From Gemmatimonadota bacterium (GTDB taxonomy: Bacteria > Gemmatimonadota > Gemmatimonadetes > Gemmatimonadales > GWC2-71-9), in the NCBI GenBank assembly GCA_003251175.1, contig QKHC01000132.1, positions 1 to 39,905 of the forward strand: a DNA stretch of 39,905 nucleotides, in the 5' to 3' direction. Position 1 is the stretch's first letter. The number at the start of each line of letters is the position of its first letter. Positions 1 to 39,905 of the stretch are shown here, in pieces. Under the pieces are notes generated by a model that was not told the DNA's origin, ran no database searches, and saw only the letters and a program-made list of their open reading frames with translations. The position numbers were made by a program, and so were the translations under genes.

Positions 1-1405
1 ATGGCGGTTCCGCGCGGGCGTCCGCGACCCGCCGGTCGAGCTCCGCGAGACCCGGCTCCGTCTGACGGTCGACGGTGTGCAGCTGCCGCGCGACCTCACG
101 TGCCCGGGCGATCAGCGCATCGACCGCGGGCAACAGCCCGGCCAGCGGCGCACGCTCGGCGTGCGCGCTACGCGCCAACACGGCGACGATCGCGGCTCGA
201 TCGTTGCGCATGCCTGCCACCACGTCGCGGTACGGGCCCAGCTCCGCAGAGTCGATCGGTGCCACGCCACTCGATCGCGCCGTCGACCGGAGGCGCGCCA
301 CGTCGCGCCAGTCGAAGCCAGCAGTCCACAGCCGCCCGTAGGCTCCCGCCACCACCAACACGACGATCAGAGCGATCGGTGGACCAACGAGCACCCGTCC
401 GAGCACCACGTCCACGGCCAGGGCCGCGATCGCCACGACGGCGCCGCCCGCCGCGACGACGCGAAACCGTCGCACCGGCTCTGCGATCGCCGCCGCGGCA
501 GCGGCGCCCGACCGTCGCGCCGCCCCGAATGCGGCCGGCGGCGACGCGCCGAGCGCGGTGCGCAGATCTGCGGCCGCCTGCCAACGGCGCTCCGGAGCCT
601 TCGCCAGACACCGCATCACCGCCGCCGCCAGGTCGGCGGGGCAATCGGGCCGGCGCCGGGAGAGGGGAACCGGATCTTCCGTGAGGTGCTTGGCCAGCAG
701 GGCCCCGGCACTGGGCGCATCGAACGGGGCCACCCCGGCGAGCATCTGGTAGGCGACGACCCCCAGCGAGTACAGGTCGGAGCGGTGGTCCAGCGTCCGC
801 TCACCACTTGCCTGTTCCGGACTCATGTAATGCGGCGTTCCGACGACCACCCCCGTCGCGGTGAGCGGGCCTGTCCCGTGGTCCTCTCCGATCGCCTTCG
901 CGATCCCGAAGTCCGTGAGCACGACGCGACGCTCCTCACCCTCGAGCAGGATGTTGTCCGGCTTGATGTCGCGGTGAATGACGCCCGCCTGATGGGCCGA
1001 CGCGAGGGCGTCGCATGCCTCCCGCAACACGCGCCGAACCTCGCCCACCGGCAGCCGGGGTTCGCGATCGAGTCGTTGGCGCAGGCTTTCCCCGGCGACC
1101 AGCGGCATGACGAACCAGGCCAACCCCGCCCCCTCGCCCACGGCGTAGATGGGAACCACGTGCGGGTGGCGCACACCGGCGATCGCTTCCGCCTCGCGGC
1201 GGAACCGCTCCCTGATCGTCGGCGATCCGGCCAGCTCGGGACGGAGAACCTTGATCGCAACCGATCGGTGCAGGGCGCGATCGCGCGCGGCGTAGACCAC
1301 GGCGAAGCCGCCCTCGCCGAGCACCCGATCGAGGATGTACGCCTCGGCGAGCGCGGACTGCACCCGCTGAGCCAGTTCGTCGTCGCGGGACACGGGCCCG
1401 GTCAT
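1..1405 (-). CDS. Serine/threonine protein kinase (C-terminus truncated by window edge)
   Basis: My reverse-strand translation from ATG at 1405 gives MTGPVSRDDELAQRVQSALAEAYILDRVLGEGGFAVVYAARDRALHRSVAIKVLRPEL...GVIHRDIKPDNILLEGE...LTDFGIAKAI...GTPHYMSPEQASGERTLDHRSDLYSLGVVAYQMLAG, i.e. Hanks-kinase motifs. The frame stays open to base 1. This ORF is absent from the supplied track, probably because it runs off the edge. Confidence 0.93.
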   Translation of the reverse strand, partial: MTGPVSRDDELAQRVQSALAEAYILDRVLGEGGFAVVYAARDRALHRSVAIKVLRPELAGSPTIRERFRREAEAIAGVRHPHVVPIYAVGEGAGLAWFVMPLVAGESLRQRLDREPRLPVGEVRRVLREACDALASAHQAGVIHRDIKPDNILLEGEERRVVLTDFGIAKAIGEDHGTGPLTATGVVVGTPHYMSPEQASGERTLDHRSDLYSLGVVAYQMLAGVAPFDAPSAGALLAKHLTEDPVPLSRRRPDCPADLAAAVMRCLAKAPERRWQAAADLRTALGASPPAAFGAARRSGAAAAAAIAEPVRRFRVVAAGGAVVAIAALAVDVVLGRVLVGPPIALIVVLVVAGAYGRLWTAGFDWRDVARLRSTARSSGVAPIDSAELGPYRDVVAGMRNDRAAIVAVLARSAHAERAPLAGLLPAVDALIARAREVARQLHTVDRQTEPGLAELDRRVADARAEPP

Positions 1406-1415
1406 GGCCCGCGCA

Positions 1416-1742
1416 TCATTTCTTCGGCGGGGCGGTGCCGAGAATCCGCTTTGCGACCAGGAAGACAACCATGGAGATGATGATGAAGTCCACGGTCGCG
1501 CCGAGGATCGCCCCGATACCGAGGGCGTTCCCCTTGCTGTCGAGAACGACGCTGATTTCCCGCCAGCTGCCGCCGGGGATCAGCATACCGACGATGGGCA
1601 TGACCAGGCCTTCGACGAAGGCAGTCACGAGCTTGCCCACGGCGCCGCCGATCACGACACCGATCGCCAGGGCCAACGCGTTGGTTTCCATGAGCCAGGT
1701 GCGAAATTCCGCCACCATCGACGGGCGCTCAGCTGCAGTCAT
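1416..1742 (-). CDS. mscL: Large-conductance mechanosensitive channel MscL
   Basis: 108 aa; FRTWLMETNALALAIGVVIGGAVGKLVTAFVEGLVMPIVGML...VDFIIISMVVFLVAKRI is a typical MscL TM1/TM2 pattern. Confidence 0.95.
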   Translation of the reverse strand: MTAAERPSMVAEFRTWLMETNALALAIGVVIGGAVGKLVTAFVEGLVMPIVGMLIPGGSWREISVVLDSKGNALGIGAILGATVDFIIISMVVFLVAKRILGTAPPKK

Positions 1743-1880
1743 CGATCCTCCGGGTGCGAGTGGAGCCGCGTGCGACAGGGAGCAAAGATGCTGCGGCGTG
1801 ATGTGGCGGCAAGCACCACCAGAGGTTCAGCGAGCCAAAACGGATAGAACCGCTCCCCGCCCCGCGCTAGGTTGGCAGTC

Positions 1881-2966
1881 ATGACCCTTGCCGCTGCCGG
1901 GGCGCACCGCCCCGCCGATCGACGATGGCGCGCCGTGTTGGCGCGGGACGCGCGCTACGATGGACGCTTCGTGTACGCCGTGCGGTCCACCGGGGTGTTC
2001 TGTCGTCCCTCCTGCGCCAGCCGGCGCCCGCGACGCGACCGGGTGGTGTTCTTTCCGTCCGCCCTCGCGGCAGAGCAAGGTGGATTCCGCGCTTGTCGGC
2101 GTTGCCGGCCCGCCGGGAGCACCGCCGATCCCCGGGTGGCCCTGGTGCGCCACGCCTGCGCGATCCTCGATGCCGCACCCGCGCGGCTCGCGCTGTCCGC
2201 TCTGGCTCGCGCCACCGGAGCCACGCCCGCACGGCTGCGACGGGCCTTCGTCGCGCTGCTGGGGATCACACCGCGCCAGTACGCCGAGGCCCGCCGCAGC
2301 GAGCGACTGCGCGATACGCTGCGGGCGGGCGGCGGCGTCAGCCGGGCCCTGTATGACGCCGGCTACAGCTCGCCGAGCCGGGTGTACGGCCGGCCGCTGC
2401 TGGGGATGACTCCGGCGACCTACGCCCGGGGGGGACGCGGGGCTCGCGTCGCCTTCGTCGTGGTCCCGTGCCGGCTAGGACAGCTGCTCGTTGCCGCCAC
2501 CCCGCGCGGTCTGTGCCGTGTCGCCCTCGGCGACTCCGCCGGTGTCCTCGAGCGCCGTCTCCGCCACGAATTCCCGGCGGCCGAACTGCGACGGGACCGA
2601 CGCGCCCTGGCGGTCCCGGTGCGCCGCATCCTCGCGCGCCTCGCGGGGCGGCCGACCACCCTCGACCTCCCGCTCGATGTCCGTGCCACGGCGTTCCAGT
2701 GGCGCGTGTGGCAGGCGCTCCGCCGCATCCCAATCGGAGCGACGCGCAGCTATCAGGAGGTGGCGCGCGCAATCGGGCGTCCGCGGGCCGCGCGCGCGGT
2801 GGCGCGGGCCTGCGCCTCCAATCCGGTGTCGATCGTCGTTCCCTGCCATCGCGTGGTGCGGTCCGATGGTGAACCCGGCGGCTACCGCTGGGGCCCCGCG
2901 CGCAAGCGGGCCCTGCTCGACGGAGAGGCTGAGGCGACCGGAGGGATCGCGCGCGCAGGTCGCTGA
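1881..2966 (+). CDS. ada: Ada: bifunctional DNA alkylation repair / AraC-type regulator with O6-methylguanine methyltransferase
   Basis: N-terminal Ada zinc domain (RDARYDGRFVYAVRSTGVFCRPSCASRRP...GFRACRRCRP), AraC HTH region, C-terminal PCHRV active site (SNPVSIVVPCHRVVRSDGEPGGYRWG). ATG at 1881 preferred over the track's 1872. Confidence 0.93.
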   Translation: MTLAAAGAHRPADRRWRAVLARDARYDGRFVYAVRSTGVFCRPSCASRRPRRDRVVFFPSALAAEQGGFRACRRCRPAGSTADPRVALVRHACAILDAAPARLALSALARATGATPARLRRAFVALLGITPRQYAEARRSERLRDTLRAGGGVSRALYDAGYSSPSRVYGRPLLGMTPATYARGGRGARVAFVVVPCRLGQLLVAATPRGLCRVALGDSAGVLERRLRHEFPAAELRRDRRALAVPVRRILARLAGRPTTLDLPLDVRATAFQWRVWQALRRIPIGATRSYQEVARAIGRPRAARAVARACASNPVSIVVPCHRVVRSDGEPGGYRWGPARKRALLDGEAEATGGIARAGR

Positions 2967-3028
2967 CACGGCCGCGGGCGGGGGCTAGATTTGGGGCGAC
3001 CAGGTACCCACCCTCAACCCCCGACTCC

Positions 3029-4543
3029 ATGGCCACCGATCCCAGCCCGTCCGCCGCCGCCCCGGTCGCCGACCGCCAGTTCTTCGGCCATCCCCGCGGG
3101 CTGTCCACGCTGTTCTTCACCGAGATGTGGGAGCGGTTCTCCTACTACGGCGGCCGCGCGCTGCTGATCCTCTACATGACGGACGCGGTGGCCAACGGCG
3201 GCCGTGGTATGACCGTCGCCGAGGCCGGGGCGCTGTACGGCCTCTACACGGCGATGGTGTACATGACCAACCTCCCGGGCGGGTGGATCGCGGACAAGTT
3301 CCTGGGCGCCCGCAATGCTGTCTTCTGGGGTGGCGTCATCATCGCGCTGGGCAACCTCGGGCTGACCCTGCCCTGGAATGCCTCCTTCTACGTGGGACTC
3401 GCGCTGATCACGATCGGGACGGGCCTGCTCAAGCCGAACGTGAGCACGATGGTGGGCGCGCTGTACGGCAAGGACGACCCGCGCCGCGATGCCGGCTTTT
3501 CGATCTTCTACATGGGCATCAACCTCGGAGCCTTCATCGCCCCCCTGATCTGCGGCTACCTCGGGCAGAACGTCGCCTGGCGGCTCGGATTCGCAGCGGT
3601 GATGGTCGGCATGTCGCTGGGGCTGGTGCAGTACCGACTGGGCGCCCGATACCTGGGCACCGCCGGCCAGCTGGTACGGACCCACTCGCCCGAGGAGCGC
3701 GCGCAGCAACGTCGCTCGCTGCTCCTGGGCGTCGGCATCCTCGCCGCGATCATTCTCATCCCGGCGGGCCTGCAGCTCTCCGGCACGGTCCAGGTCACCG
3801 TCGAGGCAATCCGCAACGCCGTGGGCGTCGTCCTGCTGCTGCTCCCCGTGGTCTACTTCGGCGCACTGTTCCTCACGGGCCGGTGGACCAAGGACGAGCG
3901 CAGCCGGATCGTCGCGATCATCGTCTTCTACATTGCTGCGGCCCTGTTCTGGGCATCGTTCGAGCAGGCTGGATCAACCCTCAACCTGTTCGCCGATCGC
4001 TTCACCGATAATCATGTCTTCGGGCTCGCGTTCCCATCGACGTGGTGGCAGTCGGTGAACTCGATCTTCATCATCGCCCTCGCGCCGGTTTTCGCCGCGG
4101 TGTGGATCGGCCTCAACCGCCGCCGCGTGGAGCCGTCGACGCCGGCGAAGTTCTCTTTCGGGTTGTTGTTCGTGGGTCTCGGATTCCTATTACTCGTGCC
4201 GGCCGCACTCATCGTTCAGGGCGGTGGCCCGGACACCCGCGTGGGCGTCCAGTGGCTGCTGGGAGTCTACTTCCTCCACACCGTGGGCGAGCTGTGCCTC
4301 AGTCCGGTGGGACTCAGCACCATGACGAAGCTCGCACCGGAGCGGATCGTCGGTCAGATGATGGGCATCTGGTTCCTCGGTGCCGCGACCGGCAACTTCA
4401 TCGGCGGCAACGTCGGCGGGCTGTTCGAGACCTACCCGCTGAACCAGATCTTTCTCGCGGTGTTCGCGACCAGCGCTGCCGCAGCGGCGCTGATGTTCGT
4501 CAGCATTCCGGTGATTCGTCGCCTGATGCGCGGCGTGCACTGA
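3029..4543 (+). CDS. POT/PTR family proton-dependent oligopeptide transporter
   Basis: 504 aa polytopic protein; FFTEMWERFSYYGGRALLILYMTDA contains the POT ExxERFxYY motif. Confidence 0.93.
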   Translation: MATDPSPSAAAPVADRQFFGHPRGLSTLFFTEMWERFSYYGGRALLILYMTDAVANGGRGMTVAEAGALYGLYTAMVYMTNLPGGWIADKFLGARNAVFWGGVIIALGNLGLTLPWNASFYVGLALITIGTGLLKPNVSTMVGALYGKDDPRRDAGFSIFYMGINLGAFIAPLICGYLGQNVAWRLGFAAVMVGMSLGLVQYRLGARYLGTAGQLVRTHSPEERAQQRRSLLLGVGILAAIILIPAGLQLSGTVQVTVEAIRNAVGVVLLLLPVVYFGALFLTGRWTKDERSRIVAIIVFYIAAALFWASFEQAGSTLNLFADRFTDNHVFGLAFPSTWWQSVNSIFIIALAPVFAAVWIGLNRRRVEPSTPAKFSFGLLFVGLGFLLLVPAALIVQGGGPDTRVGVQWLLGVYFLHTVGELCLSPVGLSTMTKLAPERIVGQMMGIWFLGAATGNFIGGNVGGLFETYPLNQIFLAVFATSAAAAALMFVSIPVIRRLMRGVH

Positions 4544-4571
4544 GCGCACGCCGTCCGCCGGCGGCGGCGAT

Positions 4572-5075
4572 TCACGACGCGTCGCCCATCGGCAACTCGC
4601 GCAGCTCACGCCGCAACAGGCCGTGGCGACGCAGCAGGAACCCGCCCATCGTCACGGCACTCGCCAGTGACCCCAGGCCGAGCTTCCACCACCCCGTCGT
4701 CCCCAGCAACGGCTGGGCGAACAGCAACAGGGCGGCGTACAGGTGGAAGGCCACGAATACGAGCAGTACCAGGACCAAGTACTGCGCGGTGGGATAGCGT
4801 TCGGCGAGCCGCACCGCCCCGGCCACGATCATGCCGACGAGCAGAAACGCGAGCAGGTGCACCATGTTGTAGGCGAACACCGGCCCGGGCGCAATAACCA
4901 GCGCCACCGGATCGTTGAGCCCGTAGAAGATCGTCGCGCCGAACAGCGCCGGCGTGTAGAACATCGAACGCCCGCCCAGCAGGTCGATCAGCGCCATCAC
5001 GGCGATGACGGTGGCGTAGCCGATGAGGCCGGCCACCAGTCCGTCGGTCAGCAGCTCCTTGCGGGAGTAGCCCAT
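4572..5075 (-). CDS. Conserved multi-TM membrane protein of unknown function
   Basis: Within track ORF 4572-5423; likely start MGYSRKELLTDGLVAGLIGYATVIAVMALIDLLGG at 5075, with several hydrophobic segments. Confidence 0.7.
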   Translation of the reverse strand: MGYSRKELLTDGLVAGLIGYATVIAVMALIDLLGGRSMFYTPALFGATIFYGLNDPVALVIAPGPVFAYNMVHLLAFLLVGMIVAGAVRLAERYPTAQYLVLVLLVFVAFHLYAALLLFAQPLLGTTGWWKLGLGSLASAVTMGGFLLRRHGLLRRELRELPMGDAS

Positions 5076-5172
5076 CGTCTCCTCCTCCGGGCTCGGCCCG
5101 GGGACCGGGATTCTCCCCTGGAACAGCGTGCCTCCGGAGTGAGCAGACCAGCAACTCCGCGTGAAGAGATCT

Positions 5173-5676
5173 TCAGTGCCGGACGCGCACCACGCGCCAC
5201 TCGCCCGCGCGGGGGGACCCACCAGTGAGTTGGCGAATCTCGAACGTTCCGGAAATGGTGTCCCCGACCAGCCGCCCGACGAATTCGGTGCGCACCAGGC
5301 ACTGACACGCGGGATCGGTATAGGGATCGAGCGTGCCCGAGACACGATCGCCCGCGGCGCGGACGAACTGGATGGCGAGCACCTGCCCGTCCATCGGCTC
5401 CGGACGCGGAGGCATGCCCTCACGATCGAAGCCCGTCCACGAGCGGTTCGCCGGTCCCATCACGACGTCGCCGTGGGCATGGCTCTCGGCCGAGTCGAGG
5501 GTGAAGACGATGCTCCCCGCCCGACCCGTCTCCGAGCTGGCGTATTCGCCGATCCACTCGCCCGCCAGCTCACGCACGCCGGCCGGGTCGGCGAGGACCG
5601 GAACCGGCGGTGGCGGCGAGCCGCCGCACGCGACAAGTGTGAGCAGCGCGGTGGACAGCGCGGTGATCGATCGCAT
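5173..5676 (-). CDS. Putative lipoprotein of unknown function
   Basis: Start MRSITALSTALLTLVACGGSPPPP is a signal peptide with lipobox LVAC. The longer track ORF extends into the upstream gene. Confidence 0.7.
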   Translation of the reverse strand: MRSITALSTALLTLVACGGSPPPPVPVLADPAGVRELAGEWIGEYASSETGRAGSIVFTLDSAESHAHGDVVMGPANRSWTGFDREGMPPRPEPMDGQVLAIQFVRAAGDRVSGTLDPYTDPACQCLVRTEFVGRLVGDTISGTFEIRQLTGGSPRAGEWRVVRVRH

Positions 5677-5708
5677 GATCCGCTCCAGCTCGAAGGGGTC
5701 GGGGGACC

Positions 5709-6269
5709 CTACGCGGGGAAGGCGGGATCGTTTCGGACCTGGCGTGCCTGCCACAGATGGCGGCGATCGTGCGCCAGGAGGAACGCGACGTAGGCCCCGA
5801 AGGGCAATCGAAAGAACCGGGACGCCGGAGAGGTCACCTTCGCGCGGCGCCAGTCCACACCCTCGGCGCCCGCCAACCGTGCGCGCAGGGCGTCGCGCAC
5901 CTCCGCAAACTCCGCCTCCAACGCCGCCGCATCGTGCGGCGCCGCGACCGGATAGAAAACCGGGAAGGTGGTGAAGCGCCGCCGCGGAGGCGGCTCCATC
6001 GAGCGCACGATCCAGCGCGCGATCCACCCGTAGCGGAAAGGGCCCGACCCCGCGTGCCCCCGCGCTCGCGCGGTCTCGATCGCACGATCGAGCGCCGGAA
6101 GCGCGGCACGAATGCCAACGTTGAGGTGCGACACGCACTCTCCCACCGACCAGCGATCGGGGCCCGGACGCCAGTTGATCTGCTCCCCGGTGAGCCCGGC
6201 GAGCAGCGCGCGCGCCTCCGCCATCACACCGTCGATCTGACGCTCGAGTCCATGTCGGTCGGCAGCCAT
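5709..6269 (-). CDS. DinB-like / DUF664-type putative metalloprotein
   Basis: 186 aa; LLAGLTGEQINWRPGPDRWSVGECVSHLNVG...FLLAHDRRHLWQARQVR with the DinB-superfamily His pattern. Confidence 0.85.
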   Translation of the reverse strand: MAADRHGLERQIDGVMAEARALLAGLTGEQINWRPGPDRWSVGECVSHLNVGIRAALPALDRAIETARARGHAGSGPFRYGWIARWIVRSMEPPPRRRFTTFPVFYPVAAPHDAAALEAEFAEVRDALRARLAGAEGVDWRRAKVTSPASRFFRLPFGAYVAFLLAHDRRHLWQARQVRNDPAFPA

Positions 6270-6332
6270 GTCAGATCCTCCCTCAATGCCGTCATGAGCC
6301 GCGGCACGGTGTCCGACCGGGCCCGGGTCGGG

Positions 6333-7487
6333 TCACCCGCCGTAGACGATGCGATATACCGCTCCCGCCTGGTCGTCGGAAACCAGCAGCGCGCCGTCCG
6401 GCATGACCAGCACATCGACGGGGCGGCCCCACGCGCTGCGTCGCACTGGCGACAGCCAACCGTCGGCGAAGACTTCGTAGCGCGGCGTGCCCCCCTCGAA
6501 CCACACCATGGTGACGCGATACCCGATCGGCACGACCCGATTCCACGAGCCGTGCTCGGCGATGAAGATCCGCTCACGGTAGCGCGCCGGGAACATGGCG
6601 CCGTTGTAGAATCGCATTCCCAGCGCCGCGACATGCGGACCAAGCCGCGCCACCGGGGGCGTGAACTCACCGCAGGTGCGTGCCGTGAAGTCGGGGTCCG
6701 GAATGTCGCCGCCGTGACAGTAGGGGAAACCATAATGGCGGCCTGGTTCGGTCGCGCGGTTGAGCTCATCGGGTGGCGTGTTCTCTCCCAGCCGATCCCT
6801 CCCGTTGTCGGTGAACCACAACTCTCCCGTCCGCGGATGCCAGTCGAACCCCACCGAGTTACGCACGCCACGGGCGTAAACGGTGACCGCCCCCGACGCG
6901 GGATCGATCTGGAGGATCGTTGCGGCGTGCTCGTCGTCGCGCAGGCAGACGTTGCATGGCGCTCCCGATCCCGCGTACAGCAACCCGTCAGGGCCGATGG
7001 CGAGGTAGCGCAGCCCGTGCCATAGGTCCTCCGGGAGTGCGGCGGTCACGAGGACCGGGGGCGGCGGCGACGCCAATCGGCCCTCGACGGCGTCGAAGCG
7101 CCAGATCCGCGAAATGTCCGCTACGTACAGCGCCCCGTCGTAGAATGCGACGCCATTGGGCGCGCGAAATGCGCCCTCGAGACGGTAACTGGAGTCCGCG
7201 ACCCCGTCGCCGTCGACGTCGCGCAGCGCGAACACTGCGGCTCCCTCGCGCACGCCGACGAACACCGTTCCGCGGCCGCCCAGGGCGAGGGAACGTGCCG
7301 CCGGCAGCGAATCGGCGAACAGCCCGATCGAGAATCCCCGAGGCAGGTGAATCGTGTCGAGGTCGGCGCGGCCCGGCACGCCACGCCACCACCAGGCCGC
7401 GGCGAGGACGACCAGCAGCCCCGCCAGCAGCACAGCGCGAACCCGGGTCACGGTGCGGGGCGGGCGCGCCGGCGCTGCAGCATCCAT
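6333..7487 (-). CDS. PQQ-dependent sugar dehydrogenase-like (glucose/sorbosone dehydrogenase) beta-propeller, membrane anchored
   Basis: N-terminal TM, then LPRGFSIGLFADSLPAARSLALG...NGVAFYDGALYVADISRIWRF...GVRNSVGFDWHPRTGELWFTDNGRDRLGENTPPDELN. Confidence 0.88.
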   Translation of the reverse strand: MDAAAPARPPRTVTRVRAVLLAGLLVVLAAAWWWRGVPGRADLDTIHLPRGFSIGLFADSLPAARSLALGGRGTVFVGVREGAAVFALRDVDGDGVADSSYRLEGAFRAPNGVAFYDGALYVADISRIWRFDAVEGRLASPPPPVLVTAALPEDLWHGLRYLAIGPDGLLYAGSGAPCNVCLRDDEHAATILQIDPASGAVTVYARGVRNSVGFDWHPRTGELWFTDNGRDRLGENTPPDELNRATEPGRHYGFPYCHGGDIPDPDFTARTCGEFTPPVARLGPHVAALGMRFYNGAMFPARYRERIFIAEHGSWNRVVPIGYRVTMVWFEGGTPRYEVFADGWLSPVRRSAWGRPVDVLVMPDGALLVSDDQAGAVYRIVYGG

Positions 7488-8412
7488 ATCACGAGGAGGG
7501 CACCACCGGCCGCGAACAGAGTCACGAGCGGCGCGGCGACGCCGAGGCGTCGCACCACCACGAGAACCCGGGCGTCACCCCCGGGGCCGAGCCGGCGGAC
7601 CCTCGGACTTCCCAGCAGGTCGCTCGCCCAGGCCAGGGCGCGGGTGTCGCCACCATAGCGGAACTTCCACTCGAGCGAATAGCACGCGCCGTCGGGGCCC
7701 GCGGCCAACCCGCCAGGGTGCCACGGCCACGCCACGGTGCGCCCCGAGCCCTGCGCCCCCGCATATACGTGCACCGTGCCGGTGGCGTAGTCGGTCACGC
7801 ACAGCACGGTGTCGCTTGGCGCGGCGACACCGCTGACGAACTCATAGGCGCCCGTGTCACTGACCGTGAAGACGCCGCCGGTCGCCGCGATTCCCCACAC
7901 CCGATTGCCGACGACCACGTACAGGCCGCCGTCGGCGCCGAGCCCCGCCGCGACGGGCGCTTCGTCGGTCAGGCCGCCGGCCCGCGCACGGATGGAGTCG
8001 TCGGGCGTGAGCATGAGCACGCGGCCGTGCAGCACAAAATGGGCGTTGCCGTGCCGGTCGAGTGCCAGGAATGCCAGCGGAGCCTCGGCGAGGCCCCGGG
8101 CATCGGCGCGCCGCGGATGGCTCGAGTCGGCGGCGAGCCGCTCGAGGCGAGGCTGCAGCACTCCCTCGAAATACTCCTCGGCGGTGACCGCCGAGTCTCC
8201 GACCAGCACCAGGCGGTCGGAATGCACGCCACGCCGGACCGCGACGAGGGCGCCGCTCTCCTCCCGCCACAGCACGTCGCGCACCGTATCGAGGAACCAG
8301 ACGCGACCGCGACTGTCGACGACGATGCCGCGTCCCGGGTGTGCGGCGAGCGCCGCCACCGCGGCGAGCGCCAGCAGGACAGTCAGCAGGATGGTCCGGC
8401 GAACGCTCACGT
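7448..8412 (-). CDS. NHL/beta-propeller-like secreted or anchored protein with C-terminal TM
   Basis: GTG start at 8412 ([22 protein letters not shown]); repeated propeller-like strands; C-terminal TM. Overlaps the start of the 6333-7487 gene by 40 nt. Confidence 0.7.
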
Positions 8413-8739
8413 GGCCGTCGGCGTGAAGATCTTGAGGCCCGCGATCCCCAGCAGCACCAGCCCGATGCACCCGAGCCGGAGAGCGGTGCGCGACTCGCCC
8501 AGCGCGACCATTCCGACGATCGCCGTGCCCGCGGCGCCGACCCCGGTCCACACGGCATACCCGGTGCCGACCGGGATCTGCCGCAGGGCTTCGGACAGGA
8601 GCCAGAAGCTCGCGATCATGGCCGCGACCGTGATGATACTCGGGGTCAACACCGTAAACCCCCGCGTGTACTTCAGGCCGACCGCCCACACGACCTCGAA
8701 CAGACCGGCGATGAACAACAGGATCCAGGCGCGTGTCAT
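8407..8739 (-). CDS. sugE: SMR-family exporter, Gdx/SugE-like
   Basis: [77 protein letters not shown], the SugE/Gdx subfamily signature. Confidence 0.9.
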
Positions 8740-8824
8740 GCTCCCTCGACTCGAGATCGTGGTGCCGGAAGTATAGCGGGCCGCGCTTGCTGTGCGAGAT
8801 GGTGCCCCATACGTTTGCCCGCGG

Positions 8825-9223
8825 ATGGCCCGGCTCGCCAGAGCCCGCTCCGTCTTTCGCGCGATCGCCGTCACGGTGGTGCCCGCGGCGGCCGCCCTCG
8901 ACGACGGCGCGTGGCGTGACCTCGAGGCGATCGTCGAGGACGAGATCGCCAAGCGACCTGCGCGCGTGCAACGGCAGATCCTCGCGCTGCTTCGCGCGAT
9001 CGATTTCCTGCCTCTGGCGCGCTACGGCCGCCGTTTCTCGGCTCTCGACCGCGCCCGCCGCACCCGGTTCCTGCACGCCCTCGAGCATGCCCCGGTCCTG
9101 CTGCTGCGGCGCGGCTTCTGGGGAATCCGCACCCTGGTGCTGATGGGGTACTACGCGCGGCCGGCCGCCGCGACGGCGATCGGGTACCGGGCCGATGCCC
9201 GCGGCTGGGAGGCGCGGCGGTGA
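8825..9223 (+). CDS. Small subunit-like protein (gluconate 2-dehydrogenase subunit 3 / GMC gamma-subunit-like)
   Basis: [55 protein letters not shown]...; overlaps the GMC gene start by 4 nt (GTGA). A GTG start at 8792 is also possible. Confidence 0.65.
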
Positions 9224-10725
9224 GCGCGCGCCGCTACGACGTCGTCGTCGTGGGATCTGGGGCCGGCGGCGGCACCGTCGCGCAGGCGCTCGCGACGCTG
9301 GTGCGCGAGGGCGTGCGCGTGCTGGTACTCGAGCAAGGCCCCAGGTTCTCCGCAGCCGAATTCACCGGTCGCGAGCGCGAGATGGCCGGCGCACTGTACC
9401 ACGACTCGGGCGGTTTTCTCACCGCCGACGGCACCATGACCCTCGCCTTCGCGCATGCCTACGGCGGCTCGACGCTCGTCTACACGGGCACCTCGCTGCC
9501 GGCGCCCGAGCGCGTGATCCGGCGATGGGCGGTCCCCGGGCTCGATCACGGTGATCTCGCCCGCCGCTGCGCCCGCTACCTCGGGGAGAACAACGCACAC
9601 CTGCTGTCGCCCGCGGAGCTGAACGACAACAACCGGCTGTTCGCCGCGGGCGCCCGCGCCGCCGGGTATGTCGCTGAGCAATTCCCCGTCAATGTCCGCG
9701 GGTGCAAGGGATCGTCGCTGTGCAACCTCGGATGTCCCAACGACGCGAAGCAGGGGACCAACCGGGTGCAGCTTCCGGCCGCCGAGCGGAGCGGCGTGGA
9801 AGTCGTCACCCGCGCGGAGGTGCTGCGAATCGAGGCCGATCGGAGCCTCACCGTGCGGGTGAGCGAGGCGGCTCCGGGTGCCAAAGGTCATCCATCGGAG
9901 TGGGTACCGGGCGTGCACCAGGTCATCGCGCGGATGGTGATCGTCGCGGCCGGCGCCATCGGTAGTCCCGCACTGCTGCTGCGCTCCTCCCTTCCCCTGC
10001 CGCGCGCACTGGGACGGGGATTCACCTGCCACCCGGCGCTGATCCTCGTGGCGGCGCATCCTCGGCCGATCACCAACGACGTCGGGCACCCCAAGAGCTA
10101 CTTCGTGGACCGTGCCGCCGACGAGCGTTTCGTGCTCGAGACGTGCATGTACTTCCCGTTCACCACGGCCAAGGCGATCACGGGATTCGGCGATTCGCAC
10201 GCAGCACTGATGCGTGACTTCACGAACCTGCAGATGATCTTGCTGCTGGCGTGCGACCGCGCCGTCGCCGATAACCGCGTTGCCGTGGACGCCGCCGGGC
10301 GGCCCGTGGTGCACTACCGCTTCACCGAAGAGACGATCGGGGGGCTCGTTGCGGGAACACGGGCGTCAGCCCGAATCTTTTTCGGCGCCGGCGCCGAGCG
10401 CGTCCTGGCCCCGTTTGCTGATCCGCCGGTGCTCGACCGCAGCGCGAGCGGTGACATCGACAGCCGCATCACGCGACGCGGCTGGCTCCCGGGGACCATT
10501 ACGGTGTCCGCCGCGCACCTCATGGGGGGCTGCGCGATGGGTCGCGACGCGAGCGACTCCGTGACCGATGCCTGGGGGGTGGTGCACGGGCTGCCATGGC
10601 TCCGGGTGGCGGACGCCAGCCTCTTCCCCGACGGTCTCGAGATCAACCCCTACGTGACCATCATGGCACTGGCGGACCGGGTCGCCGAGGGCGCGCGGCG
10701 CGACCTGGCCGCCCTCGCGGACTAG
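9220..10725 (+). CDS. GMC-family FAD-dependent oxidoreductase
   Basis: YDVVVVGSGAGGGTVAQAL (Rossmann FAD), CKGSSLCNLGC, and a C-terminal GMC block SAAHLMGGCAMG...LRVADASLFPDGLEINPYVTIMALADRVAE. Confidence 0.92.
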   Translation: MSARRYDVVVVGSGAGGGTVAQALATLVREGVRVLVLEQGPRFSAAEFTGREREMAGALYHDSGGFLTADGTMTLAFAHAYGGSTLVYTGTSLPAPERVIRRWAVPGLDHGDLARRCARYLGENNAHLLSPAELNDNNRLFAAGARAAGYVAEQFPVNVRGCKGSSLCNLGCPNDAKQGTNRVQLPAAERSGVEVVTRAEVLRIEADRSLTVRVSEAAPGAKGHPSEWVPGVHQVIARMVIVAAGAIGSPALLLRSSLPLPRALGRGFTCHPALILVAAHPRPITNDVGHPKSYFVDRAADERFVLETCMYFPFTTAKAITGFGDSHAALMRDFTNLQMILLLACDRAVADNRVAVDAAGRPVVHYRFTEETIGGLVAGTRASARIFFGAGAERVLAPFADPPVLDRSASGDIDSRITRRGWLPGTITVSAAHLMGGCAMGRDASDSVTDAWGVVHGLPWLRVADASLFPDGLEINPYVTIMALADRVAEGARRDLAALAD

Positions 10726-11560
10726 ATCCCCACCCGCCCCGCGCCGTCGAGGGCCCGCAGCGCCCGCTCGCGGTCGTAATCCGACAGATCCTCGACCGCG
10801 TCGCGGTACGCGGCGCGCGCCGCCTCGTCGAGACGGTGGCGCGACGCCACCGCGACGAGCACCTCCGCCCGCTCATGCCCGGGCTCCATGCCGGCCGCCG
10901 CACGCAGCACCGCGACGAGCAGACCCTCAGGCAGCCGCGGCTGCTCCACCAGCGAGCGCAACACCCGTCCGCGATCGTACTCGGAATCCATCGAGCCGAC
11001 GGCCGCGAAGAACGCCGGCTGCAGCGGCGCGGTCACCGCATGGAGCGCCGCCACCCCGACAAGCAGCTCCGCGAGGTCGTAGTCAGACCCGATCCGGCCT
11101 GCCGCAGCCACTACGTCGGCCACCACGGCGGGACTGGCATCACGTCGTGCCGCCACCGCGGCGAGCACCCGGCGACGCTCATAGTCCGACTCGAGCGTCT
11201 CCACCGCCGCGAAGAAGGCCGGACGCAAAGCCTCGTCGATGCCCCGCCCCCGCTGCCACTGGATCAGCAACCGCGCCAACTCGTAGTCAGAGTCCATCTG
11301 CCGCATGATCTCGAGCGCCAGCTCAGCCGCCTGGGGGTCCAGGTCGGCCCGCGCCAGGGCCGTGGACAGCACGCGGGCGCGCTCATAGTCCGACCCCAGC
11401 GAGCGGGCCGCCATCACGAAGGCGCGTTGCGCGGCGGGATCGATCGGTCCGCGGGCTGCCGTGACCAGCACCTGGGCCAGCTCGTAGTCGCTGTCGATGC
11501 TCTGCCCGGCCCAATCGAGCACCTGCGTGAGCCGAGCCGCATCGAGCTGGTCGCTCGCCA
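10722..11560 (-). repeat. About 7-8 tandem ~33-34 aa repeats encoded at the 3' end of the M56 gene
   Basis: Recurring SDYE[LR]A..L / SEYDRGRVL / GHERAEVL / SDYDRERAL units. At DNA level, tcgtagtc / tcatagtcc segments recur about every 100 nt. Confidence 0.85.
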
Positions 11561-13274
11561 GCACGACCTGCGCGTACCGCCGACGGACGTGGTCGCCCTG
11601 CAGCTCCGACAACTCCTCGATCAAGCCCTCGATCCCGTGCTGCTGCACGATCCAACGTGCGCGCTCCTCGGCCGCGACGCCGCTCGAACGGAACATCACC
11701 GTGAGGGCGCCGGCGACCCAGCGACCCGCCTCCGCATCGTAGGGACGTTCCTCCCCGTTCACCCGGTAGCGCGATGCGAGGGCCCCGCTTCGCACCGTGA
11801 CGTCCAGCTCCCGTCGCACCTCCCCGTTGTCGGTCCCCAGCGTCACACTGCCACCGGGAGCGATGTGCGCGATGGCGGTGAAGTCGTCGTTGAACCGAAC
11901 CGGACCCTCGGCCACGAACCACAGGGAGCACCGGCCCACGGTCGTGGTCACCGCGGTGCCGTTGTTCACGTGTACCGAGCGCTGCCTGCCGTCGCGACGC
12001 GTTTCGCCGACACACTCTGGCAGGGTGTCGTCCGCCAACGCGACGGTCGCCGCGCCGTACGCGGCTGCCGTCCGCGCGGCGCTCACCGCGGCCGTTCCGC
12101 CACTGGCCCACGCCGTCTCTGCGCCCGTCGTCGTCGTACCCGCGAGCGAGCGGCCGGCCGCAGCGGCGGTGGGAGCAGCGCGCTCCGCCGCTGCTGCGCC
12201 GAGCGCGAGCATCGCACATGACGCCACAGTGGCCGCCAGTGCCACCTGCCGCGCACTGGGCAACGAACGGCGCCGGCCAGCATCCAGCACATCCCGCAGC
12301 CGAGTGGCGAGCTGGGAAGGTCGTGCCATCGGCAGCGCGGCAAGGGCAGCCTCGGCGCGGAACGCCCGCGCCAGCTCCAGCAGATGCGTCGCGTAATCGG
12401 ACGGCCGGGCGCCAGCACGGAGCACGCGGTCGTCACAGGCGCGCTCGCGCTCGATCCGCAATCCGCGCAGCGCGAGCCACGCAAGGGGGTTGAACCAGTG
12501 AATGGCGCAGGCCACGTGGGCGGCGAACTGGATCGCGCAATCGTATCGGGCCACGTGCGCCAGCTCGTGGCGCAGCACATCGCGGCGCCGCGGTGCGGTC
12601 CAGTGATCCGCATCCGCCGGAACGAGCACCACCGCCCGACGCACCCCCCAGGTCATCGGGATCACCGGGCCGCTGGCGCGGAGCAGCGTCACGGGCCGGC
12701 CGACGCCCATCTCCCGCGCGACCGCCGCGCACAACGCCAGCCATGCGGGATCCGTCACCGGCCGCGCGCGCCGGCGCAGCCGGACGATGCGGATCATCCC
12801 CAGCGCGAGCCATCCCGCCGCGATCAACACCCCGGCGGCCCACACCGGGAGAACCAAAGCCTGCCACCCCAACGCCTCAGGCGCAGTCACGGTCACGACC
12901 GGCTGCGGTGCGGCCGGCCGCTCCGCGACGAGCGACGATCCCGGTCCCGCGGGCAGTGCGGCGGTCGCCTGCAGCGATGGCGCCGGCGACCGGGCCTCGC
13001 CGGCGCTCGCAGTCCCCACCACGCGGGAGACAGGATGGCTCCACGGACCGCGCAGCGGAGGCAGGACCACGGTGGCGATCGGCAGTGCCAGCAGCCCGGT
13101 CACCGCCAGCACCCAGACCAGATGGCGCGCCGCCGCACCGCCACGACGCAATGCGAGCGTCACGAGCGCGGCGATTCCGACCCACAGCGTGCCCTTCACC
13201 CCCAAGGCGGCGATGTACGCGGGGCCCGGGAGCGGCGTGCCCGCCGCGGTCAGGGCCTGCAGGAACTCACGCAT
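10722..13274 (-). CDS. M56-family (BlaR1/MecR1-like) zinc metallopeptidase with C-terminal SDYE-repeat domain
   Basis: MREFLQALTAAGTPLPGPAYIAALGVKGTLWVG...; HELAHVARYD zinc motif; RERACDDRVL downstream; C-terminal repeats SDYELAQVL/SDYERARVL/SDYELARLL/SDYERRRVL. The track ORF to 13697 is over-extended. Confidence 0.92.
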   Translation of the reverse strand: MREFLQALTAAGTPLPGPAYIAALGVKGTLWVGIAALVTLALRRGGAAARHLVWVLAVTGLLALPIATVVLPPLRGPWSHPVSRVVGTASAGEARSPAPSLQATAALPAGPGSSLVAERPAAPQPVVTVTAPEALGWQALVLPVWAAGVLIAAGWLALGMIRIVRLRRRARPVTDPAWLALCAAVAREMGVGRPVTLLRASGPVIPMTWGVRRAVVLVPADADHWTAPRRRDVLRHELAHVARYDCAIQFAAHVACAIHWFNPLAWLALRGLRIERERACDDRVLRAGARPSDYATHLLELARAFRAEAALAALPMARPSQLATRLRDVLDAGRRRSLPSARQVALAATVASCAMLALGAAAAERAAPTAAAAGRSLAGTTTTGAETAWASGGTAAVSAARTAAAYGAATVALADDTLPECVGETRRDGRQRSVHVNNGTAVTTTVGRCSLWFVAEGPVRFNDDFTAIAHIAPGGSVTLGTDNGEVRRELDVTVRSGALASRYRVNGEERPYDAEAGRWVAGALTVMFRSSGVAAEERARWIVQQHGIEGLIEELSELQGDHVRRRYAQVVLASDQLDAARLTQVLDWAGQSIDSDYELAQVLVTAARGPIDPAAQRAFVMAARSLGSDYERARVLSTALARADLDPQAAELALEIMRQMDSDYELARLLIQWQRGRGIDEALRPAFFAAVETLESDYERRRVLAAVAARRDASPAVVADVVAAAGRIGSDYDLAELLVGVAALHAVTAPLQPAFFAAVGSMDSEYDRGRVLRSLVEQPRLPEGLLVAVLRAAAGMEPGHERAEVLVAVASRHRLDEAARAAYRDAVEDLSDYDRERALRALDGAGRVGI

Positions 13275-13276
13275 GG

Positions 13277-13663
13277 TTACCTCCCCTCCCGGCGCGCCTG
13301 TGCGATCAGCGCCGCGAGTCGATCGAGCTCGGCCTCCGTCAGCCGCGAACCGGACACGTCGAGCAGCGCGGCAACGGCCTGCTCGGGAGAGTCGTCGAAG
13401 AACGTGGTGATGAGCTGTCGCAGCGCGGAGCGGCGGGCCCGGTCGCGTGGCACCGTGGGCGCGAACACGTAGCGCGGACCGTCGTGCTCGTGGGTCAGGT
13501 GCCCCTTTTCCTCGAGGACGCGCAACAGGGCCCGCACCGCGGAGTAGCTCGGCGGATCGTCGAGCGCGGCCCGCACCTCGGCTGCCGTGGCCCGCCCCCG
13601 CTGGTAGATGGCGTCCATGATCTCTCGCTCGCGCCGCGAAAGCGGTGTCCTGGTGTCGCGCAT
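13277..13663 (-). CDS. BlaI/MecI/CopY-family transcriptional repressor
   Basis: 128 aa; LSRREREIMDAIYQRGRATAAEVRAALDDPPSYSAVRALLRVLEEKGHLTHEHDGPRYVFAP, a typical BlaI winged helix. Confidence 0.93.
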   Translation of the reverse strand: MRDTRTPLSRREREIMDAIYQRGRATAAEVRAALDDPPSYSAVRALLRVLEEKGHLTHEHDGPRYVFAPTVPRDRARRSALRQLITTFFDDSPEQAVAALLDVSGSRLTEAELDRLAALIAQARREGR

Positions 13664-13704
13664 CGCCGATCCCTTCCCGACGGGAGTGTCGCCCCAAGGG
13701 GTTC

Positions 13705-13743
13705 AGTGCTAGGAAAACAGCACTATGCTAAAAAACCAGCACT
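13705..13743 (-). promoter_or_regulatory. Two abutting operator-like dyads upstream of the BlaI-family gene, with TTGACA at 13753-13758
   Basis: AGTGCT-N8-AGCACT (13705-13724) and TATGCT-N8-AGCACT (13724-13743). The reverse strand has TTGACA (13758-13753). Confidence 0.65.
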
Positions 13744-13754
13744 CGATCCATCTG

Positions 13755-14987
13755 TCAACCCCCGCTGCCGCCCGCGCCGCGCTCTTCGGGAGCCGGAATC
13801 CGCCGGAACGACGCGTACAGCGCCATGTCATACGCGACCTTGAGACCGCCCCCGCACCACAACGGCGCCGCCAGACCCCAGGCCGCGATCGCCGCTCCGC
13901 TCAATGCCGGGCCCACCGCCCATCCCAGGTTGCGCACCAGGGTCGTCACTCCGAAGGCGCGCGTCCGATCGTGCCGCGGCACGACCGCCGCGACGTACGA
14001 TTGTCGCGTCGGCACGTCCATCTGGACCAGCGCCTCCCGCGCGAGAAACAACGCGACGGCCCAGCCGGCGCTCGGGGCGAACGGGAGGATCAGCAGCGCG
14101 GCGCTCGACGGCAGGTGGGTGAACACCATGGTGCGGACCAACCCGATGCGCCGGGCGAGGGCCGCAGCCGCGACGTAGGAACCGGCATTGAGCAGGCGCG
14201 CGCCGAAGAACAGCACGCCGAGGGCCGCCACATCGAGACCGAACCGGCGGAAGAACCAGTACGACATGATCGACCCAGCGAGAAACCCGCCGCCCAGGCT
14301 GTCGAAGGCGAACAGCGCCGACAGCCCCGCCAGTCGGCGCCCGCTGCCCGTGTGCGCTCCCGCCTCCGCGGATGACGGCGGCGACGGGGTTGGAAACGAG
14401 GACAGGCGTTGGTAGAGGCCGACCTGGGCTAGCATCGCCAGGGCAGCCACGCCGAAGGTGGCGCGCTGGGCCTCAACCGCCGCGAGCCCGAGCCCGCGCT
14501 CGAGCAGCAGCGGCAGACCAGCGGCCAAGCTGCCCGCCGTGGCGGCGAGATCCTGGATCAGGGTATAGCGCGTGAACAGTGCCGTCCGGCCGGCATCGGG
14601 CACGGCGTCGGCGAGGAGGGCCTGGTCGAGCGCCTGGGCGGCGCCGCGGTCGCGCCCCATCCCGTTCAGCATCCCGAGCAGCGCGGCCACACCGAGCGCG
14701 AGGGGGCTGGTCGTGACCGCGAATGTCGCCAGGCCCGCGGCCGACAGTGCGCTGACCCACACGAGCACCCGGCGCCGGTCGAGCCGGCTCGGCCGCAGCG
14801 CGATGACGGCGACACCCGCGGCGTTGCCGGCGAGACCCAGCGCGATCACCAGCCCAACGGCGCCCGGGCCGAGCCCGATGGCGGGGAGGTGGACGCCGAG
14901 CAGCACCGCGACCAGCGCCACCGCGAAGGCGCGGAGCGCGGCGGCCGCCGCGATACTGCCGCGGGCGCCCGGCCCGACGCTGGTCAG
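13755..14987 (-). CDS. MFS transporter
   Basis: Polytopic protein, ~410 aa; ALRAFAVALVAVLLGVHLPAIGLGPGAVGLVIALGLAGNAAGVAVIALRPSRLDRRRVLVWVSALSAAGLATFAV.... The N-terminal part of track ORF 13755-15716 is a shadow of the PLP gene. Start is uncertain; no ATG/GTG lies near the junction. Confidence 0.8.
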   Translation of the reverse strand: MTSVGPGARGSIAAAAALRAFAVALVAVLLGVHLPAIGLGPGAVGLVIALGLAGNAAGVAVIALRPSRLDRRRVLVWVSALSAAGLATFAVTTSPLALGVAALLGMLNGMGRDRGAAQALDQALLADAVPDAGRTALFTRYTLIQDLAATAGSLAAGLPLLLERGLGLAAVEAQRATFGVAALAMLAQVGLYQRLSSFPTPSPPSSAEAGAHTGSGRRLAGLSALFAFDSLGGGFLAGSIMSYWFFRRFGLDVAALGVLFFGARLLNAGSYVAAAALARRIGLVRTMVFTHLPSSAALLILPFAPSAGWAVALFLAREALVQMDVPTRQSYVAAVVPRHDRTRAFGVTTLVRNLGWAVGPALSGAAIAAWGLAAPLWCGGGLKVAYDMALYASFRRIPAPEERGAGGSGG

Positions 14988-16423
14988 CGTGCGGCGGCCC
15001 GCAGGATGGCCGCGACGGAGCGGTCGGCGTCCGCTTCGCTCGTGGCCCAGTTGCTCACCGAGATGCGCATCACCGCGACGCCATGCCACGTCGAGCCCGA
15101 GAGCCAGCAGGTTCCGTCGGCCTGCACGCGGCTCACGACGTCGCGCGTGAACGCGTCGGCGTCGCCGCCGTCGGCGGGCGTGAACCGGACCAGCACCTGG
15201 TTGAGCACGACGTCGTTGAGCACCGCGACACCGGGCGCAGCAGCGAGGCGATCCGCCATACGCCGCGCAATGTCGCACGACCGCTCGATCAGCTCCGCCA
15301 CACCGCGGCGGCCCAGGGCCCGCAGCGTGGCGTACACGGTGAACCCCCGCGCCCGGCGCGAGAACTCCGGCACCCAGTCGAGCTCGTCGCGCACCTCTCC
15401 GGCACCTTTGATCAAGTACTCCCCGCCCACGGCCATCGCCGCATGCAACGCCGCCGCCTCGCGCACGATCGCGACGCCGTTGTCGTAGGGCACGTTGAGC
15501 CACTTGTGTGCGTCCGTAGCCCAGCTGTCGGCGGTCTCGACGCCGGCCACCAGTCCGCGCCGTCGCTCTGCCGTGCGCGCCCACAGTCCGAATGCCCCAT
15601 CGACGTGGACCCAGGCACCATGCGCGCGCGCGGCGGCGACGACGTCGGACATCGGGTCGCAGGCGCCGCTGTTCACGTTGCCAACCTGCGCGCAGACGAC
15701 GGTCGGTCCGTCGCACCGCGCCAGCGCGTCGGCCAGCGCGTCGGGGCGCATGCGACCCTGGGCGTCAGCAGCCACCCGCATCGGGGTCTCGGCTCCCAGT
15801 CCGAGCAGCCGCAGGGCCATGAATACCGTGGAATGGGCTTCCTCGCTCAGGACCACGTGCAGGCGCGGCGCGCCCTGCAGCCCGCGGGCCTCGACGTTCC
15901 AGCCGACCCGCCGCAGCAGGGCGTGCCGCGCCGCCGCGAGACAGGTGAAGTTCGCCATCTGACAGCCGGTGACGAATCCGACGCCGGCATCGGGCGGCAG
16001 TCCGAGCAGATCGAGCAGCCAGCCCGCCGCCACCTCCTCGACCACTGACGCGGCAGGGCCCGCCGCGTACAGGCCGGCGTTCTGGTCCCACGCCGCGGTG
16101 AGCCAGTCGGCCGCCACCGCGACGGGCAGGCTCCCACCGATGACGAACCCGAAAAACCGTGGTCCCGCCGACGCCAACAATCCGGGCTCCGCTGCCTGCG
16201 CGAGCTCCTCGATCACCTGGGCGGCCGGCATGCCGGCGTCGGAGAGCGGCCCACCCAGGCTCGCGCGGAGCGCTGCGGCCGTGGTCCGGGGCGCGACCGG
16301 CCGGTCCGGCAGGCTGGTCAGGAAGCGGCGCGCGGCCCGCGCCGCCGCATCGAGTGCGGCTTGGTCGATCACGTGGACTCCTCTGCGAAACGGGGTTCGG
16401 TCATCGCACAAACTCTCTTCCAT
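14984..16423 (-). CDS. PLP-dependent group II decarboxylase (aromatic-L-amino-acid/glutamate decarboxylase-like)
   Basis: GVGFVTGCQMANFTCLAAARHALL, VHVDGAFGLWA, WATDAHKWLNVPYDNGVAIV (PLP Lys). The true start may be downstream, e.g. GTG near 16377. Confidence 0.9.
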   Translation of the reverse strand: MEESLCDDRTPFRRGVHVIDQAALDAAARAARRFLTSLPDRPVAPRTTAAALRASLGGPLSDAGMPAAQVIEELAQAAEPGLLASAGPRFFGFVIGGSLPVAVAADWLTAAWDQNAGLYAAGPAASVVEEVAAGWLLDLLGLPPDAGVGFVTGCQMANFTCLAAARHALLRRVGWNVEARGLQGAPRLHVVLSEEAHSTVFMALRLLGLGAETPMRVAADAQGRMRPDALADALARCDGPTVVCAQVGNVNSGACDPMSDVVAAARAHGAWVHVDGAFGLWARTAERRRGLVAGVETADSWATDAHKWLNVPYDNGVAIVREAAALHAAMAVGGEYLIKGAGEVRDELDWVPEFSRRARGFTVYATLRALGRRGVAELIERSCDIARRMADRLAAAPGVAVLNDVVLNQVLVRFTPADGGDADAFTRDVVSRVQADGTCWLSGSTWHGVAVMRISVSNWATSEADADRSVAAILRAAAR

Positions 16424-16468
16424 GGGGAAAGGCGCAAGATCGCTGCGCCACGGGCTATCTTGTCATCC

Positions 16469-18574
16469 ATGGCGACCACCCTCGACCCCATTCTCCGCCC
16501 GCGCGCAGTCGCCGTGATCGGCGCTTCACGGTCCCCCAATACCATCGGGTATCAGGTGCTCGCCAATCTCATTGACCACGGGTTCACTGGTGCCGTCTAC
16601 CCCGTGAATCCGCACGCCACCTCGGTCCACTCGGTCAAGTCGTTCCCGTCGGTCGCGGCGATCCCCGACGTGGTCGATGTCGCGATCCTCGTGGTGCCCA
16701 AGCAGCACGTCCTCCGCGTGGCCGAGGAATGCGGCCAGGCCGGGGTCCGCGGACTGGTGGTGATTTCGGCGGGTTTCAAGGAAGTCGGCGGCGACGGCGT
16801 GGAAGCGGAGCGCCGGCTGGTGGAGATCGTGGAGCGGCATCGCATGCGCATGGTGGGCCCGAACTGCATGGGGGTGCTCAACGGCCATCCGGACATCTCC
16901 ATGAACGCGACCTTCGCGCCGACGATGCCGCCGTTCGGGCACGCCGCCTTCGTGTCGCAGTCGGGCGCGCTCGGCGTGAGCGTCCTCGACTACGCCGCCG
17001 AATATGGCATCGGCATCGCCCAGTTCGTCTCGGTCGGCAACAAGCCAAACGTGAGCGGCAACGATCTGCTGTTGCAGTGGGAGCACGATCCCGACGTCCA
17101 GGTCGTGCTCATGTACGTGGAGAGCTTCGGGAACCCGCGCAAGTTTTTCGAGATCGCCTCGCGCATCACCAAGGTGAAGCCGATCATCGCCGTGAAGTCG
17201 GGTAAGTCGAAGGCGGGCGCGCGCGCGGCCTCTTCGCACACCGGTGCGCTCGCGGCGAGCGACACGGCGGTGGATGCGCTGCTCGCGCAGGCCGGCGTGC
17301 TGCGCGCCGGCTCGATCGAGGAGCTGTTCGACATGGCGATGGCCTTCTCGTGCGAGCAGCTGCCCCGCTCCCGCCGCACCGCCGTGCTGACGAACTCCGG
17401 CGGCCCCGGCATCCTCGCCGCAGACGCGCTGGAAATGCACGGGCTCGATCTGGTCGAGCTGGAGCCGCAGACGGTGGCGCGCCTGAAGCCCCTGTTCCCA
17501 CCCGAGGCATCCATCCGCAATCCGCTCGACATGATCGCCTCCGCCACCGCCGCCAACTACCAGACCGCGCTCGACGCGATTCTCACCGACGAGCGCGTCG
17601 ATTCGGCCGTAGCGATCTTCGTCCCGCCCCTGGGAGTGCGGCAGGAGGACGTCGCGGAGTCCATCGTGCGGGTGGCCCAGGCGCATCCGCTGAAGCCGGT
17701 GCTCACCGTCCTCATGGGCCGTCAGGGACTGCCCCAGGGCAAGGCCGAGCTGCACCGTGCGGGGATCCCGGCCTACATCTTCCCCGAGTCGGCCGCCCGG
17801 GCGCTCGCCGCGTTGCGCCGGCACCGCGAGTGGCGGGCGCGCCCCGATGCCCCGGGACCCGAGGTCACGGTCGACGCCGATTGCGTGCGGCGTATCGTCG
17901 CCGCGGCCCGGGCGGCGGGCCGGCGGAAGCTGACCGAGGTGGAAGCCCTGGACGTCCTGACGGCCTGCGGCATCCCGATCGCCCGCGCCCGGCTGGCGCG
18001 CGACCCCAACGACGCCGCGGCGGTGGCGGCCGAGGTCGGGTATCCCGTGGTGCTCAAGATCGTATCTCCCGAAATCGTCCATAAGACGGAAGTCGGCGGC
18101 GTGCGCACCGAAATCGACACGGCCACCGAGGTGCAGCTGGCGTGCGCCGAGATGCTGGATGCTGTGCATCAGCACGCCCCGCAGGCACGCATCGACGGCA
18201 TTCTGGTGCAGCAGATGATTCGCGGTGGGCGCGAGACGATCACCGGCATCACTCGGGATCGCGCCTTCGGTCCGCTGGTGATGTTCGGTCTCGGTGGGAT
18301 CTACGTCGAAGCGATCCGCGACGTCGTCTTCCGGATCGCGCCAATCCGCCCGCTCGATGCCCACGACATGTTGCGCGGCATCCGTGGCACCGCGATCCTC
18401 GACGGCGTGCGCGGCGCGCCACCCGTCGATGCGGCAGCGCTGGTGGACGTCCTGCTGCGCGTGTCGCGCCTGGCGGTGGAAGTCCCGGAGATCGAGGAGC
18501 TCGACATCAACCCACTGCTCGCCTTCCCCGATCGGGTCCTGGCGGTCGATGCGCGGGTGCTGGTGACGTCATGA
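16469..18574 (+). CDS. Acetate/acyl-CoA ligase (ADP-forming), fused CoA-binding and ATP-grasp domains
   Basis: MATTLDPILRPRAVAVIGASRSPNTIGYQVLANL (CoA-binding); SHTGALAASDTAVDALLAQAGVLRA; ATP-grasp GYPVVLKIVSPEIVHKTEVGGV. Confidence 0.93.
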   Translation: MATTLDPILRPRAVAVIGASRSPNTIGYQVLANLIDHGFTGAVYPVNPHATSVHSVKSFPSVAAIPDVVDVAILVVPKQHVLRVAEECGQAGVRGLVVISAGFKEVGGDGVEAERRLVEIVERHRMRMVGPNCMGVLNGHPDISMNATFAPTMPPFGHAAFVSQSGALGVSVLDYAAEYGIGIAQFVSVGNKPNVSGNDLLLQWEHDPDVQVVLMYVESFGNPRKFFEIASRITKVKPIIAVKSGKSKAGARAASSHTGALAASDTAVDALLAQAGVLRAGSIEELFDMAMAFSCEQLPRSRRTAVLTNSGGPGILAADALEMHGLDLVELEPQTVARLKPLFPPEASIRNPLDMIASATAANYQTALDAILTDERVDSAVAIFVPPLGVRQEDVAESIVRVAQAHPLKPVLTVLMGRQGLPQGKAELHRAGIPAYIFPESAARALAALRRHREWRARPDAPGPEVTVDADCVRRIVAAARAAGRRKLTEVEALDVLTACGIPIARARLARDPNDAAAVAAEVGYPVVLKIVSPEIVHKTEVGGVRTEIDTATEVQLACAEMLDAVHQHAPQARIDGILVQQMIRGGRETITGITRDRAFGPLVMFGLGGIYVEAIRDVVFRIAPIRPLDAHDMLRGIRGTAILDGVRGAPPVDAAALVDVLLRVSRLAVEVPEIEELDINPLLAFPDRVLAVDARVLVTS

Positions 18575-19488
18575 ACCCAATGCCCCGAATGACCGGCACG
18601 ACTCTTGGCCCGACACGCACCGTCGCCTGCGTCGCCGCGGTCCTCGCGGCCGCGCCCCTCGCCGCCCAGGCCCCGCCCGCGGCGGACATCTGGCTGGTCG
18701 ACATCGCCGTACGCAACGGACGCGTGCAGCTGGGCACGCCGGTCAACGTGACGGCGCGTCCGGGCTATGACAATCAGCCCGCCTTCCTGACCGATGGCAG
18801 CGGCTTCTATTACACCCGCATTGAGGACGGTCAGGCGGACGTGTGGCGCTACGACATCGCCGCGCGCCGGTCGGTGCAAATCACTCATACGCCCGAGAGC
18901 GAATACTCGCCCCAGCCATTGCGCAGCGACTCGGGCTTTTCGGTGGTGCGCGTCGAGGCCGATTCCGCCCAGCGGCTGTGGCGCTTTGCGCCGGACGGCT
19001 CCGCGCCGGCCGTCATCCTCCCCGACCTGGAGCCCGTTGGCTATTACGCCTGGGCGGGTCGCCAGCGCGTGGCGGCATTCCTGCTGGGCGACCCCAACGC
19101 GCTCGTCGTGGCCAATGTCGCCACCGGCCGTGCCGACACGATGGCCCGCGATATCGGTCGCTCGCTGCAGCCGATTCCGGGCCGTCCCGCGGCGACCTTC
19201 GTGCAATGGGTCTCGGCCAAGGCGCCGTGGCTCGCCGAGGTGGACGTCAGCACGCGTGCGATCCTGCGACTCATCGAGCTGCCGCGCGGCGCCGAGTTCC
19301 ACGCGTGGCTGCCGCATGGGATCGTCATTGCGGCGGTCGACACGAAGCTGTACGAATGGGCGCCGCTGCGTGGCGGCCGCTGGCGGCAATGCGCCGACCT
19401 CAAGCGCTGGGGCCTGCGGGGCATCACGCGCCTCGCGGTGAGCCCCGACGGGACACGGCTGGCCATCGTCGCGGTCGCCGCGAACTAG
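18571..19488 (+). CDS. Secreted TolB/PD40-like beta-propeller protein
   Basis: ATG overlaps the upstream stop by 4 nt (ATGA); signal peptide CVAAVLAAAPLAAQ; PGYDNQPAFLTDGSGFYYTRIEDGQADVWRYDI; LAVSPDGTRLAIVAV. Confidence 0.75.
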   Translation: MNPMPRMTGTTLGPTRTVACVAAVLAAAPLAAQAPPAADIWLVDIAVRNGRVQLGTPVNVTARPGYDNQPAFLTDGSGFYYTRIEDGQADVWRYDIAARRSVQITHTPESEYSPQPLRSDSGFSVVRVEADSAQRLWRFAPDGSAPAVILPDLEPVGYYAWAGRQRVAAFLLGDPNALVVANVATGRADTMARDIGRSLQPIPGRPAATFVQWVSAKAPWLAEVDVSTRAILRLIELPRGAEFHAWLPHGIVIAAVDTKLYEWAPLRGGRWRQCADLKRWGLRGITRLAVSPDGTRLAIVAVAAN

Positions 19489-19518
19489 TCCCCGCCCGAC
19501 CGGCTCCCCGAAACGCCC

Positions 19519-19549
19519 GGCGCCCCATCGCGGCGAGCGACGGGGCGCC
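19519..19549. terminator. Hairpin between convergent genes; candidate bidirectional terminator
   Basis: GGCGCCCC-A-TCGC-GGCGA-GCGA-C-GGGGCGCC: a 12-bp stem with one A/C mismatch and a 5-nt loop, in the 81-nt convergent gap. No T-tract. Confidence 0.5.
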
Positions 19550-19569
19550 GAGGTGCCGAGGGCGACGAC

Positions 19570-20259
19570 TCAGTCGCGGTCCGGCAGGACGATCGCGCCG
19601 ACCGGCAATCCACCTCCGGGTGCATCGAGCGCCACCCCGGTGCGAATCTGCCCGGCCGCGAGCGCCAGCGTCCCGGTGTCGAGCGCCACGGTCTTGGTCC
19701 CGGTCGCCGTCACGCGGACCTGGTAGTCACCGGCCGGGGCGGCGATGTAGGGAGATGCCGCCTTGAAATCGACTGCGGCGAGGGACGGCACCATCATGGA
19801 GATGTCCGCACCCGGCGCCGTGACGTAGATGTCCACCAAGCCCGCCGTCGGCGAGGCGTGGACCAGTCGCACCTTCACGTTGCCGGGGGCGGGCGCGCTG
19901 TTATCGTCGACCAGCAGCAACGCCTCGATCGCGGCCACGGGCCCCACGGCCAGCACCGTGTAGTCCGTCCCGCTCGTCAGAGTCGGTGTCACGCTGATCA
20001 CGGACGTGGCGCCGCCGGTCGGGCGGACCTCGATCGCGCGAGCCCCGGCGGGCACGGTGAGGTACCCCGACGCCATCTGATAGGCGACGTTGGTCAGCGC
20101 CACCGTCCCGTCCACCAGCACGTCGACATTGGGAGCGTCGGGGCTGGCATGCACGACGCGCAGTCGGGCCTGGGACGTCACGTTGGTGCCGCTGTCGTCG
20201 TTGCAGGCGGCGGCCCCGAATACGAGCGACAGGGCAGCGAGGGCAGCAGAGACTCTCAT
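19570..20259 (-). CDS. DUF4397-domain lipoprotein
   Basis: Start MRVSAALAALSLVFGAAACNDDSG (lipobox); RLRVVHASPDAPNVDVLVDGTVALTNVAYQMASGYLTVPAG and VRLVHASPTAGLVDIYV are DUF4397 repeats. Leader has an AAGGAG SD. Confidence 0.88.
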   Translation of the reverse strand: MRVSAALAALSLVFGAAACNDDSGTNVTSQARLRVVHASPDAPNVDVLVDGTVALTNVAYQMASGYLTVPAGARAIEVRPTGGATSVISVTPTLTSGTDYTVLAVGPVAAIEALLLVDDNSAPAPGNVKVRLVHASPTAGLVDIYVTAPGADISMMVPSLAAVDFKAASPYIAAPAGDYQVRVTATGTKTVALDTGTLALAAGQIRTGVALDAPGGGLPVGAIVLPDRD

Positions 20260-20283
20260 GGCACGGCTCCTTGCGTTCAGTAG

Positions 20284-20312
20284 TTGTTGACTAATCGTAC
20301 ATATATTGTATA
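20284..20312 (-). promoter_or_regulatory. Candidate CarH/LitR-type operator: three direct repeats at exactly 11-nt spacing
   Basis: Reverse strand TATACAA (20312-20306), TGTACGA (20301-20295), TCAACAA (20290-20284); consensus TNWACRA. Overlaps the minus-strand -10 and the plus-strand TTGACT (20287-20292). Confidence 0.6.
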
Positions 20313-20333
20313 TCTTACGTTCGGTCGTGTCAA
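20305..20333 (-). promoter_or_regulatory. Sigma70-like promoter for the DUF4397 gene
   Basis: Reverse strand TTGACA (20333-20328), 17-nt spacer, TACAAT (20310-20305); about 40 nt leader to ATG at 20259. Confidence 0.7.
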
Positions 20334-20376
20334 CCGGAAGATTGACAAAGCATGAACACAAACTCCTGGCTTGGTG

Positions 20377-21297
20377 ATGGCGAAGGCTGAAGCGGCCGAT
20401 CGCGTTCCCCGCCACCCGATGCGCCTGGTGGCCCGCCGCACCGGACTGACCCCCGCCCGCCTGCGCATCTGGGAGCGCCGCTACGGGGTGGTCCGGCCGG
20501 GCCGCACCGCGGGTGGCCAGCGGCTGTACTCCGACGATGATGTCGCGCGGCTCACGCTGCTGGCTCGGGCCACGGGGGCGGGCCATGCGCTGGCACAGGT
20601 CGCACGGTTCTCGCGGGTCCAGCTCGAAGAGCTCCTGCAGCGCGACGCGCCGTCGCCCGCCGTGGCGCCGGGCGGCCCACCGGATGCCGTGCTCGTCGAG
20701 CGACTCCTGGACCTGGTGAAGCGTCTCGACGGCGCCGCTCTCGAGCGGGCGCTGCGTCGGGCGGCGCTGTCGCTCGGGCCCACGGGGTTCGCCGAGCAGG
20801 TGGCGGCACCGCTGCTGTGGGCGATCGGGGCGGCGTGGCACGCGGGCGCGCTATCCCCCGCCCACGAGCACCTCGCGTCAGCGGTGGTGAGCCGCGTGGT
20901 CACATGGCTGACCCGCCAGTTGGAGCCGGCCGAGGGCGCGCCCGCACTGGTGGTGGCCACGCCCGCGGGCGAGCGACACGAGCTGGGCGCGGCCCTGGTG
21001 GCAGCCACCGCCGCCGAGGCGGGGTGGCGCGTCATCTATCTGGGGGCAGACCTCCCGGCGGCGGACATCGCCGCCGCCGCCGCGCAGGCGCGCGCGCGCG
21101 CAGTGGCCCTCAGCCTCGTGGACGGCAGCGGCGGCCGTGCGTTGCGCGCTGAGATCGAGCGTATCGGCGCGCGTCTCGGCGCCAGCGTGCCGCTCATCAT
21201 CGGAGGCAGCGCGGCGGCGACGCTCACCGCTCCGGGGGTGCAGGTCTGCCCGACCCTATCCACATTGCGCGCCGTGCTCCAGGAGATGGCATCATGA
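20377..21297 (+). CDS. MerR-family regulator with cobalamin-binding domain (CarH/LitR-like B12 photoreceptor)
   Basis: HTH: RLVARRTGLTPARLRIWERRYGVVRPGRTAGGQRLYSDDDVARL; WHAGALSPAHEH (Wx9EH, with His after Trp); GERHELG (ExHxxG B12 motif); C-terminal Rossmann-type fold. Confidence 0.9.
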   Translation: MAKAEAADRVPRHPMRLVARRTGLTPARLRIWERRYGVVRPGRTAGGQRLYSDDDVARLTLLARATGAGHALAQVARFSRVQLEELLQRDAPSPAVAPGGPPDAVLVERLLDLVKRLDGAALERALRRAALSLGPTGFAEQVAAPLLWAIGAAWHAGALSPAHEHLASAVVSRVVTWLTRQLEPAEGAPALVVATPAGERHELGAALVAATAAEAGWRVIYLGADLPAADIAAAAAQARARAVALSLVDGSGGRALRAEIERIGARLGASVPLIIGGSAAATLTAPGVQVCPTLSTLRAVLQEMAS

Positions 21298-22166
21298 TGA
21301 CGCGGCTGCAGAAGCTCGTGCAGTGGTTCGACACCAGCCAGGCCGCCGAGGGCGGCCCAACCGACCGCGTCGACTGGGTACGGGTGATCCCCTTCCTGGG
21401 GGTGCACGCGATGTGCCTGGGGGTGATCTGGGTCGGTTGGAGCTGGACGGCGGTCGGTGTTGCCGCGGGGTTGTACGCCGTGCGCATGTTCGCGATCACC
21501 GGCTTCTACCATCGGTACTTCTCACACCGCGCCTACCGCACCTCACGCGGATGGCAGTTCGTGTTCGCCCTGCTCGGCGCCAGCGCAGCACAACGCGGAC
21601 CGTTGTGGTGGGCGGCGCACCATCGCAAGCACCATCGCCACTCCGACACCGAGCTGGACGTGCACTCGCCGCGGCACCACGGCTTCTGGTGGGCGCACAT
21701 GGGCTGGATCACGGCGGCGGGCAATTTTCCCACGGATCTCTCCCAGGTGCGCGATCTCGCCCGATACCCGGAGCTCCGGTTTCTCGACCGGTACGACATC
21801 GTCGTCCCGACCGCGCTGGCCGCGACGCTGTTCTGGGCCGGGGGCTGGCAGCTCCTGATCTGGGGGTTCTTCGTCTCAACCGTGGTGCTGTTCCATTGCA
21901 CCTGCTTCATCAACTCGCTCGCGCATCAGCTGGGCCGCCGACGCTACCCCACGCCGGACGACAGTCGGAACAGTTTCCTGCTCGCGCTGATCTGCTTCGG
22001 CGAGGGATGGCACAACAACCACCACCACTACCCGGGAGCCGCACGACAGGGGTTCCGCTGGTGGGAGATCGATCTCACGTATTACGGCCTGTGGCTGCTC
22101 GCGCGGCTGCGCATCGTCCGCGAGCTCCGCCCCGTGCCGGAGCGCGTGCTGCGAGCGGCGGCGTAG
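21294..22166 (+). CDS. Membrane fatty-acid (acyl-CoA delta-9 type) desaturase
   Basis: Three histidine boxes HRYFSH, HRKHHRH and HNNHHH; 290 aa; start overlaps the regulator stop. Confidence 0.93.
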   Translation: MMTRLQKLVQWFDTSQAAEGGPTDRVDWVRVIPFLGVHAMCLGVIWVGWSWTAVGVAAGLYAVRMFAITGFYHRYFSHRAYRTSRGWQFVFALLGASAAQRGPLWWAAHHRKHHRHSDTELDVHSPRHHGFWWAHMGWITAAGNFPTDLSQVRDLARYPELRFLDRYDIVVPTALAATLFWAGGWQLLIWGFFVSTVVLFHCTCFINSLAHQLGRRRYPTPDDSRNSFLLALICFGEGWHNNHHHYPGAARQGFRWWEIDLTYYGLWLLARLRIVRELRPVPERVLRAAA

Positions 22167-22173
22167 CGACCTC

Positions 22174-23409
22174 ATGCGGATCGCGGTCATCGGCTCCGGC
22201 ATCGCCGGGCTCGTCTGTGCCTACCGGCTGCACCCCAACCATGAGGTCACGGTCTTCGAGGCCTCCGACTGGATCGGTGGCCACATCCACACCCTCGACT
22301 TCCAGACACCGAGCGGACGCTGGGCGGTGGATACGGGCTTCATCGTCTACAACGAGCGCAACTACCCCCTGTTCACGCAGCTGCTCGACGAGCTGCGAGT
22401 CGCCTCGCAGTCGGCGACGATGAGCTTCAGCGTGCGCTGCGAGCGCACCGGCCTGGAATACAACGGGTCGTCGCTCGCGCAGCTGTTCTCCCAGCGCCGC
22501 AACCTCGTGCGCCCGTCGTTCTATCAGATGGTCGTCGACATTGCGCGGTTCAGTCGTGAGGCGCCGCTCGACCTGGCGCCCCACGCGCCCGACCTGACGA
22601 TCGGGGAGTACGTGCGCCGCCAGGGCTACTCGACGGCGTTCGTTGACAATTATCTCGTGCCTATCGGTGCGGCGATCTGGTCCCAGCCGCCCGGACGACT
22701 ACTCGACATGCCTGCCGCGTTCGTGGTGCGGTTTCTCGACAACCACGGCATGCTCTCACTGGGGGAGCGTCCACCATGGAGGACGATCGCCGGTGGCGCC
22801 ATCCAGTATGTGAATGCCCTGGTGGCGGGCTTTCGCGATCGCGTCCGGCTGGGTCAGCCGGTGCGCCGGGTTGTGCGGCACGACGACCACGTGATGGTGG
22901 ACGAGACCCCGTTCGATCACGTGATTCTCGCCTGCCATGCCGATCAGGCACTCGCGCTGCTCGCCGACCCCACGCCTGCGGAGCAGGCGGTCCTCGGCGC
23001 CCTGCCCTATCAGGCCAATTCGGTGGTGGTCCACACCGACACCTCACTGCTGCCGCGACGGCGTCGGGCGTGGGGCGGATGGAACTACCATATCCGCCGC
23101 GACACCAATCTCACCGCGCCGGTGGCGATCACCTACAACATGAACGCACTCCAGTCGCTCGATGCGCCGGAGACGTTCTGCGTCACCCTGAATCACGAAG
23201 ACGCGATCGATCCGGCCCGTGTGCTCGCCCGCCTCACGTACCATCATCCCGTTTACACGCACGCCGGCACGGCCGCCCAGGCACGCTGGAATGAAATCAG
23301 CGGCGAGCGTCGCACGCATTACTGCGGCGCGTACTGGGGCAACGGCTTCCACGAGGACGGAGTACGCAGCGCGACCGCTGTCATCGCATGGTTCGAGGGA
23401 CGCCAATGA
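22174..23409 (+). CDS. FAD-dependent amine-oxidase-like oxidoreductase (COG2907 type)
   Basis: MRIAVIGSGIAGLVCAYRLHPNHEVTVFEASDWIGGHIHTLDFQ...VDTGFIVYNERNYPLFTQLLDELRV. Confidence 0.92.
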   Translation: MRIAVIGSGIAGLVCAYRLHPNHEVTVFEASDWIGGHIHTLDFQTPSGRWAVDTGFIVYNERNYPLFTQLLDELRVASQSATMSFSVRCERTGLEYNGSSLAQLFSQRRNLVRPSFYQMVVDIARFSREAPLDLAPHAPDLTIGEYVRRQGYSTAFVDNYLVPIGAAIWSQPPGRLLDMPAAFVVRFLDNHGMLSLGERPPWRTIAGGAIQYVNALVAGFRDRVRLGQPVRRVVRHDDHVMVDETPFDHVILACHADQALALLADPTPAEQAVLGALPYQANSVVVHTDTSLLPRRRRAWGGWNYHIRRDTNLTAPVAITYNMNALQSLDAPETFCVTLNHEDAIDPARVLARLTYHHPVYTHAGTAAQARWNEISGERRTHYCGAYWGNGFHEDGVRSATAVIAWFEGRQ

Positions 23410-24179
23410 GGAGCGCCCTGTATCACGGAACTGTGCGGCACCGGCGCGCCGGACCCGTCCCGCACGCCTTCCGCTATCGCCTGTTCATGGTGTACCTCGA
23501 CCTGGCGGAGCTTCCCGGTCTGTTCGATCGGTTCTGGCTGTGGTCGGCGCGCCGCCCCGCCCCGGCCTGGTGGCGCCGCGCCGACTACCTCGGTCCGACC
23601 ACCATGCCACTCGACGACGCCGTCCGCGATGCCGTGTGCGCGCGGACCGGGCGGCGCCCGGCAGGTCCCGTCCGGATGCTCACGCATCTGCGCTATTGGG
23701 GCTACAGCATGAATCCCGTCACGTTCTACTACTGCTTCGACGGCGCCGATCGCCAGCTCGACGCGGTCGTGGCGGAGATCACGAACACACCTTGGGGCGA
23801 GCGTCACACCTACGTGCTGGCCCGCGAGCCCGGCCAGGAGCTCGGAGCGCCGGGGACACCGCTGACGGGGACGTTCGCCAAGCGCTTCCACGTGTCGCCG
23901 TTCATGAGCATGGACCACACCTACCGGTGGCGCCTCTCGATCCCGGGCCGGCGCGTGCTCGTTCACATGGAGAATTCACACCACGGGCGCCCGCTGTTCG
24001 ATGCCACCCTGGCGCTGCGACGCCGACGGCTGACCGGCCCCGCCCTCGCCGCAACGCTGGTCCGGCACCCCTGGATGACTGCGGCGGTGACCGCGGGGAT
24101 CTACTGGCAGGCGCTCCGGCTGTGGCTCAAGGGCACGCCCTTCCATGTCCATCCGGCGAAACGCGGAGTGGCCGCGTGA
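23406..24179 (+). CDS. DUF1365 family protein
   Basis: MRSALYHGTVRHRRAGPVPHAFRYRLFMVYLDLAELPGLF...HLRYWGYSMNPVTFYYCFD; ATGA overlap with the upstream gene. Confidence 0.92.
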   Translation: MRSALYHGTVRHRRAGPVPHAFRYRLFMVYLDLAELPGLFDRFWLWSARRPAPAWWRRADYLGPTTMPLDDAVRDAVCARTGRRPAGPVRMLTHLRYWGYSMNPVTFYYCFDGADRQLDAVVAEITNTPWGERHTYVLAREPGQELGAPGTPLTGTFAKRFHVSPFMSMDHTYRWRLSIPGRRVLVHMENSHHGRPLFDATLALRRRRLTGPALAATLVRHPWMTAAVTAGIYWQALRLWLKGTPFHVHPAKRGVAA

Positions 24180-25360
24180 CCTGGCTCGACGGGCTGGCCC
24201 GCCGTGCCCTGGCGAGCCGCTTGGCGCACCTGCGCTCGGGCCGCATCGTGATCGCGGACGGGCCCACCACGCAGGCCTTCGGGACCGGTACGCCGGTGGC
24301 CCGCCTCGCGGTGCTGGACCCGCGATTCTATCGCGCCGTCGCCCTGGCCGGCCACCTCGGTGCCGCAGAGGCCTATCTCAACGGCTGGTGGACCGCCGAC
24401 GACCTGACCGCGCTGGTGCGGGTCCTGGTGCGGAACCGCGAGGCCCTGGAGCAGCTGGAAGGTGGCGCTGCGCGCCTGGCCGCACCGCTGCGCTGGATCG
24501 CGCATGCGTACAACCGCAACACGCGGGGTGGCGCCCGTCGGAACATCCGCGCGCACTACGATCTCGGGAACGCGTTCTTCGCCGAGTTCCTCGACGAGAC
24601 GCTGACGTACTCCTGCGCCTTCTTCGAGCACCCCGGCGCGAGCCTGCGCGAGGCATCGATCGCGAAGTACGACCGATTGATCCGCAAACTCGGCCTCAAT
24701 GCCTCGCACCACGTGCTCGAAATCGGTACCGGCTGGGGCGGGTTTGCGCTGCACGCGGCGGCGACGTACGGATGCCGGGTCACCACGACCACGATCTCCG
24801 ACGAACAATACGCCCTCGCGCGCGAGCGGGTCGCCGCCAACGGGCTCACCGACCGCATCACGGTGCTGAATCGGGACTACCGGGATCTCACGGGCCGATT
24901 CGACCGCCTGTTGTCGATCGAGATGATCGAGGCCGTCGGGCACGAGTACTACGAGACATTCTTCGCGAAGTGTGCGGCGTTGCTGGCGCCGGGAGGGCGC
25001 ATGGCGCTCCAGGCGATCACCATCCTCGACCGATACTACGATGCCGCGCGACACGAGGTGGACTTCATCAAGCGCTACATCTTTCCGGGCAGCAACATCC
25101 CGGCCGCCGGCCCCCTGCGCGACGCCGCCCGGCGCGCCGGCCTCGACCTGCAACACGCCGAAGAAATCGGACCGCACTACGCCGAAACCCTCAGCCGCTG
25201 GCGACGGAACTTCCTGGAGCGGTGGGATCACATCCGCGCCATGGGGTTCAGCGAAGAGTTCCGCCGGCTGTGGGAGTTCTATTTCGCGTATTGCGAGGGC
25301 GGCTTCCGCGAAGGCCTTCTGAACGACGTGCAGATGATCTTCGCACGGAGCGCGCGGTGA
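24176..25360 (+). CDS. Cyclopropane-fatty-acid-synthase-family SAM methyltransferase
   Basis: GTG start overlapping the upstream stop; NIRAHYDLGNAFFAEFLDETLTYSCAFFEHPG; VLEIGTGWGGFALHAA; MALQAITILDRYYDAARHEVDFIKRYIFPG. Confidence 0.93.
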   Translation: MTWLDGLARRALASRLAHLRSGRIVIADGPTTQAFGTGTPVARLAVLDPRFYRAVALAGHLGAAEAYLNGWWTADDLTALVRVLVRNREALEQLEGGAARLAAPLRWIAHAYNRNTRGGARRNIRAHYDLGNAFFAEFLDETLTYSCAFFEHPGASLREASIAKYDRLIRKLGLNASHHVLEIGTGWGGFALHAAATYGCRVTTTTISDEQYALARERVAANGLTDRITVLNRDYRDLTGRFDRLLSIEMIEAVGHEYYETFFAKCAALLAPGGRMALQAITILDRYYDAARHEVDFIKRYIFPGSNIPAAGPLRDAARRAGLDLQHAEEIGPHYAETLSRWRRNFLERWDHIRAMGFSEEFRRLWEFYFAYCEGGFREGLLNDVQMIFARSAR

Positions 25361-25394
25361 GCCGGTCCGTGGTCCACCCGACGGAATCGACGCC

Positions 25395-26192
25395 GTGAGT
25401 GGCGGGCTGCGGGAGCTCGTCCTGCCGGCCTGGGGCGCGCTCGCGCTGGTCCTCGCGCTGCTGTGGTGGCGGCAGACGCGCACCCGCAACGCGACCGCAG
25501 TGGACGTGTGGTGGTCCCTGTCACTGGCCACACTCGCCCTGTGGTACGCCATCCGCACCGAGGGCGTCGCCCGCTGGCCCGTGGCGCTGCTCGCGGCAGT
25601 CTGGGCCACGCGGCTCGCCTGGCACCTCTGGAGCGATCGGGTACGGGGTCGCATGGACGAGGACGGCCGGTACGCCGCCCTGCGGGCTCACTGGGGTCCC
25701 CGCGCTGCCGCCGGGTTCTTCCTCGTGTATCAGGGTCAGGCGCTGGTCGCCACGGTGTTTTCGCTGCCGATCCTCGAGGCGATGGTGCTCGGACGATTCG
25801 ACCGGTGGCTGGTCGCCGGGGCCGCGATCTGGGCGGTGGCCGTGGTGGGTGAGGCGGTGGCCGATCGGCAGCTCGCGCAGTTCCGCGCCGACCCAGCCAA
25901 TCGCGGCCGAACCTGTCGCACCGGCTGGTGGCGATACTCGCGGCACCCGAACTACTTCTTCGAGTGGCTCCACTGGTGGAGCTACGTGCTGATCAGCCAC
26001 GGTGCATGGCTCGCGTGGCTGGGACCGGCGCTGATGCTGGTGTTCCTGTTCCGGGTGACGGGAATCCCGTACACCGAGGCGCAGGCGCTGCGGAGTCGCG
26101 GCGACGACTACCGCCGCTACCAGCGCGACACCAGCATCTTCGTTCCGTGGTTCCCCCGGCGGGCGACTGGCGGACCGGCGCCCCGCCAATGA
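25395..26192 (+). CDS. DUF1295 / steroid 5-alpha-reductase-like membrane protein
   Basis: Polytopic; WWRYSRHPNYFFEWLHWWSYVL ... FRVTGIPYTEAQALRSRGDDYRRYQRDTSIFVPWFP. Confidence 0.92.
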   Translation: MSGGLRELVLPAWGALALVLALLWWRQTRTRNATAVDVWWSLSLATLALWYAIRTEGVARWPVALLAAVWATRLAWHLWSDRVRGRMDEDGRYAALRAHWGPRAAAGFFLVYQGQALVATVFSLPILEAMVLGRFDRWLVAGAAIWAVAVVGEAVADRQLAQFRADPANRGRTCRTGWWRYSRHPNYFFEWLHWWSYVLISHGAWLAWLGPALMLVFLFRVTGIPYTEAQALRSRGDDYRRYQRDTSIFVPWFPRRATGGPAPRQ

Positions 26193-27190
26193 GTCAGGGC
26201 CTGGGCCTGACCCTGGCTGAGGGCGGACGCCTGCCGCTGGGAATGCTGCGCTGGGGTATTCGCCGACTGTTGCGACGGCGCCTGCGCGACGAACACCGCC
26301 GCCGCCGCGACCCGCTGCGCGAGCTCTCCGACGGCCCGCTGGCGCTTGTCCCCCACATCGCCAACGCACAGCACTACGAGCTCCCACCGGCCTTTTTCGA
26401 GCTCGTCCTCGGTCCGCGCCTGAAGTACAGCAGCGCGTACTGGCCAGCGGGCGTCGAGACCCTGACGGCCGCGGAAACGGCGATGCTCGAGCTCACCCGG
26501 GAGCGAGCAGAACTCGCTGACGGCCAACGCATCCTCGAGCTCGGGTGCGGGTGGGGCAGCCTCAGCCTGGCGCTGGCACAGTGGTTTCCGGCCGCGCGGA
26601 TCGTCGCGCTGTCCAACTCCGCCGTCCAGCGGCGGCACATCGAAAGCCGGGCGGCGGCGAACCTGTCGGTCGTCACCGCCGACATGAACCGGTTCGACAC
26701 CGACCAGCGGTTCGACCGAATCATCAGCGTCGAGATGTTCGAGCACATGCGAAACTACCGGGAGCTGCTGCGGCGCATTGCGGGCTGGCTCGAGCCGGGC
26801 GGCACCCTGTTCGTCCACGTCTTCTGCCATGCCCGGTTGACCTACCCCTTCGAGCGGGACGGGGAGGATGACTGGATGGCCCGCTACTTCTTCAGCGGCG
26901 GCCTGATGCCCGCTTTCGACCTGCTGCCTCGTTTTCAGGAAGACCTGCACCTCGAGCGTCAATGGGCCGTGGGCGGGGCGCACTACCAGCGCACGGCGCG
27001 AGCCTGGCGGGAGAACCTCGAGCAGCACCGCACGGCCGTGCTGGCGGTGCTGCGCGACACCTACGGCGCAGCACAGGCCGAGCTGTGGTTCCAGCGCTGG
27101 CGCCTGTTCTTCCTCGCGTGTGAGGAGCTGTTCGGCTTCCGCGGGGGCACCGAGTGGCTGGTGGGACACTACCGCTTTGCCCGCTCGTGA
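26189..27190 (+). CDS. CFA-synthase-family SAM methyltransferase, coclaurine N-methyltransferase-like subgroup
   Basis: ATGA overlap with DUF1295; NAQHYELPPAFFELVLGPRLKYSSAYW; ILELGCGWGSLSLALAQWFP; LFVHVFCHARLTYPFERDGEDDWMARYFFSGGLMPAFDLL. Confidence 0.9.
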   Translation: MSQGLGLTLAEGGRLPLGMLRWGIRRLLRRRLRDEHRRRRDPLRELSDGPLALVPHIANAQHYELPPAFFELVLGPRLKYSSAYWPAGVETLTAAETAMLELTRERAELADGQRILELGCGWGSLSLALAQWFPAARIVALSNSAVQRRHIESRAAANLSVVTADMNRFDTDQRFDRIISVEMFEHMRNYRELLRRIAGWLEPGGTLFVHVFCHARLTYPFERDGEDDWMARYFFSGGLMPAFDLLPRFQEDLHLERQWAVGGAHYQRTARAWRENLEQHRTAVLAVLRDTYGAAQAELWFQRWRLFFLACEELFGFRGGTEWLVGHYRFARS

Positions 27191-27209
27191 CCCATCGTTG
27201 GCCGGATCC

Positions 27210-27225
27210 CCACGGCCCGCCGTGG
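27210..27225 (+). terminator. Short hairpin after the lipid operon; weak terminator candidate
   Basis: CCACGG-CCCG-CCGTGG; no T-tract. Confidence 0.25.
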
Positions 27226-27254
27226 CGCCGCTCACCCCGCAGCGGAGAGACTCG

Positions 27255-28232
27255 ATGACCCCATGGCGTTTGCTGATCCTGGCCGCCGCCTTCCCGGCGC
27301 TGCTGAGCGCCCAGACGCTCGACATCCGCGAGTGGCCGGTCCCGTGGCCACAGACCTTCACGCGCGACCCCGATGTGGGCCCCGATGGCCGGGTGTGGAT
27401 CTGCGGCATGAACGGCAACTACCTCGCGGTGATGGACACCACCAGCGGCGATTTCCGGCGTTACGCGCTGCCCGACCCCGCCAATCCGCACAATCTGATC
27501 GTCGACGACCGTGGCGCGGTGTGGTATTCCGCCAACCGCGGCGCCCACATTGGCAGGCTCGATCCCGCCACGGGTGCGGTCACTCAGTACCCGATGCCCG
27601 ACCCCGCCGCACGCGACCCGCACACGCTGGCGTGGGATCCGGATGGCGACATCTGGTTCACCGTGCAGGGCGGCAACTTCGTGGGCAAGCTGACCGTGGC
27701 CACGGGCGCCGTGCGCCTCATCGCCGTCCCGACACCCAACGCCCGGCCCTACGGCATCGTCGTCGCACCCGATGGGCGCCCGTGGATTGCACTGTTCGGG
27801 ACGAACAAGCTGGCCACCGTCGACCCCGCCACCTTCGCACTGCGCGAAGTCGCGCTGCCGCGCACTGACGCGCGGCCCCGGCGCCTCGGGCTCACCTCCG
27901 ACGGGCGGGTCTGGTACGGTGACTGGGCCGCGGGTTACCTGGGTGTGTACGACCCCGAGGCCGGCACGATCGACGAATGGGCGACGCCCGCGGGTGAACG
28001 GTCCCGTCCCTACGCGCTCACGATCGACTCCCGCGATCGGATCTGGATCGTCGAGACGGGCGTGCAACCCAACCGGCTGGTGGGATTCGACCCCGCCAGG
28101 CGCGAGTTCTTCGCGGCGACCGACATCCCGTCGGGCGCCGGCACCGTCCGGCACATGGTCTTCGCGGCGCGGCAGAACGCGATCTGGTTCGGCACGGACG
28201 CCAACACCCTCGGCCGCGCGCGGCTGCCGTGA
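27255..28232 (+). CDS. Secreted virginiamycin-B-lyase-like (Vgb/SMP-30-type) beta-propeller
   Basis: Signal peptide LLILAAAFPALLSAQ; repeated DGRVWIC / DDRGAVWYS / DPDGDIWFT / DGRVWYG / DSRDRIWIV strands. Confidence 0.85.
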   Translation: MTPWRLLILAAAFPALLSAQTLDIREWPVPWPQTFTRDPDVGPDGRVWICGMNGNYLAVMDTTSGDFRRYALPDPANPHNLIVDDRGAVWYSANRGAHIGRLDPATGAVTQYPMPDPAARDPHTLAWDPDGDIWFTVQGGNFVGKLTVATGAVRLIAVPTPNARPYGIVVAPDGRPWIALFGTNKLATVDPATFALREVALPRTDARPRRLGLTSDGRVWYGDWAAGYLGVYDPEAGTIDEWATPAGERSRPYALTIDSRDRIWIVETGVQPNRLVGFDPARREFFAATDIPSGAGTVRHMVFAARQNAIWFGTDANTLGRARLP

Positions 28233-28271
28233 GCCGCCGCCCGCGCCAAGGACGCTGAGGCGACGGTTCCG

Positions 28272-29243
28272 GTGTCGCTCCCGCTGGCCCTCGGGCTGAT
28301 CATCGCCGGCATCGGGCTGCTGGGCGGTGGCGGCGAGCTCTTGGTGCGCGGTGCCGCCTCGCTGGCGCGCCTCGCCCGCGTCACCCCGGCCGTCATCGGC
28401 CTGACGATCGTGGCGATGGGCACGTCATTGCCGGAACTGGTCGTGAGCGTGATCGCCGGCCTCCGCGGCCAGCCCGACGTGGCGATGGGCAATGTCGTCG
28501 GCTCGAACCTGTTCAACGTCGGCGTCATCGTCGGCATCGCGGCGTTGCTGCTCCCGCTCGTGGTCCACGGCACAGCGGTCCGTCACGAGTGGCCATTCAT
28601 GTTTGTCGCCAGCTGCGTGGCCCTGCTCCTCGCGCGGGACGGCCTGGTGGACCGCCTCGAAGGCGGCTTCTTCGTCGTGTCCCTCGCGCTGTTCACCGTG
28701 TTCGTCGTGCGCCTGGCCCGCACCCAGGTGCAGGATGAGGAAGTGGCGGAGCTCGAGCAGGAAGTCGCAGCCCTGACCCTGCAGGGCCGCCTCCGCGGGG
28801 TGGCGGTCGACCTGGGGTTGATCGCGATCGGCATGGGCCTGCTGGTCGTCGGTGCCCGCCTGCTGGTCGAAGGCGCTGTGACCGCCGCTGAGTACGCCGG
28901 CCTCTCCGCCCGGGTGATCGGCCTGACCGTCGTGGCAGCGGGAACGAGTCTGCCTGAGCTCGCCACCTCAGCGGTCGCGGCCCGCCGGGGCCGTGCCGAC
29001 ATCGCCCTCGCCAACGTGATCGGCTCCAACATCTTCAACATCCTCGGCATCCTCGGGATCGCGGCACTGGTACGGCCGCTCACCGTCGCTCCGGCGCTGA
29101 TCCGCAGCGATCTGTGGTGGATGCTGGGATTCTCGTTCGTCCTCTACCCGATGATGCGCCGGGGCATGCGCATCAGTCGCGGCGAGGGCGCCCTGCTACT
29201 CGCGGGATACGGCGTCTACATCGCACTGCTGCTGCGCCGCTGA
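28272..29243 (+). CDS. CaCA-family sodium/calcium antiporter
   Basis: Two alpha repeats: MGTSLPELVVSVIAGLRGQPDVAMGNVVGSNLFNVGVI and AGTSLPELATSAVAARRGRADIALANVIGSNIFNILGILG. GTG start. Confidence 0.93.
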   Translation: MSLPLALGLIIAGIGLLGGGGELLVRGAASLARLARVTPAVIGLTIVAMGTSLPELVVSVIAGLRGQPDVAMGNVVGSNLFNVGVIVGIAALLLPLVVHGTAVRHEWPFMFVASCVALLLARDGLVDRLEGGFFVVSLALFTVFVVRLARTQVQDEEVAELEQEVAALTLQGRLRGVAVDLGLIAIGMGLLVVGARLLVEGAVTAAEYAGLSARVIGLTVVAAGTSLPELATSAVAARRGRADIALANVIGSNIFNILGILGIAALVRPLTVAPALIRSDLWWMLGFSFVLYPMMRRGMRISRGEGALLLAGYGVYIALLLRR

Positions 29244-29338
29244 CTCGTCCGCGCGACCACCGCGGCGGTGATGCGCGTCACGGGCGCGCCGGTCGCTTGG
29301 AGGAACGCGGCGGGAGCGGTTAACACGCACCGCCCCCT

Positions 29339-29359
29339 CCCGTCGTACACTACGACGGG
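29339..29359. promoter_or_regulatory. Perfect 9-bp inverted repeat upstream of lipoprotein gene
   Basis: CCCGTCGTA-CAC-TACGACGGG; 42 nt before ATG at 29402; not followed by a T-run. Confidence 0.4.
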
Positions 29360-29401
29360 CACTTCGTCGTTCCGCTTTCCCTCGATTCAGGAGCACAACC
29401 G

Positions 29402-30268
29402 ATGCTGTCCTATCGTGCAGTGACGGGCGCGCTGATGCTGCTCACCGCGGGCGCCATCGCCTGTACCGACGATCCTACCGCCGTGACCGATCCGGCGCTC
29501 AGCCTCGCCCAGGCCGACTCCGTGGCCGCCGTGGTCGTGGCAGACCTCGATGGCGTGCCGGACGGGGCGGTCCTCGACATGTTCGGAGGGGGGCTTCCCG
29601 CCGGACCCGCCGAGACCGACTCCCGGCTGTGCGTTCCCACCATCACGCCGATGCCGCCGGTGAACTCCGACGCGGATCTCGTACCGGACTACGTCTCGAT
29701 CGACTGGACCGGCTGCGTGATCGAGACGCCGCGCGGGACGGTGGAGCGGTTCGGCACGATGGAGCTGTTTGACATCGAGCCGTTGGTCCCGGGCCACACG
29801 ATCCGGGCCGTGCTCACCGACTTGGGCCGACGCGTGACCCGCACGGGGAGCGACGCGAGCTGGAGCGTCGTGCACAACGGCGAGCGGACGTTCGTGGCCA
29901 GCGCGACCGCGATCCAGCACGAGGAGATAGATCTTCTGTCGCAATTCACCTACCCGGACGGCTCGACAGCGCAGCATCTACGGAACTGGACCGCCGCGTT
30001 CACCTCCGCCGCCGGTGAGACAATCAGCATTGGACGATTGCCGGCCGGCACGTGGAACGTGAACGGCACATCGACGTGGGAGAAGGGTGATCGCTCGTGG
30101 TCTCTCGACGTGTCGACGGTCGAGCTGCTGCACTTCGATCCGGCGTGCGAGTTCCCGCCGCGCTTCGACGACGGCATGGTACGCATCGTCGTGACTCGCG
30201 GAGACGGGCAATCCACCGTCACGATCGAATTCACAGCCTGCGGGGAGTACACGGTAACGCGGACCTGA
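29402..30268 (+). CDS. Putative lipoprotein of unknown function
   Basis: MLSYRAVTGALMLLTAGAIACTDDP (lipobox); long ORF with no recognised domain. Confidence 0.75.
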   Translation: MLSYRAVTGALMLLTAGAIACTDDPTAVTDPALSLAQADSVAAVVVADLDGVPDGAVLDMFGGGLPAGPAETDSRLCVPTITPMPPVNSDADLVPDYVSIDWTGCVIETPRGTVERFGTMELFDIEPLVPGHTIRAVLTDLGRRVTRTGSDASWSVVHNGERTFVASATAIQHEEIDLLSQFTYPDGSTAQHLRNWTAAFTSAAGETISIGRLPAGTWNVNGTSTWEKGDRSWSLDVSTVELLHFDPACEFPPRFDDGMVRIVVTRGDGQSTVTIEFTACGEYTVTRT

Positions 30269-30350
30269 CGCAACGGCCCACCTCGCCATCCTGCACTTCG
30301 GCGGCACCGCCACCTGCCACTGGCGGCACCGCGACCGGCGCCAGCGGGCG

Positions 30351-30665
30351 TCAATGCCCCCCACCGGGCGCGGAATTGAGGTGTGGCAGGTGATTGGGAC
30401 AGGTGGCGTCGCTGCATCGCTCGGCGATGCGGCGTGTCCCCTGCATCATCAGGGCTCCGCAGACGCGGCCGTGGCGACGCACGGCGCAGGTGCGGCCCGT
30501 CGGGCGCGCCAGCAGTCGCAGCCCGCAGCGCGGATGATTGGAGCAACGGTATCGGAGACTAAAGGGGCCGCGGACCGGAACGATCTCGCCGCGCCGGCAC
30601 CGCGGACAAACGATGCCGGTCGAAGGAAGCTCCGGAAACGGCGCAGCACGGTCCGTCGCAGCCAT
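30351..30665 (-). CDS. Small topoisomerase-type C4 zinc-finger-like protein
   Basis: CPRCRRGEIVPVRGPFSLRYRCSNHPRCGLRLL resembles the TopA C-terminal Zn finger; further Cys pairs C..AVRRHGRVC and CSDATC. Confidence 0.6.
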   Translation of the reverse strand: MAATDRAAPFPELPSTGIVCPRCRRGEIVPVRGPFSLRYRCSNHPRCGLRLLARPTGRTCAVRRHGRVCGALMMQGTRRIAERCSDATCPNHLPHLNSAPGGGH

Positions 30666-30831
30666 ACGCGCTCCGGGCGCGGGGCGGCGACGGCGTCCGC
30701 CCGGTGGTTCCCGCTGCTACTCCCCGCGCCGGGCATTGTTCCGCCGATTCCCAAACTCCGCTTCAGCGCATCTTCACCCGTGGTTCAGAGTCACCGCCCG
30801 AAGTTGCACGCTGAACCCCCAGGAGGTCGCT

Positions 30832-31311
30832 GTGACCCGGTTGAGCGCCGTACACGATCAGCCGTTTCAGATTGAGTTGACGCTGCAGGACGGATATCGC
30901 ATGACCGCCGACTTCGGGCTCCCCGGCGTTCCCCCGCTGGTCATGGACGAACCCGTTCCCCTCGGCGAGGGCGAAGGTCCCAACGCCGCCCGGGTACTGG
31001 CCACCGCCGTCGGACACTGCCTGTCCGCGAGTCTGCTGTTTTGTCTGCGCAAGGCCCACGTGGAAGTGCAGGACATGCGGACGACCGTGAGCGCGACGCT
31101 GGCACGCAACGAGCGGGGGCGACTGCGGATCACCGATGTGCGCGTCCAGATCGTGCCGGTGGTTACGGCCGATCAGCGGGACCGGACGGCCCGCTGCCTC
31201 GAGCTGTTCGAGGACTTCTGTCTGGTCTCCCGCAGCGTGGAAAGCGGTATCGCGATCACGACCGAGGTGACGCCACGCGTCACCGATGCGGCCCCCGCGG
31301 TCAGCGGCTGA
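30832..31311 (+). CDS. OsmC-family protein
   Basis: GTG start after an AGGAGG RBS (30821-30826); PPLVMDEPVPLGEGEGPNAARVLATAVGHCLSASLLFCLRKAHVEVQDM... OsmC/Ohr-like. Confidence 0.85.
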   Translation: MTRLSAVHDQPFQIELTLQDGYRMTADFGLPGVPPLVMDEPVPLGEGEGPNAARVLATAVGHCLSASLLFCLRKAHVEVQDMRTTVSATLARNERGRLRITDVRVQIVPVVTADQRDRTARCLELFEDFCLVSRSVESGIAITTEVTPRVTDAAPAVSG

Positions 31312-33028
31312 GGCGGCAAGCGGGATCGTAGGGAAACACGTCCACGATCTCGCCGGCGGCGTAGCGACGCTGCATCTCGCGCCAGTAGTCGCTGGTGAAC
31401 AGCGCGTCGTGGTGCTCCAGCAGGGCCGCGCGCGCCGCCCCGCCGAACGGCACGAAGCGGCGCAATTCCTCTGGAAAGACGTCGCCGGGACCGACGGCGA
31501 ACCACGGCTCATCGGACAACTCTTCCTCAGGCGTCCGCGGCTCCGGCATGTCGCGAAACCGGCACTCCGTGAGTAGTTGCAGCTCGTCGTAGTCGTAGAA
31601 GACGATGCGCCCGTGGCGCGTGACGCCGAAGTTCTTGAGCAGCAGATCACCGGGGAAGATCCCCGTGGCCGCGAGGTCGCGGATCGTCTGCCCGTACTCG
31701 ACTGCCGCCCGTCGGGCGGTCGCTTCGTCAGCGTCGACGAGATGCACATCGAGCGGCCGCACGCGTCGCTCGGTATAGAGATGGGCGAACACCACCTGAT
31801 CCCCGTCCAGCCGCACTGTGCGCGCGGCCGTCCCGAGCAGGTCGCTGAGCAGCGTGCGGGTGAAGCGATCGCGGGGGAAGGCGAGTCCCTCGAACGCCTG
31901 CGCGTCCACCAGCCGGCCGGCCCGGTCGTGCGCCGCCACGAGCTCGTAGCGGCGCTCCACCTCGGCTCGAGTCGTCTGTTTGGGTGGTGGGAAGGCGTCG
32001 CGGATCACCTTGAAGACCACGTCGAATCCCGGCAGCGTGAAGACCGCCATCACCATGCCTGGCGCCCCGGGGGCACGATCGAACTGGTCGCTGGAGCGCA
32101 GCAGATGGCGTTGCAGATCCCGGTACAGCTCGGTCTTGCCGTGCTTGTGGTGACCGAGGGCGTTGTAGAGCTCGCCCACCGGCTTTACGGGCAACAGCGA
32201 GCGCAGGAAATCGATGACTTCCGCCGGCCGTGGCACGTCGGCGTGGAAGTATGATCGCGTGAAGCTGAACACGATGCTGACGTCGCGCTCGGAGCACAGC
32301 ACGGCATCCGCGCGGATACCGTCCGGCTCGTGGACCAGCGCGATCACAAGCGGCATCACGCGGCTGCCGCCCCGCACCCGGCCGACGATGTACGCGCCCT
32401 TGCGACGGTAGAAGATCGGCTCGAGCACCTCGATCACTTCTGGCGGCAGGGGTGCCTTCCCCGCTTCCCAATGCGCGGCGATCTCGCGCCCCACAGCCCG
32501 GGCGTCGTGGTCGGCGTCCGCGAATGGCCGCGCAAAGCGGCAACCAGCCAGGACGTCGGCGACGGCATCCGCCATTCCCGACTCGATGGGATAGGAGGCG
32601 TAGGAGCGCCGGCCCGTGAGCACCGGAACGCGCTCGAAGCGAAAATCCAGGTACTCGATCGCGGGGTTGATGCCGACGGTCTGGAAGATGCGACGCGTCA
32701 CCGAATTGAAGAACGTCTCCGCCAGCTCGGCGGCCGGACGGCCGAGGACCAGGTGGGAGTGCGCGGCGCGCATGCCTGCCCACAGTGGCTCATCGCGGGC
32801 GCGGTCGCCCAGCAGCGCCCGGATCTCGGCGACCGTCGGGGCGATGCGCCGGGGATAGAGATCGAGTCGCTCCCGCGTGTCCGCCGCCATCCCCGCCCAG
32901 TCGCGCCGTTCGAAGCGGCCCTGAGCGCGGCGTGTGACTTCGAGGAAATCGCGGAGGTAGGCCTCGAAGCCCTGGTGCACGAGTGTCGCGCCGCGCTCCG
33001 CCAGCGCGGCACGGTCGGCGGCAGTCAT
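31301..33028 (-). CDS. aceK: Isocitrate dehydrogenase kinase/phosphatase AceK
   Basis: MTAADRAALAERGATLVHQGFEAYLRDFLEVTRRAQGRFERRDW...SFTRSYFHADV...TLPGFDVVFKVIRDAFPPPKQTTR...GIFPGDLLLKNFGVTRHGRIVFYDYDELQLLTECRFR. Confidence 0.95.
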   Translation of the reverse strand: MTAADRAALAERGATLVHQGFEAYLRDFLEVTRRAQGRFERRDWAGMAADTRERLDLYPRRIAPTVAEIRALLGDRARDEPLWAGMRAAHSHLVLGRPAAELAETFFNSVTRRIFQTVGINPAIEYLDFRFERVPVLTGRRSYASYPIESGMADAVADVLAGCRFARPFADADHDARAVGREIAAHWEAGKAPLPPEVIEVLEPIFYRRKGAYIVGRVRGGSRVMPLVIALVHEPDGIRADAVLCSERDVSIVFSFTRSYFHADVPRPAEVIDFLRSLLPVKPVGELYNALGHHKHGKTELYRDLQRHLLRSSDQFDRAPGAPGMVMAVFTLPGFDVVFKVIRDAFPPPKQTTRAEVERRYELVAAHDRAGRLVDAQAFEGLAFPRDRFTRTLLSDLLGTAARTVRLDGDQVVFAHLYTERRVRPLDVHLVDADEATARRAAVEYGQTIRDLAATGIFPGDLLLKNFGVTRHGRIVFYDYDELQLLTECRFRDMPEPRTPEEELSDEPWFAVGPGDVFPEELRRFVPFGGAARAALLEHHDALFTSDYWREMQRRYAAGEIVDVFPYDPACRLSR

Positions 33029-33165
33029 CGGCGGGTGCAGTCTGTGTGCGAGGCGGCTCCGCCGCAAGGTACGGCACCACGGCCCGGGCACGGCCGGGCT
33101 TGCGATCAGGGTAGCCGACGCAGGATCTTGGTGCCTGACCATCTGGACCGGACGGAGATCCCGAC

Positions 33166-34896
33166 GTGCGCGAGCTTGCAGGGCGGCTCGTCGAGCGCTT
33201 TCGCCTCGACCACATTCGCAATCAGATCCTGGTCTTCGCGGTGCTCGCCGCCCTGATTCCGGCGGTGGCGATCGCCGGGCTCGCCTACCGGCAGAGTCGC
33301 CGCTCGCTGGTCGAGTCCACCAGCCAGGAGCTGTCTGCCACGACCTCGCAGGCGGCGCGGGAGCTGGGACTGTGGGTCAAGGAGCGGCTCTACGAGCTGC
33401 GCGTGTACACCGGGTCGTACGAGGTGACCGAAAATCTCGAGCGGCTCTCCCGCGCGCCCGGGCGTCCTGCGCGCGCGCGGCTCACCAGCTACCTCGACGC
33501 CTTGCGGGGTCGCACCGGTGACTATGAGATGCTGGCGGTGACCGACGGCTCCGGGCGCATCGTGGCGGCGAGCGCTGCCCGCGCGTCCCCAGGCAATGTG
33601 CCGCTCGACGACCTGCCCGTGGACTGGATCAACCAGGTGCGCGGCGACGTGCCCGCGATCGGGACCGCCTTTTGGGACGATGCCGCCGCCAAGGCCGTCG
33701 TCACGCTCGCGGTTCCCGTGAGCGCCGCCAACGGTCGCGTGCTGGGTGCGCTGGTCGCCAACGTCGGCCTCAGTAGCGCCGCGGACCTGCTGCGGGGATT
33801 CGCCCGCGAGGAGGGCCGCGAGGTGTACCTCATCACCGACAGCGGCCAATTCGTCATCGGCTCCCCGTCAGGGTCCCCCGACCTGATGCGCCAGCGGGTC
33901 GCACCGTCCGCCCTGGCCGCCCTCCGGACCGGCGCAGGCCAGTGGATCGAGTTCCGTGACGCCGCGGACCGCGAGCTGGTGGGGGTGCTGCAACCCGTGC
34001 CCTATGCCGGCTGGGCGGTGCTGGCGCAGGTCCCCCTGCATGAGGCCTTCGCCCAGGTCGCCCGGCTGCGCAACATCGCGATCGCGGTGGTCATCGTGCT
34101 CGCCCTGGGCGTCGGCGGGCTCGCCTATCGGCTCGGGCTGTTCTTCGTGCGCCCGCTGGACCGGTTGACCGCGGGAGCGACGGCCGTGGCCGGCGGTGAC
34201 CTGGGAGTCGAAGTTCCCGTCACGACCAGTGGCGAGGTGGGCTACCTCACCCGCGTGTTCAACGACATGGTCGGGCGGCTGCGCCAGGGGCGCGAGGAGC
34301 TGGAGCGGCTCTCGATCACCGATCCATTGACGCGGATCTACAACCGTCGGTACCTCATGACGCGGCTCGACGAGGAAGGGCGACGGGCGCGACGGACCGA
34401 CCGCCCCTTCACCGTCGTGATGCTGGACGTGGATCATTTCAAGAAGTTCAACGACACCTACGGCCATCAGGCGGGGGACGAGGTGCTCGAGGGTGTGGCA
34501 GCCGTGCTGGACGAGTGCGTCCGGGAAGTAGACTGCGCGGCCCGGTATGGCGGAGAGGAATTCATCATCGTGCTGCCGGAGACGACCGCCGAGGGTGGCC
34601 TCGAGCTGACGCAGCGTATCCGCGAGCGGCTGGCGACGGAGACGTTTCCGGGCGGCAAGGTCACGCTCAGCATCGGCATAGCGGAGTTTCCCGCCGATGG
34701 TGAGACGCCCGATTTCGTGCTGCGGGCGGCCGACGCGGCTCTCTATCGAGCCAAACGCGAAGGGCGGGACCGGGTCCAGCGCGCGGTGCGCGGCCGCTTC
34801 TCAGGCGACGTGCGCTCCCACGACCCGGCGCTGCTGCGCGGTCGCGGCGCCACCCGTCCCCGCCCCTCGCCGTCGAGCGGCCCGCCGGGCGACTGA
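33166..34896 (+). CDS. Membrane diguanylate cyclase (periplasmic Cache-like sensor, HAMP, GGDEF)
   Basis: N-terminal TM; FFVRPLDRLTAGATAVAGGDLGVEV (HAMP); YGGEEFIIVLPE (GGEEF A-site) preceded by REVD (RxxD I-site). Confidence 0.92.
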   Translation: MRELAGRLVERFRLDHIRNQILVFAVLAALIPAVAIAGLAYRQSRRSLVESTSQELSATTSQAARELGLWVKERLYELRVYTGSYEVTENLERLSRAPGRPARARLTSYLDALRGRTGDYEMLAVTDGSGRIVAASAARASPGNVPLDDLPVDWINQVRGDVPAIGTAFWDDAAAKAVVTLAVPVSAANGRVLGALVANVGLSSAADLLRGFAREEGREVYLITDSGQFVIGSPSGSPDLMRQRVAPSALAALRTGAGQWIEFRDAADRELVGVLQPVPYAGWAVLAQVPLHEAFAQVARLRNIAIAVVIVLALGVGGLAYRLGLFFVRPLDRLTAGATAVAGGDLGVEVPVTTSGEVGYLTRVFNDMVGRLRQGREELERLSITDPLTRIYNRRYLMTRLDEEGRRARRTDRPFTVVMLDVDHFKKFNDTYGHQAGDEVLEGVAAVLDECVREVDCAARYGGEEFIIVLPETTAEGGLELTQRIRERLATETFPGGKVTLSIGIAEFPADGETPDFVLRAADAALYRAKREGRDRVQRAVRGRFSGDVRSHDPALLRGRGATRPRPSPSSGPPGD

Positions 34897-34897
34897 C

Positions 34898-35671
34898 TCA
34901 GCCCGCGCCGTCCCGGCGCCCCACGAGATTGGCGTAGATCCAGCCGCTGCGGCCCGACGCGTCGCTGACCCGTACCCAGTCCGCGATATAGGAATGCCCC
35001 GTCAGCACCGTGCCCCGATCGACGGTGAAGAGAATGCGCCGATCGGTACCGGGCCCCTCGCGCACGTTGGCGCGGGTGATCGCGCGCAGCGGAACGGGAA
35101 CCGGGAACGGCGCCTCACCGGGCTGCGGACCGGAGCCGGACCCGCCACCAAAGCGACCGCTGCCGGTCGTGGCTAGCCCCTTCACCTGGGTCGCGAGGTA
35201 GAGCGCACCGCCGTAATTCTGCTTGCTGAACTCCCCGGCACTCATCTCGAGCAGGCGCCGCGCCTGACCCAGCTCCGGCGCCTGCCCGTTCCGATTGGCG
35301 AGCGCCTGCACCGCGATGTCGGCCTCCGCCAGCGCCGACGCCGCCTCGGCGCGTGACGCCGTCGTCTGGAGGCGCGCCAGAGACCGGACGACCTCACGAC
35401 GGGCGTCTTCCAGACTCGCCTCGAGACGCTCGATCTGCGCATCGCGCGCGATCACCTGCAACTCCAGGTCCCGGACCCGCTGCTGCAGCCCGGAATCCGG
35501 GACCGTCACCGTCACCGTGTCCACCCGGGGCGAGGCTGCTACCGGGGGCGCCGCCCGCGGCTCGGGAGCAGGAGGGTCCGCGGCTCGCGCACAGGCGACC
35601 ACCCCCGCCACCAGCAGCGCCACCGCCCGGCGCACGAGCGCCCGCAGGAAGGGACCAGAAGGCCGCGACAT
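34898..35671 (-). CDS. Lipoprotein-like protein with coiled coil and C-terminal bacterial SH3 domain
   Basis: N-terminal signal LLVAGVVACARA; coiled-coil LQQRVRDLELQVIARDAQIERLEASLEDARREV; SH3b RANVREGPGTDRRILFTVDRGTVLTGHSYIADWVRVSDASGRSGWIYANLV. Confidence 0.85.
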   Translation of the reverse strand: MSRPSGPFLRALVRRAVALLVAGVVACARAADPPAPEPRAAPPVAASPRVDTVTVTVPDSGLQQRVRDLELQVIARDAQIERLEASLEDARREVVRSLARLQTTASRAEAASALAEADIAVQALANRNGQAPELGQARRLLEMSAGEFSKQNYGGALYLATQVKGLATTGSGRFGGGSGSGPQPGEAPFPVPVPLRAITRANVREGPGTDRRILFTVDRGTVLTGHSYIADWVRVSDASGRSGWIYANLVGRRDGAG

Positions 35672-35746
35672 AGCCGCTCAACATGGGAAGCCGCCCCGCT
35701 TGGGGCAAGACTGCGCGCTAACCCGTTCCAGGTAATAGCTTTCGGC

Positions 35747-36655
35747 GTGCCCGAACTGCCCGACATCGAGCTCTACCTGAGGGCCCTGCGTGACCACATC
35801 CTGCACCGGCCGCTGGAAGCGGTGCGGATCCCGAGCCCGTTCCTCGTTCGCACGGTGGATCCGCCGCTCACCGCCGCCATCGGGCGGCAGATCGCTCGCG
35901 TTACCCGCGTGGGAAAACGCCTCGTGGTGACGCTCGATCGCGACCTGCACATGGTGATTCACCTGATGATCGCCGGCAGGCTGCGCTGGCGCGGGCGCGG
36001 GGCGGCGATCCCGGCCCGGATCGGTCTGGCAGCGTTCGATTTTCCCACCGGCTCGCTGCTGCTCACAGAAGCGGGAACGAAACGGCGCGCGGCGCTGCAC
36101 CTGGTGCGGGGCGACGCCGCGCTATCCGAATTCGACGCTGGAGGTCTGGACCCGTTGGAGGCCTCTGCGGCGGCGTTCCGCACCGCGCTGCGGCGTGAGA
36201 ATCACACCCTCAAGCGGGCCCTCACCGACCAGCGGATCCTGAGCGGAATCGGCAACGCGTACTCCGACGAGATACTCCACGCGGCCGGACTCTCCCCGCT
36301 GGCGCTGACCGCAGCGCTGACGGACGACGAGCTCGACCGACTCCATGGCGCGACGCGCACCACCCTCGCGACCTGGATCAGGCGTCTCCAGGACGCGGGC
36401 GATTCCGCGTTCCCCGAAAAGGTCACGGCGTTCCGCCCCGGCATGGCCGTGCACGGGCGCTATCGGCAACCGTGCCCGGCCTGCGGCTCGCCGGTCCAGC
36501 GCATCCGCTATGCGGAGAACGAGGTGAACTACTGCGCCGTCTGCCAGACCGGCGGCCGGGTGCTGGCCGATCGGGCCTTCTCCCGCCTGCTGCGAAGCGA
36601 CTGGCCCCGCTCTCTCGACGACTGGGAAGCGCGGCTGGGAGGAGACGAGGCGTGA
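35747..36655 (+). CDS. Fpg/Nei-family DNA glycosylase/AP lyase
   Basis: PELPDIELYLRAL N-terminal catalytic Pro-Glu; LTDQRILSGIGNAYSDEILHAAGLSP; C-terminal CPACGSPVQRIRYAENEVNYCAVCQ zinc finger. GTG start. Confidence 0.92.
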   Translation: MPELPDIELYLRALRDHILHRPLEAVRIPSPFLVRTVDPPLTAAIGRQIARVTRVGKRLVVTLDRDLHMVIHLMIAGRLRWRGRGAAIPARIGLAAFDFPTGSLLLTEAGTKRRAALHLVRGDAALSEFDAGGLDPLEASAAAFRTALRRENHTLKRALTDQRILSGIGNAYSDEILHAAGLSPLALTAALTDDELDRLHGATRTTLATWIRRLQDAGDSAFPEKVTAFRPGMAVHGRYRQPCPACGSPVQRIRYAENEVNYCAVCQTGGRVLADRAFSRLLRSDWPRSLDDWEARLGGDEA

Positions 36656-36966
36656 CTCGGCAGCGGCACCCCGGTTGGCGCGCGTTCCACCAGTTCGGGT
36701 GGCTCGCCGCCATCTGCTTCGCCGTGGCGATTCAGGGCCCCGACGTGCTGACGTCGCTCTCGGCGCGCGACTACGCCTATCTCGCGGCATTGTTCGCGTG
36801 CCTCTCGCTGCTGAGCTGGGTACGCGCCAATCAGGCCACCGAGCCTCGTCCTCCGCTGCGCGTACAGTGGCACATCCTGATGACGCGGCTGCGCAACCGA
36901 TCCGGGGCCGGCGCCGTGGCCTCCGCGGACCCCGCGGAGCCGGCCGCGCCGAGCGACGCGGACTGA
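36652..36966 (+). CDS. Small membrane protein of unknown function
   Basis: GTG start overlapping the upstream stop (GTGA); two hydrophobic segments (FGWLAAICFAVAIQG; YAYLAALFACLSLLSWV). Confidence 0.6.
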   Translation: MTRQRHPGWRAFHQFGWLAAICFAVAIQGPDVLTSLSARDYAYLAALFACLSLLSWVRANQATEPRPPLRVQWHILMTRLRNRSGAGAVASADPAEPAAPSDAD

Positions 36967-36968
36967 AG

Positions 36969-37886
36969 TCACTCGCGGCGACGCGCGTCGGGGTGGAACA
37001 GCTCGTATTCGAGCCGCGCCTCGCCATCCCCGGGGGCGGGTGTACCCGGTCGGGCGTGGCGCCCCATGACAAAGCGCGCCACCTCCCGGACGACAGCCGG
37101 ATCCCGCACCACGCCTCGGTGCCCCAAACCGCGCGTCGTGTGCAGCCGGGCGCCGGGCCACGCATCGGCGATCGCCGCGCCTTCCGTCCAGGGCACCACC
37201 CGGTCGTCCCAGTCGTGCACCACCAGCGCGGGGCGGTCGAGCTCCCGGGCCATGGCGCGGATGTCGAGATCGTGCCATTGGAACCGGAGGCGCCGCTCGG
37301 TGCGGGTGCGGAAGCGGTGCAGCGTGGCGGCTCCCACCCCCACGTGGTCGGTGAGCGCGGTGAGCCACGAGGCGGGATTCGCCGGTGGAGCGAGCAGGGC
37401 GAACCGCCGGGCGTCGAGCCCCAGGCGGGCGGCGGCGAGCACCGTCGCCGCTCCCCCGAGGGAGTGCGCCACCACCGCGTATGCCGGGCCGAGGCGCTCA
37501 ACCACGGCACACAGGGCGCGAGCGAACTCGGGAAGCGAGCTCATGCCGCGCCCCGATTCGCCGTGCCCGGGGGCGTCGAACGCCACGACGCCGTACCCGG
37601 CCGCGAGCAGCGGCTCAGCGAGTGGGCGCAGGCGGCCGCTGCGGCTGCCCCACCCGTGCACCAGGATCACAACGGGTCCACGGCCCCACTGGCGGACGGC
37701 GACACGGCGGCCGTCGGCGCGGAGAACCAGTCTCCGGCCTGACCGCACGAACCGCCGATCGGCCGCGCCGGCGCTCGAGCGCGGAGGGGTGAAGAACAGC
37801 CGCTCCAGCAGCCGGGCGGCGAGCAACGGCGAAACCGCCTCGGTGAGGCGCATCAGTAGTCGGACGGGGGTCGGAACGGTGGCCAT
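36969..37886 (-). CDS. Alpha/beta hydrolase
   Basis: VILVHGWGSRSGRLRPLAEPLLAAGYGVVAFDAPGHGES...VVAHSLGGAATVLAA (GHSLGG-like nucleophile elbow). Confidence 0.9.
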   Translation of the reverse strand: MATVPTPVRLLMRLTEAVSPLLAARLLERLFFTPPRSSAGAADRRFVRSGRRLVLRADGRRVAVRQWGRGPVVILVHGWGSRSGRLRPLAEPLLAAGYGVVAFDAPGHGESGRGMSSLPEFARALCAVVERLGPAYAVVAHSLGGAATVLAAARLGLDARRFALLAPPANPASWLTALTDHVGVGAATLHRFRTRTERRLRFQWHDLDIRAMARELDRPALVVHDWDDRVVPWTEGAAIADAWPGARLHTTRGLGHRGVVRDPAVVREVARFVMGRHARPGTPAPGDGEARLEYELFHPDARRRE

Positions 37887-37959
37887 GAGGGCTCCTGGAT
37901 ACCTGCGGGGCTATGGGTGAAGAGGCGCAGATGCGGGGTGATCGGGCTCGGGGTGTGGA

Positions 37960-38553
37960 TCACCGGGATTGCGAGGCCGCGAGCAGCGCACCGAACGAGC
38001 GACGGGCGCGCGGCTCCGCCTGGATATCGCCGAGCAGCCGCGATGCGTGATGGAACGCGAGCATCACGCCGTACATGTCCTGGGCGAATTGTTCGGGGTC
38101 GGCGTCGGCCCGGAAGGCGCCGGCCGCGATGCCCTTGCGCACGGACTCGGCGATCACGTCGACCCAAGCGCGCTGCAGGGCGACCAGGCGCTCGCGCACC
38201 GGGCCGGGTCGGTCGTCGAGCTCGCCGGCCGCCTGGGCGAAGAGGCAACCACCTGACAGCGCCTCGGAGGTGTCCCATGCGAGCCAGCCATCGAGCAGCG
38301 CCTGCATGCGGGGCTCGCCACGAGGCTGGCGAAGCGCCGGCTGGACCACCATGGCGGTGAATCGTGCTGCGGCGTGCTCGAGCACCTGGATCTGCAGCGT
38401 CTCCTTCGATCGGAAATGGGCAAACAGGCCGCTCTTCGAGAGATGCATCGCATCGGCGAGCGCGCCGATGGTGAGACCGGTCAGCCCGAGCTGGCTGGCG
38501 AGGTCAACGGCGCGCTCGAGGATCGCTGTGCGGGTCTGATCGCCCTTGCTCAT
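37960..38553 (-). CDS. TetR/AcrR-family transcriptional regulator
   Basis: TRTAILERAVDLASQLGLTGLTIGALADAMHLSKSGLFAHFRSKETLQIQVLEHAA, a TetR HTH. Confidence 0.95.
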   Translation of the reverse strand: MSKGDQTRTAILERAVDLASQLGLTGLTIGALADAMHLSKSGLFAHFRSKETLQIQVLEHAAARFTAMVVQPALRQPRGEPRMQALLDGWLAWDTSEALSGGCLFAQAAGELDDRPGPVRERLVALQRAWVDVIAESVRKGIAAGAFRADADPEQFAQDMYGVMLAFHHASRLLGDIQAEPRARRSFGALLAASQSR

Positions 38554-38560
38554 GGGGAGA

Positions 38561-38588
38561 TAAATAGCACGAACGTTCGTTTTGTCAA
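38561..38588 (-). promoter_or_regulatory. TetR promoter with operator palindrome in the spacer
   Basis: Reverse strand TTGACA (38588-38583), N16, TATTTA (38566-38561); perfect 12-bp palindrome ACGAACGTTCGT at 38569-38580. Confidence 0.7.
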
Positions 38589-38685
38589 CAATACGGACAC
38601 TGTCGTGACATTTGCGCGATCTCGCCGCCGGGCCGATCCCGGTGGCGGCTGCGGCGATCGGCGCCCGCTGGTAGCTTCTTTCGCC

Positions 38686-39645
38686 ATGCGCGCCTCGACC
38701 CTCTATGCCCTGCTCGCGATGCCGGCGGTGCTGACCGCCCAGATGCCCTCCGCCCCTTCAGTCCCGCCGCCCGACGGGTTTCGCGTCTATCTCATCACCG
38801 ACATGGAGGGCCTCGCGAGCGTCGTCTTCAATCGCGAGATCATCTCGGGATACGAGGGCGAGCGGTACCGCAACCAGTCGAGTCAGGACTACTGGGACCA
38901 CTACCGCGACCTGATGACGCGCGAGGTGAACGCCGTGATCGCCGGCGCGCGGGCTGGCGGAGCCCGCTCCTTCGTCGTCAACGAGGGCCACGGTGGGAAC
39001 CTGTTCGGCAACATCCTTCCCTGGGACCTGGACACCGCGGCAATCCTGATCCGGGGCTGGCCCAAGCCGATGGTGATGTCCACCGGTCTCGACTCGAGCG
39101 CCGGCGCCGTGATGTTCATCGCTGCCCACGCGAACGCGGGAACCCCGGGAATCATCTCCCACACCTATGCCTTCGATCGCCTCACGGTGAACGGCCGGGT
39201 GCTCAACGAAACCGGCATCAACGCACTGGTGGCGGGCGAGTACGGGGTCCCCGTGGTATTGGTGTCGGGTGACGACGAAGTGGTGCGACAGGCCAAGGAG
39301 CAGCTGGGTCCCGGCGTGATCGGCGTGATCACCAAGTGGGCCATTGGGCGCAACGCCGGCATTACGCTGAGCCCCGCCGTGGTGCGCCAGATGCTGGCCG
39401 ACTCCGCCGCCGTCGCCGTGCGTCGCGCGCAGCGGGGGGAGTTCCGCCCCTTCACCCTGGCCAAGCCCTACCAGATCGAGCTGGTGCTGCGGCACAGCTA
39501 CCCGGCGGAGCTCATCGCACCGATCGACACGCTGTCGGGCTTCCACCTCGAGAAGACCGCGGATCGCACCTACCGGTTCGTCACGACCGACGCGCGCGAG
39601 ATGGCACGGCTGCTCGACGCCATCGAGCTGGTAGTGCTGCGCTGA
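38686..39645 (+). CDS. M55-family (DppA-like) D-aminopeptidase with N-terminal signal peptide
   Basis: MRASTLYALLAMPAVLTAQ signal; RVYLITDMEGLASV (DxEG metal motif); VVNEGHGGN; MFIAAHANAGT; NETGINALVAGEYGVPVVLVSGDD. Confidence 0.9.
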   Translation: MRASTLYALLAMPAVLTAQMPSAPSVPPPDGFRVYLITDMEGLASVVFNREIISGYEGERYRNQSSQDYWDHYRDLMTREVNAVIAGARAGGARSFVVNEGHGGNLFGNILPWDLDTAAILIRGWPKPMVMSTGLDSSAGAVMFIAAHANAGTPGIISHTYAFDRLTVNGRVLNETGINALVAGEYGVPVVLVSGDDEVVRQAKEQLGPGVIGVITKWAIGRNAGITLSPAVVRQMLADSAAVAVRRAQRGEFRPFTLAKPYQIELVLRHSYPAELIAPIDTLSGFHLEKTADRTYRFVTTDAREMARLLDAIELVVLR

Positions 39646-39795
39646 GCGGGGCGCGGGCAGGTGTGCCTCTTGGGTCTCGCCTGTAAGTAATTACCAGAAA
39701 AGCAGTTGTAGCCAAGGCACGGTATCCGACTTCCTTACTGAGAATTCAAGGTCCCTTCACTTGCGGCGCCTTAGGCTGCACCAGGGTGGCGCGAA

Positions 39796-39905
39796 ATGCG
39801 CGCCTCCCGATACCACGCCATGCGCCCGATCCGTTCCGTGGTCTTCCGATTCCCCGGTCGCCGTATCGGGGTTGCCATCGGCCCCACCCGTATCCGGGTG
39901 GTCCG
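39796..39905 (+). CDS. 5' end of an ORF truncated by the right window edge; product not assignable
   Basis: ATG at 39796 (or 39820): MRASRYHAMRPIRSVVFRFPGRRIGVAIGPTRIRVV..., open to the edge. Confidence 0.35.
   Translation, partial: MRASRYHAMRPIRSVVFRFPGRRIGVAIGPTRIRVV

Follow-up and report, generated by a model that had tools for sequence, protein, structure and literature searches.

The seven genes at 20377-27190 of the window, the whole 39,905-nt stretch of Gemmatimonadota DNA analyzed here, read as the pairing in one operon of a CarH-type light switch with an apparently complete set of genes to make dimethylated furan fatty acids (FuFA). The parts are already known; no description of the pairing was found in the literature covered. 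We consider it probable that the operon is autoregulated, derepressed by light and directed to dimethylated FuFA; B12 binding, light response, dark repression, reaction order and product are all predicted by analogy with characterized systems. The prediction builds on gene content, signature residues and the conservation of the operator motif and of the cassette, which were observed directly. So far, CarH-type receptors have mostly been described as regulators of carotenoid genes; the proposed function, if true, would directly connect B12-based light sensing with a lipid antioxidant. All known dimethyl-FuFA genes and two candidate extra enzymes, the desaturase and the DUF1295 protein, lie within one 7-kb piece, so that pathway and light control could both be tested with one construct.

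Features of the locus were as follows.

19570..20256, minus strand: divergent DUF4397 protein gene, sharing its regulatory region with the operon
20284..20316, minus strand: candidate CarH operator array of three tandem 11-mers, AAGATATACAA TATATGTACGA TTAGTCAACAA
20287..20316, plus strand: candidate sigma-70-type operon promoter, TTGACT-N18-TATCTT, inside the operator array (consensus match only)
20305..20333, minus strand: candidate divergent promoter towards the DUF4397 gene, TTGACA-N17-TACAAT (11/12), overlapping the operator array (consensus match only)
20342..20358, plus strand: predicted CarH operator, exact 11-bp direct-repeat pair TTGACAAAGCATGAACA (TNNACA-N5-TNNACA)
20377..21297, plus strand: CarH-type MerR/B12-binding regulator (alternative start TTG 20371)
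21294..22166, plus strand: stearoyl-CoA-type fatty acid desaturase
22174..23409, plus strand: UfaD-type FAD oxidoreductase, called COG2907 in the sequence-only reading (family role from PMC7380195)
23406..24179, plus strand: UfaO-type DUF1365 protein, predicted furan-forming monooxygenase (role from PMC7380195)
24176..25360, plus strand: UfaM-type SAM-dependent acyl methyltransferase, CMAS family (GTG start)
25395..26192, plus strand: membrane protein of the DUF1295 family, modelled with a sterol/steroid-reductase-like fold (GTG start)
26189..27190, plus strand: FufM-type SAM-dependent methyltransferase, coclaurine-N-methyltransferase-like (FufM role from PMC7380195)

Operon structure and regulator

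The sequence-only reading had described a seven-gene, same-strand operon joined largely by 4-nt start/stop overlaps, and both claims held. All seven plus-strand ORFs were present, open and co-directional, and four junctions overlapped by 4 nt (ATGA 21294, ATGA 23406, GTGA 24176 and ATGA 26189); the two remaining junctions were gaps of 7 nt and 34 nt. Pfam backed the families in operon order: MerR with both B12-binding domains, FA_desaturase, Amino_oxidase, DUF1365, CMAS, DUF1295 and CMAS. A terminator scan of the locus did no better than on shuffled sequences. The metagenome-assembled genome (MAG) that holds the window is 2.2 Mb and 56% complete, and genome-wide checks in it were single-family searches.

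MerR_1, B12-binding_2 (four-helix) and B12-binding (Rossmann) domains were each found in the regulator above the Pfam cut-off, and its best solved relatives were Thermus CarH. Light-responsive cobalamin domains are marked by GxxW, Wx9EH, GxxH and GxxxP (PMC11796333). All four signature motifs were present, as GAAW(H), EH, GERH and GADLP, the region reading GAAWHAGALSPAHEH followed by GERH and GADLP. The Trp, Glu and His and the cobalt-ligand His were invariant in 11 regulator homologues from loci like this one. Domain architecture, Wx9EH and the cobalt-ligand His are shared with CarH of Thermus, Bacillus and Myxococcus, as is an 11-bp direct-repeat operator overlapping the promoter (PMC8156234). 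Whereas those proteins control carotenoid genes, the window regulator heads a lipid-modification cassette, and its identity to them is moderate. It scored 129 bits against the NCBIfam CarH equivalog NF052513, under the curated cut-off of 400, a shortfall counted against the preferred explanation, and we therefore call it CarH-type rather than a CarH equivalog. By domains, motifs and operator it is of the CarH / class I LitR kind and is predicted to bind AdoCbl, and the earlier description of it as CarH/LitR-like is borne out by the full AdoCbl/light signature and by the conserved CarH-type direct-repeat operator at its promoter.

Instead of light, the B12 domain might sense B12 itself or the redox state, and the operon would then respond to cobalamin status. 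Dependence on B12 by itself would likewise relieve repression when AdoCbl runs short. Against this, Wx9EH and both flanking motifs, which are specific to light-responsive cobalamin domains (PMC11796333), are present, and photolyase is among the neighbours in relatives; we give cobalamin sensing only a slight chance. A search of the 56% complete MAG for cobalamin adenosyltransferase (PF01923) gave no match, a result that is uninformative at such completeness. The lack of an adenosyltransferase match was counted against the preferred explanation.

Under light sensing, an AdoCbl-bound tetramer of the regulator would occupy the 11-bp direct repeats in the dark and repress the operon, including its own gene. 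Light would break the Co-C bond and dissociate the tetramer, and the operon would then be transcribed.

Operator and promoter

The Thermus CarH operator consists of tandem 11-bp repeats, nAnnTnnACAn (PMC8156234). The candidate array at 20284..20316 fits this consensus at 13 of 15 fixed positions, which was equalled by none of 200 dinucleotide shuffles. The sequence-only reading had begun its region at 20284, the first base of this array.

The exact repeat, TNNACA-N5-TNNACA, was found 5' of carH in 16 of the 18 Gemmatimonadota loci with carH near the operon. Shuffled sequences carried the TNNACA repeat in a mean of 0.16 loci (maximum 2), and other repeat periods were found in 0-3 loci. Density of the exact repeat was 1.73 per kb in promoter zones versus 0.019 elsewhere. 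Promoter zones of 21 of the 37 operons from CarH-bearing genomes contained it, compared with 0 of 15 operons from genomes where CarH was undetected; the 16 of 37 that lacked it were counted against the preferred explanation. In the whole 2.2-Mb MAG the strict TTGACA form, TTGACANNNNNTNNACA, occurred once, at this site. A TACATATATTGTA palindrome near 20299 was set aside as an operator because the 11-bp direct repeat is the element conserved in relatives.

In 11 of the 18 relatives, the first repeat served as the -35 hexamer in a promoter-like site, with the -10 ending 3-9 nt before the start codon, a layout that would yield a leaderless, self-repressed carH message. In the window, the repeat lies 35 nt from ATG 20377, a distance as in relatives; the -10 box seen at that spacing in the 11 of 18 is not kept in the window, and this too was counted against the preferred explanation. 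The operon promoter more likely sits at 20287-20316, inside the other operator array.

The shared regulatory region makes the DUF4397 gene a possible second CarH target. An alternative is that control by the regulator reaches no further than its own gene and the DUF4397 gene, with the lipid cassette expressed independently of light. CarH is divergent from the cassette in many relatives, several repeats are confined to the carH promoter, and in Xanthomonadaceae the cassette is headed by ECF/RskA genes instead. In the window, by contrast, the regulator and desaturase genes share a strand and overlap by 4 nt. Further, four loci (L053, L055, L069 and L076) have the repeat less than 300 nt 5' of the cassette with CarH elsewhere in the genome, and four others (L056, L059, L071 and L074) have it 74-99 nt 5' of the cassette and CarH at a distance of 5-7 kb. 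These arrangements argue for control of the cassette itself and make restriction to those two genes quite improbable.

Enzymes and predicted product

The pathway is known from R. sphaeroides and R. palustris. There, cis-vaccenoyl chains are methylated by UfaM to 11Me-12t-18:1, from which UfaD forms the 10t,12t diene; the DUF1365 protein UfaO inserts an O2-derived oxygen to give the furan, and the furan fatty acid receives its second methyl from FufM. The four families were shown to produce 9M5- and 9D5-FuFA (PMC7380195). The combination that we took to define the furan pathway, a CMAS methyltransferase, a COG2907-type FAD oxidoreductase and DUF1365, was found together in the window, and conserved catalytic motifs were intact in all operon enzymes. 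The sequence-only reading had proposed a lipid-modification operon with a methyl, cyclopropane or furan product. The enzymes match a known pathway, and the presence of both DUF1365/UfaO and a FufM-type methyltransferase narrows the predicted product to a dimethyl furan fatty acid.

A FufM was recognized as a methyltransferase that is CNMT-like rather than CFA-like and distant (about 26%) from UfaM. The last gene fits this description: it matched the plant coclaurine-type N-methyltransferase 6GKV at E=1.8e-58, versus E=4e-28 for E. coli Cfa, and its product was 29% identical to the UfaM-type protein of the same operon. FufM and its plant homologue AT4G33110 share 37.9% identity (PMC10940516). 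The gene had been described as a second CFA-family methyltransferase, which stands by Pfam (CMAS); an ordinary CFA synthase was ruled out by the far better CNMT-type match, and the protein is coclaurine-N-methyltransferase/FufM-like.

The first methyltransferase belongs to the CMAS family and aligns with E. coli Cfa over its length. These features, and retention of the active-site E, I and Y, would also suit an operon whose product is a cyclopropane or merely methyl-branched fatty acid, in which case DUF1365 and the FAD protein would serve other purposes under unchanged CarH-type control. Plant CFA/FAD-oxidoreductase fusions with a COG2907-like domain include cyclopropane synthases, and the COG2907+CMAS pair alone is therefore no proof of furan chemistry. 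The bicarbonate-site residues of E. coli Cfa, which we take to be C139, E239, H266, I268 and Y317, served as the mark of a cyclopropane synthase when all are present. The UfaM-type protein does not have the full set: all 104 operon homologues have Gln in place of H266, and the residue at the Cys position varies, being Cys in the window. In addition, the last enzyme of the cassette is of the FufM type, for which a furan fatty acid is the tested substrate, and DUF1365/UfaO, for which furan formation is the only tested role (PMC7380195), is fixed beside the methyltransferase in nearly all loci. A cyclopropane or simple methyl product is thus unlikely.

For the furan pathway, the desaturase would supply a cis-monounsaturated acyl chain. 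Acting on the phospholipid, UfaM would methylate this chain and so yield a methyl trans-alkene, which UfaD would desaturate to a conjugated methyl diene. UfaO would close the furan ring with O2, and FufM would add the second ring methyl. The resulting furan phospholipid may quench light-generated singlet oxygen and so protect membranes. The desaturase is of the SCD type, which suggests delta-9 specificity; the product would then be a 7D5 or 7D7 FuFA, unlike the 9D5 of Rhodopseudomonas.

DUF1295 was predicted with high confidence to be a membrane helix bundle. Its nearest structural matches, sterol and steroid reductases, were weak (E 0.002 or worse), and it may be an accessory membrane enzyme of the pathway. 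As an obligate partner of FufM it was dropped because in several Gemmatimonadota loci only one of the two is present. A structure search with UfaO returned weak barrel matches only (E 0.007 or worse), too weak for a mechanism to be drawn. A bolder and rather doubtful proposal is that Gemmatimonadota dedicate AdoCbl light sensing to a carotenoid-independent dimethyl-FuFA cassette, with DUF1295 as an undescribed NADPH-type membrane reductase, acting either in the pathway or in repair of furan lipids after singlet-oxygen attack.

Distribution and comparison with known systems

DUF1365 was found in 53 of 395 Gemmatimonadota genomes. The sequence-only reading had proposed a gene-neighbourhood search, and this was run on 51 loci fetched from Gemmatimonadota genomes and on 80 named FufM loci from many phyla. 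Almost all of these 51 loci preserved the order UfaD-UfaO-UfaM, usually together with a desaturase, DUF1295 and FufM, and the desaturase, as a conserved cassette member, belongs to the lipid operon as had been claimed. All four Ufa/Fuf genes were present in 58 of the 80 FufM loci, and the exact order des-ufaD-ufaO-ufaM-DUF1295-fufM was seen in 33, in several phyla. Such a gene arrangement goes far past what chance would give.

In Gemmatimonadota the cassette often has CarH and its operator at its head or close by: 18 loci, the window counted, had a CarH-type gene within about 10 kb. CarH was present in 37 of 53 UfaO-bearing genomes versus 117 of 342 others (Fisher p=1.4e-6, with genomes treated as independent of ancestry). 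Recurrent neighbours in relatives were DUF2177, fasciclin, class II photolyase and an SDR/DUF2867 protein; the first three were taken as signs of a light or photo-oxidative setting in favour of the preferred explanation. An operon setting free of photolyase, as described in the sequence-only reading, is a feature of the window only, since in several relatives the operon lies near CarH and a class II photolyase. Photolyase PF03441 had no match in the 56% complete MAG, which is uninformative; PF03441 also misses the class II photolyases of relatives. The MAG contains one SQS_PSY-family gene, a family match that does not tell phytoene from squalene synthase; no carotenoid gene was recognized in the 2.7 kb around it, and a carotenoid link was set aside.

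The window shares four protein families, likened by family membership, with the R. sphaeroides/R. palustris furan pathway (PMC7380195), and its UfaD-UfaO-UfaM order is identical to that of R. palustris RPA2571-2569. In those species ufaM or fufM lies elsewhere, whereas the window has a single operon that includes a desaturase and DUF1295. R. sphaeroides has an ECF/ChrR singlet-oxygen system where the window has a CarH-type regulator.

The closest precedent comes from Pseudomonas, where class II LitR governs ufaM (PMC9758184). In P. putida and P. mendocina, as with the predicted light regulator of the window, a MerR-family light regulator adjoins ufaM and an FAD-dependent oxidoreductase gene, and in Pseudomonas both genes are light-induced (PMC9758184). 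Class II LitR is without the second B12-binding domain or B12 binding and acts with a LOV protein (PMC9758184); the window regulator, in contrast, retains the two B12 domains and the full set of AdoCbl residues. The Pseudomonas region also has a photolyase and an SDR gene, neither of which is in the window operon region. In the literature covered, which excluded most subscription journals, no report joined CarH with furan fatty acids or FuFA with Gemmatimonadota.

Across phyla, one lipid cassette appears to have been recruited under differing light- or stress-regulators. Xanthomonadaceae and Acinetobacter plasmid pYH12207-1 have the identical six-gene order in other settings: genes for an ECF sigma factor and for an RskA-type anti-sigma factor precede the Xanthomonadaceae cassette, and the pYH12207-1 cassette lies near a photolyase and a lipocalin gene. 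A Shinella plasmid carries ECF/ChrR followed by DUF1295 and FufM. In Chlamydomonas, singlet oxygen induces a matching set of CFA, CNMT-like, DUF1365, DUF1295 and DUF2177 genes (PMC4067076).

Candidate promoters of carH and the divergent gene

A promoter-like site (TTGACA-N16..18-TANNNT), ending 3-9 nt 5' of the start codon of carH, the CarH-type MerR/B12-binding regulator gene, was seen in 11 of 18 loci from relatives (L045, L050, L051, L056, L059, L060, L061, L065, L077, L078 and L081). At all 11, the -35 element and spacer were covered by CarH repeats, the 11-bp direct repeats of the predicted operator. This arrangement predicts a carH message that is leaderless and self-repressed in these loci.

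Two features lie upstream of the window operon:
19570-20256, - strand: DUF4397 gene, divergent from the operon
20305-20333: candidate near-consensus promoter of the DUF4397 gene, TTGACA-N17-TACAAT

Because this promoter overlaps the operator array (a candidate CarH operator of three tandem 11-mers), CarH may have the DUF4397 gene as a second target. In relatives, the gene divergent from carH was often a fasciclin gene.

UfaO, DUF1295 and the downstream gene

The AlphaFold model of the DUF1365 protein UfaO (23406-24179) was beta-rich and confident (pLDDT 94). It matched FABP, lipocalin and nitrobindin barrels weakly, and no solved homologue was found by sequence. The window DUF1295 model (25395-26192) showed weak likeness to delta14-sterol and 5-alpha steroid reductases. 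DUF1295 accompanied the methyltransferase FufM in 65 of the 80 named FufM loci (L085-L164), and many loci with this pair had no UfaD (FAD oxidoreductase) or UfaO nearby.

One gene follows the operon:
27255-28232, + strand: virginiamycin-B-lyase/SMP-30-type beta-propeller gene, starting 65 nt past the last operon gene

No terminator-like site was found between the two genes, and the beta-propeller gene may be co-transcribed with the operon.

Cassette neighbours

In Xanthomonadaceae loci (L117, L119, L145, L097, L101, L107, L116, L138 and others), an ECF sigma factor and RskA-type anti-sigma factor lay 5' of an identical six-gene cassette, des-ufaD-ufaO-ufaM-DUF1295-fufM. A conserved cassette neighbour in L034, L037, L046, L047 and L082 reads as a DUF523-DUF1722 protein, by eye apparently of RudS type; light-responsive operons have been reported to include RudS (PMC11417400). 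The mobilizable Acinetobacter piscicola plasmid pYH12207-1 (L166) carried the complete cassette together with genes for a lipocalin and for a cryptochrome/photolyase-family protein, and an IS3 transposase lay nearby.
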